Assembly (NCBI GenBank): GCA_016200005.1
Contig: JACQFP010000022.1
Coordinates: forward strand, 62,001 to 126,000
Source: Verrucomicrobiota bacterium
GTDB taxonomy: Bacteria; Verrucomicrobiota; Verrucomicrobiia; Limisphaerales; PALSA-1396
DNA length: 64,000 nucleotides
Direction: 5' to 3'
Numbering within the stretch: position 1 is the first letter of the stretch; the number at the start of each line of letters is the position of its first letter. The notes below the pieces were generated by a model. The model was not told the DNA's origin. It saw only the letters and a list, made by a program, of their open reading frames with translations, and did no database searches. A program made the position numbers and the translations under genes. This document shows, piece after piece, positions 1-64,000 of the stretch.

Positions 1-4
1 ATTT

Positions 5-1861
5 TTGCTGTACCGCCGCACAACACTTTTCTACTGGGCGCTGACGTTGACAATTCCGGTCGTGGCATTGGGACAGAACTTCGCTCCGCAAGCAGGACAG
101 TATTCCACGGTCGGTGCTTTGGCGGGTGACCAGACCAATCCGCAACTGAGCCTCAAACCTTCCGGTGGCTACATCGTCTGGCAGGATAACATCACTGATG
201 GCGACGGTCTGGGTATCAGCGCGCGGCGGTTGGACAGCAGCTTGTCCGGCACGCTGGGAAATTTCCGCGTCAATGTGCAGGGCACGAACGACCAGGAAAA
301 GCCGCAAGTGGCTTTGTTGAACAACGGCGGGGCAGCCTTTGTCTGGCAGGGCGGGAAGCAGGGCTTTCAGAATATTTATGCCCGCTTTCTTTCTTCGAGC
401 AATACATGGGTGACGGGCGACGTGCTGGCGAATACCTTTACAAACAGTCATCACATTGATCCGGTCATCGCGAGTTTGACCGACGGGAATGTAATCGTGG
501 CGTGGTCGAGTTTCGATCAGGACGGCAGCCTGCAGGGAATCTATGCCCAGCGTTTTTCGCCCGCGGGACAAAAATTGGGAGGTGAGTTCCCGGTCACGCA
601 AGCCACTGCTTACAACCAGCGGACCCCCGCGGTGGCCGGTTTGAGTGACGGCCGGTTCGTCGTGGTCTGGGTTTCCGAACAGCAGCGGTTTGAAAACAGC
701 GTCGATATCTATGCGCGCTTTTTTGACGCGAGCGGTTCGGCCACCGGGAATGAGCTTCTGATCAACACCGACACGAATGTTTGCGCCAATCCATCGGTGG
801 CCGCCGCACCGGACGGAGGTTTTGCGGTGGCGTGGGGACAGAAAGATCTCGAGGTGGCGACAAACAGTTGGGACAGTTTTGTCCGGACAATTTCGAGCGC
901 GGGAGTGGGCGGAACCGTGCATCGCGCGAACAGTCAAACCTACGGCGACCAGTTTGCGCCCAAAATCAGCGCGGTGGGAACAGACTACTTGGTGGTCTGG
1001 ACCAGCGTGGGACAGGATGGTTCGAGAGAAGGAGTCTATGGTCGTTTTACAAGCGCGGATGGCGCCATGGTAGGAAACGAGTTTCGGGTGAACACCATCA
1101 CGGTTAGCCAGCAGATTCATCCCACGGTGGCATCCGATGGCGTGAGTCGATTTCTCGTGACATGGACGAGTTTTGGAGGCGGCATCAACAGCTTCGATTT
1201 GTTTGCCCAGCGGTATGCCAGCACCGCCCAGCCCTTGTTCCCTCCGGATCCGCCGTTTGTCTCGGCGTTGAGTTCATCGAAATTGAGTGTGGCCTGGCCG
1301 GACCTGGCGGGCTTTGGCGTGGTCAATTACGAGCTATACTTCGATGGTTCGGCCACGCCGGTGGTCGTCACCAGCAATATGTGGGTGAAGACCGGCTTGT
1401 CGTCCGGCAGCACGCACACGTTCGAGTTGGTGTACGTTTTGACGGATGGACGTCACTCCCCGCATTCCGCTCCGGCCTCGGGCACGACGTGGGGCGCGGA
1501 TGACAACTTTGATGGTCTGCCGGACGACTGGCAGGCGATGTATTGGGGCAGCAATTCCGAAAGCTGGCCTTCACCCTATGCGGACAGTGACGGCGATGGC
1601 GCCTCCAACCGCGACGAGTTTCTGGCCGGCACCAATCCTTTGGATGCGAACAGCGTGTTGCGGACGGCGCTGACCTCCACCGGCCAGGGCTTGTTCCTAT
1701 CTTGGAACACGCAGCCGGGCCTGATGTATCAGGTGCAGTCTTCAACCAATATGACGGCATGGGTGAATGTCGGTTCGCCGCGCTTTGCCGCCGGCTCGAC
1801 AGATTCCATTTATGTCGGCGGAAGCAACTCGACTTATTACCGTGTCAGCCGGCTGCGTTAA
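5..1861 (+). CDS. Secreted beta-propeller / FN3 / calcium-loop surface protein
   Basis: The reading frame is open from the window edge; the first usable start is a TTG, so the true start may lie upstream. Residues 1-23 look like a signal peptide ending in ALGQ. Residues about 30-415 hold six repeats of roughly 60-65 residues with the pattern 'P.ia.L.dG.fvVaW....qdg...gIyaqrf', as in a beta-propeller. A fibronectin-III-like segment follows (about 418-500), then acidic calcium-loop motifs (DDNFDGLPDDW near 499 and DSDGDGASNRDEF near 527) and a C-terminal module (560-618) with 'YQVQSSTNMTAW' and a terminal 'YYRVSRL'. That module recurs in other secreted proteins of this window. No catalytic motif is visible; an adhesive or surface role is inferred. 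The next gene starts 11 bases downstream, so the two are probably co-transcribed. Confidence 0.8.
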   Translation: MLYRRTTLFYWALTLTIPVVALGQNFAPQAGQYSTVGALAGDQTNPQLSLKPSGGYIVWQDNITDGDGLGISARRLDSSLSGTLGNFRVNVQGTNDQEKPQVALLNNGGAAFVWQGGKQGFQNIYARFLSSSNTWVTGDVLANTFTNSHHIDPVIASLTDGNVIVAWSSFDQDGSLQGIYAQRFSPAGQKLGGEFPVTQATAYNQRTPAVAGLSDGRFVVVWVSEQQRFENSVDIYARFFDASGSATGNELLINTDTNVCANPSVAAAPDGGFAVAWGQKDLEVATNSWDSFVRTISSAGVGGTVHRANSQTYGDQFAPKISAVGTDYLVVWTSVGQDGSREGVYGRFTSADGAMVGNEFRVNTITVSQQIHPTVASDGVSRFLVTWTSFGGGINSFDLFAQRYASTAQPLFPPDPPFVSALSSSKLSVAWPDLAGFGVVNYELYFDGSATPVVVTSNMWVKTGLSSGSTHTFELVYVLTDGRHSPHSAPASGTTWGADDNFDGLPDDWQAMYWGSNSESWPSPYADSDGDGASNRDEFLAGTNPLDANSVLRTALTSTGQGLFLSWNTQPGLMYQVQSSTNMTAWVNVGSPRFAAGSTDSIYVGGSNSTYYRVSRLR

Positions 1862-1872
1862 TTGAATTTTCT

Positions 1873-4083
1873 ATGTGGCAATTATTAAAGAGAAGCTTGT
1901 TGGTGTTGCTGTTGGCGGCCGGTGCACAGTCGGCGTGGGCTTTTTCCTTGTTGGGAAACTTTGACGATTGGCAGGTAAACCAACTCGCCTATCAAACCGG
2001 TTTTATCGGTTTCAATGACGGCCCGGTAAACTACGGAGACGTCCCGGTTGGCGGACCGATGAATCTCGGAGAAGAGTTTCGTTGGAACATTCCGATTATC
2101 AATTATGCGTTTGACCAGAATTTTCTCGATTACTTTGGCTCCAACGGCGTGTACGCGATCGAAGAAGCCATCGCGATTCTGAACAACGTCAGCAATATTT
2201 CTTCGTACAGCTCTGCTCTGAATGAAGTCCCGCTCGAAGCAACGCGGCTTAATTTTCGCGCCAGCGCTTTGGGACTATTGGATTTGAAGTCGGCGGCGCT
2301 TCATTACCTGGTGGAGAAGATGGGGCTGGCCGACCCGGTGCGTTATACCTGGACATTGCGCAGGCGCGCGCCATTGCCAGCGGGGTGTCCGTTTTTTGAT
2401 TACCTGGTGATTAAGCGGAATTTTGATCCCGTAACCTGGGAGCCTTCCAGTTATGTCAACGGAGTTTTATACACATACCGCATCGTCGAGTTTTGTCCAG
2501 TGGTTGATCAAGCGGAAGCGTTTGAGCATAGAGTTGATCCCCTCACGCAATTCTATACAGCCGTGGCCTCGCCAAACCTTTTTAATGGGGCTTTTTTCAC
2601 TGGCCTGACCCGGGATGATGTGGGAGGATTGAGATATTTGTTGCGCACCAACAACGTCAATAAGGAGGATGGACCCCTTGGCAGCATATTAATCTCCGGT
2701 GGTTTTACCAACTCATCGGCGCGGCAATTGTTGACTACTTCCAACTTAGCCACGTTGGTTTGGGCTTCTCTGACCAACGATCCGGGAACGTTGCTGACGC
2801 TGTTTCCCGGATTGATTCTTGCCGGTACGAACACGACCACGTTCACGAATGTGGTTTCAACCAATGTTTTCGCTTATTTCACCAACTTCCCTTATTCACC
2901 GGCAGGTAGTCCAGCTTCGTTGGTTGTGACGACGAATCTATCAACAAATGTTGAACCCCGCTTCCATGTCACATTCGCCAACGTGGTCACCAATAGATTC
3001 TATACGAACGGATTTGCTACCACACGAGATACCACGGTGTCGCCCGATCCCTATGCACCGGCCGGGAGCGGCATTCTGGTAACCAACGTCAAAAACTCCA
3101 CCGGAATCAAAGGCTTTGTCAACGGCGACTACTTTCTCGTGCCTCCCGGTTTGTGCGGTTACAGCATCGTCAGCACTCAATTGGTCACGTTGATCCCGGT
3201 CACCAATGTTGTCACCGTGGCCACCAACGCACCCGGAACTACCAACGTGGACGGGCAGTCATTCGAGCGGGACATAATCACTTACTTTACCAATTACATA
3301 TTTGTGGTGGATCCCATTGAATGTGGCACCAATGGTCCGGCGTTTCATCAGGGCATCGACAAAATGACTTTTGTCCGCCGAAGCTTCGATTCATTGCTGG
3401 GTCAATTCTTTGAACCGGTCACCAATCGATTTCAACTGACCATGGTGACCAATAATGTTGCCATTGTGCAAACCTTTGACCGCGTTATCAACCAGCCGGA
3501 CATACTTTTTTCGGCCGACGACTTGCAACAACCTCCAACCGATCCCGGCCCGATCGTTAGCATTAATTTTGTGAATCGTAGTATTCGCTTCAACACGAAT
3601 AACATTTTGGCCGGTTTACCTGGACCGGGGCTGATCGAGCCGACTATGAGCATAATCTTCGATAAACTGGGAACTGCCTTTCTTAATGAAGGTCCGTTCT
3701 TTATGGATGAACAATCAAATTTTGCTTTCCTGACTTGGGGGTCCTTTGGTGGCACGACCAATGATCCAATTGTCTATCCTAGTGGCACGAGCATCGCCGC
3801 TTTTGAAAACCAAGTGTTGATGCAGGTGACGACCACGTCGCTGCCGGGCGGATCGGCCGGCTCACCCTACAATGCGCAACTCCAAGGGTCAGGTGGCCAG
3901 ACGCCGTATTCATGGGCGCTCGTTTCCGGTCAGGGAACTTTGCCGCCCGGTTTGGGCTTATCCTCCGACGGAACGATTTCCGGCACGCCTACGGCGGGCG
4001 GCAACTTCAATTTCACCGTGCGCATGACCGATTCGGGCGCGCGCAGTGTGACCCGCGAACTTTCCATCACCATCAGTCCATAA
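1873..4083 (+). CDS. Secreted Asn/Thr-rich protein with C-terminal Ig-like (He_PIG) domain
   Basis: The frame is open further upstream, but the ATG at 1873 begins a clear signal peptide (MWQLLKRSLLVLLLAAGAQ, cleavage near SAWA-F), so I chose it over upstream non-ATG starts that overlap the preceding gene. The product is about 736 residues. Residues 20-330 form an unrecognised globular region ending in 'FFTGLTRDDVGGLRYLL'. The centre (about 330-600) is very rich in Asn and Thr, with many 'TN' dipeptides. The end (about 650-736) is a putative Ig fold of the He_PIG type: 'PPGLGLSSDGTISGTPT' is its usual signature. Function unknown. 'GLTRDDVGGLRYLL' vaguely recalls matrixin tails, but no HExxH zinc site is present, so I do not call a protease. 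It is the second of four consecutive secreted-protein genes. Confidence 0.78.
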   Translation: MWQLLKRSLLVLLLAAGAQSAWAFSLLGNFDDWQVNQLAYQTGFIGFNDGPVNYGDVPVGGPMNLGEEFRWNIPIINYAFDQNFLDYFGSNGVYAIEEAIAILNNVSNISSYSSALNEVPLEATRLNFRASALGLLDLKSAALHYLVEKMGLADPVRYTWTLRRRAPLPAGCPFFDYLVIKRNFDPVTWEPSSYVNGVLYTYRIVEFCPVVDQAEAFEHRVDPLTQFYTAVASPNLFNGAFFTGLTRDDVGGLRYLLRTNNVNKEDGPLGSILISGGFTNSSARQLLTTSNLATLVWASLTNDPGTLLTLFPGLILAGTNTTTFTNVVSTNVFAYFTNFPYSPAGSPASLVVTTNLSTNVEPRFHVTFANVVTNRFYTNGFATTRDTTVSPDPYAPAGSGILVTNVKNSTGIKGFVNGDYFLVPPGLCGYSIVSTQLVTLIPVTNVVTVATNAPGTTNVDGQSFERDIITYFTNYIFVVDPIECGTNGPAFHQGIDKMTFVRRSFDSLLGQFFEPVTNRFQLTMVTNNVAIVQTFDRVINQPDILFSADDLQQPPTDPGPIVSINFVNRSIRFNTNNILAGLPGPGLIEPTMSIIFDKLGTAFLNEGPFFMDEQSNFAFLTWGSFGGTTNDPIVYPSGTSIAAFENQVLMQVTTTSLPGGSAGSPYNAQLQGSGGQTPYSWALVSGQGTLPPGLGLSSDGTISGTPTAGGNFNFTVRMTDSGARSVTRELSITISP

Positions 4084-4133
4084 CTGCATGACATGAGACC
4101 TGACATGAGCTACAATCATCCGTGCAATCAAAT

Positions 4134-7100
4134 ATGAAACGACTGTTACTATCAGGTTTGATGAGTTTGATTCTGCTCCCGAGCATTGCATGGGCAACCG
4201 ACGACACTTATGTCAATAATGGGAATGTCATCTTTCCGCCTCAGATCGACGCCACCAACGTCATCAACAACGGCACCTTTGACTTTAGATTTAACACGAC
4301 GGTGCTCCCCTTCGACACGTCGAACACGCGGAATTTCACCAACACTGGAAACATGGTCGGTTCGGTCGGTTTTCGGTTTGACAACTCTCCGTCGAGCAGC
4401 GGCACCCGGAAACTCGCGGCGAACTTCAGGAACCGGCAGGCCGGCGTGATTACAGCTATTGATGGCATCGGAATTCTCTCGCAAGTAGATGGCCAACCGC
4501 TCAACACTGAGTTCCTCGTTCCCTCCTTTTTGTTGATCTCGGCTACCAATGTCATCAACGAAGGAACAGTGAGCGCGGGCGCCGGCGGCTTGTTACGAAT
4601 GGTCGGCACGAACATAAATTTGGCCCGCAGCGGAGTCCAAATCAGGCCCATTGTTCCGCAAGGCAGTATCAATAATCTCTTCACCAACTATTTTGCTCCT
4701 GAGATCGCCATCTACGACAACTATTGGGGACAAACCAACCAGGTCATGGATAGCGCCAATATTATTCAAGCCTCCGGGCCGGATGTGATTGTGACATCGC
4801 CTCCGAGCGATGTTCAGTTCTCTCCCAGGTTCATTTTTGGCGGCGCCTTTTTTGGAACCATATTTGGGACTGCGACAATTCAACTGAACAATCCTGTTGG
4901 CGATTTCTACACCAACACTTTGGCCTTCACCAACATCATGTTTACCAACATGACCGGCGGGCTGGAGAGCACGAACGTGCCGCTCACCAACGTCCAGCAG
5001 GCGGTCTTCGTCCAATTGCCGGCCTCGGGGGATGTTAATGTGGGCATCAGATTTTTTAACAGCACAGACATTCGGAATCCGATGAAGACCGCGTCCGTGG
5101 GCATCAGCCTGGCCCAGACCAACGTGGTGACAACCGGTAATGACTTGTCTTCGATTTATCTGGTGGACACCCTGGCTTCGGAGACCAATCGCAGTTTTTA
5201 CACGAACTTTACCGACCTTTTGACCTTGCGCCCGCAGAACTATCTGCTCGAACGCTTGGAGCCATTTGAATTCGCCTTCGGGTTTTCGGGCAACGCAGAT
5301 TTCACTCCTAATTTCTTATACGACACAAATTTCGCGAGCGCAACGGTCACCAATGACTATGCCGCCTATTCCGCTTTCGTTGACAACATCGCCTCGCGTC
5401 CGCCGAACATTCCCGCCGGCACGGTCACGAATTTGCCCGGTCGGATCGAGATCGAGGCCGACAGTCTGGATGTGACCAAGACACGCTTCCGTGCCGATGG
5501 GTTGCTGAACATCCGCACGAAGCATCTCATCAGCAGCAGCAACGCCGTGGTCGATTGCGAGAATCTCAGCTACACGCTAGGCTCCACCAACGGTAACTTG
5601 AAGGTTCAAAACCTGGCCAAGGAATCCGTCACGCGCTTCCAGGGAGACATCTTCGCCTGGAGCGGCGTTTGGACCAACCAGTTGAACATTATCATTCCGA
5701 ATTTCGCGCCGGACCCGGCGGACACCAATGTGCCGCCAACAAAGTTTATTCCCGCTCCCCTCACCAATGTCACGGAAGTCCGCCTCCATGCTTTGCTGGT
5801 ATATGCCGGAGACATGCTGACTGAAGTGCCAGTGGTCGTCAATGCCATGGTCACTCACAGCACGAATGTGGCGATCAACGACAAAATGATCGTGGTGCAG
5901 TCGTTTTTGATCGATGGGCAGAGCTTCACCCTCAATGGCAGCATCACTTTTTCCAACACTGTTTTCATTGATACGCGGGGGAATGCCATAGTGGTTTCCC
6001 TCGACAGTTGGATCGCCACGAATGCGCCGAATCTCTTGTATTTCACCAACAATGGCACCCTCAAAATTCCCAGGGAGGCTCATTTCGGCGACGATCGTTT
6101 GATACCGTACTCGGCCTTTGTCAACAAAGCGAACATAACTGCCGGGGGCCAATCGATCGCCAGCAGCTACTTCGAAAACGACGGGAACCTGACTGCCAAC
6201 GACGGCGGCATCTTCGTGACGACCCCGTCCGGCAAAATGGAGGATGGCCAGATCAGCGCGACGGCCGATGTTCAATTCTTTGCCAGCGTTTTGAAATTTG
6301 ATCGAAGCTCGATCAATACCGGCAGTCGTTTGGACCTGATGGTGACCAACTCGTTGTTTGATGCTGGTGGCACCGCTGGCAATCTTTTTACGTGCCGAGA
6401 CGGCTTCCGGTTGCTGATCAAGCCGCAAACGGGTGATTTGCTGGGAACGACCTTCCAAACCGTGGCGCCGAATTTTGCGGAAGTTGATCATGATTGGGCC
6501 GGCGCAGACCGTGGCCCGAGCGCCGCCGGTTTCTCCGATAACGCCGCCATCGGGGGGTTGGCGTTGACGCCTGAAGGGTTCGATCCGCTCTTCGTTTTCA
6601 GCGGCACCGGAGAAGCCAATGGCCTGTATGTTGATTTTCTGGATCTCTCGCAGCTTTCCGATTATCAGAATCAGTTGCAAATCGACCCGAACCTGGTGAT
6701 TTACTATGCCGCTGCGAGTCTCAGCTTCACTCCTCCGTTCACAAATGGCGCCCCGCAACAGCCAGAAGAATACCTGGACGGTCAGTTCAACGGCCATCTG
6801 CGCTGGGTCAGGGATTTTGCGGGTCCCAACAGTTCGGTGGCCGTTGTAAGCAACGGCGTGAGCATCCTCGTCAATCGCGCGCTGCGGAACAGTTTGATCA
6901 TCGACTCGGATGGTGATGGCATCCCCAACGGCTCGGATTTCTTCCCATTTGACACCGTCTTAATGGCCAGGTTGGCGGTGACCAATCAGCCTGCGATGAC
7001 CGCGGTTCTTTCGTGGAACGCCACCGCGCAAACGGTCTATCAAGTCCAGTCGGCGGACAACTTTATTTCACCGAATTGGCAGACGGTGCTCTATTACACC

Positions 7101-7196
7101 AACTCTGCCACCACAGATGGTGTCGTTACCATTCAAATTCCCGTGCCGCCAGGATCGCTCCGGCAATTCTATCGAGTGGGAACCAGCGCTCCGTGA
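4134..7196 (+). CDS. Large secreted protein with TSP3-like loop and shared C-terminal module
   Basis: An in-frame GTG lies at 4122, but the ATG at 4134 gives a standard signal peptide (MKRLLLSGLMSLILLPSIAWA) and is preferred. The mature protein is about 1000 residues, rich in Asn, Thr and Phe, with repeated phrases such as 'NNGTF.F', 'NTGNMVGS' and 'NDGNLTANDGG'. This suggests a repetitive beta-structure, possibly a beta-helix. Near residue 924 is a calcium-type loop (DSDGDGIPNGSDF), followed by the C-terminal module 'LSWNATAQTVYQVQSADNF' and a final 'FYRVG', as in the genes ending at 1861 and 11185. There is no catalytic signature. The gap to the upstream gene is 50 bases. Surface or envelope location is inferred; substrate and partners are unknown. 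Confidence 0.78.
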   Translation: MKRLLLSGLMSLILLPSIAWATDDTYVNNGNVIFPPQIDATNVINNGTFDFRFNTTVLPFDTSNTRNFTNTGNMVGSVGFRFDNSPSSSGTRKLAANFRNRQAGVITAIDGIGILSQVDGQPLNTEFLVPSFLLISATNVINEGTVSAGAGGLLRMVGTNINLARSGVQIRPIVPQGSINNLFTNYFAPEIAIYDNYWGQTNQVMDSANIIQASGPDVIVTSPPSDVQFSPRFIFGGAFFGTIFGTATIQLNNPVGDFYTNTLAFTNIMFTNMTGGLESTNVPLTNVQQAVFVQLPASGDVNVGIRFFNSTDIRNPMKTASVGISLAQTNVVTTGNDLSSIYLVDTLASETNRSFYTNFTDLLTLRPQNYLLERLEPFEFAFGFSGNADFTPNFLYDTNFASATVTNDYAAYSAFVDNIASRPPNIPAGTVTNLPGRIEIEADSLDVTKTRFRADGLLNIRTKHLISSSNAVVDCENLSYTLGSTNGNLKVQNLAKESVTRFQGDIFAWSGVWTNQLNIIIPNFAPDPADTNVPPTKFIPAPLTNVTEVRLHALLVYAGDMLTEVPVVVNAMVTHSTNVAINDKMIVVQSFLIDGQSFTLNGSITFSNTVFIDTRGNAIVVSLDSWIATNAPNLLYFTNNGTLKIPREAHFGDDRLIPYSAFVNKANITAGGQSIASSYFENDGNLTANDGGIFVTTPSGKMEDGQISATADVQFFASVLKFDRSSINTGSRLDLMVTNSLFDAGGTAGNLFTCRDGFRLLIKPQTGDLLGTTFQTVAPNFAEVDHDWAGADRGPSAAGFSDNAAIGGLALTPEGFDPLFVFSGTGEANGLYVDFLDLSQLSDYQNQLQIDPNLVIYYAAASLSFTPPFTNGAPQQPEEYLDGQFNGHLRWVRDFAGPNSSVAVVSNGVSILVNRALRNSLIIDSDGDGIPNGSDFFPFDTVLMARLAVTNQPAMTAVLSWNATAQTVYQVQSADNFISPNWQTVLYYTNSATTDGVVTIQIPVPPGSLRQFYRVGTSAP

Positions 7197-7330
7197 AATT
7201 GCCATGAAGCGACAACGCGAAAGGGCGGATATTTTTCCGGCGGCGATGGTTCGTTGCAATCGTTGTGAACGGTCGCCGGGCTAGAGAATCAATCGCTGTG
7301 CCCATGCGTATGCATTTTAACTCAGAAGGT

Positions 7331-10300
7331 ATGATGGCAGGATCACGCAAGTTGAATCGAGCCGCCGTTCTTGGCGCGCTGGTGGTGTGGTCGGGTGTGG
7401 CCGGGCCATTGCTGGCCCAGACCTCGCAGGGGAGGCCGGCCACTGCGGCGCGGCGAGCCACCGTGAATTTTACGGATCTGGCCCAGCAGGAAAAATCATC
7501 ACCCGCAGCAAGGGGACCAATAAAGCCGAAAGCCATTCACCGTCCCTTGTCGGCTCCGCATCCGCAAGAAACTTCGACTACCCCGTTGAATCAAACCGAA
7601 TCCCGACCGGCTTCACCACTGGCAGATGGACCGCAAGCACCAACCGTTGGGCCTGCGCTTGGGGCCAGTTTTCAAGGATTACTGGACAATAATCGGGTTA
7701 TTCCTCCGGACACCCAGGGCGCAGTCGGACCTAACCACGTCATGACCACGCTCAATTCGCAAGTGCGAATTCAAAACCGCCAGGGTGGTGTCCTCAGTAC
7801 CGTCACCTTGGACTTTTTCTGGCGTAGTCTCGGTCATGCTGAGGCCTTTGATCCCAAATTGGTTTACGATCAACAAGCCAACCGCTGGGTTTTTGTGGCG
7901 CTATCCGATCCCTTTTCAGGGACTTCGTCGTTGATGCTTGGCGTTTCCCAGACCTCCGATCCCACGGGCAACTGGAACCTTTTTGATGTGGATGCCGATA
8001 CAGCCAACACCTTGTGGGCCGATTATCCAAATCTGGCATACAACGGTAAATGGATCGTGGCGACCGTGAACATGTTCGGCGTCAGCTCGCCGTTTTTCGG
8101 CCGCACACAGGTTTATGCATTTGATAAAAATGATCTTGGCGCCACCGGCGGCGCGGCCCATACGGTGTTTAATGATTCAGGCTTTACGCTTGTGCCCGCC
8201 GTGACCTTCGACGCCAGCGAATCGAACATGTATCTGGTCAGCGAAGAAACCTCATCGAGTTTGAGAATTTCTTCCATCAGCGGCGCAGTTGGCTCAGAGA
8301 CCTATGCCAGCAACGCTGGTACTGTTTCCTCTCCCCAAAGCTGGGATTTTGGTGCGGCGACGGTTAATTCACTACCACAGTTGGGAACCAGTGAGGGGAT
8401 CGATGCCGATGATTCCCGGATGCAGATATGCGTCAACCGGAATGGATCGCTGTGGGCCACCCATACGGTGTTTCTTCCGCCCGGATCCCCGACGCACGCC
8501 GCGGTGCAGTGGTGGCAGTTCAGAACGAACGGGACACTGATCCAGCGCGGTCGCATCGAAGATAATTCGGGACAAGTGCATTATGCCTATCCCAGCATCG
8601 CCGTGAATCAAAATGACGATGCAGTGATCGGCTACTCACGTTTCTCTTCGGCCCAATACGCGAGCGCCAACTACTCTTTTCGTTTTTCGGCCGACCCGGC
8701 CAATACCATGAGTGGGGACGTGGTGCTCAAAGCCGGCGAAGCACCTTACCGCAAGGATTTCGGGTACGGAGATGTGCGCTGGGGAGATTACAGCGCCACG
8801 GTGGTGGATCCGTTAAATGATTCCGATATCTGGACGATTCAGGAATATGCGGCCTCGCCCAGCGGGCCGGTTGACCGCTGGGGCACCTGGTGGGGGCAAC
8901 TCCTGTTTGGCGGCCCGCCGGATGGCATACTCGAAGTCGGCATCACGCCGGTTGATGGAACAACCCTGCTTGCAGGAACGACAGAAAAAATATTTGTGCG
9001 AGTCACCGATGCTCAACCAGTGACGAACGCCACGGTGGTCGCAACCATCAACGGTGGTGCCAGTCTCGTCTTCAGCAATAATGGCGTTGCCCCCGATGCG
9101 ATAGCTAATGACGCAATTTATACCGCCAATCTGGCCGTGCCCTCCAGCACGAATGATCTGACATTGAGTTTCCTCATTACTGCTCCGGGCAAAACCAACA
9201 GCACCAATATCGTCACTTACAGCGTCGTGCCGCTTCCGGTGAACGACTACTTCACCAACGCAACCAAAGTTCCCGTTGGCGGCGCGCTGTATCTCTCAAA
9301 CAACAAATTTGCCACCATTGAACCGGGCGAACCACAACATGCCGGCGTCACCACGGTGGCGGGATCGCTTTGGTGGAATTGGTCGCCGGGCAGCACTACC
9401 AATGTGTTTCTCGACACGACCGGCAGCGCGATCGACACCGTCCTGGCCGTTTATACAGGCGCGACCTTGGGCACTTTACATCAGGTGGCGGCGACGAATG
9501 ATGTCGGCTCAAAAAAGCAGGCTTACCTCAACATAAATGTCACAAATGGCGCATCGTATCGCATCGCTGTCGCCAGCTTGAACTCGACCTCGCTGGGGTC
9601 CCTTCGTCTGCGGGTCACGCCGGGAGGGCAACTGGACACGAATGCGCCCACAGTTTCAATTACGAGTCCTCCGAGCGGCCTTTACGTGGCCAATAATTCA
9701 ATCACGGTTTCCGGCACCGCCAACGACCCGCAACTGAATTCCTCCGGACTGAACCAGGTGTTCATCAGTGTGAATGACCAATTCCCAAGTGCGGCCTCGG
9801 GCACCACCAATTGGTCTGGTACCGCCGGTTTAAGGGAAGGACCAAATACCATCAAGGTGACTGCCGCCGACAATGCCGGCAATGTTTCCGCGCCGGTCAG
9901 CGTTAACGTCACCTACGTAGTGGCAAATCCGGTCAACGACTTGTTTGCCAACGCGACTCTGCTCAGCGGCGATTCTGGCAGCGCCAGCGTTATCACCACC
10001 AACGCCACGAAGGAATTCAACGAGCCGAACCACGCCGGCAACGAAGGCGGCAAATCAGTCTGGTGGAACTGGCAGGCGCCCGCCGATGGCGCACTTTTCC
10101 TGAGCACGTCCAACTCTGCGTTTGACACACTCCTGGGCCTCTACACGGGCGGTCCGGTTGCCAATCTGACCACCATTGCCAGCAATGACGATGCCTATGA
10201 CGGCGTCAGCTTCAGCCAGATCAACCAGGCTGTAAGAAACGGTCAGACCTACCATATCGCTTTGGATGGATTCGGCGGAAGTTCCGGGTCCGCCAGTTTG

Positions 10301-11185
10301 ATGTATTTATTCACTGCCATTCCAGTGTTCAGTTTGACAGTCACCAGTGCAGGCAACGGAAATGTTACTCCACCGTCAGGTGATGTGGCCGCCAACTCGA
10401 CCGTAGTTCTCACGGCCACGCCCAGTGAGTTCTATCAATTCGACAGTTGGACGGGCAGCTTCTTCTCGACGGATAACCCATTGTCAGTCGTCGTCAATTC
10501 TGACATCAATCTGACGGCCCATTTCCGCCCCATCAGTTTCACGGACGATTTTGAGACGGGCAATCTGCTGAAACTCACCTGGTCCACCTCCGGCAACGTT
10601 CCCTGGTTGGTCCAAACGAACACCGTGCTCGCGGGAAGCTTCTCTGCCCGGTCGGGAGTCATTGGCGACAATCAAACCAGTTCCCTGAGTTTCACGACGA
10701 ACTTCGGCGGCGGCACGGCCTCGTTCTACTTCAAGGTCAGCTCGGAGCAGAATTTTGACTTCCTCAACTTCTATGTAGATGGTGTTTTACAGCAACAATG
10801 GTCGGGAGAGGTCGGGTGGACGAGCTTTTCGTTCCCGTTACCAGGCGGGACGCATACTTTGGAATGGCGTTACATCAAGGATGCCAACGTCAGCCTCGGA
10901 TTGGATGCGGCATTTATCGACAATGTGAATTTGCCGTTTAGCGTGGGCATCGACGCTTCCACCCCCGCCCACCTCCAGATGGTGCGGCAGCTCGATGGCA
11001 GCTTGCTGCTCCAGATTCAGGGGCAAACCAATCAACAGTACGTGATCCAGGGGACCACGAGCCTGACGCCCCCAGTCGCCTGGCAAAACCTTTCAACCAA
11101 CATCGCCACCGGCGGCATGATCCAGTTTATTGACCCGGGCACGGCGACCAACCCAATCCGTTTCTATCGCGCCATCGTGCCGTAA
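7331..11185 (+). CDS. Multidomain secreted protein with paired WWxW modules, Ig and InlB-like repeat
   Basis: The frame opens at a GTG (7265). I place the start at the ATG pair 7331/7334 because AGAAGG lies just upstream and a signal peptide follows (GVAGPLLAQ). Layout of the roughly 1284 residues: Pro/Ala-rich linker (30-105); a large domain starting with 'PPDTQGAVGPNHV' (about 120-540); a module containing 'SLWWNWSPG' and 'DTVLAVYTG' (about 637-765); an Ig-like domain (770-865); a second copy of the module with 'SVWWNWQAP' and 'DTLLGLYTG' (868-995); an InlB-type repeat (1000-1065, 'GNGNVTPPSG', 'FDSWTG'); a MAM- or lectin-like jelly-roll (about 1070-1195); and the shared terminal module ending 'RFYRAIVP'. 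The domain duplication is direct in the sequence. The role is unknown, probably binding at the cell surface. Confidence 0.8.
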   Translation: MMAGSRKLNRAAVLGALVVWSGVAGPLLAQTSQGRPATAARRATVNFTDLAQQEKSSPAARGPIKPKAIHRPLSAPHPQETSTTPLNQTESRPASPLADGPQAPTVGPALGASFQGLLDNNRVIPPDTQGAVGPNHVMTTLNSQVRIQNRQGGVLSTVTLDFFWRSLGHAEAFDPKLVYDQQANRWVFVALSDPFSGTSSLMLGVSQTSDPTGNWNLFDVDADTANTLWADYPNLAYNGKWIVATVNMFGVSSPFFGRTQVYAFDKNDLGATGGAAHTVFNDSGFTLVPAVTFDASESNMYLVSEETSSSLRISSISGAVGSETYASNAGTVSSPQSWDFGAATVNSLPQLGTSEGIDADDSRMQICVNRNGSLWATHTVFLPPGSPTHAAVQWWQFRTNGTLIQRGRIEDNSGQVHYAYPSIAVNQNDDAVIGYSRFSSAQYASANYSFRFSADPANTMSGDVVLKAGEAPYRKDFGYGDVRWGDYSATVVDPLNDSDIWTIQEYAASPSGPVDRWGTWWGQLLFGGPPDGILEVGITPVDGTTLLAGTTEKIFVRVTDAQPVTNATVVATINGGASLVFSNNGVAPDAIANDAIYTANLAVPSSTNDLTLSFLITAPGKTNSTNIVTYSVVPLPVNDYFTNATKVPVGGALYLSNNKFATIEPGEPQHAGVTTVAGSLWWNWSPGSTTNVFLDTTGSAIDTVLAVYTGATLGTLHQVAATNDVGSKKQAYLNINVTNGASYRIAVASLNSTSLGSLRLRVTPGGQLDTNAPTVSITSPPSGLYVANNSITVSGTANDPQLNSSGLNQVFISVNDQFPSAASGTTNWSGTAGLREGPNTIKVTAADNAGNVSAPVSVNVTYVVANPVNDLFANATLLSGDSGSASVITTNATKEFNEPNHAGNEGGKSVWWNWQAPADGALFLSTSNSAFDTLLGLYTGGPVANLTTIASNDDAYDGVSFSQINQAVRNGQTYHIALDGFGGSSGSASLMYLFTAIPVFSLTVTSAGNGNVTPPSGDVAANSTVVLTATPSEFYQFDSWTGSFFSTDNPLSVVVNSDINLTAHFRPISFTDDFETGNLLKLTWSTSGNVPWLVQTNTVLAGSFSARSGVIGDNQTSSLSFTTNFGGGTASFYFKVSSEQNFDFLNFYVDGVLQQQWSGEVGWTSFSFPLPGGTHTLEWRYIKDANVSLGLDAAFIDNVNLPFSVGIDASTPAHLQMVRQLDGSLLLQIQGQTNQQYVIQGTTSLTPPVAWQNLSTNIATGGMIQFIDPGTATNPIRFYRAIVP

Positions 11186-11217
11186 GTGTGCAGTTGCGAA
11201 CGTGCCAGCGTTGTTCC

Positions 11218-11237
11218 TGACCGCAAACAGGCGGTCA
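11218..11237 (+). terminator. Possible weak terminator after the secreted-protein genes
   Basis: A 7-bp perfect stem (TGACCGC / GCGGTCA) with a 6-base AAACAG loop lies 32 bases after the stop codon at 11185. The tail is T-rich but interrupted (ACGTTTGTTATCT). It could end the four-gene run before coaE. The poor T-run keeps confidence low. Confidence 0.35.
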
Positions 11238-11280
11238 CGTTTGTTATCTCAAGCCGTTTCCCGCTCGCTTCAATTGTGAT

Positions 11281-11871
11281 ATGAAAGTTTTCGGTCTGAC
11301 CGGCGGCATCGGCATGGGGAAATCCACTTCCAGTCAATTGCTCCGTGAGCGCGGCGTGGCGGTTGTGGACACCGATCTACTCGCCCGCCAGATTGTCGAA
11401 CCGGGACAACCCGCCTTGGCAGAAATTCAAAAATCCTTCGGCAACGAGATTCTCGCTCCGAACGGTCAGTTGCGTCGCGATGAACTGGCGCGACGTGTTT
11501 TTGCCGACGCCGCAGCGCGCAAACAACTGGAAAACATTCTCCACCCGCGCATTCACTCTCTGTGGCAGGCTCAGGCTGCGGTTTGGCGTTCCGAAGGGCA
11601 GTCGCTCGCAGGCGTGGTGATTCCGTTGCTGTTTGAGACAAGTTCCGAGTCGCAATTCGACGCCACCATTTGCGTGGCCTGTTCCGCCCCGACACAGCGT
11701 CAGAGGCTGCTGAGTCGGGGCTGGACGCCCGAACAAATCGACCAGCGCATCAGCGCCCAGTGGCCAGTGGACAAGAAAATGGCCTTGGCCGATTTTGTCG
11801 TTTGGACAGAGGGCTGCCTCGACGTTCATAGGGCGCAACTCGAGCACATCATGCCACACGTATCGAAATAA
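11281..11871 (+). CDS. coaE: Dephospho-CoA kinase
   Basis: CoaE phosphorylates the 3'-hydroxyl of dephospho-CoA with ATP, the last step of coenzyme A synthesis, in the cytoplasm. The 196-residue product has the family's usual length. The Walker A motif GGIGMGKST is at residues 8-16 directly after the N-terminal beta strand, and 'VVDTDLLARQIVEPG' (about 27-42) matches the conserved substrate-binding DxDxxAR region. 'VVIPLLFET' and 'RQRLLSRG' in the second half are also typical. The ATG at 11281 is the natural start because the P-loop must lie near the N-terminus. The gene stands alone between secreted-protein genes and glgB, with about 100 bases free on either side. Confidence 0.95.
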   Translation: MKVFGLTGGIGMGKSTSSQLLRERGVAVVDTDLLARQIVEPGQPALAEIQKSFGNEILAPNGQLRRDELARRVFADAAARKQLENILHPRIHSLWQAQAAVWRSEGQSLAGVVIPLLFETSSESQFDATICVACSAPTQRQRLLSRGWTPEQIDQRISAQWPVDKKMALADFVVWTEGCLDVHRAQLEHIMPHVSK

Positions 11872-11973
11872 GTTTCGTCGGGGCAGCGGATTTGGTTCTG
11901 CACCAACTTGTCGCGCAGGCTGTTTGCCTTTTTCCATTTCAATTCTCTCCCATCCTGCCAGAATGCCGCGGCC

Positions 11974-14172
11974 ATGCTCCTAACCCAGGATGAATTACAG
12001 AGCTTGATTAGAGTTCAACACCGCTCGCCACACCAGTTGTTGGGCATGCATCCACTCGGCGATGGCTCCGGACTTGTGGCGCGGGCCTTCCTGCCAAATG
12101 CCGCGAATGTGGAGGTCGTCCCCACCCACGAAAAGCAGAGACCCAAGTTCAAACTCGAAGAACTACACGAAGCCGGTTTGTTCGAAGGCGTTACGCGGGA
12201 GGCCAATCACGTTTACGCTTACGATCTGGTGATCACGGATGGTCAAGGCAAGGTGCGGCGCACGCGCGATGCGTATTCCTTTCTGCCGACGCTGGGCGAG
12301 ACTGATTTGTATTTGTTCGGCAAGGGTGATGAGCGCCGCATCTACGACAAGCTCGGCGCGCAACTGCGCACCTTTGATGGCGTCCACGGTACCAGCTTTG
12401 CCGTTTGGGCACCCAACGCGAAGCGGATCAGCGTCGTCGGCGATTTCAACGGCTGGGACGGGCGTTATCATCCAATGCGATTGCTCGGCGCATCCGGAGT
12501 CTGGGAGTTGTTCGTTCCGGGAGTGGGCGAGGGGACGCATTACAAATATGAAATCAAAAACCTCCTGGGCGCGTTGGTGTTGAAAGCCGACCCCTACGGG
12601 TTTTTCTTTGAAGCGGCGCCTAAGAACGCTTCCATCGTCTGGAACAATCGCAAATTTACCTGGACGGATGGACCGTGGTTGAAGCGTCGTCGCGAACAGG
12701 ACCCGTTGAAATCGCCATTCAGCATTTACGAAGTTCATCTCGGATCGTGGCGGAAGAAGTCGGCGGCGGAATCGTTCAGCTATCGTGAACTGGCCGGGCC
12801 GCTGGTGGATTACGTCAAACAACTCGGCTTCACCCACGTCGAATTTCTGCCGGTGTCCGAACACGCCTTTTATCCGTCGTGGGGTTATCAGGTGACGGGT
12901 TTCTACTCGCCGACCGGTCGCTTCGGCACGCCCGATGATTTTCAATACCTTGTCAATGCGCTGCACGCCGCGGGCATCGGCGTGCTCGTCGATTGGGTGC
13001 CGGCGCATTTTCCGCGCGACGACTGGGCGCTCGCCCGTTTCGACGGCACGGCGTTGTATGAGCACGAAGACCCGCGCAAAGGCGCGCATCAGGATTGGGG
13101 GACACTGATCTTCAACTACGGCCGCCATGAGGTCAGCAATTTTCTGACGGCGAACGCGCTGTTCTGGTGCGACCGCTTTCACATCGATGGCTTGCGCGTG
13201 GATGCGGTGGCGTCGATGCTTTACCTCGATTACTCGCGCAACGAGGGCGAGTGGATTCCCAACCAATACGGCGGCCGCGAAAATCTGGAGGCGATTGAGT
13301 TCCTGAAGAAATTCAATCACCTCGTGCATACGGAATCGCCCGGCGTAGTCACTATCGCCGAAGAATCCACGGCGTGGCCGTTGGTGACGCGACCGCCGTA
13401 TCTCGGCGGCCTCGGCTTTTCCTTCAAATGGAACATGGGTTGGATGCACGACACGCTCGACTATTTCAGCCACGATCCGGTGCATCGCAAATATCATCAG
13501 AACGACCTGACCTTCGCGATGATCTACCATCATCACGAAAATTTCATCCTGCCGCTTTCTCACGATGAGGTGGTCCACGGCAAAGGCTCGCTGCTGGGGC
13601 GGATGCCGGGAGATGATTGGCAGAAATTCGCGAACCTGCGCGCGTTGCTCGGTTACCAATGGTTGTTCCCCGGCAAGCCGTTGCTCTTCATGGGCGGCGA
13701 ATTTGGTCAAAGCGCGGAGTGGAACGCCAACGCGTCGCTCGAATGGCATTTGCTGGAGCAAGGCCCTTACCATCGTGGCTTGCAACGGTTCATCGAGGAC
13801 GTGAACAGACTTTATCTCGCTGAATCCGTGCTCTGGCAATCGGACTACGACACGAGCGGGTTTTACTGGATTGATTGCGCCGATCACCAAAGCAGCATCT
13901 TTTCTTTTGCGCGGCAGAATTCGGAGCGCACGAGCGAACTGGTGGTCATAATGAATTTAACGCCGGTGCTGCGGACGAATTATCGCATCGGCCTGCCGCG
14001 ACCCGGCGACTGGCGCGAGGTGTTGAACAGCGACGCGGCGATTTACGGCGGCAGCAACGCGGGTAATCTGGGCGGTGTGAAGGCGGAAGATTACAACCAA
14101 CACAACCAATCTTACTCCGCCGAATTCACTTTGCCGCCTTTAAGCGTCATGGCATTTCAGCCGAAACGTTAA
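11974..14172 (+). CDS. glgB: 1,4-alpha-glucan branching enzyme
   Basis: GlgB cleaves alpha-1,4 glucan chains and rejoins them through alpha-1,6 bonds in glycogen synthesis. From the ATG at 11974 the protein is 732 residues, the normal length of two-CBM48-module GlgB enzymes; an upstream TTG at 11908 would add an atypical 22-residue extension. An N-terminal branching-enzyme module (about 1-110) and a CBM48 (about 120-215, 'FAVWAPNAKRISVVGDFNGWDG') precede the GH13 barrel. All four GH13 regions are visible: DWVPAHF, GLRVDAV with nucleophile Asp410, TIAEEST with acid/base Glu463, and LSHDEVVHGK with Asp531. These correspond to E. coli Asp405, Glu458 and Asp526. No other glycogen gene lies nearby. 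Confidence 0.96.
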   Translation: MLLTQDELQSLIRVQHRSPHQLLGMHPLGDGSGLVARAFLPNAANVEVVPTHEKQRPKFKLEELHEAGLFEGVTREANHVYAYDLVITDGQGKVRRTRDAYSFLPTLGETDLYLFGKGDERRIYDKLGAQLRTFDGVHGTSFAVWAPNAKRISVVGDFNGWDGRYHPMRLLGASGVWELFVPGVGEGTHYKYEIKNLLGALVLKADPYGFFFEAAPKNASIVWNNRKFTWTDGPWLKRRREQDPLKSPFSIYEVHLGSWRKKSAAESFSYRELAGPLVDYVKQLGFTHVEFLPVSEHAFYPSWGYQVTGFYSPTGRFGTPDDFQYLVNALHAAGIGVLVDWVPAHFPRDDWALARFDGTALYEHEDPRKGAHQDWGTLIFNYGRHEVSNFLTANALFWCDRFHIDGLRVDAVASMLYLDYSRNEGEWIPNQYGGRENLEAIEFLKKFNHLVHTESPGVVTIAEESTAWPLVTRPPYLGGLGFSFKWNMGWMHDTLDYFSHDPVHRKYHQNDLTFAMIYHHHENFILPLSHDEVVHGKGSLLGRMPGDDWQKFANLRALLGYQWLFPGKPLLFMGGEFGQSAEWNANASLEWHLLEQGPYHRGLQRFIEDVNRLYLAESVLWQSDYDTSGFYWIDCADHQSSIFSFARQNSERTSELVVIMNLTPVLRTNYRIGLPRPGDWREVLNSDAAIYGGSNAGNLGGVKAEDYNQHNQSYSAEFTLPPLSVMAFQPKR

Positions 14173-14358
14173 ATCTGAAATCCACCGTCCTTTTATGGTG
14201 GCCGGCGCAATGACGTCGTCGTAGAAGGACAGGCGTTTCTTGGTCGGCGAAAAGTCTTGCGAAAATCCGCTTGGTGCGTAGATTCGGAGCACAACCAGAC
14301 CTGTAAGAAGATCGCTTTGCAGGCGTTCTTCGGTTCCGGTTTGAGATGGATTGATCTG

Positions 14359-16842
14359 ATGCGCATGTGCCGCAACTTTAGTTTGACCGTGTCTGCGCTG
14401 ATCGCGCTGGCAATCGTTTTACCAGCGCGGGCTGAGAAGATGGCTGCTTCCGGCAAGACCGCCGTGCCCGCGCCGCCTGTCCCGGCCATTCGCGCCCTTA
14501 AACTCGAACCCGCCTCGCTCACGCTTCACGACGGACGGGATGAACGCCGCGTGCTCGTCTGGGGCAAGACCGATTCCGGCCAGTGGCTCGACCTAACTTC
14601 ACAGGCGATCCTGAAAAGCGATTCGCTGAACGTCGAGATCAACTCGGAAGGTTTCGTCCACGCCAAAAACAAAGGTGCGGCAGTGGTAACGGTTTCTGCG
14701 GCGGGTAAACAGATCAAGCTGCCAGTGACGGTTGAGAGCGCGACGGTGCCGGAGATTCGTTTTGTCCGCGACATCGAACCCGTCCTCAGCAAAGTTGGTT
14801 GCAACGCCGGCACCTGTCACGGTTCGGCCAAGGGCAAGAATGGTTTCAAGCTTTCGTTGCGCGGTTACGATCCTGATTACGATTATCAGGCGCTCGTCAA
14901 CGACCTTGCCGGTCGCCGCATCAACCGCGCCGTGGTGGATGACAGTTTGATGTTGCTCAAACCAATTGCCGAGGTGCCGCATGAAGGTCGCCAAGCCATC
15001 AAGCCCGGCTCGCGCTATCATCAAATGCTGCGGCAATGGTTGGTAGAAGGTGCAAAAACTGAAAACCCAACTACCGCTCGCGCAAAGGAAGTGGAAGTCC
15101 TGCCTGCCGACGTGGAGATGGATCTGCCCGGGCGCACTCAACAAATCCTCGTGTTGGCGCATTACCCGGACAACAGCGTTCGTGATGTCACACGTGAGGC
15201 CGTCTTTACCAGCAACAATGGCGATGTGGCCGAGGTCAAGGATGGCGTTGTGACTGGTGTCCGACGCGGCGAAGCGGCGATCCTGATTCGCTACGAAGGG
15301 ATTTATGCGGCGCGGGAAGTGCGGATCATGGGCGACCGCTCCGGTTTCCAATGGGCCAAGATGCCCGAAAACAATTACATCGACCAGCACGTCAACGCGA
15401 AGTTGAAGCGGATGAAAATCCTGCCTTCGGAACTTTGCACTGACGCAGAATTCATCCGCCGCGTTTCGCTTGACCTCACCGGTTTGCCACCGACACCGGA
15501 GCGCGTGCGCGTGTTTCTCAACTACAAGTCCCCGACCCGCGTGAAACGGGATCGGCTGATCGACGAGTTGCTGGAGAGCAAGGACTACGTGACGCACTGG
15601 GCCAACAAGTGGGCTGACCTGCTTCAGTGCAACAGCGAGCGTTTGGGGCAGAAGGGCATGTGGGTTTTCCGGGATTGGATCAAGCAATCGATTGCCCAGA
15701 ACAAACCCTACGATCGATTCGTCCGCGAGCTGCTGACCTCCGAAGGCAGTTGCTATCAAAATCCGGCGGTGAATTATTATCGCGTCTTGCGCGACTCCGG
15801 CAAGATGACCGAGGACATCAGCCAGACATTTCTCGGCACGCGCTTCAACTGCAACAAATGTCACGACCACCCGTTTGAGAAATGGACACAGAGCCAGTAT
15901 TACGAACTGGGCGCGTTCTTCGCCAAGGTCTCCTTCAAGAAAGGCCCGTTGCCGGAAGAGGAAGTTGTCTATCGCAATTATTCCGGTGGCGAGGTCAAGT
16001 ATCTGAAGAATGACATGGTCGCGGCGGCAAAAGTGCCGTTCGGGAAGGCCGAATCCATGGCCGCCGACGCGGACCGGCGGGAGGCGTTGGCGGACTGGCT
16101 GACGGCGCGCGACAATCCGTTGTTTGCGAAATCCTACGCCAACCGCGTGTGGAGTTATTTCCTGGGCCGGGGAATCATTGAACCGGTGGACGACATCCGC
16201 GCCGGCAATCCGCCCAGCAACCCGGAACTGCTCGACGCTTTGACCAAGGATTTTCTTAAAAACAATTTCGATGCGAAGAAACTCATGCGCACCATTTGCC
16301 AGTCACGGACGTATCAACTCTCCATCAAGACCGGCAAATGGAACGAGGACGACAAAAGCAACTTCTCACACGCGGCCCCGCGCCGGCTAAGCGCCGAGCA
16401 ATTGATGGACGCCGTGGCCCTCGCCACCGGCTCGGACGAGAAGTTCAAGGGTATGCCCCAGGGGATGAGTGCCGGTCAAGTGCCCGACGGCACGGTGGCG
16501 GGCAATGATTTTCTGGCATTGTTCGGACGCCCCAAACGCCAGTCCGCGTGCGAGTGTGAACGGACCAGCAACATCACGCTTTCCCACGCCATCAACATGA
16601 TCAACGGCGATACGTTTGGCGAGGCCATCAGTGCGCCCAACAACCGCATCGCCAAGCTTGTGAAGTCGGAGAAGGACGACAAGAAAGTGGTTGAGGAACT
16701 TTACCTGGCCATTTTGTGCCGGTTGCCGACGGAAAAGGAAATGGCCGCGATCGATTTTTCGGCGGGTGGGACGCGTTTGGAAGTGGCGCAGGATTTGGCG
16801 TGGGCTTTGTTAAACAGTCCGGCGTTTTTGTTTAATCGGTAG
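14359..16842 (+). CDS. PSD1-type cytochrome c / DUF1549-DUF1553 protein
   Basis: This is a member of the large PVC family with PSCyt1, PSCyt2 (DUF1549) and PSD1 (DUF1553) domains; the biochemical role is not established. The ATG at 14359 starts a signal peptide (ending LPARAEK); the open frame upstream lacks one. In order: an Ig-like Big_2-type domain (about 40-130); a PSCyt1 domain with haem-type motif CNAGTCH at 148-154; a second Big_2-type domain (about 245-330); DUF1549 (about 345-560) with a second haem-type CNKCH at 498-502; and DUF1553 (about 575-825) with 'LADWLTARDNPLFAKSYANR' and 'PPSNPELLDAL'. The protein is exported, probably periplasmic. It is followed by a small gene and the partner DUF1501 gene, the usual pairing. 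Confidence 0.92.
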   Translation: MRMCRNFSLTVSALIALAIVLPARAEKMAASGKTAVPAPPVPAIRALKLEPASLTLHDGRDERRVLVWGKTDSGQWLDLTSQAILKSDSLNVEINSEGFVHAKNKGAAVVTVSAAGKQIKLPVTVESATVPEIRFVRDIEPVLSKVGCNAGTCHGSAKGKNGFKLSLRGYDPDYDYQALVNDLAGRRINRAVVDDSLMLLKPIAEVPHEGRQAIKPGSRYHQMLRQWLVEGAKTENPTTARAKEVEVLPADVEMDLPGRTQQILVLAHYPDNSVRDVTREAVFTSNNGDVAEVKDGVVTGVRRGEAAILIRYEGIYAAREVRIMGDRSGFQWAKMPENNYIDQHVNAKLKRMKILPSELCTDAEFIRRVSLDLTGLPPTPERVRVFLNYKSPTRVKRDRLIDELLESKDYVTHWANKWADLLQCNSERLGQKGMWVFRDWIKQSIAQNKPYDRFVRELLTSEGSCYQNPAVNYYRVLRDSGKMTEDISQTFLGTRFNCNKCHDHPFEKWTQSQYYELGAFFAKVSFKKGPLPEEEVVYRNYSGGEVKYLKNDMVAAAKVPFGKAESMAADADRREALADWLTARDNPLFAKSYANRVWSYFLGRGIIEPVDDIRAGNPPSNPELLDALTKDFLKNNFDAKKLMRTICQSRTYQLSIKTGKWNEDDKSNFSHAAPRRLSAEQLMDAVALATGSDEKFKGMPQGMSAGQVPDGTVAGNDFLALFGRPKRQSACECERTSNITLSHAINMINGDTFGEAISAPNNRIAKLVKSEKDDKKVVEELYLAILCRLPTEKEMAAIDFSAGGTRLEVAQDLAWALLNSPAFLFNR

Positions 16843-16854
16843 AATGAAAAAGTT

Positions 16855-17157
16855 ATGAAGATATACTCCTCCGAAATGGCTATCCCTGAACTAGAGAATG
16901 TCCCTTGCAAAGAAGCTCGTAGGATTTGGCGTCGGTTTTATTTTCATAATAGGGATTGGTTCAACTTGAGTTACCTGATTTGTCCGCTAGGGGCGGGCCT
17001 AGGTGCCGGAATTGGAGCATACTTTGAAATAGAAACGATCATTTCTGGACTTTTGGGCGCTTCACTTGGATTTGAGATTCACCGGCAAATCATGATCGAC
17101 CATCTTCGCCCGAAAATTCGCTCTTATTTGAAAAACCACGAACCCCGACTGGAATAG
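16855..17157 (+). CDS. Small membrane protein of unknown function
   Basis: The 100-residue product has a charged N-terminal part, then two hydrophobic stretches at about 41-58 ('LSYLICPLGAGLGAGIGAYF') and 60-75 ('ETIISGLLGASLGFEI'), and a basic C-terminal tail. It is probably a two-pass inner-membrane protein. The gene lies 12 bases after the PSD1 stop and 9 bases before the DUF1501 start, so it sits inside that operon. Its codon choice is more A/T-rich than both neighbours, which suggests a later acquisition. No family was recognised. A chance open frame cannot be excluded, but the tight packing and coherent hydrophobicity argue for a real gene. Confidence 0.6.
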   Translation: MKIYSSEMAIPELENVPCKEARRIWRRFYFHNRDWFNLSYLICPLGAGLGAGIGAYFEIETIISGLLGASLGFEIHRQIMIDHLRPKIRSYLKNHEPRLE

Positions 17158-17166
17158 GAGATCACT

Positions 17167-18609
17167 ATGTTAAGCATCCCCGGAAAATCTGGCAGCACTT
17201 GCGACGGTTTCAGCCGTCGTGAATTCATTCGCGTCGGCGGCGCCGGCCTCTTCGGTCTGGCGTTGGGCGACGTTTTGCGACTCCAAGCCTACCCGGCGGC
17301 CGAGACCGCTAAGTCCAAGAGCGGTTGGGGACAGGCCAAATCGGTCATCCTCGTCTTTCTGCAGGGCGGGCCGAGCCACATCGACATCTGGGACCCCAAA
17401 CCCGATGCGCCATCGAACATCCGCGGGGAGTTCAAGCCGATCAAATCGAATGTGCCCGGCATCTGGCTCTCGGAAGTCATGCCGATGATGGCGAAGCAGA
17501 TGGACAAGGCCACGTTGATTCGCTCGGTGAGTTACACGCCCGCCGGTTTGTTCAATCACACCGCTGCCATCTACCAGATGATGACGGGCTATACTCCCGA
17601 TCGCGTCTCGCCGTCAGGCCAGCTCGAACCACCGTCGCCGAACGATTTCCCGAATGCCGGATCGCAGGTTGTGAAATTGAAACCGTCTGATGTGCCGATG
17701 TTGCCGTTCGTGATGTTGCCCCGCGCATTGCAGGAGAGCAACGTCGTTGGCAAGGGCGGCACGGCAGGCTTTCTCGGCGCGGCGTATGATCCGTATTATT
17801 TTTACCAGGATCCCAACAAGGAATTTAAGCTCGACGATCTCACCTTGCGCAAAGACGTCAGCGAGGACCGCATGAAACGGCGCGCATCGCTGCTCCAAAA
17901 AGTCAACGAGTCGATGCCGGAGATCGACAAGGCGGTTTCGTCGTACGCGCTGGATCGTTACTATCAGAGGGCGTTCGATCTGGTCTTGTCGGGCCGGGCG
18001 CGCAATGCCTTCGACCTCACGCAAGAAACCGACAAGACGCGCGACCGTTATGGCCGGCACACCTTTGGGCAGGGCTGTCTGATGGCGCGGCGATTGATCG
18101 AAGCCGGCACGCGCTTCGTGCAAATGAATTGGCCGGCGGTGGCCAATGGTGATCCGAAAGTCGATGCCTGGGACACGCACGCGGCCAACTTCGGCCCGCT
18201 GCGCGAACTTCATTGCCCCAAGCTCGATAGCGGACTCTCCGCGCTCCTTGAGGACCTGGACCAACGAGGCATGTTGAAAGAAACTTTGGTGGTGGCGATC
18301 GGCGAGTTCGGGCGTTCGCCGCGACTGGGCGTCAGCACGTCCGGCAATGGCAACGCACCGGATGGACGCGATCACTGGCCTTATTGTTACACGGCGCTGG
18401 TCGCCGGCGCGGGCATCAAGCGTGGAGCACTCTACGGCAAGTCCGACGCCACCGGTTCGTCGCCGGCGGAAAATCCAGTGCATCCGACACAAATTCTGGC
18501 CACGGTGTATCACGCGTTGGGCATCGACCCGCACACCATTATTTACAATCACCTCAACCAGCCACGCGAACTGGTGCAGGCGGAGCCGGTGACGGCATTG
18601 TTTGGATGA
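17167..18609 (+). CDS. DUF1501 Tat-exported sulfatase-fold protein
   Basis: The start is fixed by AGGAG at 17156-17160, six bases before the ATG. Residues 16-45 form a Tat-like signal ([20 protein letters not shown]), so export is in folded form. The body contains the DUF1501 landmarks '[19 protein letters not shown]' (about 62-80), '[21 protein letters not shown]' (about 297-317), 'WDTHAANF' and '[18 protein letters not shown]' (about 398-415). DUF1501 belongs to the alkaline-phosphatase/sulfatase-like superfamily, but a substrate has not been defined. In Planctomycetes and Verrucomicrobia it almost always accompanies a PSD1 gene, as here. Confidence 0.93.
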
Positions 18610-18671
18610 CGCGCTTTTGCCAGCCCAGCAGGGGCGACATCATTATAGACGGCGCTGAGACAAATGATTCA

Positions 18672-18769
18672 AGCTCCGTAGGAGCGGCATCGAAAACGAT
18701 CATGCCGCCCCTGCGGGGCTTGGGGCTGACTGGACGTCGGTCCTATAAATATGCCGCTCCTACGGAACT
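18672..18769. repeat. 98-bp hairpin repeat of the 'CTCCGTAGGAGCGGCAT' type
   Basis: The 19-base left arm AGCTCCGTAGGAGCGGCAT (18672-18690) pairs with the right arm ATGCCGCTCCTACGGAACT (18751-18769) with one mismatch. The middle contains a GC-rich secondary hairpin (GCCGCCCCTGCGGGGC). It fills most of the space between the DUF1501 stop and the likely start of the PPC-domain gene. I recognise the arm as a dispersed motif common in Verrucomicrobia intergenic DNA. It contains no gene. Confidence 0.8.
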
Positions 18770-18806
18770 AGATTCTGACAGAAAACTTCGTCGGGCTTCG
18801 CTGGCG

Positions 18807-21167
18807 ATGATTTGCTTGTCGCTCGCCGTTGCCGTTGTTGCCCGCGCCCAACCCGTTCCCAAAATCAGCTCGGTCGCGCCCGAATGGGTTCAACGCGGTA
18901 CCACGGCTGAACTCGTCTTTTCCGGCAACAATCTGAAAAATGCCACAGCGATCTTTTTCAGCAGCGGCGATGCTCGCAAGACGCGCAACGCAATCAAGGT
19001 TTCCGATATCGTCGCAACGGACAACGACAAGGTGACGGCCAGGGTCACGGTTGCTACGAACGCTCCGTTGGGTCAAATTGAAGTGCGGGTAGTCACACTC
19101 TTCGGCGTTTCCGAGCCGCTCTCCTTTGGCGTGAGTGATCTGGTGGAAGTCGTCGAAAAGCCACCCAACAATTCTCCTGACCAGGCGCAATCCGTCGGAT
19201 TGCCGGCGGCCATCAACGGCGTCATCAGCGCCGCATCCGAAGTCGATTACTTTCGTTTTCACGCGAAGAAAGGCGAGCAATTGATTTTTGACGTTCACGC
19301 GATGCGCGACGGGTCGTCGTTGGATTCGTCACTCGCGGTCCTCGACGACGCGGGAAAGGAACTGGCCCGCAACGAGGACGCCAATGGTTTCGATTCGTTG
19401 ATTGAGTTCAGCGCTCCGCGAGCCGGCGAGTATCTGCTGCAACTGAGAGATTTTCGTTACCAAGGCGGCAAGGATTTCAAGTATCGCATCCATGCCGGAA
19501 CAATTCCCTATCTCGAATCAATCTTTCCTTTTGGCGGCCAGCGTAGTCACGCGGTTGAGATCGCCCTCAAAGGTCGGAATCTTGGCGATGCCACAAGACT
19601 GACCCGCAAGATTGCTTCCAATGCGCCACTTGGAGGGGCGGAGATTCGGGCGCAAACTGAGAGCGGGCTGTCCAACCCCAGGGATTTTATCGTGGATGAT
19701 CTGCCGGAGTTGACGGAGACGGAGCCAAACGATACGACGAACCAGGCGAATTTGGTCAGCGTTCCGCTGGTCGTCAACGGGCGCATTGGCAAACCAAAGG
19801 ATGTGGATCTCTTCACATTTAAGAGCGACAACGCCCGGCGCCTGATCTGCTCGGTGGCCGCAGAACGATTCGGCTCGCCGTTGGACGCCTTGTTGACGCT
19901 CACCGACGCTTCCGGAAAAGTTCTCCAGCAAAAAAATGGCGATGATGGGGAGGAGGCGCGGATTGATTATGACAAATTTGCCACAAACCAGGAATACACG
20001 ATCTCGATTCGTGATTTAAATGAACGCGGCGGGGAGGAGTTTGCGTATCGCTTGTCCATTCGACCGCCAGCACCGGACTTCAGCGTGGAGTTCTTTCCGG
20101 ATGCGTTGCGCGTGACTCGCGGCGGTCACGTGCCTGTGCGGTGCGAAGTAACGCGGCAGGGTGGTTTCACCGGCGCAGTACGGTTCGCGTTTCGCAACCT
20201 GCCGACGGGAGTATTTTGCGAACCCGTGGTGCTGGCGGAAAACACGTCGAGCGGATCGATGACCATCTCCGCGGCGCCGAATGCCGCGCCGGGAAGTTCC
20301 CCGATCAAACTGGTCGCCACCGCTTTCATCGGCGGAAAGTTAGCCACACACACGGCAAACGCGGTGATCGTGGACCAGCCCTCGACGAAGAAGCGGCGCG
20401 CCAATTCGCAGACGAAGGATCGGCCGGTGGAGGAGGCATTTGTGACGGTGCTCGAGGCGCCGCCGTTTGTGGTCGATCCCATTACGTCGGTGGTCGCTGT
20501 TGACCAGGGACAGGCCGCGACAATCGATGTTGCGGTGCAACGCAAGAACGGTTTCACGAACGACATCGAATTAACGGTGGTAGGTTTCTTGGCGGCACGC
20601 GATCCGATCTCCAAGAGCGTGGGTGTTGTGACCGAAACGTTAAGGAGTGATCGGCAGCGTGCGAATTTGAAGCTGAACGTCAATGTTGATGCCGAGACGG
20701 GAACTCGACCAATTAACATCAAAGCCACAGCCAAGGTGGACGATCAAACCTTGACGGACTACTCACGGGCGATTCCACTCACCATCAATCAGATTCCCTT
20801 TGCCCTCGTCAGTTCACTGCCACGCCTCTCCGTGGTCGCCCTGCCGCCTGAAAAAAAATCTGCCGCTGGAGAAGCGGTCTTTTCGGTGAGAGCGAACCGG
20901 AGAAGCGGATTCAGCAACGAGATTGCCCTGGCGATTGAAGGCTTGCCCGAAGGTGTGGTGGCCCGCTATGACAAGATTCAGACCAATGAGCCGGAAGCCA
21001 ATGTGAGCATCACTGCGACAAACAAGGAACTCGTGGGAAAGGAGATTTCATTCACAGTACTCGGCACGGCGATGTTCCATGACCGGATTTACAAACACCG
21101 CACCGGAGAAATTAAATTGATTGTCACCGCGCCGCCGGAGGAAACGGCGGACGCCGTCGGAAAATGA
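18807..21167 (+). CDS. Secreted IPT/PPC-domain protein of the PSD1-DUF1501 operon
   Basis: The frame is open back to 18384, overlapping DUF1501 and running through the hairpin repeat. I take the ATG at 18807 because a signal peptide follows at once (MICLSLAVAVVARAQ). The product is about 786 residues. Residues 20-105 resemble an IPT/TIG domain ('SSVAPEWVQRGTTAELVFSG'). Residues 115-215 form a pre-peptidase C-terminal (PPC) domain ('DYFRFHAKKGEQLIFDVHA', 'SLAVLDDAGKELA'). A second IPT-like/PPC pair lies at about 220-410 ('ETEPNDTTNQAN' near 309). The rest is Ig-like beta-sandwich. PPC proteins commonly sit beside PSD1/DUF1501 genes. The role is unknown, perhaps a periplasmic or surface binding scaffold. 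It overlaps the next gene by 4 bases (ATGA). Confidence 0.85.
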   Translation: MICLSLAVAVVARAQPVPKISSVAPEWVQRGTTAELVFSGNNLKNATAIFFSSGDARKTRNAIKVSDIVATDNDKVTARVTVATNAPLGQIEVRVVTLFGVSEPLSFGVSDLVEVVEKPPNNSPDQAQSVGLPAAINGVISAASEVDYFRFHAKKGEQLIFDVHAMRDGSSLDSSLAVLDDAGKELARNEDANGFDSLIEFSAPRAGEYLLQLRDFRYQGGKDFKYRIHAGTIPYLESIFPFGGQRSHAVEIALKGRNLGDATRLTRKIASNAPLGGAEIRAQTESGLSNPRDFIVDDLPELTETEPNDTTNQANLVSVPLVVNGRIGKPKDVDLFTFKSDNARRLICSVAAERFGSPLDALLTLTDASGKVLQQKNGDDGEEARIDYDKFATNQEYTISIRDLNERGGEEFAYRLSIRPPAPDFSVEFFPDALRVTRGGHVPVRCEVTRQGGFTGAVRFAFRNLPTGVFCEPVVLAENTSSGSMTISAAPNAAPGSSPIKLVATAFIGGKLATHTANAVIVDQPSTKKRRANSQTKDRPVEEAFVTVLEAPPFVVDPITSVVAVDQGQAATIDVAVQRKNGFTNDIELTVVGFLAARDPISKSVGVVTETLRSDRQRANLKLNVNVDAETGTRPINIKATAKVDDQTLTDYSRAIPLTINQIPFALVSSLPRLSVVALPPEKKSAAGEAVFSVRANRRSGFSNEIALAIEGLPEGVVARYDKIQTNEPEANVSITATNKELVGKEISFTVLGTAMFHDRIYKHRTGEIKLIVTAPPEETADAVGK

Positions 21168-22552
21168 TCCTTATGCACAAGTCTCGACGCTGGTTTCTGC
21201 TTTTGAGCGTTATGTTGCTGTGCCCCAGCCTCGGCCGCGCGGCGGACAGCAAACCGGTGAGTTACTACGGGGAAGTGTTTCCGATTTTCAAACGGAGCTG
21301 TAATGGTTGTCATCATCCCGGAAAGTTGAAAGGGGAACTGGACCTGACGACCTATGCGGCATTTCAAAAGGGCGGCAAGCATGGCGGGGCTTTCAAGCCG
21401 GGCGAGCCCGCAGCGAGCCGCGTGATCGAGGAAGTCAGCGGCGACGAACCGAACATGCCGAAGGAGGGCGATCCGTTGAGCAAGATTGAAGTGGCATTGA
21501 TCGAGCGCTGGATCAAGGAGGGCGCAAAAGACGACACGCCGGCCAACGCCAATTCCTTCAAGCTGAGTGCGCCCCCCGTTTACACGTCGCCAGCGCTGGT
21601 CTCGGCACTGGCCTATTCGCCGGACGGCAAAATTCTGGCGATCTCCGGGTATCACGAGGTCGTGCTCCACAAGGCCGATGGCTCGGCACTGATCGCGCGA
21701 CTGGTTGGTGAATCGCCGCGCATCGAGTCGATCGCGTTTTCGCCGGAGGGACATTTGTTGGCGGTCAGCGGCGGCGCCCCAGCGCGCTTTGGCGAGATTC
21801 AGATTTGGGACGCGGCCACACACGAACTCAAGCATTCCTACAAGATCAGCACCGATTCGCTTTACGGCGTTTCCTTTTCGCCTGACGGGGAGCGTGTCGC
21901 TTTTGGCGGTGCGGACAAGGTGGTCCGGATCATTGCCGTTCGCGACGGCAAGGAGTTGATGAAATTTGACAACCACAGTGATTGGATTTTCGGCACCACT
22001 TTTACTCTGGACGGCAAGCGGTTGGTGACCGGCAGCCGCGATCGGGCGATGAAGCTTATCAACGTGGCCAACGGGCAGTTCATCGACGATATCAACAAAC
22101 TGCTCGAAGGTGTGATGTGCATCGCCCGGCATCCCAAGGAGGACGTGATCGCCTACGGCGGTGATCTGGGGACAGCCCGCATTTACAAGATTTCCGACAA
22201 CCAGGGTCGCACGGCGGCCAATAACGATGTGAACCTCGTGCGGGAGTTTGAGCGACAGACTGGTCCGGTCTGTTCCATCGCCTACAGCCCGGACGGGAAC
22301 ACGCTCGCGGTAGGCACGGTCGGCGGCGAAGTGCGACTTTACAAGACGAGTGATGGTTCGCGGTTGAGTACTTTGAAAGGGAATGCCGGCGCCGTGTTTT
22401 CCATCGCGTTCAACCCGCAAACAAACCAGATCGTCACAGGTGGGTTCGACGGCAAGATTCGGATTTATGAAGTGAAGTCTGCTGAGCTGGTCAAAGACTT
22501 CCTGCCGGTTCCGTTGCAGACTGCGGCGACGGGACAAAGGGCTTCGCACTAG
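21164..22552 (+). CDS. Secreted PSCyt1 cytochrome / WD40-repeat protein
   Basis: The ATG at 21164 overlaps the upstream stop codon, so translation is probably coupled; an ATG at 21173 is an alternative that also begins the signal peptide (WFLLLSVMLLCPSLGRAAD). A Planctomycete cytochrome C (PSCyt1) domain occupies about 30-125, with haem motif CNGCH at 46-50. The rest (about 140-455) consists of WD40-type blades ('YSPDGKILAISG', 'FSPEGHLLAVSG', 'FSPDGERVAFGGADKVVRI', 'YSPDGNTLAVGTVGGEVRLY'). It is the last gene of the PSD1-DUF1501-PPC operon. A periplasmic electron-transfer or scaffold role is inferred, not shown. Confidence 0.9.
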   Translation: MILMHKSRRWFLLLSVMLLCPSLGRAADSKPVSYYGEVFPIFKRSCNGCHHPGKLKGELDLTTYAAFQKGGKHGGAFKPGEPAASRVIEEVSGDEPNMPKEGDPLSKIEVALIERWIKEGAKDDTPANANSFKLSAPPVYTSPALVSALAYSPDGKILAISGYHEVVLHKADGSALIARLVGESPRIESIAFSPEGHLLAVSGGAPARFGEIQIWDAATHELKHSYKISTDSLYGVSFSPDGERVAFGGADKVVRIIAVRDGKELMKFDNHSDWIFGTTFTLDGKRLVTGSRDRAMKLINVANGQFIDDINKLLEGVMCIARHPKEDVIAYGGDLGTARIYKISDNQGRTAANNDVNLVREFERQTGPVCSIAYSPDGNTLAVGTVGGEVRLYKTSDGSRLSTLKGNAGAVFSIAFNPQTNQIVTGGFDGKIRIYEVKSAELVKDFLPVPLQTAATGQRASH

Positions 22553-22905
22553 CCGTCGGTATGGAGCGAGCCGGGTCTTTCCTTGCCAAGAGAAACTGGC
22601 GATCCGCTTTCGCGGACCGCCAGAAACAACCCAATGCGAGGGACGCTACGCCAAGGGCGCAACGCTAACCGGCAGATTTACGGCAGGCCTTTCTACCCCC
22701 ATCATGATGACGAAGGCGGAGAGCGATACAAAATTTCGAGAATCGAAATTCAGTATTTCTTGCATGAAAGCCATTTAGCAGGGGCCATACCATTACTGAG
22801 AACCTTTTCTTCCGGCCAATTCAGCAACCTTACAGTCGGAGGGATCAAGGCAAGTGTCTCAAATTAGACGCCGGGTGCCTCAAAATGGACAACGTCGGCG
22901 TGGCC
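22553..22905. other. Intergenic region between convergent genes, no convincing gene
   Basis: This stretch lies between the WD40 gene (plus) and a small secreted-protein gene (minus). A 94-codon plus-strand frame at 22583-22867 has a non-ATG start, no domain and no hydrophobic pattern, and I do not accept it. No clear terminator was seen. The right end carries a short pair of IS-like direct repeats, listed separately. Confidence 0.6.
22854..22890. repeat. Two imperfect 16-bp direct repeats resembling an IS21-type terminus
   Basis: GTGTCTCAAATTAGAC (22854-22869) and GTGCCTCAAAATGGAC (22875-22890) match at 13 of 16 positions and are spaced 21 bases start to start. Repeated motifs of this kind occur at the ends of IS21-family elements. 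No transposase gene is present, so this is at most a remnant. The link to IS21 is from memory of the motif style, not a search. Confidence 0.35.
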
Positions 22906-23583
22906 TCATGGCTTCTTGCTCTGCGGTATCCGCGTGTCGCCTGCAAAGATGACCCGGCGTTTTTGAACAGTGAAGGTCGTTTTGCCAGCCAGCGAAACCG
23001 CTTCCAACGCTTCCCACCCGGTCAGGTCCCAGCCGGCGAAGCTGTGCCGGAAAAAATGCCACGAATCCCGCGTGTTCCGATAGGGCAGGAATCGCATTTT
23101 CAGTTTCTTGCTCAATGTCGGCAGTAGATGATCCCAGTCGCGGTCGTTGTAGAGGGCGTGCGGGACGAAGCGCGCTTTCCGAAGTCGCTCCTCAGCTTCC
23201 CAGCTTTCGATATGGAACAATGGTTCCACGGGATCCTCAAGCGTGTGAAGCAGGAGCATTGGCGGGCGAAACGTCAGGTGAATCAACGTCTGGTTCGTGA
23301 GCGCCTGCACGGCGTCCAGCAGAGTAGGGGACGTATTGGTCAATACCGCGTGAGCGCGTCGGAAAAAATAGAATTCGTCCGTGGCACCGGGCATGAAGAT
23401 GAGCGCCTTGACCGTGTCGTTGGACTGAAAGGCGCGCAACATCAGTTCCACGCAGTTGGTGCGGTTGAGTTGCGTGACCTTAACGTTGAGCGGCATTTGG
23501 GAGAGGGCCGTTGGCCAGGAGTCGTCGGCTCGCAACGCAAACGCGAGGACACCGCCAACAAAGGAGCAGATCAACCGTTTCAT
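22906..23583 (-). CDS. Small secreted protein of unknown function
   Basis: The frame extends upstream, but the ATG at 23583 gives a signal peptide (MKRLICSFVGGVLAFALRADD) and starts 8 bases after the stop of the upstream J-domain gene, so the two are probably one transcript. The mature part is about 205 residues, with 'DTVKALIFMPGATDEFYFFRRAH' in the first half and a Trp/Phe-rich end ('DSWHFFRHSFAGWDLTGWEAL'). I recognise no catalytic motif or family. An exported protein behind an Fe-S assembly pair is odd and may only reflect operon packing. Confidence 0.7.
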   Translation of the reverse strand: MKRLICSFVGGVLAFALRADDSWPTALSQMPLNVKVTQLNRTNCVELMLRAFQSNDTVKALIFMPGATDEFYFFRRAHAVLTNTSPTLLDAVQALTNQTLIHLTFRPPMLLLHTLEDPVEPLFHIESWEAEERLRKARFVPHALYNDRDWDHLLPTLSKKLKMRFLPYRNTRDSWHFFRHSFAGWDLTGWEALEAVSLAGKTTFTVQKRRVIFAGDTRIPQSKKP

Positions 23584-23591
23584 CAGCGCGA

Positions 23592-24188
23592 TCAGATGGA
23601 AAGTTGCACGAGTCGATCCCGTATTTGTTCCGTCCACCGGGCGATGAAGCTGAAATGTCGGTAGAGTTCCTCCACGCGATTCAGTGGCCTGGACGATTGC
23701 GACGACTCCCAGGCGCGGTTCATCAACTTCAATTCCTCCGTCAGTTCGTCACGCCGGGTGTCAAGCTTCAGCAGCAACGCCTTGAGTTTCTCCGTCCGAT
23801 CTGCACCGCGCTCGAACGTTTTGACCTTCAACAGCGGCGAAGTTATTTTGCTCTTCTCCGTCAGGAACGCGTCGGCCTCGCGACAGAGTTTGGCGACCTC
23901 GGCGAACAAGTCCATTGTTTCAAGTGGAACGTTCTGCAACGCCGCCGGCCTCAAGCCACGTTCCAGTTCCAGCAAGTGCAGGAGTCGGTCCTTGGGCTCA
24001 CACAGGCAGATGAAGGCCGCATTGAGTTCGGTATAACGGCGGGTGGCGGTCACCTTTTCCGCTACGCTGTTCATGTGAAGCCGGTCGGGATGAATCTCGG
24101 AAGCTCGCGCCAGGAATTTCGCCTTCAGCGATTCAGGGTCGAGCCACGGGCGGCGCGGTTCGTTGAGAAAGGCAAAATAATCGAGCAC
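23592..24188 (-). CDS. J-domain co-chaperone, HscB-like
   Basis: The 198-residue product begins at a GTG. Residues 1-75 look like a J domain: 'DYFAFLNEPRRPWLDPESLK', then 'ARASEIHPDR' with the HPD tripeptide at 33-35, which stimulates Hsp70 ATPase, and then 'RYTELNAAFICLCEPKDRLLHLL'. The C-terminal helical part (about 90-198) matches in layout the HscB domain that binds the IscU scaffold. HscB is usually about 170-175 residues, so this copy is slightly long. The preceding A-type Fe-S carrier gene supports a role in Fe-S cluster assembly. No hscA or iscU is in the window, so it must work with genes elsewhere. Confidence 0.75.
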   Translation of the reverse strand: MLDYFAFLNEPRRPWLDPESLKAKFLARASEIHPDRLHMNSVAEKVTATRRYTELNAAFICLCEPKDRLLHLLELERGLRPAALQNVPLETMDLFAEVAKLCREADAFLTEKSKITSPLLKVKTFERGADRTEKLKALLLKLDTRRDELTEELKLMNRAWESSQSSRPLNRVEELYRHFSFIARWTEQIRDRLVQLSI

Positions 24189-24284
24189 GGTGACGAATCA
24201 ATGATTCAAAACGAAACTTAAAAGCTGAAGGCTCTGAAACTCGTTCTACCTGCGGCCATTCTCATTATGAATTGTTGGGTTGGC

Positions 24285-24671
24285 TCACGCGCTAAAACTC
24301 TCGCCGCAAGAACAACTCGTGGCGGCGTTGGGGTTCTTAACCTTGAATCCACCCTCCTGCAATGCATCCACATAATCCAGTTCACTGCCGGTGACGTAGA
24401 GCGCGCTCTTGGGATCAACGACCACCTTGATGCCGCTGCTTTCGACGAGGATATCGCGGTTGGCCGGGCCATCCTGCAGGTCCATCTTGTATTGCAAGCC
24501 GGAGCAACCGCCGCCCACGACGGCGACACGCAACACGCCCTGCGGTCGCCCTTGCTTTGCGAGAAGCGAGCTGACCTTTCTGGCTGCGCTGGCCGTGACT
24601 TTGACCAGCCGTTCATCGCCCGTGCGAAACGCCGGAGCGCCGGTCTGCTTAAGGATGGTGTTGGCAATCAT
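24285..24671 (-). CDS. A-type iron-sulfur cluster carrier (IscA/ErpA family)
   Basis: This protein would carry and deliver Fe-S clusters to apoproteins in the cytoplasm. From the ATG at 24671 it is 128 residues; an in-frame ATG at 24698 would add nine. The three ligand cysteines are present: Cys56 in 'GGGCSGLQY', and Cys120 and Cys122 in 'SCSCGESF' near the C-terminus. 'RVAVVGGGCSGLQYKMDL' and 'GSELDYVDALQEGGFKVKNP' are standard family segments. The N-terminal 20 residues are longer than in minimal IscA. About 95 bases separate it from the HscB-like gene. Which subtype (IscA, ErpA or SufA) cannot be decided from sequence alone. Confidence 0.9.
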   Translation of the reverse strand: MIANTILKQTGAPAFRTGDERLVKVTASAARKVSSLLAKQGRPQGVLRVAVVGGGCSGLQYKMDLQDGPANRDILVESSGIKVVVDPKSALYVTGSELDYVDALQEGGFKVKNPNAATSCSCGESFSA

Positions 24672-24851
24672 TCTTGAAACCGTTATGAGCCTAGTCATTC
24701 ATGCGCTGATCGTCAACCAGACACTCCAACTCAGACTCAACCTCATGACTCGATTTACTTTAAGCTTGCCTTTTAATGCAGCCAATGGTATTCAAATAAC
24801 GCTGTTAAACACTGTTGTAAAACTCTAACACCCAAGCGGAGGAAATCGTCT

Positions 24852-25568
24852 ATGAAGAAATCACTGTTAACCCTGTTGTCACTTCTCGCCATCTCGCAGG
24901 CGGCAATCTGCCAGAGTCAAGCCGCTGCCCCTGTCGTGGCTTGTCCGCCGGCTGCCACGGTGGAATGCGGCGTGCCAACCACCTACTCGGCAAACGTCTC
25001 GGATGCAGATGGAGACGCGTTAGTGGCAGTGTGGAAATTGAATGGAGTTGCGTTTCAAACCAACCAGGTGGCGGCAGGAAGTCCGCATACCGCGGCGACA
25101 ATTACTTTCACGGGCAGCCTGCCGCTGGGCACCAATGAGATCGCGATCACGGTCACTGATACCGCCGGTAATTCGGCCAGTTGCTCCAGCACGATTGTTG
25201 TTGTTGATACGACTCCACCGGTGATCGAATCGGTCTCGACGACTCCCAAACGTCTCTGGCCGCCGAACCACAAATTGTTGCCGATCATTGTGAAAGCGGT
25301 GGTGACTGACGCCTGCGGCCCTACGACGTGGAAGATCATCTCCGTGACCAGCAACGAAGCGGTGAATGGCCATGGAGACGGCAACACGTCCATCGACTGG
25401 GTGATTACGGGCGACCACACCGTCAAGCTTCGCTCCGAGCGGTCTGGCCAAGGCAGCGGTCGGATCTATGCCATCACAATTCAAGCCACCGACGCTTCCG
25501 GCAATGTTTCTGAACCAGCCACGGCCATTGTGTCAGTTCCGCACGACCAACGTAACAAGCACAGATAA
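24852..25568 (+). CDS. Small secreted protein with HYR/Ig-like domains
   Basis: GGAGG lies about ten bases before the ATG, and residues 1-25 form a signal peptide (MKKSLLTLLSLLAISQAAICQ). The 238-residue product contains two beta-sandwich segments. The first (about 28-125) has 'DGDALVAVWKLNG' and 'GTNEIAITVTDTAGNSASC'. The second (about 128-232) has 'TTPPVIESVSTTPKRLWPPN' and 'IQATDASGNVSEPATAIV'. These phrases are typical of HYR/Big-type adhesion domains. A strong terminator follows, so it is probably monocistronic. No enzymatic motif is present; extracellular binding is inferred. Confidence 0.8.
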   Translation: MKKSLLTLLSLLAISQAAICQSQAAAPVVACPPAATVECGVPTTYSANVSDADGDALVAVWKLNGVAFQTNQVAAGSPHTAATITFTGSLPLGTNEIAITVTDTAGNSASCSSTIVVVDTTPPVIESVSTTPKRLWPPNHKLLPIIVKAVVTDACGPTTWKIISVTSNEAVNGHGDGNTSIDWVITGDHTVKLRSERSGQGSGRIYAITIQATDASGNVSEPATAIVSVPHDQRNKHR

Positions 25569-25598
25569 GACGTTGGGGCTGGTTGATTCGAAAAAAGG

Positions 25599-25622
25599 AG
25601 GAGGCCTGCGGGCCTCCTTTTA
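25599..25622 (+). terminator. Rho-independent terminator
   Basis: A perfect 8-bp stem AGGAGGCC / GGCCTCCT with a 4-base loop (TGCG) is followed directly by a T-run. An A-run precedes the stem, so it may also act in the opposite direction. It lies 30 bases after the stop codon at 25568. Confidence 0.9.
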
Positions 25623-25735
25623 GTTTCAGCCGTCATTCAGTCCGCTGCCACGGTGACATTGGTCGCTGTTAGTTCTGGTGCGTGAGAATGTTCAGGAATT
25701 GCAGATGCGACCGGTTGCTGAGACAATCCCATCCT

Positions 25736-26542
25736 ATGAAACGCCGTGACTTCGTGAAATCCTCCTTGGCGATGACCAGTGCGGCTGCGGTGAGTTCAGC
25801 GGTATTTGTCAACGCCGCCGAGTCTCCAAACAGCGCGAACCGCGAACTTTACGAACTGCGCCTCTACCATCTCCGTCGCGGTGCGATGGTAAAACGGTTC
25901 GACGATTTTTATCGCGATGCCTCCATTCCAGCCATGAATCGTGCGGGCATCGGACCGATTGGTGTGTTCAGTGTCCTGTTCGGTCCGGACAGCCCGACCA
26001 TGTACGTTCTCATCCCGCATCAATCCGCCGCTTCCTTTGCTACGGCGCTTGACCGCGTGCGCGCCGATGCCGGCTATCAGAAGGCTGGTGTCGATTTTAT
26101 TAACGCGCCCCCGACTGATCCTTCCTACATTCGGGTCGAAACCTCGCTCCTGGCCGCTTTCCAAAGCATCCCCAAACTCGAAATCCCGAGTGGCGTCGCT
26201 GCGAAGAGGCCACGCATTTTTGAGCTGCGCACTTACGAAAGCCACAGCAAGAAAGCCAACAAGAAGAAGATCGAAATGTTCAACACCGGTGAGATCGCCA
26301 TCTTCCGTCGCACGGGCCTGACGCCGGTCTTTTTTGGCGAGACGCTTATTGGCAACAAGATGCCAAACCTCACCTACCTGCTGGTTTTCGACGACTTGGC
26401 CGCGCGCGAGAAGAACTGGGACAAGTTCCGGGCCGATCCAGAGTGGAAGAAGCTCAGTTCCACTCCCGGATATACCGATTCTGAAATCGTCACAAACATC
26501 AGCAACGTTCTCTTGCGTCCAGCAGATTATTCACAGATCTGA
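25736..26542 (+). CDS. Tat-exported NIPSNAP-domain protein
   Basis: The ATG at 25736 begins a twin-arginine-type leader (MKRRDFVKSSLAMTSAAAVSS), better than the upstream open frame. The 268-residue protein holds two alpha/beta ferredoxin-like halves of the NIPSNAP type: 'ELYELRLYHLRRGAMVKRFDDFY' style sequence at about 35-60 and 'RIFELRTYESHSKKANKKK' at about 160-180. The second half ends 'YLLVFDDLAAREKNWDKF'. NIPSNAP proteins in PVC bacteria are often Tat-exported and of unknown function. The gene stands between a terminator and an MFS gene 62 bases downstream. Confidence 0.88.
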   Translation: MKRRDFVKSSLAMTSAAAVSSAVFVNAAESPNSANRELYELRLYHLRRGAMVKRFDDFYRDASIPAMNRAGIGPIGVFSVLFGPDSPTMYVLIPHQSAASFATALDRVRADAGYQKAGVDFINAPPTDPSYIRVETSLLAAFQSIPKLEIPSGVAAKRPRIFELRTYESHSKKANKKKIEMFNTGEIAIFRRTGLTPVFFGETLIGNKMPNLTYLLVFDDLAAREKNWDKFRADPEWKKLSSTPGYTDSEIVTNISNVLLRPADYSQI

Positions 26543-26604
26543 ACCCTTCTTTTACGCGCGCAGTGTCTGGGCCTCCGGTTGGAGCTTGAATTTTCCCCCC
26601 GCCC

Positions 26605-27846
26605 GTGTGTTCTGTGCGCGTGCTTAGCTCGCTTCGCAAGGCAGAATACGCAGAGTTGACGGCGCTCTTCTTCATTCAGGGCGCGGCGTTGGGCATTTGG
26701 TTCGTGCCACTGAGCACCGTGCTGGACGCATACGGGCTGCACGCCATCAAACCTTTCGCCTTCGCCACCTCCGCCCTCGCCGCCTTCGTTTCGCCCCTCA
26801 TCTTTGGCGCCATGGCCGACCGCCACACCTCACCCGTCAAAGTGTTGCGCGGATTGTCGCTCGCTACGGCGGCAGCGATGGCCCTGGCCGCGACGGCCAT
26901 GAAACTCCGTTGGAATCCATGGCTCGTCCTCGCCGTAATTCAACTTCACGCGCTCTGCTCCTCGCCGACGTGGAGTATTTCCTCAACAATCGTTTTCGCG
27001 CGTCTCGCGGACGCCAAGAAGGAATTCGGGCCGATTCGCGCCATGGCCACGCTCGGCTGGATGTCGGGCTGCTGGCTGGTCAGCGCGTTGAATGCGGACG
27101 CTTCCGCGCTGGCCGGCTACAGCGGCGCTGCGGTGTGGTTGCTGGTTTGCGCGTTCACGTATTTCCTGCCGGAATTGGCGACGCCCAAATTCGTCGAGCA
27201 TCTCACCTGGCACGAGCGGCTCGGTCTGGATGCACTCACGCTGTTGAAAAACCACGACCACCGGGTCGTGTTTATCATGACTGCACTCTTTGCGATTCCG
27301 CTGGCGGCGTTCTATCCCTACACGCCGCCGCACTTGCGCGAAGTCGGCCTTCAACATACGACCGCGTGGATGAGCGTGGGACAAATCACGGAAGTCCTGG
27401 CGATGTTGAGTCTCGGCGCACTGTTGTCACACTGGCGATTGAAATGGATTTTCGCCTGCGGCCTGGGCTGCGCCGTATTGCGATTTGCGTTGTGTGCGGT
27501 CAATGGGAAGACCTGGTTGCTGACCGGTGTGGTGTTGCACGGTTGTTCATTCGCCCTCGTGTTCATCACTGCACAAATCTACCTCGATCAACGCATTGAA
27601 GCCGCGTGGCGCGCCCGCGCGCAAGCGTTGATGGCGCTCATGAACGGCGGCGTGGGAAACCTGATCGGCTACCTGGGGACAGGCTGGTGGTTCGCGGCGT
27701 GTGCGCGTCCGAGTGGCACGCGATGGTCGCTCTTTTGGGGCGGCCTGGCGGCTGTCGTTGCAGTCGTGTTGGTTTATTTCCTAGTTGCGTACCACGGAAA
27801 AGGCATCGGTCTGAAGCCGGTTGAGCGGAGTAAAGTCGATGTCTGA
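26605..27846 (+). CDS. MFS transporter, nucleoside:proton symporter-like
   Basis: The 413-residue product shows about twelve hydrophobic segments from residue 17 to about 400, with a larger polar loop near 195-220 between the two halves. 'RLADAKKEFGPIRAMATLGWM' (about 130-150) resembles the NupG/XapB branch, where a G.IR..GT.GW motif is standard. I therefore favour nucleoside or sugar uptake over drug export, without certainty. The first codon is GTG (26605); a second GTG at 26620 is equally possible. Inner-membrane location. No metabolic partner gene is adjacent. Confidence 0.8.
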   Translation: MCSVRVLSSLRKAEYAELTALFFIQGAALGIWFVPLSTVLDAYGLHAIKPFAFATSALAAFVSPLIFGAMADRHTSPVKVLRGLSLATAAAMALAATAMKLRWNPWLVLAVIQLHALCSSPTWSISSTIVFARLADAKKEFGPIRAMATLGWMSGCWLVSALNADASALAGYSGAAVWLLVCAFTYFLPELATPKFVEHLTWHERLGLDALTLLKNHDHRVVFIMTALFAIPLAAFYPYTPPHLREVGLQHTTAWMSVGQITEVLAMLSLGALLSHWRLKWIFACGLGCAVLRFALCAVNGKTWLLTGVVLHGCSFALVFITAQIYLDQRIEAAWRARAQALMALMNGGVGNLIGYLGTGWWFAACARPSGTRWSLFWGGLAAVVAVVLVYFLVAYHGKGIGLKPVERSKVDV

Positions 27847-27935
27847 AATGTAACCGCGTGGCAGGTAAGGACTCGCCGAGGCAACGCTGCCAGCGCTTGC
27901 AGTCGCCCCAAACCGGCCTTCCTCGGCCCACCTTC

Positions 27936-29120
27936 TCACTTTGTTTTCGCCGGCACGTTCAACACGCGCCGCAATTCAGTCGCCATCCAACGCAACTCCT
28001 GGTCGTCGCGGCCGGCGAAGAAGCCAAACGTTTTACCGCTGGCCAGATGAATTTGCAGGTCGATGACCGGCACATTATTGACCGCCATTCCGCTGGCGTC
28101 GGCGCGAACTGCGGCAATCTCCTCGCGTCGCCACGCCCACCGTTTCGCGCCGAAGAGACTTTCTTGTGCCACGCGCAACTCGCCATCCTCAATCAAGAGC
28201 ATGGCGCGACGCCGGCCCATGTTGATGGCACCAGTCAACATGCTCAAGCCAATCAGCCAGAACACACCGACAAAGATCCAGATGAACCACGGCGGACCAT
28301 GGCCACCCTTTCCTTTGCCGAACATTATCGCTCCGGTGAACACGACCATGAACAGGCACCAGAGAATTCCAAACCCAAACAGACCCTTGCCGCCTTGGCG
28401 CAATCCAACCGGAGGAACCACCAGCAGGAGACCATTGGTCCGTGGTTCACTGCGCACCTGGCTGTCGTTCGGCTTTTCCGTCACGTCCGCGACCTCCGGC
28501 TGGTTGGCCGGCGAATCCACGACCTTGACCTCCTGCGCGGCGACGGTCGCGACGGAAACGCCCACGCGTGCCGACAGATCCTGCGCCAGACCGGCCAGCC
28601 AGTCGCGCGGATAGCCGATCACCACGAGGCGCGGCTTGCCTTGGTCGAATTCAACCACCAACGCGCCGAGATCCGCCAGTGGTCCGCTCGTCGCCGGTTT
28701 GTCGTTCACTTTCACACCGCCGGCGTTGATGAGAAACCTGTGGATCGGCCCGCGCGGCAGGCGGCGACGCCAGCGTATCGGGCCGAAATAGTCTGTGATC
28801 GTCAACCGGCCTTCGCGCCAATCCACCCGGCAACGTCCGCAAATGGCCAGCAAACCGAGGCACATCGGCGTCAACCCGGTGACCACGAACCCACTCAAAA
28901 ATAGAATGAAGAACCAGTTCCCGATATCACCCTTCCCACCCTGGATGTGTTGGAGGAATTCGATGAGACTCTTGGCGGGAATCGAAATGAACAGCAGACT
29001 GAACGCGATTGGAATCAGGCCAAACCAACGGACTTTTCCGATGGGCCGAGCTGGTAGAAAGTAACTGACCTCATGGCTGGCTGCTTCGACACGGATTGTG
29101 GATGTCGGCGGCAAATACAT
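27936..29120 (-). CDS. Membrane protein of unknown function (four transmembrane segments)
   Basis: The 394-residue product has hydrophobic segments at about 32-52, 68-95, 236-258 and 267-290. They separate two similar soluble parts. The first ('CRVDWREGRLTITDYFGPIRW', 98-118) and the second ('RAMLLIEDGELRVAQESLF', about 295-313) both look like bacterial PH-type folds, suggesting an internal duplication of a TM-TM-soluble unit. The Glu/Asn/Pro-rich stretch 200-225 is a linker. Function not known. It follows the gene at 29178-30380 after 57 bases on the same strand. Confidence 0.78.
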   Translation of the reverse strand: MYLPPTSTIRVEAASHEVSYFLPARPIGKVRWFGLIPIAFSLLFISIPAKSLIEFLQHIQGGKGDIGNWFFILFLSGFVVTGLTPMCLGLLAICGRCRVDWREGRLTITDYFGPIRWRRRLPRGPIHRFLINAGGVKVNDKPATSGPLADLGALVVEFDQGKPRLVVIGYPRDWLAGLAQDLSARVGVSVATVAAQEVKVVDSPANQPEVADVTEKPNDSQVRSEPRTNGLLLVVPPVGLRQGGKGLFGFGILWCLFMVVFTGAIMFGKGKGGHGPPWFIWIFVGVFWLIGLSMLTGAINMGRRRAMLLIEDGELRVAQESLFGAKRWAWRREEIAAVRADASGMAVNNVPVIDLQIHLASGKTFGFFAGRDDQELRWMATELRRVLNVPAKTK

Positions 29121-29177
29121 GCTACGAAAGACTGTGCCAGAGTTCGCCTTCGCGAAAGAGATGTTTCCGAACGAGGC

Positions 29178-30380
29178 TCACCTGCGCCCGCGGAATTCGT
29201 CCATCAATTTCAAAATGCCCTCCCGGATTTCAAACAAATCCTTCCGCGCCGCGGTCACCATCGCCGCCGGCAACAGTTTCTTCGGCGCGACAGCTTCCAA
29301 TCCGGCCTGCGATTTGTGCAGGTGATCGAGCGCGCGCTTCAGATAGGCGACGGTAAACGCGGCGTCGGCAGTGCCGCGATCCTCGGCGATGCCGTTCAAC
29401 GCACCGGCCAGTTTTGCGCCCGTGGTTTGAAATTCGAAAATGAATTGATCGAGATCCTTGTCCTCCAGCCGTTCGAGACCCAGTTCGTCCGCCTGATGCC
29501 AAAACTTCATGGCGCTTTCGACGCAGCGATGTTGCAACGGATGCCGCAGATCGCCATCCTCGGTGCGAATCCAGTCAATGCCTTCGCGGTGCGGGTCCGG
29601 CTCAGGCGGCGGTTCGTTCAACGCCTCCTCGCACGCGCGATTGATTTCCTCGATGCGTTGCCGTTCCTCTTCGGCTTCCTCGGGCGTCAGTTCGCGTTCC
29701 CAGCCCATCTCTCTGGCGATCTTTTCCTCGGCCTCGTCGGAGTCGCCGTATTTCTCCAGGAGTTCCAGGTATTTGTCCGTGCGGGCGTCGGACTCTTTCA
29801 TCAGCTTCTCGTAATCGTGCTCATCCCATTCCGCCTCCGGATCTTTCTGGCCGCGCTGATGTTGTTCGATCGCCTCCGTAAGTTTCTGCATGAAATCGTT
29901 CATGCCCGCCGCCGCTTGTTTCGCGCGCTCCTCATCTTCCTCCGGCGTCAATCGCCACTCGGCCGCGGATATCGTGAGTTCGTAATCCGCGCTTTCGATC
30001 ACCACGCGTCCGTTCGCCTCGCTGAACCATTCGAGGTAAAGGCTGTTGGCCATGTGCTCCGGCGGTTTCTTCTTGCGCTTGATCATGGCGTAGGCCTCCT
30101 CAAAGGGGATGTCGAACACGCGCACCTTCCGCGAAGCGGTGAGGTCGCCGATGCCGCCGCGCTGAACCGGCTGCAGTGAATCGAGGTGCTGATGCGGGAT
30201 GCGTTTCTGCGGGTTGGTGAACGTGAGCAGACAGCCGGCGAGGTCGGGCCAGGCATTGCCTTTGAGTTCCAGAATGACCGGCTCGGCGCGACCCTCGACC
30301 CAGATTTTACCACGCACGATTCCTTTGACGCGGTTGTCAATCTCGCCGTGCACCACGCTGTCATGAATCCGAAAAGCCAT
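29178..30380 (-). CDS. Acidic cytoplasmic protein of unknown function
   Basis: The ATG at 30380 (MAFRIHDSVVHGEIDN) is preferred to a TTG two codons upstream. The N-terminal part (1-125) is beta-rich, with 'GEIDNRVKGIVRGKIWVEG' and 'VILELKGNAWPDLAGCLL'. Residues about 140-270 are strongly charged and helical, full of Glu and Lys ('EEAEEERQRIEEINRACEEAL'), a likely coiled coil. The C-terminal 125 residues form another helical domain ('RALDHLHKSQAGLEAVAPKK'). There is no signal peptide or membrane segment. I do not recognise the family. It starts 77 bases from the divergent gene at 30458. Confidence 0.75.
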   Translation of the reverse strand: MAFRIHDSVVHGEIDNRVKGIVRGKIWVEGRAEPVILELKGNAWPDLAGCLLTFTNPQKRIPHQHLDSLQPVQRGGIGDLTASRKVRVFDIPFEEAYAMIKRKKKPPEHMANSLYLEWFSEANGRVVIESADYELTISAAEWRLTPEEDEERAKQAAAGMNDFMQKLTEAIEQHQRGQKDPEAEWDEHDYEKLMKESDARTDKYLELLEKYGDSDEAEEKIAREMGWERELTPEEAEEERQRIEEINRACEEALNEPPPEPDPHREGIDWIRTEDGDLRHPLQHRCVESAMKFWHQADELGLERLEDKDLDQFIFEFQTTGAKLAGALNGIAEDRGTADAAFTVAYLKRALDHLHKSQAGLEAVAPKKLLPAAMVTAARKDLFEIREGILKLMDEFRGRR

Positions 30381-30457
30381 GAACAAATGTTCTCAAATCA
30401 GGTTGCGGTGGCAACATTTCTATCGCACGGCCCGCTGCCCCTTGGTAGAAACCCGTC

Positions 30458-31069
30458 ATGCCACCGCCACTCGAACCCGGATCACCCGCTGACGACCCGC
30501 TCAATCTCGAACGCGTTGATCGCGAAATCCACATCGAAAAACTGCGCCGCGAAATTGATGAGGTCGCCGGCGGCGAAATGTTCAGCGGCAAGGTGGCCAA
30601 TTGTGATCCCAAGATGGAAGAAGCGTTTTTGGAAAACGTGCTTGCACTGGAAAGCCACGGCTTCGTCTGCCCAATTGACAGTTTGGTCAAAGACGGCTTT
30701 GATTTGCCGCCGCCTGACAAACTCGATGACGCCTCTCTCACCGCGAAACTTTGGGAACTCATCCGCGAACTCGCCGGTCGCCGCTTGCTTCTCCACAGCA
30801 CGGACCACTTGAGCGACCGCGAACTCTACACGTGGCTGTGGAGCGACGGTTTGCGCGAGGATTTGATGGGCTTCGGCCTGCCGTTCGGGAACTGCCACCT
30901 CGACGTGCTGGGTGGATGCAGCGAGAATGATCTCATCCTTTCCATGCGCTATTACTCGGACGACGAGGAACGCGCCCGCTGGGCCAAAGATTTCCCCGAC
31001 GTCCCCATGCCGCCCAAGGAGAAGCCGCCTTACGACCGCGACCGGCTGCTGCCCAAAGCGGAGCATTAG
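30458..31069 (+). CDS. Conserved-looking protein of unknown function
   Basis: The 203-residue soluble, acidic product runs from 'LNLERVDREIHIEKLRREI' through 'DPKMEEAFLENVLALESHG' to a Trp/His-containing core ('LLHSTDHLSDRELYTWLWSD', about 107-127; 'GLPFGNCHLDVLGGCSENDL', about 136-155) and a Pro/Lys-rich tail. No metal site or nucleotide motif can be assigned with confidence, and I do not recognise the family. It is the only plus-strand gene in this minus-strand cluster. Its stop overlaps the convergent neighbour's stop by 4 bases. Confidence 0.75.
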   Translation: MPPPLEPGSPADDPLNLERVDREIHIEKLRREIDEVAGGEMFSGKVANCDPKMEEAFLENVLALESHGFVCPIDSLVKDGFDLPPPDKLDDASLTAKLWELIRELAGRRLLLHSTDHLSDRELYTWLWSDGLREDLMGFGLPFGNCHLDVLGGCSENDLILSMRYYSDDEERARWAKDFPDVPMPPKEKPPYDRDRLLPKAEH

Positions 31070-31773
31070 GTCAGAATCGTGGGTGACTCCCAGCGGCCAA
31101 GCACCTCCTCGATTTCAGCGCGCGCCTCGGCCCGGGCCAGTTGCCGGTCGCCGTGGCGCATGAGCAGTTCGTCATAGCGCGTGTGTTCGTGACGGATGTG
31201 CGCGATGACTGCCAGTCGCAACGCTTGCGGATCAAACTCCTTCGCCGCCGCGGAACGGCCCACGCGTCCGGAATGCCTGCGGCACGTCCACGCGGCGATT
31301 TGCGCCGCCTCTGGCGGCGGACAACCCGGACACAGCTCCTTCAACTTCTCCAGAACGGCGACCTCGTATTCGCGATCCTCGACCTCGCGCCGGATTGCCG
31401 AGCGCTCCCGCTGTCGCGCGCGTTGTTCCTCATCGGCGAGGCACTCCGTCTCGGCCCGATCAATGGCGTCGGACGTCACAAGGATGCCCTGGCGTTCGTA
31501 ACGTTTCCGGGCGCGCGACCATCGCACCACCACCGCACGCAACGGGGAATGTTTCGTGGCCCGCCGCGTCAACGCCGTGTTGCCTGCGGTGAGAAATTCC
31601 AGATGCCCAAGGTCAGCGCAATCCAGGCACAGCGGGCGGCTGTTCTCCATGCGCAACAGATTGCCGTCAAACAACTCGCGCCCGCACTCGGCGCACTTGG
31701 TTTCGCGTCCGACCATGAAGACCACAATCTCTTTGTTCTTGGACGGCGGGACGGGCGGTTGAGGCAGGTTCAT
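31066..31773 (-). CDS. Zinc-ribbon protein with DUF2293-like C-terminus
   Basis: The 235-residue product has an N-terminal treble-clef or ribbon site of four cysteines (Cys27, Cys30, Cys49, Cys52 in CAEC...CLDC). A basic, Arg-rich helical middle follows (about 70-130). The C-terminal domain contains 'RLAVIAHIRHEHTRYDELLM' (about 186-205) and 'RAEARAEIEEVLGRW', which I recall as the DUF2293 signature. Zinc and perhaps nucleic-acid binding are inferred from the ribbon and charge. It is the last gene of the run that begins with the SIR2-TPR gene, 15 bases after its neighbour. Confidence 0.75.
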   Translation of the reverse strand: MNLPQPPVPPSKNKEIVVFMVGRETKCAECGRELFDGNLLRMENSRPLCLDCADLGHLEFLTAGNTALTRRATKHSPLRAVVVRWSRARKRYERQGILVTSDAIDRAETECLADEEQRARQRERSAIRREVEDREYEVAVLEKLKELCPGCPPPEAAQIAAWTCRRHSGRVGRSAAAKEFDPQALRLAVIAHIRHEHTRYDELLMRHGDRQLARAEARAEIEEVLGRWESPTILT

Positions 31774-31788
31774 TGGATGAGCCGCACG

Positions 31789-32889
31789 TCACGGGACGCG
31801 GCTGAAATGCTGTTCCATGCTCTGGCGGGCGAAGTTCAGTTCGCCCAGTTCGTCGTCCAGCAGAACGGGGATGCCGAGTCCCTTCGCCACGCCGGAGAGC
31901 ATCGCCGCCACGCGCGGACGTTGCACCCGGATGGTTTCCGGGCGATGGCCCAACTGCGTGAGTGCGTCACGCAAGACCGTTCCCAGCGCCGCCGCTCCAT
32001 CGCGATCCTTGAAGTCGCCCAGATGAAAGCCGCCCACGAAACCCGACGCGCGATCCACCGCCATCGCCAGCTTCGGAAATCGCGGGCGGTCGGCGTCGGC
32101 AATCGGAAAGGACGCGTAAGTCACGTCCAGTTCCAGGTGAAAACCTTTCGCCTGTGTGAGCTTCGACAACCGCGCGAGGGTCGCTTCCTCAAACGAAACC
32201 AATTCCGGCGTCGGCTCGGGCGGCGGAATCATCGGCTGCCAGTCGAGTTGTTCGGCGCGCAGTTCGCCCGCTGCCGGATCGTAGTCGTCCGGCACGAATC
32301 CGATCTGACCGTCGCAATGATCGTCCCAAACGCGCGGCTGGGCGCGCATGAGCCGTGCGACCGCTGCCACGCGCGGCAGGGCAAACCGCAGCGTCTCCGC
32401 CTCCGCCTGCGTCAAGTGCCAAGGATAACCGCCCGGCACAAGGCTGCGAAACTGCGGCCAGACGCGCCTACGTTTGTTCGCTGGCGAGTAACCGGCGGCA
32501 GCCAGCATAGCCCGATCCTCCTTCACCAGCTCGCGCTTCGGGACGAACTCCGCCTTCACCAAGTCCTGCTCGAACGCCGTGTCTTCGCGCTCCAGTCCGC
32601 CCGGCTCGCCGTCGTTCAGAATCGTGTTCAACAGCCAGCGGCGTCCGGTGTCGTTGCGATAAACCAGCAGCGCGAACACCGACCGCAACCGACCCAGGAT
32701 GGAGCCGAACAACACTTCATTCGTGGCCGGATGTCGCAGTCCGATGACGTGTGAATCGTGCATCCACTCCCACGGCGCGAGGCGGTTGAAGTCGTCCGCC
32801 GCGGCGATGAGCGGCCTCCACGTCTCGGCGGAGACCTGGGGAACGAGCGGCTGGTTGGCGTGGCGTTTTGTGACTGTCTGTGGTCTCAT
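31789..32889 (-). CDS. DUF7309/DUF6930-like protein
   Basis: The 366-residue product has an N-terminal half (about 18-110) with 'NRLAPWEWMHDSHVIGLRHP' and 'GSILGRLRSVFALLVYRN', matching in style the DUF7309 module. Its C-terminal half (about 235-365) has 'LELDVTYASFPIADADRPRF', 'RFPKLAMAVDRASGFVGG' and 'TIRVQRPRVAAMLSGVAKGL', matching DUF6930. Both assignments are from memory. There is no export signal. It overlaps the upstream gene by 4 bases (ATGA), so the two are translationally coupled. Biochemical function unknown. Confidence 0.75.
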   Translation of the reverse strand: MRPQTVTKRHANQPLVPQVSAETWRPLIAAADDFNRLAPWEWMHDSHVIGLRHPATNEVLFGSILGRLRSVFALLVYRNDTGRRWLLNTILNDGEPGGLEREDTAFEQDLVKAEFVPKRELVKEDRAMLAAAGYSPANKRRRVWPQFRSLVPGGYPWHLTQAEAETLRFALPRVAAVARLMRAQPRVWDDHCDGQIGFVPDDYDPAAGELRAEQLDWQPMIPPPEPTPELVSFEEATLARLSKLTQAKGFHLELDVTYASFPIADADRPRFPKLAMAVDRASGFVGGFHLGDFKDRDGAAALGTVLRDALTQLGHRPETIRVQRPRVAAMLSGVAKGLGIPVLLDDELGELNFARQSMEQHFSRVP

Positions 32890-33614
32890 ATCTGAGGGCG
32901 GGCAAATTCCAGCACTTTCGGCTGGGCCTTTTCAAACAATTGCCGAATCTCCCGCAAGTCGGGGACGCGGGCGCGGGTAAAGGCGGCGCGGAGTTGGTTG
33001 GCGGAGATCGTTTCCGCCGGCTTGGTCCGGTGGCGGTCAAGCGCCTGGAGAATGTGCAGCGGATTATTCATGGCGACGCAGCCAATCGGTGCGTGGCGGG
33101 CCTTCACGCGTAATCCCGGTGTGACTGACGAGGCGCGTCCAGTGGGGAACGCATCCATGCGCGGCACTCGGCGCGGGCGCAAATGTTTTCGCAAGAAAGC
33201 CCACGGTTCTTGTTCGGGTGCGTATTTTTCAGCGACTTCGGCGATGTGCAGCAACACCGGTTCGCACCGTTCCTGAACGGCGAGGCGGCAGAGTTGCGCG
33301 GCATTGATGCGCGGTGAACTCAGGAACTGCGCGGCCACACGCAAAGCATCCAGATTGTAGGGATTCTGACCGAGGCAAAGCGCCACACCGATTTCTTCGT
33401 CGCTGATGGCTGGCAAATCCGCAGGCAAGGTTGGATCGAAGTCCCGGCGGTAGTGATTCGCCCCGCGCGCGACGGCGACCTTGAGCAACCACTCGGCAAT
33501 GCGTTCGCCCGCGCCGCTAAGTTGCGCGAGGCGGCGCAACAGCCCGGAAACATGCGGAACATCGCCCAACTCGTGGGCGAGTGTCGGTGCGAACGGCTGT
33601 TCCTTCAGTTCCAT
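32886..33614 (-). CDS. Helical protein of unknown function in the SIR2-TPR run
   Basis: The 242-residue product is soluble and mainly helical. It begins with 'FAPTLAHELGDVPHVSGLLR', has a central 'LGQNPYNLDALRVAAQFLSS' (about 81-100) and 'EVAEKYAPEQEPWAFLRKHL' (about 125-145), and ends with 'ANQLRAAFTRARVPDLREIR'. No known catalytic motif is visible. It begins 7 bases after the stop of the TPR frame and overlaps the following gene by 4 bases. A structural or adaptor role would fit, but that is speculation. Confidence 0.72.
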   Translation of the reverse strand: MELKEQPFAPTLAHELGDVPHVSGLLRRLAQLSGAGERIAEWLLKVAVARGANHYRRDFDPTLPADLPAISDEEIGVALCLGQNPYNLDALRVAAQFLSSPRINAAQLCRLAVQERCEPVLLHIAEVAEKYAPEQEPWAFLRKHLRPRRVPRMDAFPTGRASSVTPGLRVKARHAPIGCVAMNNPLHILQALDRHRTKPAETISANQLRAAFTRARVPDLREIRQLFEKAQPKVLEFARPQI

Positions 33615-33621
33615 GATCGTT

Positions 33622-34227
33622 CTATTTGGCGAACGCTGGGTGTTCCTTAAGGAAACGCGCGTATTCCTTTTTGATATCCTCGGCTTTGGGATCTAATTCC
33701 AGAGCCAGTTGATAGAGGCGATTGGCTTCGGGAAAATTCTTGCGGGCTTCTTCCATGAACTTCGCAAAGTTATTGGCATGAAAAGCGATATCCAAGCCAA
33801 GTTCAAATGCCCTGCGATAAAGCCGCTCCGCTTCGTCATAATTTTTGTGTTCTTTCCAATGGAAAAATGCAAAGTTGGCAGTGTTATTCGCGTGTTTGGG
33901 ATCTAGTTTCAACGCTTCACAACAAAGACGTGCCGCTTCGTCATTATTCTTGCGGACCAAATACATAAAAACTGCGAACCTACCAACTATGTTTGCGTCC
34001 TTCGGGTCGAGTTCCAATGCTCGGCGAAAAAGCTGCTCGGCTTCGTCATATTCCTTGCGGAAATTCTGCATGAAGGCCGCAAAGTTGCCGGTGTTCGTCG
34101 CGTGCTTCGGGTCGAGTTCCAATGCTCGGCGATAAAGCCGCTCGGCTTCGTCATAATCCTTGTGGATATTCTGCATGAAGGCCGCAAAGTTGCCGGTGTT
34201 CGTCGCGTGCCTCGGGTCGAGTTCCAA
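33622..34227 (-). CDS. Tetratricopeptide-repeat fragment, C-terminal half of the SIR2-TPR gene
   Basis: The 201-residue frame holds about six TPR-like units of about 35 residues, pattern 'GNFAAFMQN..KDYDEAERLYRRALELDPKHATN'. The first units are nearly identical at DNA level; later ones ('NNDEAARLCCEALKLDPKHA', 'FPEANRLYQLALELDPKAED') are diverged. An internal ATG at 34227 could serve as a start, but the frame is the natural continuation of the SIR2 frame once the 5-bp duplication is removed, so I read it as a broken part rather than an independent gene. Confidence 0.7.
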   Translation of the reverse strand: MELDPRHATNTGNFAAFMQNIHKDYDEAERLYRRALELDPKHATNTGNFAAFMQNFRKEYDEAEQLFRRALELDPKDANIVGRFAVFMYLVRKNNDEAARLCCEALKLDPKHANNTANFAFFHWKEHKNYDEAERLYRRAFELGLDIAFHANNFAKFMEEARKNFPEANRLYQLALELDPKAEDIKKEYARFLKEHPAFAK

Positions 34228-34370
34228 TGCTCGGCGAAAAAGCTGCTCAGCTTCGTCATAGTCCTTGCCGACATGCCAGATGAATGTCGCAAAGTTGCCT
34301 TGCCGGTGTTCGTCGCGTGCCTCGGGTCGAGTTCCAATGACTTGCGATAAAGCCGCTCGGCTTCATCATA
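33946..34370 (-). repeat. Tandem 105-bp TPR-coding repeats, one unit 110 bp
   Basis: Unit ends marked by CTTCGTCATA fall at 34041, 34146 and 34251, exactly 105 bases apart; the next (CTTCATCATA) is at 34361, 110 bases on. The units at 34051-34155 and 34156-34260 are identical at about nine of ten bases. Each unit encodes one 35-residue TPR. The extra five bases in the last unit are the TTGCC duplication. Confidence 0.9.
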
Positions 34371-35555
34371 GTCCTTGGTGGCACTCGCCAAGAAGTTCGC
34401 AACGTTGCCGGTCAAGTCGGCGCTTTTTGGAAAGTCTTTCAACCCATCAAGAAAGATGTTCTCCCGCTTCGCCGGATCTGTCTCGGCATCCGCCTTCAAT
34501 TGCCAAGCCCACCAACTGTTTTCTTTAGTCAACCGCTCGACGGCGGCCGCGGCTGCGCTGCGAACCTCTTTAAGTTCGGCTTCGGCAACTTTGTTTTTGC
34601 CCGGCTCTTTAAGTTTTTTGTTCAGTTCCTCGAATTGATTTTGAAATTCAGTGACACGTTTATCGTGCGTCTTTTGCAAATCCGGGATAGGAGATGGGAG
34701 TTGCAGCTTTTCCCAGAGTTGCAACATCAATTCATCGAAGCCAGAGATGGGGACGAGTCGGCCATGGTGGCGCTCAACGATTTCATGAATCTTGGGGTCG
34801 GGTTCATTCTCCGCTCGGTAACACCAGAAGATCCCGCCTTTGATCGGAGTAATCTTTTTGAAGAATCCCATAAGACTGCCATCATTGCCGCCATAGCCGA
34901 TGACAATCGGTGTGTTGTTGTCAAATATCACTTGCAATGCCGCTTCCCATTCGGGCGGGAGTTTTTCAATTTCTTCCGGCTCGCTCTTGGGTTTGAGCAG
35001 AAGATCGCGATGAATCTTGGCGATGACGGGACGTTTCAAGTTGGGCCGGATGAAGCCGGTGAGCGATTCATGGCCACACACAAGCGGGTAGTCGTGCGTG
35101 TAAGTGGAAATGGCGTTGGCGATGAGGTTGTCGAAATTAGTGGTGACGGCGACCTTGTGTTGCGAGTTGGCCATAATTTGCGCCAGCACGGAATAGCCGT
35201 AACTTGGGTCAGCTTGCTGCATCGCGTCCTCAAGAAAGGCGTAGCCCTGTTCCCTGAAATCACGAAACCGGCGCTGATAGATGAAAGGATAAAAATCGGC
35301 AGCCTTTTTGAAATCGAAACCCTTGATACCTAGGTTGGCGACGGTAGCCCATTTTTCGAGCGGCAGGTTGTTGAAGTCCTCCATCTCGTGCAGTTCCTTC
35401 AGCCATTGCATCGCCAGCGTACCGCCCGTGGGAATGCCGGATTGGAAGGAAGCGCCTGAACCCAATACCCAACAGAACGGGCGATCCGACATCTTTTTGT
35501 GCCGCGCCAGAAAATCGCTGAGGAAACCGGCAGTGGTAATTTTTTGAGCAGGCAT
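33987..35555 (-). CDS. SIR2-like N-terminal fragment (522-codon frame)
   Basis: Residues 1-260 show a SIR2-like Rossmann NAD-binding fold: 'GSGASFQSGIPTGG' at 32-45, 'TTNFDN' at 138-143, 'CGHES' at 160-164, 'KIHRD' at 180-184 (where sirtuins have a K-H-G type motif) and 'IGYGGND' at 219-225. Residues about 300-345 are a charged coiled coil, and the first TPR unit follows (about 375-415). After residue 417 the frame is shifted and translates out-of-frame TPR DNA into Arg/Thr/Ser-rich nonsense ('RTPATLRPSCRIS' repeated). If the gene is not corrected, this truncated protein with an abnormal tail would be made. The likely activity, NAD hydrolysis, is inferred from the family. Confidence 0.8.
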   Translation of the reverse strand: MPAQKITTAGFLSDFLARHKKMSDRPFCWVLGSGASFQSGIPTGGTLAMQWLKELHEMEDFNNLPLEKWATVANLGIKGFDFKKAADFYPFIYQRRFRDFREQGYAFLEDAMQQADPSYGYSVLAQIMANSQHKVAVTTNFDNLIANAISTYTHDYPLVCGHESLTGFIRPNLKRPVIAKIHRDLLLKPKSEPEEIEKLPPEWEAALQVIFDNNTPIVIGYGGNDGSLMGFFKKITPIKGGIFWCYRAENEPDPKIHEIVERHHGRLVPISGFDELMLQLWEKLQLPSPIPDLQKTHDKRVTEFQNQFEELNKKLKEPGKNKVAEAELKEVRSAAAAAVERLTKENSWWAWQLKADAETDPAKRENIFLDGLKDFPKSADLTGNVANFLASATKDYDEAERLYRKSLELDPRHATNTGKATLRHSSGMSARTMTKLSSFFAEHWNSTRGTRRTPATLRPSCRISTRIMTKPSGFIAEHWNSTRSTRRTPATLRPSCRISARNMTKPSSFFAEHWNSTRRTQT

Positions 35556-35567
35556 GGGCCTTGAGGT

Positions 35568-36905
35568 TTAGTTCAAGCCGAGTTTCTTAAACCGGTTGTT
35601 CACTTCCTTGAAATGGAAGTCGAGCGAGCAGAGTTTTTCCAGTTCGCCTTTCTTGAAATGTTTCGCGACTTCGGGCGTGGCTTTGAGCTGCTCCACGAAA
35701 TCTGCGTCGTCGCGGCCGGCGTGTTTGACTTCCCAAGTTTTCATGGCGGCGACCTGGCAGAGTTTGTAGGCGGCTTCGCGGGTGAGGCCTTTCTTGATGA
35801 GCGCGAGCAGCACGGTCTGGCTGTTCCACATGCCGAGCGAGAGGCCGAGGTTCTTCTTCATGTTCGCGGGATAGACGACGAGGCCGTCCATCAAGCGCGT
35901 GAGCAGGCCGAACATGTAATCGAGCAACGTGCAGGAATCGGGGAAGATGATGCGCTCGACGCTGCTGTGGCTGATGTCGCGCTCGTGCCAGAGGGCGACG
36001 TTTTCCAGCGCGGCGACGGCGTTGCCGCGCAGCACGCGGGCGAGGCCGGTGAGGCGTTCCCAGGTGATGGGGTTGCGCTTGTGCGGCATGGCGCTGCTGC
36101 CTTTCTGGCCAAGGGTGAACGCTTCTTCGGCTTCGAGGACTTCGGTGCGTTGCAAATGGCGGAACTCGACGGCCCAACGCTCGATGCTCGCGCCGACGAG
36201 GGCGAGGGTGGTTTGGAATTCGGCGTGGATGTCGCGCTGGACAACTTGCGTGGCGATGGGCGCGGGGCGCAAGCCGAGGCTCTTGCAGACGTAAGCCTCG
36301 ACTCGTGGCGACACGTGAGCGTTCGTGCCGACGGCACCGGAAATCTTGCCGACAGCGACGACGTCGCGGACGGCTTCGAGGCGGCGGCGGGCGCGCTGGA
36401 ATTCGTCGTACATCAACGCGAGCTTGAGGCCAAAAGTGGTCGGCTCGGCGTGAATACCGTGACTACGACCAATGCAGGGCGTGAACTTATGCTCCTTCGC
36501 ACGGCGCGCAATCACTGGGAGCAGCTTCTTTACGTCGGCGATGAGGAGGTCTGCGCTCTGCATCATCTGGACAGCGTGACATGTGTCGCCTACGTCGCTA
36601 CTGGTAAGACCGAAATGAAACCAGCGGCTCGCAGTATCGTTGATGGCCTCGGCGACGGCAGTGGTGAAGCCGATGACGTCGTGATTGAGCGTCTTTTCCA
36701 GTTCGCGCTGACGGACGACGAGACCGGGCAGGTCGGCGAACCCTTTGTCGCAGCCGGCTTTGATCTTCCTGAAATCTTTGGCGGGGACGACGCCTTCCTT
36801 TACGAGCGCTTCGCTGGCGAGCAATTCGATTTGCAGCCAGATGCGGAGCTTGTTTTCATCTGTCCAAATGGCCCGCATTTCGGGGCGAGAGTAGCGCGTT
36901 ATCAT
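35568..36905 (-). CDS. purB: Adenylosuccinate lyase
   Basis: PurB removes fumarate from SAICAR and from adenylosuccinate in purine synthesis. The 445-residue product starts MITRYSRPEMRAIWTDENKL, the usual N-terminus. Family landmarks are present: 'GLTSSDVGDT' near 99-108, 'GRSHGIHAEP' at 146-155, and the fumarase/lyase signature GSSAMPHKRNP at 269-279, whose loop carries the catalytic serine. The upstream 118 bases contain an A-rich stretch (36912-36945) that probably includes the promoter. The SIR2-TPR gene begins 12 bases downstream, so it is likely read from the same transcript. Confidence 0.96.
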   Translation of the reverse strand: MITRYSRPEMRAIWTDENKLRIWLQIELLASEALVKEGVVPAKDFRKIKAGCDKGFADLPGLVVRQRELEKTLNHDVIGFTTAVAEAINDTASRWFHFGLTSSDVGDTCHAVQMMQSADLLIADVKKLLPVIARRAKEHKFTPCIGRSHGIHAEPTTFGLKLALMYDEFQRARRRLEAVRDVVAVGKISGAVGTNAHVSPRVEAYVCKSLGLRPAPIATQVVQRDIHAEFQTTLALVGASIERWAVEFRHLQRTEVLEAEEAFTLGQKGSSAMPHKRNPITWERLTGLARVLRGNAVAALENVALWHERDISHSSVERIIFPDSCTLLDYMFGLLTRLMDGLVVYPANMKKNLGLSLGMWNSQTVLLALIKKGLTREAAYKLCQVAAMKTWEVKHAGRDDADFVEQLKATPEVAKHFKKGELEKLCSLDFHFKEVNNRFKKLGLN

Positions 36906-37023
36906 GGGTCAATTAAAAATGAAAAATGAAAAATTAAAAAGGAAAACTAAGTTGGGCTTGGGCTCACGCTTGAACCGCTCAAATCGCAGACAAACCCAGA
37001 CACCCGGAGGCGGGAACCCCAGC

Positions 37024-37914
37024 TTAACGCTTGCTCATCTTCTTGCGGGCGGCTTCGAGGATTTTGCGCTCGCGTTCGGTCAGGCTTTGGATGCCGTGCG
37101 CGGAAATTTTGTCGAGGATGGGATCGACCTCGCGGCTGATGAATTCTGCCGGGGGTAAATCCTCCACGACGTTGGACTTTGGTTGTTGCCAGAGCGAGGG
37201 CTTCTGGGAATGAACTTTGACCAGTTCCCTGGAGCGGACGCGCGAACGGAAGGGCTCCCAGAGAGCCGCGGCTCCTTCTGAATGGATGATCCAGTGGACA
37301 TAAGCCAGACCCGTGAGCATCCCTCCCAAGTGAGCAGCATGCGCTACATTATCACCTGGAAAGACGATGCCGAATAGAGCAAGGAGTGCGCTGAATAACA
37401 GCAAGAACTTGGCGCGCAGGTGCACGGGAATGATGAAAAACAACAGCAATGTCAACGGACGCTCTGGAAAAAGCACGGCGAACGCCGCGACCAATCCAAA
37501 CGCGGCGGCGGAAGCACCAACAACGGCACCGCCGAAATGAGTGGGAAACCACAGCGCGGCGAAAATTTGAAAACCCCCTCCGATCACGCCGCTTGAAAAA
37601 TATAAAAGCAGAAAATGTTTCTTGCTCAACGACTCTTCCACTGCGCGACCAAAAACGTAAATGGCCCAACTATTGAGCAGCAGGTGCAACAAACCGCCAT
37701 GCATGAATTGGTAGGTCAACAACTGCCAGACGAAGCCATGGCGCAAGCCTTCAACACTCAAGGCAAAATAATCGTTGATCGGGAACCGGGGAGGATAACC
37801 GTAAAACAAACTCTCAACGACGAAGACCACCGCATTGACGATCAACAGAATGACCGTCAATGAGAGCGGCGTCTCCGGCGTGGTTCGACGCATGTAAGGA
37901 CGATCCGCAAGCAT
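37024..37914 (-). CDS. Rhomboid-family intramembrane serine protease
   Basis: This protease cleaves transmembrane segments within the inner membrane. The 296-residue protein has six hydrophobic helices between residues 18 and about 212. The motifs are complete: 'HGGLLHLLLNSW' (72-83), catalytic Ser135 in 'VVGASAAAFG', and catalytic His195 in 'VAHAAHLGGMLTG'. A soluble tail (about 215-296) ends in a conserved-looking helix 'ISREVDPILDKISAHGIQSL...RERKILEAARKKMSKR', which I recall from other Bacteroidota/Verrucomicrobia rhomboids (DUF6576-like). The substrate is unknown. Confidence 0.93.
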   Translation of the reverse strand: MLADRPYMRRTTPETPLSLTVILLIVNAVVFVVESLFYGYPPRFPINDYFALSVEGLRHGFVWQLLTYQFMHGGLLHLLLNSWAIYVFGRAVEESLSKKHFLLLYFSSGVIGGGFQIFAALWFPTHFGGAVVGASAAAFGLVAAFAVLFPERPLTLLLFFIIPVHLRAKFLLLFSALLALFGIVFPGDNVAHAAHLGGMLTGLAYVHWIIHSEGAAALWEPFRSRVRSRELVKVHSQKPSLWQQPKSNVVEDLPPAEFISREVDPILDKISAHGIQSLTERERKILEAARKKMSKR

Positions 37915-37999
37915 GACGAATTAAAATTAGTCGTTGGGTGATGGATTATCAACGGCCATTTGTTCCTCCATTGCGCCAGTTCCGTTTGGTCCGACGGGT

Positions 38000-39001
38000 T
38001 CACGACTCTCGCTGCACGGCGATCCCTCTTGCCTCCACCCGAAGCGGCTGGTTGGTCTCCGATTCGACGATCAGAAGCGTCGCTATGCCGGGGCGCAAAC
38101 TTGCGATGTGGTCGTGGCCCGCCTCACCCAACGTCAGAAGAGCGGTCGATAGCGCGTCGGTTTCAGTCGCGGAAGGGAGCGCCACGGCAGCCAGCACAGC
38201 GCCGCGGACGGGTCGCCCGGTCCGCGGGTCGAGGACGTGTCCGAAAGTTTTCCCATCGGCCTCAAAGGACTTTCCCCACACCGCCGAAACCGACAGGGCT
38301 TGGTCTTGCAATGGAATTGTGGCGAGCGGGTTTGGCGTGACGCCTTCAGGCGGTTCGGACGTGATGGGCCGCGCGAACGCGGAACTCTGGCCGTTCTGGG
38401 GCGGTCGTTCAATCGCGACTTTCCAGAATTTCCCATCCAGTGGCCGGCCCAATGCATAAACGGTGCTGGTGCCGCCGTGCAATAACGCGCTGGTGACACC
38501 CGCCTCGCGCAACAGTTCAGCGGCGCGTTCCAAGGCGTAACCCTTGCCGATGGCGCCGAGGTCGAGCATTGCACCGTCGCAGGCAAACTGAACGGTGAAA
38601 TCGTCCGCGTTCAATTTGACAAGGTGCATTCCAACCTTGGCGCGCGCTGCTTCGAGTTCGTCGGGGTCAGGAAGTCTGCCCGTGTCGTTCACAAACCCCC
38701 AGCAACGCATGAGCGGCGCCACGGTGATGTCGAACGCGCCATTCGTCTCCTCATGCAACCGTTGGGCTTGTTGTAGCAGCCGGAACAATCCAGGCTCGAC
38801 GCGCACTGGCGCGTGAGCGGCGCGGGCATTGAGATGGCTTATTGCGCTGGACGGCCGATAGGGACTTAGTTGCGAGTCCAGGCGTCCGATTTCTTCCAAG
38901 GCTTCCTCCCCCGCTGCGCGCAACCGCATTTCATCCGTGCCGTGTAACACGATTTCGAAGCGTGTCGCCATGGCGTTGCAGGCGAGGGTGACGGTTTGCA
39001 T
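38000..39001 (-). CDS. apbE: FAD:protein FMN transferase
   Basis: ApbE moves FMN from FAD onto a Thr/Ser of target proteins such as Rnf or Nqr subunits. The 333-residue protein carries 'DLGAIGKGYALERAAELL' (about 151-168), 'GHVLDPRTGRPVRGAV' (about 257-272) and 'TETDALSTALLTLG' with the metal-binding Asp. There is no lipobox or signal peptide, unlike the classical periplasmic lipoprotein form, so this copy may act in the cytoplasm or use an unrecognised export route. The ATG is at 39001 (a GTG precedes it). A terminator-like hairpin with T-run ends only 11 bases upstream, with no clear ribosome-binding site. No flavinylation target gene is adjacent. Confidence 0.9.
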   Translation of the reverse strand: MQTVTLACNAMATRFEIVLHGTDEMRLRAAGEEALEEIGRLDSQLSPYRPSSAISHLNARAAHAPVRVEPGLFRLLQQAQRLHEETNGAFDITVAPLMRCWGFVNDTGRLPDPDELEAARAKVGMHLVKLNADDFTVQFACDGAMLDLGAIGKGYALERAAELLREAGVTSALLHGGTSTVYALGRPLDGKFWKVAIERPPQNGQSSAFARPITSEPPEGVTPNPLATIPLQDQALSVSAVWGKSFEADGKTFGHVLDPRTGRPVRGAVLAAVALPSATETDALSTALLTLGEAGHDHIASLRPGIATLLIVESETNQPLRVEARGIAVQRES

Positions 39002-39011
39002 CACGGAAAAG

Positions 39012-39048
39012 AAAAAAGGTTTCGGTGGGTTTGACGCCGCCGAAACCT
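39012..39048 (-). terminator. Rho-independent terminator or attenuator between the oxidoreductase gene and apbE
   Basis: Read on the minus strand, AGGTTTCGG pairs perfectly over 9 bp with CCGAAACCT, and TTTTTTCTTTT follows. It lies 19 bases after the oxidoreductase stop. The T-run ends about 11 bases before the apbE start, so apbE transcription must pass it or start within it. Confidence 0.8.
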
Positions 39049-39067
39049 GTGTCGGAAACCAAATTGT

Positions 39068-40474
39068 TTAAGACAGCGGCAGCTTGCCGTAATTGAGCGC
39101 CTCCACCGAATGATAAGAGAGCGGTTCCACGGGCCGGCCGTCGCCGGTCGAAATCTTGCGCGTCTTTTCGTCGAACAGGCAGGTGATGCCTAGGCGGTCG
39201 GACATTTCGGCCAGCGAGATGATGGTTTGCACGCGGACGGCAAGGTCGATGTTCGCGTGTGGCAGTTTACCGGTGCGGATGCAGCTAAACCAATTCTTCT
39301 CATGTTCACCGATGTCTTCACCCGGAGTGAGGTTGTCGAATGACTCCGGATCAATCTCATCGGCGAAGGGACGCTCCGGTTTCAGTTCCAGGCGATTGCC
39401 GCCGAAATAGAGCGTCGCCTTGTGTCCGCGGATGATGTCCGGGAAACCTTGTTCGTTGACCGAACTGCTGGCGACGATCAGGGTCAGGCCACTGGGAAAT
39501 TCAGCAAGCAATTGCACACTTTCCGGCACATCTCTTTCCGGAGTGCCGGGGGTCAGCAAGTCCGAATGAATTTTCCGCGTGCCGATGCAGTTGACGCGCA
39601 CCGGGAACTCCGGGTTGCCCGTCGCCAGAATCAGCGGATGCAGGCGGTGCGGAACTAAATCACCCAGCAGTCCCGCGCAATAGGGATAGTACTTGCGCCA
39701 GCGGCGAAAATAATCGCCATTGAACGAAACTTTCTTGTGCACACTTCCCTGCCACATTTCCCAGTTGATGTCCTGTGGTGTCACCCAGGGAAAGATCTCG
39801 TAGTTGTTCCATTCGCCCTTGGGGTTGTTGCGCATGTAAGAACCTTGCGACATGACCAGCGGGCCGATCTTCCCGGCTTTGATCAGGTCGGCGGCTTTGT
39901 GATACTTGGCGTCCGAGCAGCCCTGCGAACCGACCTGCAGAATTTTCCCGGTCTTCTTGACGGTGTCATGGAGGTCAAACGCTTCGCCGAGGTAACGCGT
40001 CATCGGCTTTTCCACATAGACATTTTTGCCGGCGTTCAGCGCGTCGATGGAAGTCTTGGTGTGCCAGTGATCCACCGTGGCGATGCACACCGCGTCGATA
40101 TCTTTTCGCTCGAGCAATTTGCGGTAATCCTCGAATTCGGCGACGTCGCTGTTGCCGATCATCTTCTTGGCCTCGCCATTGCGGGTCTTGGAAACGTCGC
40201 AGACGGCGGCCTGCACGATGTTGTTGTCCGACGCATTGCGCTTCATGCTGTCCACGTGGGCCTGACCCTGGCCGCCCACGCCGATGTACGCCACAGCGAT
40301 GCGGTCGTTGGCGCCGACCACGCGGCCCGCGGACGGCGCCTGGTTCTGGCCATAGACGGGTGTTTTGAAAACGTTGGCCGTGGCCACGACTGCGGCGGCG
40401 GCGGTGGCGGTCTTCTTGATGAATTCCCGGCGCGATTCCGGGCCGGACGAGGATTTGGTTTCGTTATTGTCCAT
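39068..40474 (-). CDS. Tat-exported Gfo/Idh/MocA-family oxidoreductase
   Basis: This is an NAD(P)-dependent sugar or glycoside dehydrogenase-type enzyme. Residues 1-45 form a twin-arginine leader (SRREFIKKTATAAAAVVAT), as in many PVC members. The Rossmann fold begins at about 58 ('RIAVAYIGVGGQGQAHV', glycine motif 65-70). 'VATVDHWHTKTSIDAL' and 'GKNVYVEKPMTR' (about 150-160) are the conserved substrate and cofactor strands, with the EKP lysine characteristic of the family. The C-terminal half is the alpha/beta dimerisation domain ('GLLGDLVPHRLHPLI'). The substrate is unknown. It is followed by a good terminator. Confidence 0.92.
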   Translation of the reverse strand: MDNNETKSSSGPESRREFIKKTATAAAAVVATANVFKTPVYGQNQAPSAGRVVGANDRIAVAYIGVGGQGQAHVDSMKRNASDNNIVQAAVCDVSKTRNGEAKKMIGNSDVAEFEDYRKLLERKDIDAVCIATVDHWHTKTSIDALNAGKNVYVEKPMTRYLGEAFDLHDTVKKTGKILQVGSQGCSDAKYHKAADLIKAGKIGPLVMSQGSYMRNNPKGEWNNYEIFPWVTPQDINWEMWQGSVHKKVSFNGDYFRRWRKYYPYCAGLLGDLVPHRLHPLILATGNPEFPVRVNCIGTRKIHSDLLTPGTPERDVPESVQLLAEFPSGLTLIVASSSVNEQGFPDIIRGHKATLYFGGNRLELKPERPFADEIDPESFDNLTPGEDIGEHEKNWFSCIRTGKLPHANIDLAVRVQTIISLAEMSDRLGITCLFDEKTRKISTGDGRPVEPLSYHSVEALNYGKLPLS

Positions 40475-40652
40475 AAAAAACGTGGTTGAGTTTTTGATAC
40501 AGTTCCAATGAACCCTAGCCTATTGGTCATAGTGGTCAATGAAGAACTTGGCGGGATTTGAATGGCAAAGTGAACAACGCGGTCCTTGGAGGATCGATAT
40601 CGACTGGGCAAGCTCCCGGATGATGGGTCGCCAGACGCAGAACAACCTAAAG

Positions 40653-40688
40653 GTTGAACTCCAACAAGTGGCAGCCCGCGTTGGAGTT
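40653..40688. repeat. Palindromic repeat of the 'GTTGGAGTTCA' family
   Basis: TGAACTCCAAC (40653-40663) and GTTGGAGTTCA (40678-40688) are perfect 11-base inverted arms. Flanking sequence (AACCTAAAGGT on the left, AGCTTCAGCTTGT on the right) matches the interior of the copies at 51053 and 52980, but here the arms lie in the middle, as if two half-elements were placed back to back. Confidence 0.8.
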
Positions 40689-40827
40689 CAAGCTTCAGCT
40701 TGTTCGGGTTAAATTAATAGCGGCCGCGCTCGGTCTAACACCGAGCCGCAAGATTTGCGTGTGCGCCCGGAGAGAGCGATTGTCAAATTGAGTTTCCGGA
40801 GAGGCGATCACAAGCGGCGGAGGAAAA

Positions 40828-40870
40828 GCGCCGATAAATCGGACGCACTCCAAACGCTTCGTGAGTTTTT
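40828..40870. repeat. Dispersed repeat, copy A of 'GCGCCGATAAATCGG'
   Basis: The segment reads GCGCCGATAAATCGGACGC then ACTCCAAACGCTTCGTGAG and a T-run. A near-identical reverse-oriented copy lies at 60361-60402, differing at about two positions. It is non-coding here. Confidence 0.8.
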
Positions 40871-40940
40871 GGTCATCAGCAAACGCGAAGCTGAGCGGAA
40901 AGCATCGAGACTTTTCGACTTCATACGTCGGCGGCTACGC

Positions 40941-42440
40941 TCATTGCTGCACGCCCACGCGATAGAAGAACGGGCCGTCGCCGATGGCGTTTGTGTCCGT
41001 GTAACTCGTCGTGCCGATTTGACCGGTGATGTTGCTTCGCAGCAGCGAGAACGCTGGGAACACTCCGAGGTCGGTGGCGCGTTCGAGCCAGTAGCTTCGA
41101 CCACTGACGCTTTGCCAACTCACGGCAACGCCTGATGTGTCGTTGGTTGGATTAAGCAATCGCAGCACGGACAACGAGTTGGTGGGATCAGTACCGGCAA
41201 TCCATTCCTGCCAATTGTTCATGAAGTCGCTGTCTGAATCCAAGTAATCCGCCGAGCCGTCTGTGGGTAGGCTGTATTGTTGCGCCCAAGCGTAGGAAAG
41301 AATCGAGGAAGGCGTTTGAAATTCATACGCGCCGATGTCCACCGTGCTGCCAACGATCCGCGGGTCGCCATCCAGATCGGTGCTGTTAGTTGCATAAGCA
41401 TTTTTCCCAGCGTTGATGCATGGAGAATTGGATTGTAGGTGGTAATCACCACCCACTTGGTCTGCAAAGAGTGGCGCGTTGGTTATGTTTCCAGCTGCTG
41501 CGGCTAGGGGACCGCTGCAGCAATAGGTCAGCGGACTATCCCAATAATTCGATGTCACCGAGTATACAGGATTGGTGGCGATGTTGAAGTACACAACGCA
41601 GTTGCGGATCCTTGTAAGGCTGCTCACTCCGCCACCTCTGCCAGGTCCAGGGGGGGCGCTGGTAGCCGTATTTCCAATCACCGTGCAATTATTTAAAGTT
41701 CCACTGTACACTCCACCACCATCGCCGGCCGAATTGCTGACGATGAGACAGTTGTTCAGCGTACCTCCCAAGGCGCCGCCCCCAGTGCCGCGGGTCGCAT
41801 TCCCAATTAGCGTACAAGAATTGAGCGTAGAGCCGTAAGCGCCGCCGCCGTAAAGACGCGCCCAATTGTTGCTAAGGCTGCAATTGATCAAAGTTCCTCC
41901 GCCGTACGCGCCGCCGCCGCCGGCATCAGCCGAATTGCATGTAAGCACACAGTTAGAAACTATCGAGGTGGTTTGAAACAAGATGCCCCCGCCATGCCAG
42001 ATAGTCCCCGATGCAGTTGTGCCTGTAGCACCATTGGTCAAAGTAAAGCCTAGCAATGCCGCTCCATTGGCCAGATAGACACAGCGCACAGCGCTGAAGC
42101 CATTTGTCGTGCCAGGCACTTGATAGCCCTCAATCACCGTCACCGCCGGGCCATTGATGCTTTGCACCGTAATCGCTTTGGTCACTGCTACGCGATTGGT
42201 CGTTGTGTCGCTGCTCAACCTACCACCAGTTCGGTAAACCCCATTCGTCACCAGTACTTGGTCTCCGTTGACGGCCGCGTCAACAGCATCTTGAATCGTC
42301 ACAGCCGCCGTGGACCAGTTGGTGTAAGGCGGCGTTGCATTGGTGCTGTTCACATCCACATAGAGCACCGCCGCCGAGGCGTTGATCGTGAGGAGCGTCA
42401 CGAGGCTGACTGCCAGTTGAAGATAATATTCTTGCATCAT
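40941..42440 (-). CDS. Secreted choice-of-anchor Q beta-helix protein
   Basis: The ATG at 42440 gives a leader ending 'TINASAAVLYVDVN'; the open frame extends 33 bases upstream. The product is about 499 residues. After the mature start 'VLYVDVNSTNATPPYTNW' a right-handed parallel beta-helix runs from about 50 to 360, with rungs such as 'GGGAYGGTLINCSLSNNWA' and 'GGGVYSGTLNNCTVIGN', a polymorphic-outer-membrane-protein style pattern. The choice-of-anchor Q signature 'SPCINAGKNAYATNSTDLDG' and 'VDIGAYEF' follow. The end has a TSP3-like 'DSDSDFMNNWQEWIAGTDP' and the C-terminal module ending 'FFYRVGVQQ' shared with the genes at 5-11185. A surface role is inferred. Confidence 0.88.
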   Translation of the reverse strand: MMQEYYLQLAVSLVTLLTINASAAVLYVDVNSTNATPPYTNWSTAAVTIQDAVDAAVNGDQVLVTNGVYRTGGRLSSDTTTNRVAVTKAITVQSINGPAVTVIEGYQVPGTTNGFSAVRCVYLANGAALLGFTLTNGATGTTASGTIWHGGGILFQTTSIVSNCVLTCNSADAGGGGAYGGGTLINCSLSNNWARLYGGGAYGSTLNSCTLIGNATRGTGGGALGGTLNNCLIVSNSAGDGGGVYSGTLNNCTVIGNTATSAPPGPGRGGGVSSLTRIRNCVVYFNIATNPVYSVTSNYWDSPLTYCCSGPLAAAAGNITNAPLFADQVGGDYHLQSNSPCINAGKNAYATNSTDLDGDPRIVGSTVDIGAYEFQTPSSILSYAWAQQYSLPTDGSADYLDSDSDFMNNWQEWIAGTDPTNSLSVLRLLNPTNDTSGVAVSWQSVSGRSYWLERATDLGVFPAFSLLRSNITGQIGTTSYTDTNAIGDGPFFYRVGVQQ

Positions 42441-42588
42441 TATCTTTCGTGAGAACTGGATTTCTTGTAGCATTGAGTCTCGTCAGGCGCAAGCACAAAA
42501 CTGGTGGGGAGCGCAGGCGCCCCGCGCTCCTCGATCGCCCAAAAAGACTTGCCCGACAGGCTGAAGAACGCCATCAATCCTGACGACC

Positions 42589-43890
42589 ATGAGTGAAGAA
42601 GCTTTCCAAGTGGGCGAAGGCGTGGTGGAGATAACACCGCCTTTGGGGATCGAGATGGCGGGCTTCCATAAACCGCCGGGCAAGGAGCGGCGCATCACCG
42701 GCATCCGGCAACCGACGTTTGCGCGGGCGTTGTTCATGCGCTTGGGCCGGACACAAGTGGTGATCGTTTCGGTGGAAGTGATCGGTGTTTCGCGCGCGTT
42801 CGCTCAACGCGCGCAAAAGCTTGTGGCCAGAAAGACGGGCGTTCCGTCGGCAAACATCCGGATTTGCGCCACGCATTCGCATTCGACACCGGCGTTGCTG
42901 TTCCTGCGGCAATGGGGTGCGGTGTCGGAAAAGTATCGTGACATTGTCGCCGGGAAAATTGTCGAGGCGGTCGAACTGGCGAAGAAAGACCTCGCGCCGG
43001 CGGACACGTATGTCGGCAGTGAGCGCGCCGTGGGTGGAAATTTCAATCGCACCGCCAAGACCTGGAAGACGGATGAGAAGTTCAATTCGGAATCGACCGA
43101 CGACGAGCGTTGGCTCGACACCACGCTGCACGCGCTCTATTTCCTCCGCGAAAAACCGAAGCGCAGTCTGGTCTGGTATCATTTTTCCGCGCACCCGGTT
43201 TGTTACACCGACGACAAGTCCGGCCCGGATTGGCCGGGCATCGTCTTCGAAAAGCTTAAGGCGCGGGATGAACTGGAGCCGGCCTACCTTCAGGGTCACG
43301 CCGGCGACGTGAATCCCGGGAATGGCAAGCCGTGGCTGGGCGATCCCGAGCAGGTTTCGGAGGCGGTTTATTATGCGCTCCATCACGCGATCAATCATTC
43401 CACGCTCGTCAGGTTCAACGACATTCGTTTGACGCACTCGGAAGTCAAAGTTCCGCTGGACACGGCGCAATTGAAGGAACAACTCGACTTGTATCGAAAG
43501 GACCCGTCCAAGTGCATTCAAGGCGAATGGGTCGATGGTGGCTTTGCCAAGGACTGGTTTGAGAGGGCGATGAAGTGGAGTCTGAAGAAGGGCAGCCTCA
43601 GCACGCCGATGAGCGCGTTGCGGTTGGGCGAAGTTGCACTGCTTTTTCATAGCGCGGAGCTTTACAGCTTTTACGGGTTGAAGATTCGGTTGGACTCGCC
43701 GTTTCCAGCAACGCTCGCGGTCGGATACACCGACGACCTCATCGGTTATCTGCCTGACCCCAATGCCTACAAAGAACGTGAGTATGCGGCGATCGTGGTG
43801 CCGAAGATTCTGGATCATCCACCATTCATGCCGACCGCAGCGCGTGAATTTACCGCCGCGGCGACTGCGTTGTTGAAGAGGCTGGCGTGA
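42589..43890 (+). CDS. Neutral/alkaline ceramidase-like hydrolase
   Basis: The 433-residue product resembles the N-terminal catalytic domain of neutral/alkaline non-lysosomal ceramidase: 'VVEITPPLGIEMAGF' at the start, then 'ICATHSHSTPALL' with candidate zinc ligands His96 and His98, and 'WYHFSAHPVCY' plus 'YLQGHAGDVNPGN' in the middle. Ceramidases split the amide bond of ceramides; PVC members are numerous and most are of unknown substrate. No signal peptide is visible. The C-terminal Ig-like domain of full ceramidases is missing. It diverges from the beta-helix gene across 148 bases. Confidence 0.82.
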   Translation: MSEEAFQVGEGVVEITPPLGIEMAGFHKPPGKERRITGIRQPTFARALFMRLGRTQVVIVSVEVIGVSRAFAQRAQKLVARKTGVPSANIRICATHSHSTPALLFLRQWGAVSEKYRDIVAGKIVEAVELAKKDLAPADTYVGSERAVGGNFNRTAKTWKTDEKFNSESTDDERWLDTTLHALYFLREKPKRSLVWYHFSAHPVCYTDDKSGPDWPGIVFEKLKARDELEPAYLQGHAGDVNPGNGKPWLGDPEQVSEAVYYALHHAINHSTLVRFNDIRLTHSEVKVPLDTAQLKEQLDLYRKDPSKCIQGEWVDGGFAKDWFERAMKWSLKKGSLSTPMSALRLGEVALLFHSAELYSFYGLKIRLDSPFPATLAVGYTDDLIGYLPDPNAYKEREYAAIVVPKILDHPPFMPTAAREFTAAATALLKRLA

Positions 43891-43902
43891 TTCACTGAAC
43901 TT

Positions 43903-43963
43903 CCCCTCACCCGGCCAGAGGCCACCCTCTCCCCATCCGATGGGGAGAGGGCAGGGTGAGGGG
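43903..43963. repeat. Palindromic 'CCCCTCACCC...GGGTGAGGGG' repeat (intergenic copy)
   Basis: Outer arms CCCCTCACCC (43903-43912) and GGGTGAGGGG (43954-43963) enclose perfect 13-base inner arms CCCTCTCCCCATC (43925-43937) and GATGGGGAGAGGG (43939-43951). It begins 12 bases after a stop codon and is non-coding. Related copies occur inside coding sequence at 47435-47580 and 52382-52445. Confidence 0.9.
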
Positions 43964-44058
43964 ACGTGGTAAGGACAAATTTCTTTTGTGGCGCAATCTG
44001 ATAGCGGAAAGGTTGCGCTTGAGATTGAGGCGGGATTCAGACTGAATGAAGTCACACT

Positions 44059-47000
44059 ATGTTTCTGAAAAGCCACCGACCTCTGCTCTCTCTCCTCGGA
44101 TTGTTTGACGTGACGCTTGGGTTGCTGGCCGCAGTCAACTCCTTTGCTGACGCGAACCGGCTGACTTATCTCGACGAGAACGATCCGTTTTATGTCCGAC
44201 TGAATTTTCCCAAGTTAACCACGCCGCAATGGGTCGGCGAGCCGGGCGTTGAAGCGGTAGTCATCCTCGCGATCGACGACATGCGCGAGCCGCACAAATA
44301 TGAAGCGTTCCTGCGTCCGATTCTCGAACGGCTCAAACAGGTCGAGGGGCGCGCGCCGGTCAGCATCATGTGCAACGCGCTCGATCCGCAACACCCGCAG
44401 TTGCAGGCGTGGTTGAAGGAGGGTTTGTCGCTGGAGGTCCACACGCTCACGCATCCTTGTCCGTTGCTGGCGCGGAGCAACTTTACTGCTGCGGCGGACA
44501 CTTATCATGGCTGCGTCGATTTGCTGAATCGCATTCCCGACAATCAACCGGTCGCCTTTCGGATGCCATGCTGCGATTCGATGAACAGTCCCAGCCCGCG
44601 CTTTTACGCCGAGGTGTTTAATCGCACCAGTTCCGCAGGAAAGTTTCTGACCATCGATTCGTCCGTCATGAACATCACGACGCCAAAAGATAAGTCTTTG
44701 CCGCGCGTGTTGACGGTGGATGCCGATGGCCGGGAAAAGTTTCGCAAGTATCTGCCCGCCGTCACCAATGCCATCAGCAAAGTAAGCATGGGTTCATTTG
44801 TGACCACGATTGAAGACTATCCGTATCCTTACGTGATCGGAAAACTCTGCTGGGAATTTCCATGCGTGCTGCCAAGCGATTGGGAGGCGCAAAACATCCA
44901 CGGCACAAACAATCCCGTGACCGTCGCTGATTGGAAGGCGGCCCTCGATGTCACTGTGATGAAGCAGGGAGTGTTCACCATGATTTTCCATCCGCACGGC
45001 TGGATTCGGAACGATCAGATCGTGGAGTTGATTGAGTACGCTGTCACCAAATATGGCAAGCGTGTGAAGTTCCTGAATTTCCGCGAAGCGCAGGAGCGGT
45101 TGAACAAAAATCTACTGGCGGGACAACCGTTGCGCGCTGTCAACGGACAGGACAACGGTGTGCGGCTCGTTGATCTGAACAACGATGGCTTTCTGGACGT
45201 GGCCATCGGCAACGGGCTGATGAAGAAGACGCGCGTTTGGCAGCCGAAGGAAAGCCACTGGCTGGAAGCGAGTTTCCCGACGACGTTAGACGCTGGCGTG
45301 AAGTTCGGCGTTGTTCGCGCGGATTCGCACGCGACCATTCTGGTGAACAGCGCTGTTAAAGGCGCCTGGCATTTTGACGGGGAGAAATGGATCGAAGACA
45401 AGTCGCTGTTGACAGGGCTTGAGATTGGCGGGAAGCCGATCAACACGAGCGAGAATGGCCGTGATCGCGGCGTGCGGTTTCGGGATGTCGATAACGATGG
45501 GCGTTGTGAACTGATCGTCGGCAATGAATCCCAGAACGCGGTGTTCGCGTGGTCGCCGGAGGGAAGCAGATGGAAGCAACTTCCGTTTGCACTGCCGAAA
45601 GGCGTCGCGATCGTGGATGAGAATGGGCAGGATGCCGGATTGCGCTTTGTTGATTTCAACGAGGATGGTTTCGCTGATGTGATCTTCTCGAATGACAAAA
45701 TCTTCTCGCTTCACCTATTCGTGTCCGAAAACAAGCCGGGTCTGGCGTGGGAGGTGGGTTGGCCGCGCAAAGTCCGGGCGGGCAAACAAGGTAATCCCGA
45801 TGCCATTCCGATGATTGTCCGCGCCGGCACGAATCGGAACAACGGTGTCTGGTTTCACTCGCGTCATCTTTGGGTGCAGAATGAGGAGACCGACCGGTTG
45901 CCGGACAAGGTGGACCGTCGTTCGTATGAAACGCTGCTGGCTTTCGACGCGCCGCCGCCAAAAGCACCGGAAGAATCGCTGAAGGAAATCGAGGTGCCAC
46001 CGGGATTCAAGGTTGAACTGGTCGCGCACGAGCCGTTGGTTCGAGACCCGATTGCTTTTGAATGGGGCGCGGACGGAAAATTGTGGGTGGTTGAGATGGG
46101 TGATTATCCGGTCGGCGTGGACGGTCACGGCAAGTCCGGCGGCATCGTGCGGTTTCTGGAGGACACCGATGGCGACGGACGCTACGATAAATCGACGGTC
46201 TTTCTGGAAGGCCTCAACTTTCCCAACGGAGTCACACCGTGGCGCAAAGGCGTCATCGTCAGCGCCGCGCCGAGAATTATTTACGCCGAGGATACTAACG
46301 GCGACGGCAAGGCCGACGTGCGCGAAGTGTTGTTCACCGGGTTTCGCGAAGGTAATCAACAACATCGCGTCAACGGCTTCGATTACGGTCTGGACAACTG
46401 GATTTACGGCGCCAACGGCGACAGTGGCGGGGAGATTCATTCGGTGGCGACGGGCAAGAGCTTCAATCTGCGCGGGCGCGACTTTCGATTCAAACCGGAT
46501 GGTGGTTCGTTTGAGACGGTGGAAGGGCAGACGCAGTTTGGCCGTCACCGGGATGATTGGGGCAACTGGTTCGGCAACAACAATCCCACCTGGCTCTGGC
46601 ATTATTTTCTACCCGACCATTACCTGAGTCGCAATTCCCACCTTGCCGTCCGGTCCACCATGCACTATCTGGCGAATTATCCGCACAACACTGCGGCGTT
46701 CGCCATCAGTCGTCCAATGCAGCGCTTCAATTTTCCCGACATGGTCAACACTGTCACCTCGGCGAACAGTCCCACGCCCTATCGCGATGAATTGTTCGGG
46801 CCGGAGTTTGCGACGAGCGTTTTTGCCAGCGAACCGGCGAACAACTTGATACATCGCGAAGTGCTCGAACCGGACGGTGTCACTTTCAAAAGTCATCGCG
46901 CAAGAGGCGAAGAGGAGCGGGAGTTTCTGGCGTCGCGCGACAACTGGTTTCGTCCCACGATGCTCAAGACCGGACCGGACGGCGCGCTGTACATCGCCGA

Positions 47001-48957
47001 CATGTATCGGCTCGTCATCGAACATCCCGAATACGCGTTGCCGGGGATGGACAAACAGATCGATGTGCGCGCGGGTCACGACAAGGGTCGGATTTATCGC
47101 GTCTTTCCAGCAGATGCAAAGCTGCGCAAAATTCCCCGACTCGACCAACTCAAGCCTGCTGATTTAGTGACGGCGATGGACAGTCCCAACGGCTGGCAAC
47201 GTGACACCGCGCAACGTTTGCTGGTGCAGGCCGCCGACAAATCCGCCGTCAAACTGCTGCAACAATTGCTGGGCAGCAGCGCGCGACCCAAGACCCGGTT
47301 GCAGGCGCTCTGCACTTTGGACGGACTCGGCGCGGTGACACCGGAGATTCTGGTCAAAGGATTGAATGACTCGCACCCCGCGGTGAGGGAACACGCGGTG
47401 AGATTGAGCGAGCCGTTCATGAAGAAAAATCCATCCCTCACCCCGGCCCTCTCCCTTTCGGAAAGGGAGAGGGAGAATCGTGCAACGCGCTCAGCAGAAC
47501 CGAAAGGCGGCGAGTTGTTGCGTGAAGCGGAGAAAGGTCACCCTCGCCCCCGCCGAGGGGGAGAGGGACAGGGTGAGGGGTTTAATTCATTTTCTTCTCT
47601 TGCTGACGCCTTGCTGAACCTTGTCGATGATCCGGCCATCCGCGTCCGCTATCAACTCGCCTTCGGCCTCGGCGAATGGAACGACCCGCGCGCTGGTCGT
47701 GCTTTGGCCAGGCTCGCGATCAAAGATGCCGACAATTCCGAAATGCAAATTGCCGTGATGAGTTCCGCGGTTCCGCATGTCGGCAATATGATCGATGCGC
47801 TCCTGGCTGAAGCTGGCCAGCGAGCGACTCCTCTGGAGTTGCTCGACAAGCTATTCGGCCTCGCTGTTGTCGCAAGCGATGAAAAGTCGTTGGCAAAAAC
47901 TCTGGCGCGGGTAACCCAGCCAATCGATGGAAAACATCCCGCGTGGCAACTGGCGGCCTTGGCCGGCTGTCTGGACGCGTTCGAGCGCCGCGCCGGCTCA
48001 TTGAAGGCCTTTCAGTCCGGGAGCGGCGCGGAGTTGAGGCAAACCATCGACCGGTTCGACGTTGTTTTCAATGAAGCCCGCCGGATCATCGGCAATCCGA
48101 CCGCCAACGACACGGAATCTCGCCTCGCCATTCGCATTTTGGGTCGCGGCCTGAATCAGCAGGAACAGGACATTGATCGTCTCGTCACATTCTTGCAGCC
48201 GCAGGTCGAGGGCGATTTGCAATCCGCTGCCCTTGACTCATTGAAGCGCGCGAACAGCCCGCATGTGGCCGACGCATTGTTGAGCGGCTGGAAAGCGCAT
48301 AGCCCCGCTTTGCGGATTGAGGTGCTGAACATCTTGTTAAGCCGCCCCGAGAGGACTCGGAAATTACTGGAGGCGGTTGAGGAAAAACGAATCCTTCCGA
48401 GTGAGCTGGGCACCGTGCATCAGCAGAAGCTCCTGACCCATGCCAATGACGAGATTCGTAAACGGGCCGCGAAGTTATTATCCGCCACGAACACCGACCG
48501 GCAGAAAATCATCAAGGACTTCGCCGCGGTGAACGAGTTGAAGGGCGACGCGGGCAAGGGCGCCGATTTATTCCAAAAGAATTGCGCCGTCTGCCATCGC
48601 TTCAACGGTGTAGGTAACAGCATCGGGGCGGACCTGGGCAGCGTGGGGGACAAATCCGTTCCGGCGATGCTGGTCTCGATCCTCGATCCGAACCGCGCGG
48701 TGGAAGCGCGCTATCTCAGCTACACCGCGCTGACAAAAAGCGACCGCGAGATCAGCGGCGTCATCGCAGCCGAAACCCCGAACAGCATCACGTTGCGGAC
48801 GGCCGGTGGAACTGAAGAGGTTGTTTTGCGCAGCGACCTCAAAGAGTTGAGGGGTTCAAGTCTTTCGCTCATGCCCGAGGGATTCGAGAAGACCCTGACA
48901 CCACAGGCCCTCGCGGATTTGATTGCCTACATTGCGTCGGGTGAGCAGAAGCGATAG
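44059..48957 (+). CDS. Giant fusion: deacetylase-like, FG-GAP, membrane-bound dehydrogenase, HEAT, cytochrome c
   Basis: The 1632-residue exported protein has a signal peptide of about 30 residues. Residues 40-340 resemble a polysaccharide deacetylase (NodB) fold ('VVILAIDDMREP', 'LEVHTLTHPCPLL'). Residues 345-630 carry FG-GAP/VCBS-like repeats ('DNGVRLVDLNNDGFLDVAIG', 'GLRFVDFNEDGFADVIFS'). Residues 643-1030 are the PVC membrane-bound dehydrogenase beta-propeller ('VPPGFKVELVAHEPLVRDP', 'LDNWIYGANGDSGG'). Residues 1050-1470 are HEAT-like helices, interrupted at about 1126-1174 by repeat-derived sequence. The C-terminus is a PVC haem-binding domain with CAVCH at 1509-1513. The last three parts are a common PVC set; the first two in front are unusual. 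Substrate unknown, probably a periplasmic carbohydrate oxidation system. Confidence 0.88.
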   Translation: MFLKSHRPLLSLLGLFDVTLGLLAAVNSFADANRLTYLDENDPFYVRLNFPKLTTPQWVGEPGVEAVVILAIDDMREPHKYEAFLRPILERLKQVEGRAPVSIMCNALDPQHPQLQAWLKEGLSLEVHTLTHPCPLLARSNFTAAADTYHGCVDLLNRIPDNQPVAFRMPCCDSMNSPSPRFYAEVFNRTSSAGKFLTIDSSVMNITTPKDKSLPRVLTVDADGREKFRKYLPAVTNAISKVSMGSFVTTIEDYPYPYVIGKLCWEFPCVLPSDWEAQNIHGTNNPVTVADWKAALDVTVMKQGVFTMIFHPHGWIRNDQIVELIEYAVTKYGKRVKFLNFREAQERLNKNLLAGQPLRAVNGQDNGVRLVDLNNDGFLDVAIGNGLMKKTRVWQPKESHWLEASFPTTLDAGVKFGVVRADSHATILVNSAVKGAWHFDGEKWIEDKSLLTGLEIGGKPINTSENGRDRGVRFRDVDNDGRCELIVGNESQNAVFAWSPEGSRWKQLPFALPKGVAIVDENGQDAGLRFVDFNEDGFADVIFSNDKIFSLHLFVSENKPGLAWEVGWPRKVRAGKQGNPDAIPMIVRAGTNRNNGVWFHSRHLWVQNEETDRLPDKVDRRSYETLLAFDAPPPKAPEESLKEIEVPPGFKVELVAHEPLVRDPIAFEWGADGKLWVVEMGDYPVGVDGHGKSGGIVRFLEDTDGDGRYDKSTVFLEGLNFPNGVTPWRKGVIVSAAPRIIYAEDTNGDGKADVREVLFTGFREGNQQHRVNGFDYGLDNWIYGANGDSGGEIHSVATGKSFNLRGRDFRFKPDGGSFETVEGQTQFGRHRDDWGNWFGNNNPTWLWHYFLPDHYLSRNSHLAVRSTMHYLANYPHNTAAFAISRPMQRFNFPDMVNTVTSANSPTPYRDELFGPEFATSVFASEPANNLIHREVLEPDGVTFKSHRARGEEEREFLASRDNWFRPTMLKTGPDGALYIADMYRLVIEHPEYALPGMDKQIDVRAGHDKGRIYRVFPADAKLRKIPRLDQLKPADLVTAMDSPNGWQRDTAQRLLVQAADKSAVKLLQQLLGSSARPKTRLQALCTLDGLGAVTPEILVKGLNDSHPAVREHAVRLSEPFMKKNPSLTPALSLSERERENRATRSAEPKGGELLREAEKGHPRPRRGGEGQGEGFNSFSSLADALLNLVDDPAIRVRYQLAFGLGEWNDPRAGRALARLAIKDADNSEMQIAVMSSAVPHVGNMIDALLAEAGQRATPLELLDKLFGLAVVASDEKSLAKTLARVTQPIDGKHPAWQLAALAGCLDAFERRAGSLKAFQSGSGAELRQTIDRFDVVFNEARRIIGNPTANDTESRLAIRILGRGLNQQEQDIDRLVTFLQPQVEGDLQSAALDSLKRANSPHVADALLSGWKAHSPALRIEVLNILLSRPERTRKLLEAVEEKRILPSELGTVHQQKLLTHANDEIRKRAAKLLSATNTDRQKIIKDFAAVNELKGDAGKGADLFQKNCAVCHRFNGVGNSIGADLGSVGDKSVPAMLVSILDPNRAVEARYLSYTALTKSDREISGVIAAETPNSITLRTAGGTEEVVLRSDLKELRGSSLSLMPEGFEKTLTPQALADLIAYIASGEQKR
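47435..47580. repeat. Composite palindromic repeat inside the fusion gene
   Basis: CCCTCACCCC, then inner arms CCCTCTCCCTTTC / GAAAGGGAGAGGG (47447-47459 and 47461-47473), a spacer, then a second palindromic part (47537-47580) ending GGGTGAGGGG. It is read in frame and gives an Arg/Glu/Gly-rich stretch ('SLSERERENRATRSAEPKGG', 'RPRRGGEGQGEG') between HEAT repeats. Confidence 0.88.
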
Positions 48958-49001
48958 ATTCGTGCCGGAAACATTTCAGTCGGTTGTTGACCAATTCAAT
49001 C

Positions 49002-49904
49002 ATGAGAACCGCAAGGCCGCCCAAAACCCGGAAAACAGTTGCTGCCACGAAGCCGATGGATTCTGCCGGCGCGCGGTTTCGCGCGGCGATGGAAAACGAG
49101 CGTCCGTTGCAGATTGTTGGCGCGATCAATGCCTACACCGCCCTCCTCGCCGAGAAGGCCGGCTTCAAGGCGTTGTATCTTTCCGGCGCGGGCGTGGCCA
49201 ATGCCAGTTACGGCGTGCCGGACATTGGCCTGACCACGCTCGACGACGTGCTCATCGAAGTGCGTCGCATCACCAGTGCGACGAGACTGCCCTTGCTCGT
49301 GGACGCGGATACCGGCTGGGAAAACCTGCGTCGCACCGTCCGTGAAATGATTCGCGAGGGCGCGGCGGTAATTCACATCGAAGACCAGGTGGAGGCCAAG
49401 CGGTGTGGCCACTTGTCCGGCAAACAACTCGTGTCGCCGAAGAAAATGGTTGCGCGCATCAAGTCCGCTGTGTCGGGGAGGACTGATCCCGCCTTCGTCA
49501 TCATGGCGCGGACCGACGCGGCGAGCGTCGAAAGCTTGGAAGCCGCCATCGCGCGCGCGCGGCTCTATCGCGATGCGGGCGCGGATATGATTTTTGCCGA
49601 GGCGTTGAGGACGTTGGATCAATACCGGCTGTTCGCGCGCGCGGTTGAAATTCCCGTGCTCGCGAACGTGACTGAATTCGGCAGGACGCCGTTGTTCACA
49701 GTCCAGGAACTGCGTTCTGCTGGTGTGGCGCTGGCGCTGTATCCCCTCTCGGCTTTCCGCGCGATGAGTGCCGCAGCATTGAAGGTGTTTCAGACCATTC
49801 GCGCCGAGGGCACGCAACGGAAAGTTGTTGGCCAGATGCAGTCGCGCGCTGAGCTGTATGAGTTTTTGGGTTATGACGTGTTTAACAAAGGAATGAGAGC
49901 ATGA
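49002..49904 (+). CDS. prpB: 2-methylisocitrate lyase
   Basis: PrpB splits 2-methylisocitrate into pyruvate and succinate, the last step of the methylcitrate cycle for propionyl-CoA. From the ATG at 49002 it has 300 residues, the family's normal length. The isocitrate lyase/PEP mutase motifs are clear: '[15 protein letters not shown]' (62-76), 'LLVDADTGW' with metal-binding Asp101/Asp103, and the active-site loop KRCGHLSGK at 133-141 with the catalytic cysteine. A TTG upstream could add six residues. It overlaps prpC by 4 bases (ATGA). 2-methylisocitrate specificity rather than isocitrate is inferred from size and neighbours. Confidence 0.93.
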
Positions 49905-51022
49905 GCATGGAGAAGAAAACTGGCGGACTGGCCGGCATCGTTGCCGGGGAAACCGCGATCAGCACCGTAGGCAAAGAAGGCGTTGGCCTCACGTATCGCG
50001 GCTATGCGATTGAGGATCTGGCGGAGCGGGCGACGTTCGAGGAAGTCGCCTTCCTGTTGCTATACGACCATCTGCCGAGTCGCAATGAACTGGCCGACTA
50101 CCGAAAGAAGCTCATCTCGCTTCGCGGATTACCGAAGTCGCTGAAGACGGTTTTGGAGCAATTACCTGCCGCGACGCACCCGATGGATGTGCTTCGCACT
50201 GGTTGTTCCGCGCTCGGCTGTCTTGAACCGGAGGGCGACGAGCGCGATCAAATACAAGTCGCCAATCGTCTGCTGGCAGCCTTTCCCTCGATGCTGCTCT
50301 ACTGGTACCAGTTCCACAAACAGGATGAGCGAATCGAAACTGGGACCACCGATCCGTCCTTGGCTGCGCATTTTCTCCATCTACTCCTCGGCAAACCGGC
50401 GGATGAATTACGGATTCGAGCCATGGATGCCTCGCTGATTCTTTACGCGGAACACGAATTCAACGCCTCGACTTTCGCGACGCGCATCACGACCTCCACG
50501 CTGGCGGATTTTTATTCAGCAATCACGAGCGGCATCGGCACCTTGCGCGGCAACCTGCACGGTGGCGCCAACGAAGCGGCGATGGAATTAATCGAGCGTT
50601 TCAAGACGCCCGACGAGGCGGAGGCTGGATTGATGCAAATGTTGCAACGCAAGGAACTCATCATGGGCTTTGGGCATCGCGTTTACAAGACTTCTGATCC
50701 GCGTTCACCGGTGATCAAAGGCTGGGCGAAAAAACTGGCCGCAGCGTGCGGCGACGAACAGATTTATTGCATCTCGGAACGTATTGAAGCGGTGATGTGG
50801 CGCGAGAAGAAGCTCTTTCCCAATCTGGATTTTTACAGCGCGGCGGCTTATCATTTTTGTGGCATTCCGACCGCGATGTTCACGCCGCTGTTTGTCATCG
50901 CGCGCACGTCGGGCTGGTCGGCGCACATCCTGGAGCAGCGCGGGAACAATCGGTTGATACGTCCGACGGCGGAATACATCGGGCCGGCGCCTCGTGCATT
51001 TGTGCCGATTGAACAAAGGTGA
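49901..51022 (+). CDS. prpC: 2-methylcitrate synthase / citrate synthase
   Basis: PrpC condenses propionyl-CoA with oxaloacetate. The 373-residue product has the short form typical of 2-methylcitrate synthases. Catalytic residues are His220 in '[12 protein letters not shown]', His259 in '[10 protein letters not shown]' and Asp310 in '[10 protein letters not shown]', the usual citrate-synthase triad. '[13 protein letters not shown]' and '[13 protein letters not shown]' at the N-terminus are standard. It overlaps prpB upstream and ends in a TGA that overlaps the possible GTG start of the pseudopilin gene. Citrate synthase activity cannot be excluded, but the operon favours 2-methylcitrate. Confidence 0.93.
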
Positions 51023-51024
51023 GG

Positions 51025-51981
51025 ATGATGCGGAAGGTCATCGCGAACGGTTGTTGGAGTCCAAGCTTTAGCTTGTCCGGCGGCACGCTCAAGCGTGAAC
51101 TCCAACCCAAGTCCGACGCGAGATCCAAACCTGATAGCGGTTTTACGCTGATCGAACTCCTGGTCGTCATCGCCATCATCGGCATTCTCGCCAGCTTGTT
51201 GTTGCCGGTTTTGGGCAAGGCCAAACTCAAGGCGCAGGGACTGCAATGCATGTCCAACCACCGCCAGTTGACGCTCGCGTGGAAAATGTACAGCGATGAC
51301 AACCGCGATGTGTTGCTCTATGCCAGCGGCATCTGGCCGTACACGTCTCACGACCCGGATGTCTGGATCAGCGGCTGGATGGATTTCGAACCGGGCAACC
51401 GCTCCAATTGGGACGCCGACGTGGACATCAAGCGCAGTCCCCTCTGGCCTTACTGTGGTCAGTCAACCGGGATCTGGAAATGCCCAGCGGACAAATCGGC
51501 AGTGGCTGTGGACGGCAAGTTGCTCCCGCGCGTGCGCAGCATGTCGATGAACATCTGGGTCGGCGGCTTTCGCGGGATGGATTACGGTCTGTCCGACAGC
51601 GCCGATCCGTTCGCGACAGGCGGCGGCCGCTGGCGGGTTTATTTGAAAATGACCGACATGATTGATCCAGGACCGACGCGCACTTTTGTTTTGTTGGACA
51701 TGCGCGAAGACAGCATTGATGTCGGCAATTTCGCCCCGGACATGCGCGGCTGGCCGGATAATCCGGCGCAAACCGGTTTTTATGATCTGCCCGGCAGCTA
51801 CCACCATCGCGCAGGCGGTTTTTCATTTGCCGATGGTCATGCCGAAATCAAACGATGGGTGGATGACCGGACCATGCCGCCACTCGTGAAAAGCGGATTC
51901 GTTGATGACCATCTGTTGACGCCGTTCAACAAGGATGTCGTCTGGTTGCAGGAACGGTCCACGCGCAAAATCAACCCATGA
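51025..51981 (+). CDS. Type II secretion/type IV pilin-like pseudopilin (H-X9-DG type)
   Basis: The prepilin motif '[20 protein letters not shown]' (about 39-58) marks a peptidase site after Gly with a hydrophobic helix. The C-terminal half carries the H-X9-DG motif '[12 protein letters not shown]', typical of the many pseudopilins of Verrucomicrobia and Planctomycetes, and '[11 protein letters not shown]' at the end, also seen in the pseudopilin at 58391. The leader before the cleavage site is about 38-40 residues, several times the usual length, because a dispersed repeat (51053-51106) is read in frame there. Start may be GTG 51019 or ATG 51025/51028. The gene sits between prpC and prpD with overlaps on both sides, an odd place for a pilin. 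Confidence 0.9.
51053..51106. repeat. 'GTTGGAGT...TGAACTCCAAC' repeat in the pseudopilin leader
   Basis: Arms GTTGGAGTCCA (51053-51063) and TGAACTCCAAC (51096-51106) enclose AGCTTTAGCTTGTCC and CACGCTCAAGCG. The element is translated as part of the leader ('[17 protein letters not shown]'). A close copy in prpD is at 52980-53037, where the same end is read as 'DTLKRELQ'. Confidence 0.88.
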
Positions 51982-53567
51982 ACCATTCCACTGGCGGAAA
52001 ATCTTCGCGCCCGGCACCCGACCGATTGTTGGTGGAAATCGCGGACTACGTCTGCGATTTCAAAATCACCAGCGACGAAGCGTTCAACACCGCACGCTAT
52101 TGCCTGCTCGACACGCTGGGGTGCGGCCTGCTCGCGCTGAAATATCCAGCTTGCACAAAACTGCTCGGGCCGGTTGTGCTAGGAACAATCGTGCCCAACG
52201 GCGCGCGCGTGCCGGGGACGAACTACGTGCTCGATCCCGTCACCGCCGCGTTCAACATCGGTACCCTCATCCGCTGGCTGGATTTCAACGATACCTGGCT
52301 CGCGGCGGAGTGGGGGCACCCCTCGGACAATCTCGGCGCGATCCTCGCCGTGGCGGATTTTGTGAATCAGAGCGCAAAGATTCCCCGCACCCGTCGTGAC
52401 GGACACCCTCTCCCCATCCGATGGGGAGAGGGACGGGGTGAGGGGCGCTCCGGTTACACCGTCCGCGACATTTTGACCGCGATGATCAAGGCGCACGAAA
52501 TCCAAGGCATCCTCGCATTGGAAAACAGCTTCAACCGCGTCGGCCTCGACCATGTCCTGCTCGTACGCATCGCTTCGACAGCCGTGGCCACACACTTGCT
52601 CGGCGGGACGCGCGAGCAGATCATCAACGCCGTCTCCAACGCCTGGCTCGATGGCGGCGCGCTGCGCACCTATCGCCACGCGCCCAACACTGGCTCGCGC
52701 AAATCCTGGGCCGCCGGCGACGCCACCGCGCGCGCCGTTCAACATGCCCTCATGGCAATCAAAGGCGAGATGGGCTACCCGTCCGCTCTTTCCGCGCCCA
52801 AGTGGGGTTTCAGCGACGTGCTCTTTCGCGGCCAGCCCGTCAAACTCGCACGCCCGTTCGACTCGTATGTGATGGAAAATGTATTGTTCAAGATTTCCTT
52901 CCCCGCCGAGTTCCACGCGCAAACTGCCGTCGAAGCCGCGATCAAGTTGCACGAGAAGTATTTTGCAGAGCGCGCTTCTGTTGGAGTTCAGCCTTTAGGT
53001 TGCCCACCCTCCGACACGCTAAAGCGTGAACTCCAACGCGCCCCGCTGAGAACCCTCGACCAGATCGAGCGCGTGGAGATTCACACGCACGAATCCGCCC
53101 TCCGCATCATTGACAAGACCGGGCCGCTGCACAACCCGGCCGACCGCGACCATTGTCTGCAATACATGACCGCGATCAGCCTCATCTTCGGCGCGCTCAC
53201 CGCCGATCATTACGAGGACGCGACCGCCGCCGATCCGCGCATTGACGCCCTACGCCCGAAGATGGTCGTGCGCGAAGACCCGCGCTACACCCGCGAATAT
53301 CTCGAACCGGACAAGCGCGCCATCGCCAACGCCGTGCAAATCTTCTTCCGCGACGGCAGCGCGAGTGAGAAGGTGGAAGTGGAATATCCCGTGGGCCACC
53401 GCCGCCGCCGCGCCGAAGGCATTCCGCTGCTCGTGAAAAAATTCCAAGCCAACGCGGAAACATGTTTCCCGCCTGAGCGCGTCAAACAAATCGTTGCGCT
53501 GTTTGAAGATGTGAAAGGGCTGGAACTGATGGCGGTGAATGAGTTCGCCGAGAACTTCATTCCGTAG
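51978..53567 (+). CDS. prpD: 2-methylcitrate dehydratase (MmgE/PrpD family) with two repeat-derived insertions
   Basis: PrpD dehydrates 2-methylcitrate to 2-methyl-cis-aconitate. Nearly the whole family pattern is visible: '[20 protein letters not shown]', '[20 protein letters not shown]', '[20 protein letters not shown]', '[20 protein letters not shown]', '[20 protein letters not shown]' and '[12 protein letters not shown]'. At 529 residues it is about 45 longer than E. coli PrpD (483). The excess falls in two places that coincide with dispersed repeats: residues about 136-156 ('[14 protein letters not shown]') and about 335-354 ('[19 protein letters not shown]'). Both lie in loops and keep the frame. 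It overlaps the pseudopilin gene by 4 bases and the convergent toxin gene by 11. Confidence 0.94.
52382..52445. repeat. Palindromic 'CCCTCTCCCCATC' repeat inside prpD
   Basis: Inner arms CCCTCTCCCCATC (52406-52418) and GATGGGGAGAGGG (52420-52432) are identical to those of the intergenic copy at 43925-43951. The right outer arm GGGGTGAGGGG is retained; the left one is diverged. It is read in frame within the dehydratase. Confidence 0.9.
52980..53037. repeat. 'GTTGGAGTTCA...TGAACTCCAAC' repeat inside prpD
   Basis: Perfect 11-base inverted arms (52980-52990 and 53027-53037) enclose GCCTTTAGGTTG and ACACGCTAAAGCG. It is read in frame as '[19 protein letters not shown]'. The same arms occur at 40653-40688 and, with one arm slightly diverged, at 51053-51106. 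Confidence 0.92.
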
Positions 53568-53892
53568 CCGGTGGTTCGGCCAATCGCCTCGGCAAATCCC
53601 GCGCGCCGTGCATCAACCGCACTGCCTGCAAAACTTCGTCGCCCACGCGGTAAGATACGATCAGGCGATTGAAAGGCTTCTGAACTGGAAACGATCGCAA
53701 GCCTTGGAGTTTGGGATGCCGGAAACGGCGCTTCCGACCGAGTTCTGGTTGGATGCAGAGCAATCGAAGCGCGGAATCCACTGCCTCCTCATAGTGGCGA
53801 GCAACTTCGCCACCGGCCTCACGCACATACCATAAAGCCCGCAAGGCAAAGTCTATCTGGAAATCCGCCGCGCGCTCGAGCGCCAAGCTCAT
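53557..53892 (-). CDS. RelE/ParE-family toxin
   Basis: The 111-residue product has the RelE/ParE fold pattern: '[20 protein letters not shown]', '[16 protein letters not shown]', '[20 protein letters not shown]' and the typical end '[14 protein letters not shown]'. ParE-type members poison gyrase and RelE-type members cut mRNA; the ending 'HGARDL' favours the ParE side without proving it. The start overlaps the antitoxin stop by 4 bases. The stop overlaps the convergent prpD by 11 bases, so the C-terminal 'AEPPATE' is encoded antisense to prpD. Confidence 0.88.
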
Positions 53893-54119
53893 TTCCGTTC
53901 TTCCTCGCGGATGATGCGCTCGACGATAGATTGCATTTCCTCGCGAGAATACGGCGTGTACGGGCCGTCAATGGCCTTCAACAACTCCGCCTCCAGTTCC
54001 GGGCTGTCCACTTCTGGATCGAGCGGAGGATGGGGTTCCCGCAGCAACTGCTCCAGTTCCGCGCGTTCGGCGGGTGAAAGCGTGTCAATGGCAGCTTTGA
54101 TTTCCTGCACCGTGCTCAT
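53889..54119 (-). CDS. Antitoxin of the ParE-type pair
   Basis: The 76-residue acidic protein begins MSTVQEIKAAIDTLSPAERAE, a helix common in small antitoxins of RelE/ParE systems, and continues with an acidic Pro-rich middle and '[20 protein letters not shown]'. It precedes and overlaps the toxin gene, the usual order. It would neutralise the toxin by direct binding and probably regulates the pair. A DNA-binding part is not obvious. The 196 bases upstream should hold the promoter. Confidence 0.82.
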   Translation of the reverse strand: MSTVQEIKAAIDTLSPAERAELEQLLREPHPPLDPEVDSPELEAELLKAIDGPYTPYSREEMQSIVERIIREEERK

Positions 54120-54315
54120 GCCCGGAAATTAGCATTGCGGAGCGCCTCAAACAAGCCTATTTACCGCTCGTGAAACATCGCCGTCGCGCCGAAGGACATG
54201 GAAGCGTTCGTTGAACTTTTTGTTTGCTGAACGGTTTGTCTTTGCGGATAAGTGTCGCGTTCAAAACGCAAAACGCGCAAGGAACTGAAACAATTTTACC
54301 AAATCACAATAAACT

Positions 54316-55083
54316 ATGAGCCCAAGCATCAGTCTGAAAGACAAAGTGGCCATCGTCACGGGTGGAGGACGCGGCATCGGCAAAGCCATCACGCGCCGTT
54401 TCGCCGAGGCGGGCGCAAACGTCGTCATCGCCAGTCGCACATTGGAAAATCTGGAAGCGACGGCGAAGGAGTTCGCGTCGCTGCCGGGCAAGGTCGTACC
54501 CATTGCCTGTCACGTCGGGCGCAGCGAACAGATCGAAAACCTAGTCAAGGAAACCGAGCAGCGATTTGGTCCGGTGGACATTCTGGTGAACAACAGCGCA
54601 ACCAACATCGGCCAAGGCCCTGCGCTCAAGGTTGATGACGCGATGCTCGACAAAATGGTGGAGATCAACATCAAGTCGGCGCTGCGGCTGATCCGGTTGA
54701 TTGTTCCCAAGATGATCGAGCGCAAAAGCGGCGGGTCGATCATCAACATCGCGTCGGTCGCCGGCTTGCGACCGCAACCGGGCGGGTTGCTCTACAGTTT
54801 CACCAAGGCCGGGCTGATCATGATGACCCGCTCTTGGGCGCAGGAGTTTGGCCAGCACAACATCCGCGTCAATGCCATCGCGCCTGGACTGATTCAAACT
54901 GATTTCAGCGCGTTCTTCTGGAAGGACGAATCGCGCCGCCATCAATACGAATCGTCGCAACCGATCCATCGTATCGGACAACCCGAGGAAATTGGCGGCA
55001 TGGCGTTGTATCTTGCGTCCGATGAAGCATCATTCGTCACGGGACAAGTGATGGTGGTCGATGGCGGCATGACGGCGGTGTGA
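54316..55083 (+). CDS. SDR-family dehydrogenase/reductase (FabG-like)
   Basis: A classical short-chain dehydrogenase of 255 residues: cofactor motif TGGGRGIG at 15-22, 'NNSA' at 92-95, catalytic Ser147, Tyr160 and Lys164 ('YSFTK'), and the C-terminal '[11 protein letters not shown]'. The Arg19 and Arg41 environment ('[10 protein letters not shown]') suggests NADP(H). The substrate may be a 3-oxoacyl or other acyl thioester, as the gene lies next to propionate and acyl-CoA mutase genes, but it could be any secondary alcohol. It stands alone on the plus strand between the antitoxin and the convergent mutase gene. Confidence 0.9.
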
Positions 55084-55170
55084 GGAAGCGGCGCGACAGG
55101 GGTTGAGCCGCGATGCAAAATAAATCGCAGTTATTGCTGCCCATCACCCGTCCTCTGCCCATGAATCTCT

Positions 55171-55262
55171 CTCCGGCCCACCCACCCCCTGACCCCTCCC
55201 AGGAGGGGAACAAACCACCGTGCGCGGCTCCCCTCCTGGGAGGGGCAAGGGGTGGGTTCGGT
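55171..55262. repeat. Long hairpin repeat between convergent genes
   Basis: Perfect 17-base arms CCCCTCCCAGGAGGGGA (55193-55209) and TCCCCTCCTGGGAGGGG (55229-55245) lie inside weaker outer arms (GGCCCACCCACCCCCTGA and GGGGTGGGTTCGGTGGGC). It sits in the 229 bases between the SDR stop and the mutase stop. There is no T-run, so it is a repeat rather than a simple terminator, although it could slow transcription from both sides. Confidence 0.9.
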
Positions 55263-55312
55263 GGGCTCCATGCGCGCACTCTGCTTCCTGGTTTTTTTAA
55301 ACTTACATGTTG

Positions 55313-57079
55313 CTACACCATCGGACGGAAACGGCCGACACAACCTTGCAGCGCAGTGGTGATCTGGCCAAGGGAACAAACCTCGACGGCGTTCAATAAT
55401 TCGGCAAAAACATTTCCGCCGCTTCGGCAAACATTTTCCAACCGTTGCAAAGCAACCGCAGCTTTCTTGGCGTGTTTCTTTTTGAAGGCGTGCAACCGGG
55501 CAACCTGCGCTTTCTGTTTCACTGGCAGTGTGCGTTCAAGTTTCGGCGACGGCATTGTTTCTTCGCTGGCGTATTTATTCAGGCCGATGACGGGACGATG
55601 GCCGGAGTTGATTTGTTTTTCGTAAGTGTGCGCGGCTTGTTGGATCTGGCTGCGTTGATACCGTTGCTCCATTGCCGGCAGCACGCCGCCAAGTTGTTCG
55701 ATCTCCGTGAACACATCGAGAATCTGCTGTTCCACCTGTCGCTCCAGGATTTGCAAACCGGGCGAGCCGCCAAACACATTCATCATCTGTTTGAAAAGTC
55801 CCGTCTCTTCCAAAATGATTGATTGCGCGTGCGACGCGAGCCGGACGTATTCCTCGGTGGGCGTGGTGAATGGTTCGTCGGCGCTGTTGCTGTGGCAGGA
55901 GTTAGTGGAATTGATGTAAGCCATCATCAACTCGACCGCCGTGCGGGTGAGATTATTTTTGAACTCAGCAGCAATCAACGAACGCCCGCTGGTTTGCGTG
56001 TGCAGCTTCAGCAGTTGCGCGCGCGGGTCGGCCTTGAAAACGTCGCGCATCCCGATGGCCCAGATGCGCCGGCACACGCGGCCGAGGACGAGATATTCGA
56101 TGTCCAATCCGCTATCGAGGAAGAACGAAAGTCGCGGGCCGAACTGGTTCACGTCCATGCCGCGCGTCTTGAACATGTCCACGTAGGCAAAGCCGTTGGA
56201 CAGCGTGAAGGCGGCTTGCTGGACGGGTGTCGCGCCCGCTTCGGCGATGTGATAGCCGCTGATGCTGATCGGATACCAGCGCGGCATGTGCTGCGTCGTG
56301 TATTCCGCCATGTCGGTGAGAAATCGCAGCGCGGCTTCAACCGGGAAGATCATTTCGTTTTGCGCCTGCACTTCCTTGAGGATGTCCGCCTGAATCGTGC
56401 CGCGCAGTTGTTCGACGACACGCGGCCCAAAGCGTCGTTTGGCGGCGGCGACATACATAGCCAGAATTGCAGGCGCGGGAGCATTGATGGTCATTGAGAC
56501 GCTGGAATTCTTGTCCGTCAAATCGAACCCTGCATACAACCGCTCCATGTCCTCGACCGTGTCCACGGCCACGCCGCCTTCGCCCACTTTACCGAGGACG
56601 CCTTCGTAATCGCTGTCGAGGCCGTAAAGCGTAGGCCCGTCGAACGCGGTGCTCAACCGAACGCTTTTCTGATGTTTCGAGAGATAATGAAACCGCGCAT
56701 TCGTGTCCTCCGCCAGGCCGAGTCCGGCGAACAACCGTGTTGGTTCCTCGATTTCGGATTTCGGATTTCGAATTTCAGATTTGTCCGAGGATAGATACAT
56801 CTCGCGATAGGCGGCGTTGGCAAAAGGAAACTCGCCGGGCAACCCCTCGCCAAAAAGATACCGCGCCACTTCGCCCGGCTCGTCGGTTTGCGGCAATGCC
56901 AGCCGCGGCAAAGCGGTGCCAGTGGGCGATTCAGTGGTTTCAATTTGGGCTTTGATCTTGTGCCAGCGCTGGACGAGTGACCGGGCGAATTTCCTTTGGG
57001 TCCGCGCCCGCGTCATCTGCTGGCTCACAAACCGATTGTAGTTCCCGACTGATTCAACGACTTGACTGAGACTGCTCAT
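55313..57079 (-). CDS. Acyl-CoA mutase catalytic subunit, isobutyryl-CoA (IcmF) type
   Basis: This is the TIM-barrel half of a coenzyme-B12 mutase, 588 residues. 'KSVRLSTAFDGPTLYG', 'GEGGVAVDTVEDMERLYAGF', 'NSSVSMTINAPAPAILAMYV' and 'GYHIAEAGATPVQQAAFTLS' match IcmF more closely than methylmalonyl-CoA mutase. Both specificity positions are IcmF-like: Phe117 in 'PTRLFAGLG' (Tyr in methylmalonyl-CoA mutase) and Gln240 in 'EVQAQNEMIF' (Arg in methylmalonyl-CoA mutase). Isobutyryl-CoA/n-butyryl-CoA exchange is therefore most likely. There is no B12 domain here; it is on the adjoining gene, which overlaps by 4 bases. Residues 98-111 are an insertion from a tandem repeat just before the substrate loop. 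Confidence 0.9.
   Translation of the reverse strand: MSSLSQVVESVGNYNRFVSQQMTRARTQRKFARSLVQRWHKIKAQIETTESPTGTALPRLALPQTDEPGEVARYLFGEGLPGEFPFANAAYREMYLSSDKSEIRNPKSEIEEPTRLFAGLGLAEDTNARFHYLSKHQKSVRLSTAFDGPTLYGLDSDYEGVLGKVGEGGVAVDTVEDMERLYAGFDLTDKNSSVSMTINAPAPAILAMYVAAAKRRFGPRVVEQLRGTIQADILKEVQAQNEMIFPVEAALRFLTDMAEYTTQHMPRWYPISISGYHIAEAGATPVQQAAFTLSNGFAYVDMFKTRGMDVNQFGPRLSFFLDSGLDIEYLVLGRVCRRIWAIGMRDVFKADPRAQLLKLHTQTSGRSLIAAEFKNNLTRTAVELMMAYINSTNSCHSNSADEPFTTPTEEYVRLASHAQSIILEETGLFKQMMNVFGGSPGLQILERQVEQQILDVFTEIEQLGGVLPAMEQRYQRSQIQQAAHTYEKQINSGHRPVIGLNKYASEETMPSPKLERTLPVKQKAQVARLHAFKKKHAKKAAVALQRLENVCRSGGNVFAELLNAVEVCSLGQITTALQGCVGRFRPMV
56751..56784. repeat. 'GATTTCG' short tandem repeat inside the mutase gene
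   Basis: The plus strand reads GATTTCGGATTTCGGATTTC then GAATTTCAGATTTG, i.e. heptamer-like units. Read on the minus strand it gives 'DKSEIRNPKSEIE' (about residues 99-111). The same motif style is familiar from verrucomicrobial intergenic DNA; a second array lies at 57704-57775. Confidence 0.85.
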
Positions 57080-58251
57080 TGTCGGTTTGCCTTTTCTTCA
57101 ATCGCGGCGTAAAGCGCATCCACGCCGGGATCACCGTGTCGCGCGGCGATGGTGCCAAACAGTTTCTGCCCGCGCTGGTTTGCCTCAAGGCGCTCCGCGA
57201 TTTCCGCCTTTGCGGTTTTTGCCGCGGGTTGATCGCATTTATTTATCGCCACAAAATCAGCGCCGTTCAACAGCCCGATTTTCTGCAGTTGAATCCGCCC
57301 GCCATAATAAGGCGACATCACCAGCAGGCTGGCGTCCACCAGTCGGCGACGCCGGCCGAACAACTGAAACGGGTCGCTCTCCTGGCCAATACCGACGGAC
57401 TCAACAAAGATAAAATCAACCTCGCCGCTGGATTTCAGAATCTCAAGCGCTGCTCGTGTTGCTGACGAAAGCCCGCTCAAATGCCCACGCGTGGCCAGCG
57501 AACGCATGAACACCCGGTCGTGTTGTGCGTAGATCATGCTCGCGCGGTCGCCGAGAATCGCGCCGCCGGAGTCGGGATGCGATGGGTCATTGGCCAGGAC
57601 GGCCACGCGCCCTTGCGGATGTTGTTGGAGGTAGCGACGCACCAACTCATCGATCAAAGTGCTCTTGCCCGCGCCGCCCGGCCCGGTGACGCCCGCCACG
57701 AAGGATTTACGATTTACGATTTGTAATTTGCGATTTGGAGCCTGTTTCGGACTTCGGAGTTCGGATTTCGAGCTTTCAGCTACCGTGATAGCACGCGCCA
57801 TTTTTCGGTCGCCGTGCAAGCCTCGTTGGCGGTTTAGCGGACGGCTGTAATGTTTGATGACTGTGCTGACAATTTCCTGAAGCGGCGTACCGGCGAAAAA
57901 AATGCGGTCCACCCCGCGACGCTTCATCACTGCTTCATCCTGCGGTGTGATTGTGCCGCCGCCGCCACCGAACAATGGGATGCGTTGACCGCCGTATTTG
58001 TGCAGACATCCGACAACCTCGTCGAAGAACGCAATGTGCCCTCCGTTGTAGGAACTGATGCCGATGGCGTGAACATCCTCTTGCACGGCGGCGCGCGCAA
58101 TGGCACTGGCCGGGCAATTGTAGCCGAGATAAATCACCTCGACGCCATGCCGCGCGAGTTCGAGGTTGATTGTGATGATGGGACTGTCGTGACCGTCGCA
58201 GATTGGCACGGCGGTCAGAATCCGAAGCGGAGGTTTTCGTCGAGCGTTCAT
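57076..58251 (-). CDS. B12-binding domain fused to MeaB/IcmF-type GTPase, mutase partner subunit
   Basis: The frame is open to 58545, but the ATG at 58251 starts directly on the B12 domain. Of 391 residues, 1-137 form the cobalamin-binding domain: 'CDGHDSP' with His21 as lower cobalt ligand, 'EDVHAIGISSYNGGHIAFF' and 'IPLFGGGGGTITPQD'. Residues 184-391 are the G domain: P-loop GPGGAGKS at 190-197, 'NDPSHPDSGGAILGDRASM' and 'AINKCDQ' for base recognition. The G protein loads and repairs the cofactor. In IcmF these two domains precede the mutase in one chain; here the same order is kept in two overlapping genes. The linker (about 159-183) is repeat-derived ('SSKSELRSPKQAPNRKLQIV'). Confidence 0.9.
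   Translation of the reverse strand: MNARRKPPLRILTAVPICDGHDSPIITINLELARHGVEVIYLGYNCPASAIARAAVQEDVHAIGISSYNGGHIAFFDEVVGCLHKYGGQRIPLFGGGGGTITPQDEAVMKRRGVDRIFFAGTPLQEIVSTVIKHYSRPLNRQRGLHGDRKMARAITVAESSKSELRSPKQAPNRKLQIVNRKSFVAGVTGPGGAGKSTLIDELVRRYLQQHPQGRVAVLANDPSHPDSGGAILGDRASMIYAQHDRVFMRSLATRGHLSGLSSATRAALEILKSSGEVDFIFVESVGIGQESDPFQLFGRRRRLVDASLLVMSPYYGGRIQLQKIGLLNGADFVAINKCDQPAAKTAKAEIAERLEANQRGQKLFGTIAARHGDPGVDALYAAIEEKANRQ
57704..57775. repeat. 'GATTTACGATTT' / 'TTCGGA' short-repeat array inside the B12-GTPase gene
   Basis: The plus strand reads GGATTTACGATTTACGATTT, GTAATTTGCGATTTGG and then TTCGGACTTCGGAGTTCGG. It is translated on the minus strand as the hydrophilic linker between the cobalamin and GTPase domains. 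It is more A/T-rich than the surrounding coding DNA. Confidence 0.85.
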
Positions 58252-58390
58252 CGTCCTGTCGTGAAGAATGCTGAACGTTCTCGGGCCGGAGCGCAAGTCA
58301 CCGGTTAAATCCATCAACGCGAAGGACGAAGTTGTGCACGCGCCATGCGACTGGGCGGCGAACCACTTCCAACCGCCGCAGCCGCTTCGT

Positions 58391-59194
58391 TTACTTATCG
58401 ATGGTGGTCCGTTCCTGCAACCAAGCCAGATCACGAGCGATGGGCGGCGGGCCGTTATGCCGGACTTTGTTCGAGTCGTACGTCCCGGTTTCCACCCAGC
58501 GATGCGCTTCGACGTGGCTGTCCGCAAATGCCAGGACGCCACCACGACTGTGATGGCTCGCCGGGTAGTGATAAAAAGGACCGCTGTTGCGATAAATTAT
58601 AAACGCCGGCGTGCAAAGAGTGACCGGATTCACATCCACAAAAGTATAGAGTTTGGCGGGTGAAGGTGGCGACATATCCGGACCCTTCAGGAATTTCTTA
58701 TACTTCGGATTGGCCGGCGTGGCGAATCCCATGTATTCGTTCAACGAGTAACTCCGAATCTTCGGAACGGTTTTCGCGCCGTTTCGAATCGTGCTCAGGT
58801 CGGAAGGGCATTTGTACAGGCGCGGAGTCTTGAGATACGAACCAAAAAGAGCATAACGCGGATCGACGAGCAGATTCTCATCAATGAAGCCCTGAAGGTA
58901 ATTGTGAAAATCTCCGGAAATCCAAAGTTGTCGGCCCACGCCGTAACCATTCGGCACGAGGACATCGCGATTGTCATCGGCGTACATCTGCCAGGTCAGC
59001 GCCAACTGTTTCAAGTTGTTGACACATTGGATGCGCCGCGCGTGTGCCTTCGCCGCGGCGAGCGCGGGCAGCAACAGTCCGGCGAGGATCGCGATGATCG
59101 CAATGACCACCAGCAGTTCAATCAAAGTGAAGCCAGCCCGCGGCAACCGCCGATGCGCCAAGTCGCCGGCACCTTTCGATTTCAAGTTCGGCAT
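58391..59194 (-). CDS. Pseudopilin with prepilin leader (H-X9-D type)
   Basis: AGAGGA lies seven bases before the ATG at 59194, which decides the start although the frame is open 195 bases further. The 267-residue product has a basic leader of about 20 residues ([20 protein letters not shown]), then '[20 protein letters not shown]' for prepilin-peptidase cleavage and membrane anchoring. The C-terminal part has '[14 protein letters not shown]' (an H-X9-DG motif with Ser in place of Gly) and '[10 protein letters not shown]'. It resembles the pseudopilin at 51025 over its whole length. It lies 139 bases upstream of the B12-GTPase gene on the same strand. The role is probably in a type II secretion-like machine; no other such gene is present. 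Confidence 0.9.
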
Positions 59195-59477
59195 ACATTT
59201 GTCCTCTGAGTAGGGCAGACTTTCTCCGGGGCTGGGAGATCTATAGACCAGAAAGCTGGGCTGCGCAACGTCCAAGTTTGGAAAGTTGAATGAACGAATT
59301 GCCTGGTTGGTCGCACGCCCCATCTCCAACCGGAATCGTGAGATACAAATTGACAGTCCCGATACCCCCGCCAAAATCCTGCCGTGCACTTTCCAAACCT
59401 GATGCCAACAGCCGGGGGGCGCGACGGCAATGGAAAATGCTGTCAGTGGGAAACAAAACTAAACAGAGGATGAAATC

Positions 59478-60329
59478 ATGGGTTGTATGAATGGAAAAGT
59501 GGCGGTGATCACGGGCGCGGGCAACGGCATCGGACGGGAGCACGCCCGTTTATTTGCCAAGGAAGGCGCCAAAGTAGTGGTCAATGACCTCGGCTGCAAT
59601 CGCGACGGCACGGGGCAAAGCAATGCGGCGGAACTCGTCGTCAAAGAAATCAAGGCGATGGGTGGCGAGGCGGTTGCCAACGGCGAAGCCGTTGGAACGA
59701 TGGAAGCGGGCGAGCGGATCATCAAGTCCGCGCTCGATGCATTTGGGCGAATCGATGTGCTGGTGAACAACGCCGGCATCCTGCGCGACCGCACCATCCT
59801 CAACATGACCGAAGCCGAGTGGGACAGCGTGATCCAGGTGCATCTGAAGGGAACGTTTGCCTGCTTGAAAGCGGCAGCAGCGGCGATGAAGAACCAGGGC
59901 ACGGGCGGTCGCATCATCAACACTTCATCCACCACGGGCCTGCTGGGTAATTTTGGCCAGGCCAACTACGGAGCGGCCAAGGTGGGCATTCATGCGTTGA
60001 CTCGCATTGCGGCGCTGGAACTGGCGAAACACAAGATCACCGTCAATGCCATTGCCCCGATGGCACTGACGCGCATGATGGCAGATTTGCCGCAAGTCAA
60101 GGCGACTTACACCGTCGAAACCATGGGGCCGCAATTCATCTCGCCGCTCGTGGTCTGGCTGGCTTCCGATGCGGCGGCACAAGTGACCGGACAGACGTTT
60201 GGTGTCGAAGGCAGCCATATCTTCGCCTACCGAATGATGACCAGTCACGGCGCGACGAAGGTGGGAACAACCGAGCCGTGGAAAGTGGAGGAGATCGGTC
60301 CGGCGATGCAGCAGATTTTGAATTGGTGA
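59478..60329 (+). CDS. SDR-family 3-hydroxyacyl-CoA dehydrogenase-like protein
   Basis: A 283-residue short-chain dehydrogenase with AGAGG about nine bases before its ATG. Motifs: TGAGNGIG at 12-19, 'NNAG' at 97-100, and catalytic Ser151, Tyr164 and Lys168 ('NYGAAK'). 'VVVNDLGCNRDGTG' and the extended C-terminus resemble the N-terminal dehydrogenase domain of peroxisomal multifunctional enzyme type 2 (HSD17B4) and bacterial acyl-CoA SDRs, so a 3-hydroxyacyl-CoA substrate is plausible. The Asp at the end of the second strand (VVND) suggests NAD(H). The neighbouring mutase and prp genes support a role in acyl-CoA metabolism. Confidence 0.88.
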   Translation: MGCMNGKVAVITGAGNGIGREHARLFAKEGAKVVVNDLGCNRDGTGQSNAAELVVKEIKAMGGEAVANGEAVGTMEAGERIIKSALDAFGRIDVLVNNAGILRDRTILNMTEAEWDSVIQVHLKGTFACLKAAAAAMKNQGTGGRIINTSSTTGLLGNFGQANYGAAKVGIHALTRIAALELAKHKITVNAIAPMALTRMMADLPQVKATYTVETMGPQFISPLVVWLASDAAAQVTGQTFGVEGSHIFAYRMMTSHGATKVGTTEPWKVEEIGPAMQQILNW

Positions 60330-60360
60330 TCCGTCGATTCGCGAATCCTGATGGCGCTTG

Positions 60361-60402
60361 AAAACTCGCGAAGCGTTTGGAGTGCGCCCGATTTATCGGC
60401 GC
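60361..60402. repeat. Dispersed repeat, copy B of 'GCGCCGATAAATCGG' (reverse)
   Basis: The reverse complement reads AGCGCCGATAAATCGGGCGC then ACTCCAAACGCTTCGCGAG and TTTT, nearly the same as 40828-40870. It lies between the convergent SDR and permease genes (95 bases). Confidence 0.8.
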
Positions 60403-60424
60403 TGTTTCATTGGTCGCTCCAAGC

Positions 60425-61843
60425 TCAAGTTTCAGCGGAGCTTTCCTCCGTCGTCTCATCCTTGAACGGCCAGCGACGCGTCCATTTTGACCAGATCAGA
60501 AAAAAGATTACTCCCAACAGCAAAGTTCCCAGCCCGAACAGAATCACTTTCCAATCTGCTGTTCCGAACACAAACAGCCAGCCGACCAGCGCCACGAAGC
60601 AGGGCAGGGGATAGAGCCAGATGCGATACGGACGCTCCATCGCCGGTGCGCGACGACGCAACAACATTACCGCAACAATCTGTCCCATGAACTGAACGAT
60701 GATCCGCGTGATGAGCAGCGCGTCGATCACCGTCATCAGCGGCAGGAAACTGCACACGATGGAAACCAGCCCGATTACCAGCAGCGAGACGTGTGGAAAA
60801 TCTTTCTTCGGGTGCAACCGGCCAAAGACCTTGAAGAAGTCGCCGTTCTGCGCCGCCGCATACGGAATGCGCGAGTAACCGAGCATCAACGCAAACACCG
60901 AGCCGACCGCCGTCCAAAGCACCATGACGGTGAAGACGGCGGCGACCTTCGAACCATAGAGCTTTTCCATGAACATCGAGGCGACGGCATCCGGCGGATC
61001 TTTCGCGGGCACGAACTCGCGCCACGGCACCACGCCGATGAGCGAGAGATTGATGGCGAAATAAATCAACGCCACCACCACCAAGCTGATCATGATCGAG
61101 CGCGGGATGACGCGCCCCGGCGACTTCACTTCTTCGCCGATGTAGCAAACGTCGTAGTAACCGAGGTAATCGTAGATGCCGACCCTTGAGGCAGCGCCCA
61201 AGCCCAGCAAAAAACCCCACGAGAACTTGAAAGCGCCCGGAGGAAAATCGAAGGCGATCTTGTGATCGAAGTTCAGCGCACCGCTGACGATGACCGCGCC
61301 AACCGTCAGCATGGTACCGATCCACAAGCTGACCGTGATCTTGCCGATGGTCGTGATCCGACGGTAGAGCAGCACGACCGTCAATGCCGCGACGCCCGCC
61401 GCAACGAGTTGGGCTAGGCGGACGTTCTCCGGTTTATTGAGCGCAGGGAATAGATACGCCATGTATTGCGCGAAGCCGATGCAGCCCGACGCGATTTCTA
61501 ACGGCCCACTCAAAATGAACTGCCAGATGAACAGGAACGCCATCATGCGTCCCACCGTGGCGCGCCCGAACGCCTCGCGCAGATAAAGATACGAGCCGCC
61601 GGAACCGGGCATCGCCGCGCCGAGTTCGCTCCAGACCATTCCGTCCGGCACGGCGATGATCAGCGCGACGAACCAACCCAACATCGATTGCGGCCCGCCG
61701 AGAGCCGACATCAACGCCGGTATGGTGATGAACGGCCCGATGCCGATCATGTTCGACATGTTCAACGCCGTCGCTTGCAGCAAACCGAAACGGCGGAGCA
61801 GGTGCGGCGGTTGCGCTGGTTCGGCGGCGGTTTCGGAATTCAT
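60425..61843 (-). CDS. APC-superfamily amino acid/polyamine permease
   Basis: The 472-residue inner-membrane protein has about twelve hydrophobic segments. The first carries the APC signature 'NMSNMIGIGPFITIPALMSA' (about 28-47) with the unwound GIG helix that binds substrate. 'SELGAAMPGSGGSYLYLREA' (about 71-90) and 'EEVKSPGRVIPRSIM' (about 238-252) are the other family marks. The N-terminal 18 and C-terminal 15 residues are polar. The substrate is probably an amino acid. It is convergent with the SDR gene and follows the GH141-like gene by 25 bases on the same strand, so the two may share a transcript. Confidence 0.93.
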   Translation of the reverse strand: MNSETAAEPAQPPHLLRRFGLLQATALNMSNMIGIGPFITIPALMSALGGPQSMLGWFVALIIAVPDGMVWSELGAAMPGSGGSYLYLREAFGRATVGRMMAFLFIWQFILSGPLEIASGCIGFAQYMAYLFPALNKPENVRLAQLVAAGVAALTVVLLYRRITTIGKITVSLWIGTMLTVGAVIVSGALNFDHKIAFDFPPGAFKFSWGFLLGLGAASRVGIYDYLGYYDVCYIGEEVKSPGRVIPRSIMISLVVVALIYFAINLSLIGVVPWREFVPAKDPPDAVASMFMEKLYGSKVAAVFTVMVLWTAVGSVFALMLGYSRIPYAAAQNGDFFKVFGRLHPKKDFPHVSLLVIGLVSIVCSFLPLMTVIDALLITRIIVQFMGQIVAVMLLRRRAPAMERPYRIWLYPLPCFVALVGWLFVFGTADWKVILFGLGTLLLGVIFFLIWSKWTRRWPFKDETTEESSAET

Positions 61844-61868
61844 GACGTTCCCGCAATAATTCGACGTT

Positions 61869-63968
61869 TTACTTTTCCCGAAGTTGATTCACGACCGGCC
61901 AAGAAGCGCGCTCGTCATTCTTGTAAACACCAATTGACTGAATGGGGATCGGTTTGAAACCCAGCTTCCACGCCGGCGAATCCTTTCGTAATTGGAAGTT
62001 CAAACGCGCGGCATCGACAAAACGCGGGTCGTCATTGACCAGGTTATCTTCAAATCTGACCAGCGGCTCAGCGGCTTTCTCGATCTCCAGCCACTTGCCG
62101 CCCACCGAAACATTGCGCGCCACGGTGTTGCCCTTCGGTGCGCCGGGTTCATCGTTCAGAATGTTCGGCAGTTGCGGATAACGCGCGCGCCACAACGCGT
62201 CCTGGTACGGCACGTCCTTCAATCGTTGCGGCATGACGCCGTTGCCTTCGACGGTGTCGCGCATCCAGTTCAAGCCGCGCGCATCCACATGCACCGACGG
62301 CTGGCATTCGACAAAAATGTTGTTCTCAACAAGGTTGTCGCGCCCGCCGCCGATGAAGGCCGCCCGGCCCGCGCGATAAAAAACGTTCCCATAAACGGTA
62401 ATGCCGCTCGTGGCGTCGTCGAGATAGACCGCCATCGCGCCGTACAAACCCGGCCCGCGGATGTCGTGAAAATAATTATTTCGAATCACCGTGCCGCGCA
62501 TCGTCCAGTCGCGCCCCATGTAAAACGCGCCTACGTCGCCCGTCTCGTAGCAGACGCTGTGGATTTCGTTGAACTCGATGAAATGATCGTTGCCGCTCAA
62601 TTGGATGGCTTCATGCGGGGCGTCGTGCATCAGGTTGTGGACGACACGATTCCCGACCCCGCTGATGTTCACAGCAGGGCGATAGGTCCGATAAATCCGG
62701 CCAAAGTTGTGAATGTGATTGTTCTCTGCGCTGTGGCCTGCTGGCGTCAGCGTTTTCCGATCTCCGCCGTCCAGTGAAATACCGCTCCCAGCCGTCTGAT
62801 AAATGTCGCAACCCACCACGCTGTTCGATGTGCCGCCCGCGATTGATACGGCATCACCGCCCGTGTTGCGGATGGTGCAACCGACGATGCGATTCTCCGT
62901 TCCGCCAGAAATCGTCACCGCCGTTCCGCGCGTCGCTTCGAGCGTCAGCCCACGAAACGTCACCCACGATGCGTCCTTGAGCGTGAGCAACGTCGGCGTG
63001 ACCGAAACGACGGCGCGACTCTTTTCCAACGGCGACGGCGGCCAGAAGTAAAGAATTCCCGTCTGCCGGTCCAGATACCATTCGCCGGGCGCGTCCAGCT
63101 CGGCCAGGAGATTCAACGCGTAATATCGCTGGCCTTTGCGATAGCCGTAACCGTGGTAAGGCGGCGTGAGGTTGAAGGTGCGCTTGTCGGCGTCGATGGA
63201 CTCGACCTTCTCATAACTGTCCGACCAATCCCAAAACCAATAGCCATGAAGCCAGAAGTCTTTCTCCGCCGCCCACCGTTTGGGGCGATCTCCGTCGTAA
63301 GTGAACTTGCCGATCTTGTCGCCCACGATGCCGTGACTGGTGTACGGCTCTCCCCCAACGACACCAACGATGCGGACAAAGCCGTCGTTCGGCCAACGCG
63401 CCAGGGTCATCGGCTGATCGGCGAAGAACAGTTCCAACCGCTTACCATCGGTCACCGCTTCGCCAAGATCGCTGATGCCAATGGCCTTCAGGTCCGCCTG
63501 GAGAACTTTACCGCGTGCTGATTCTTCCAGCCGATTGAGAACGACTGTATCGGTGACGGGCTTGAAGCCGGTGATTACTTTGCCACCGACCAACCTGACT
63601 TCCTCGCGGCGATAAGCGCGATACACCACGGGAGATTTTTCCGTCCCCGAATCTTCCTGGCTCAGAGCGAACGATTTTTCGAGCGGGTAGAAACCACTGC
63701 GCAGATGAACGGTGACGGCGACTTTGAGTTTGCCGGCGACTTTGAGTTTTCGCAGTTCATCGCGCGCGCGTTCGAGAGTGGCAAACGGCCCATCCGTCTT
63801 TCTTCCGTTGGGCGCTGCGAGTGTTCCTGACCAGGTATCGTTGCCATTGGTGGCGACGTAAAAATCCACTGCTGGCGATGGGAATGGATTTGCCGCAAGA
63901 CAGCAGACGAACGCGAGCAGCAGCGAAAGTCGCTGCAACCGGATTTTGGACGGCAGGAAATTCGTCAT
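61869..63968 (-). CDS. Secreted right-handed beta-helix protein, GH141-like
   Basis: The 699-residue protein has a signal peptide (LSLLLAFVCCLAANPFPSPA) and then 'VDFYVATNGNDTWSGTLAAP', the usual opening of secreted parallel beta-helix enzymes. A domain with 'VRLVGGKVITGFKPV' and 'QPMTLARWPNDG' (about 125-200) and 'APGEWYLDRQTGILYFWPP' (about 294-312) precede the helix (about 320-580), whose rungs include 'NRIVGCTIRNTGGDAVSIAG' and 'NYFHDIRGPGLYGAMAVYLD'. This is the layout of GH141 and related glycoside hydrolases; catalytic residues cannot be assigned by eye. It probably degrades an extracellular polysaccharide. Confidence 0.85.
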   Translation of the reverse strand: MTNFLPSKIRLQRLSLLLAFVCCLAANPFPSPAVDFYVATNGNDTWSGTLAAPNGRKTDGPFATLERARDELRKLKVAGKLKVAVTVHLRSGFYPLEKSFALSQEDSGTEKSPVVYRAYRREEVRLVGGKVITGFKPVTDTVVLNRLEESARGKVLQADLKAIGISDLGEAVTDGKRLELFFADQPMTLARWPNDGFVRIVGVVGGEPYTSHGIVGDKIGKFTYDGDRPKRWAAEKDFWLHGYWFWDWSDSYEKVESIDADKRTFNLTPPYHGYGYRKGQRYYALNLLAELDAPGEWYLDRQTGILYFWPPSPLEKSRAVVSVTPTLLTLKDASWVTFRGLTLEATRGTAVTISGGTENRIVGCTIRNTGGDAVSIAGGTSNSVVGCDIYQTAGSGISLDGGDRKTLTPAGHSAENNHIHNFGRIYRTYRPAVNISGVGNRVVHNLMHDAPHEAIQLSGNDHFIEFNEIHSVCYETGDVGAFYMGRDWTMRGTVIRNNYFHDIRGPGLYGAMAVYLDDATSGITVYGNVFYRAGRAAFIGGGRDNLVENNIFVECQPSVHVDARGLNWMRDTVEGNGVMPQRLKDVPYQDALWRARYPQLPNILNDEPGAPKGNTVARNVSVGGKWLEIEKAAEPLVRFEDNLVNDDPRFVDAARLNFQLRKDSPAWKLGFKPIPIQSIGVYKNDERASWPVVNQLREK

Positions 63969-64000
63969 TGAATTGACTGAGGGCTACCATGACTGATTCC

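Follow-up and report, generated by a model that had tools for sequence, protein, structure and literature searches.

A gene joining a NodB/CE4-type deacetylase-like domain and an FG-GAP propeller to a DUF7133-HEAT-cytochrome c protein in Verrucomicrobiota and Planctomycetota

CE4/NodB-like deacetylases (HP0310, 3rxz and PdaC, with the allantoinase PuuE alongside them) have in common with the protein family analyzed here their fold, an Asp-Asp pair, an HxxxH motif, an RxP motif and a late His. The C-terminal 1000 residues of the same protein belong, by score, to the PVC-type heme-binding CxxCH proteins (TIGR02604 plus TIGR02603, DUF7133), and the fold closest to that of DUF7133 is found in the PQQ sugar dehydrogenases (GSDH, AA12), one His of which can be aligned. 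A PVC cytochrome domain combined with carbohydrate-binding modules, and with a suspected carbohydrate role, is likewise a feature of the PSCyt/PSD proteins described by He et al. 2017 (PMC5615132), who call the functions of PSCyt proteins wholly unknown; the main text of PMC5615132 uses neither the word "deacetylase" nor the word "dehydrogenase".

Here, we describe a gene from a 64,000-nucleotide stretch of DNA of a Verrucomicrobiota bacterium (contig JACQFP010000022.1, positions 62,001 to 126,000; hereafter, the window). The gene ties a DUF7133 group to a recognizable deacetylase, which provides a first guess at a substrate and a direct test.

Gene architecture and the deacetylase-like half

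The frame contains no internal stop among its 1632 codons (Table 1) and encodes, from the N to the C terminus, a signal-like segment, a NodB/CE4-type domain, an FG-GAP propeller, DUF7133, HEAT repeats and a cytochrome c domain. In Pfam searches with the window protein, FG-GAP, DUF7133, HEAT and cytochrome c scored above their cut-offs while Polysacc_deac_1 stayed below; four of the five parts were thus plain, and the deacetylase part needed further work. Two NCBIfam models, TIGR02604 (279.8 bits; cut-off 122.2) and TIGR02603 (109 bits; cut-off 68.15), were both exceeded, placing the protein among the PVC heme-binding CxxCH proteins. The five-part fusion proposed in the initial annotation was therefore borne out by open reading frame analysis and by Pfam/NCBIfam domain searches, one frame carrying all of the parts.

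A hydrophobic 11-mer (mean KD 1.96) lies within residues 1–33, and a comparable N-terminal segment is present at 70 of the 72 loci with enough upstream sequence, the segments being called by a rule of thumb and not by a trained predictor. Judged by this feature, the window protein is probably exported, either to the periplasm or to the outer surface.

The match of Polysacc_deac_1 (PF01522) to the window protein spans residues 65–171 (E value 0.025, 15.0 bits; gathering cut-off 23.1), and the isolated domain reached 18.1 bits, again below the cut-off. Among 51 domain sequences, comprising the window and 50 of the 80 related loci introduced below, 43 matched the family at E ≤ 0.01 (best, 3.2e-08), and a profile of the domain set retrieved PdaC (2.4e-06) and PgdA (0.001) from the PDB sequences. 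A fold model of the deacetylase and FG-GAP parts (610 residues, pLDDT 94.1, pTM 0.93) displayed the deformed β/α barrel of the NodB type. The best PDB match for the deacetylase model was 3rxz from M. smegmatis (Z 20.3, 244 aligned residues, 3.3 Å), followed by HP0310 (3qbu; Z 19.8, 226 residues, 2.8 Å) and PuuE (3cl6; Z 19.2, 246 residues, 3.3 Å).

Conservation was assessed in 75 rows (the window and 74 loci, the six cut loci being left out), which were also used for the domain tree. The residues D73/D74, H128/H132, R168/P170 and H311, which we take to represent CE4 motifs 1, 2, 3 and 5, respectively, provide a metal-type Asp-His-His set with a catalytic Asp (motifs 1 and 2), an RxP element and a late His, with H311 placed by alignment rather than by coordinates. 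R168, P170, C171, C172, D173 and S174 are each present in 75/75 rows and M169 in 72/75; candidates for the motif 4 Asp are D200 (69/75 rows) and D274, which is followed by W275 (75/75 rows). The motif residues are alike in the 48 fused and the 27 stand-alone rows. The sequences of this set share a Cys-Cys pair close behind the motif-3-like Arg; a vicinal disulfide between the invariant C171 and C172 might be part of the active site.

Together, the family and PDB profile matches, the fold match at Z 20 and the near-invariant Asp and His positions confirm the NodB-like domain and the catalytic-type residues that the initial annotation had asked for, and they rule out a chance deacetylase match. 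The N-terminal domain is thus predicted, on the basis of its sequence and modeled fold, to be a metal-dependent CE4-type deacylase. Since PuuE, which ranks high among the fold matches, is an allantoinase, the target may also be an amide different from N-acetyl.

The downstream propeller scores above the cut-offs of Pfam models of FG-GAP repeats (FG-GAP_3, E value 2e-11, 44.8 bits, cut-off 26.9; FG-GAP, 27.9 bits, cut-off 22.1). Its Foldseek matches include the GlcNAc-binding lectins 4tqj (E value 2.5e-03) and 2bwm (1.1e-02), a weak similarity between a model and known structures that would fit an amino-sugar ligand. In four related loci (L015, L017, L026 and L034), the FG-GAP region contains an insert of about 280 residues, a portion of which is similar to the C-terminal region of the ceramidase-like neighbor of L026 (44–46% over about 198 residues).

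Table 1. Positions of the gene, its parts, key residues and its upstream neighbor within the window
Feature	Position	Strand	Details
Ceramidase_alk family gene	42589..43890	+	Directly upstream, same strand; PF04734 E value 3.2e-16
Whole gene	44059..48957	+	Single frame, ATG at 44059 to stop at 48957; 1632 aa
Signal-peptide-like N terminus	44059..44148	+	Residues 1–30; hydrophobic 11-mer
NodB/CE4-type deacetylase-like domain	44149..45147	+	Residues 31–363; profile, fold, conservation
D73 D74 (presumed CE4 motif 1 type)	44275..44280	+	Asp in 74/75 rows, gap in the remaining row
H128-xxx-H132 (presumed CE4 motif 2 type)	44440..44454	+	Both His in 75/75 rows
R168-M-P-C-C-D-S174 (presumed motif 3 type, invariant Cys-Cys)	44560..44580	+	Residue counts in the text
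H311 (presumed motif 5 type)	44989..44991	+	75/75 rows
FG-GAP beta-propeller and linker	45148..45966	+	Residues 364–636; Pfam and fold model
DUF7133/TIGR02604 propeller	45967..47112	+	Residues 637–1018; Pfam E value 1.5e-158
H769	46363..46365	+	44/44 rows; placed by hhalign on the invariant His of GSDH (16/16 rows)
HEAT-repeat region	47161..48498	+	Residues 1035–1480; HEAT_2 E value 2.7e-13; right limit approximate
In-frame insert, inverted pair of REP-like units	47435..47579	+	About residues 1126–1174 (~49 residues), in the HEAT part
Cytochrome c domain	48526..48939	+	C1509-x-x-C1512-H1513; Cytochrom_C E value 2.3e-06

Distribution of the fusion and its junction

A contig scan with residues 1–364, which was a pattern search and not a census, found 89 relatives, of which 80, with 50–91% identity over the domain, were kept; a second alignment (A2) comprised the window and 60 loci. 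By phylum label, 37 of the 80 loci belong to Verrucomicrobiota, 40 to Planctomycetota and two to Pseudomonadota, and one carries no phylum label. Both halves of the gene share one frame at 47 loci, the deacetylase and FG-GAP parts are followed by a stop at 27, and six loci are cut or frameshifted; all five parts lie in a single open reading frame at 37 of the 80. Sought in other Verrucomicrobia, the fusion recurs at 33 Verrucomicrobiota loci (none alone, four cut), while the Planctomycetota loci comprise 12 fused, 27 stand-alone and one cut case. One of the Pseudomonadota loci is fused and the other cut, and the locus without a phylum label is fused. On a quick tree of the domain, the state changes between fused and alone seven times, compared to a mean of 22 changes in shuffles.

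The stand-alone proteins end just past a QNEDT-type segment that coincides with the start of the DUF7133 linker in the fused ones, as seen in nine stand-alone and five fused loci, with no match to the search word in one of the latter. This shared end point would be expected if the window frame gave rise to two proteins, the second from an internal start near 45960. We nevertheless regard such an arrangement as very improbable, because the frame has no in-frame stop and the junction is unbroken in 47 of 80 loci, 12 of them from Planctomycetota. A two-gene artefact, which the initial annotation had named as a way in which its proposal could fail, is ruled out by the same uninterrupted frame in the window and in loci of two phyla.

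The combination had also been called unusual, a view that did not survive: the domain occurs in 89 of the 293 genomes of the window's order (41 of the 154 good-quality genomes), and the fusion recurs in Planctomycetota. A reading of the gene as a rare oddity was rejected on the count within the order, though in a phylum-wide sample the domain was found in one of 387 genomes, the window's own, with a single protein and a profile alike and at E ≤ 0.001 as well as at E ≤ 1e-50; just one other of the 21 genomes listed for that sample belongs to the same order. Numerous bacteria of soil and water, from both phyla, share the fusion. Named strains, Aquisphaera insulae with the fused form and Tautonia sociabilis with an unlinked pair, make the system testable outside metagenomes.

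The DUF7133 propeller and the C-terminal half

The DUF7133 part was modeled as a propeller (pLDDT 90.5), for which the first 16 PDB rows were PQQ sugar dehydrogenases and AA12 enzymes, from Z 25.6 (3a9g, 282 aligned residues, 3.1 Å) down to Z 22.4. Other propellers followed from Z 21.7 downward, among them the non-enzymatic HHIP (Z 21.5), so that the fold falls with the GSDH group. In an hhalign comparison with 16 GSDH-family sequences from related genomes (96.6%, E value 5e-10 for the single comparison), H769, invariant in the 44 DUF7133 rows (the window and 43 loci), was placed on the invariant, presumably catalytic His of GSDH, and the RN pair of GSDH was aligned to R-D. It is on this similarity in fold and profile that we propose an oxidase activity for DUF7133.

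Searches for direct sequence relatives and for a cofactor pathway gave a different picture. None of the 44 DUF7133 sequences matched the GSDH family (PF07995) at E ≤ 1, and a search of PDB sequences with DUF7133 returned nothing but ferritin chance matches. Neither the window's genome (96% complete) nor the only sampled genome of its genus yielded pqqC, and no pqqE match over the cut-off was present in the former; across the order, pqqC was matched in five of 58 sampled genomes, in three of them above the family cut-off. These results, together with the high rank reached by HHIP, would agree with the DUF7133 propeller being a binding or scaffolding module rather than an oxidase, with the heme taking electrons from another protein or sensing the redox state. 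Set against them are the position of the PQQ sugar dehydrogenases ahead of all other propellers and the alignment of H769 with the invariant His of GSDH, and we judge a non-oxidase role unlikely. E. coli takes up PQQ from outside, and external uptake would reconcile the lack of a pqqC match with PQQ use.

The HEAT part of the window protein is interrupted in frame by the inverted pair of REP-like units, which is absent from eight aligned relatives and from L003, a locus 91% identical in the deacetylase domain. The palindromic core of this repeat occurs 112 times in the genome, as opposed to zero times for a reversed control pattern; further REP-like copies in the window are intergenic (43920–43956) or lie inside an MmgE/PrpD open frame (copy at 52401–52444, frame at 51978–53567). 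In the cytochrome c domain, C1509, C1512, H1513 and M1605 are kept in 37/37 rows (the window and 36 loci), and M1605 is a candidate distal (axial) heme ligand. Among the 36 fused loci whose C terminus is complete, 16 (L013, L058 and L064, for example) have an extension of about 150 residues behind the cytochrome domain; that of L058 is CBM_6-like (E value 3.7e-04, below the Pfam cut-off).

Partners of DUF7133, proposed function and comparison with known systems

A quick tree of 88 DUF7133 rows united 45 fused and three unlinked rows in one group (support 87, not starred); L113, L123 and L134–L142 were left out as repeats of other rows or as second halves, as were L143–L146 and L151 as repeat rows of the 44-row set, while L147–L150 were included. 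For ten of the 27 stand-alone loci, the genome was searched for DUF7133 (E ≤ 1e-60) and then for the deacetylase domain. In three of these genomes (G683, G685 and G686), a DUF7133 protein that lacks the deacetylase but belongs to the fused clade is encoded on a different contig from the stand-alone deacetylase, and G684 carries one stand-alone and one fused copy. In G678–G682, no DUF7133 match scored close to the fused group (the best reached 2.5e-103, and G679 had none), and the best match in G687, three of whose seven matches are in the tree, falls outside the fused clade in the ceramidase-fused group described below. That one DUF7133 group is paired with the deacetylase, fused or unlinked, suggests a specific partnership, whereas the six of ten searched genomes in which no fused-clade DUF7133 was found indicate that this partner is dispensable for the deacetylase half.

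The sister group in the DUF7133 tree consists of four proteins (L176, L177, L180 and L181) with Ceramidase_alk-like and Laminin_G_3 domains in front, Ceramidase_alk scoring above the cut-off in three of the four; support is 100 for this group and 87 for its union with the deacetylase group. The window's own genome contains 20 genes with strong DUF7133 profile matches and one with a weak match. Two of its DUF7133 proteins bear a ThuA domain (L179:2214-7637) or a weak esterase-like domain (L178:746-6625) in front, suggesting that the hydrolase is exchangeable. From the recurring hydrolase-DUF7133 fusions, the window gene appears as one case of a modular design of hydrolase, binding module, DUF7133, HEAT and cytochrome.

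The same data bear on whether the two halves act in sequence. Two independent enzymes could reside on one chain, attacking different bonds or molecules, with the fusion merely co-localizing both on the same glycan. The 27 stand-alone loci, the genomes without a fused-clade DUF7133 (some of which have weaker matches outside the tree) and the ThuA and esterase-like paralogues speak for independence; the union of fused and unlinked rows in a single deacetylase-tied group speaks against it. We consider independent action a possible but less favored explanation.

A ceramidase-like gene also lies directly upstream of the window gene (Table 1), and a Ceramidase_alk-like gene is found beside or near the gene in six of the 74 classified loci besides the window (L003, L026, L042, L060, L067 and L074). 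At L060, a planctomycete stand-alone locus, the upstream gene has the same orientation and is 54% identical over 431 residues; at L003, a contig-end fragment is 85% identical to the window's gene. The Pfam cut-off was exceeded in L060, L026, L074 and L067 and missed in L042 (23.8 versus 32.1 bits). Given the 11 Ceramidase_alk places in the window's own genome, such neighbors are by eye commoner than expected, with the qualifications that L003 is closely related to the window and that L067 and L074 are close relatives. Ceramidase neighbors and the ceramidase-fused sister group hint that two hydrolase families serve one pathway, the six loci being a minority of the 74. A conserved operon was rejected, as clustering of the neighbors of the 80 loci gave none common to most.

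Elsewhere in the window, PEP mutase/isocitrate lyase-like, citrate synthase and MmgE/PrpD genes form a methylcitrate-like set in a row (48984–53567), among which sits a prepilin-like gene. At 33770–34412, a unit of about 105 bases is repeated six times in tandem, and a 46-base inverted repeat (93% complementary) is found at 40824–40869 and 60361–60406, 19.5 kb apart. No tRNA gene was detected in a scan of the window.

Starting from the single frame, the folds, the conserved motif residues, the recurrence of the fusion and the unlinked partner of the same clade in some genomes, we propose that the gene product is an exported two-step enzyme, by which a carbohydrate is deacylated and then oxidized, with electrons passing to the heme; we assign this reading a probability of slightly less than one half. 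The FG-GAP propeller would bind a glycan, from which the metal-dependent CE4-type domain would cleave acetyl or another small acyl group, the most probable site being an N-acetyl amino sugar. Oxidation by the DUF7133 propeller, of this sugar or of one set free from it, would come next, and electrons would travel to the C-terminal heme c and onward to the respiratory chain, the HEAT repeats serving as a spacer or scaffold. More tentatively, the protein may be thought of as a respiratory deacylase, i.e., a CE4-type enzyme wired via a sugar-dehydrogenase-like propeller to a heme, so that an N-acetyl sugar would be deacetylated and oxidized on one chain. It might then exemplify a broader PVC design, with one and the same DUF7133-HEAT-cytochrome module preceded by hydrolases that can replace each other (CE4, ceramidase-like, ThuA, esterase).

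The individual parts are known, and PVC cytochromes with carbohydrate-binding modules are noted by He et al. 2017 (PMC5615132). A literature search of openly licensed papers found no report of a deacetylase joined to a DUF7133 cytochrome protein, and no PSCyt/PSD Pfam domain is among the nine Pfam matches of the window protein at E ≤ 1, setting it apart from those proteins. Unlike the PQQ sugar dehydrogenases, the DUF7133 proteins analyzed here show no direct sequence match to that family, and the window protein is encoded in a genome in which pqqC was not found. Compared to the CE4/NodB-like deacetylases, the window family has its own RMPCCDS signature with the invariant Cys-Cys, the window protein scores below the Pfam cut-off, and the domain is followed by FG-GAP and, at all 33 Verrucomicrobiota loci that could be classified, also by the cytochrome protein. 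Compared to the PVC-type CxxCH proteins, finally, the window protein carries a deacetylase and an FG-GAP propeller in front and falls into a tree group of its own.
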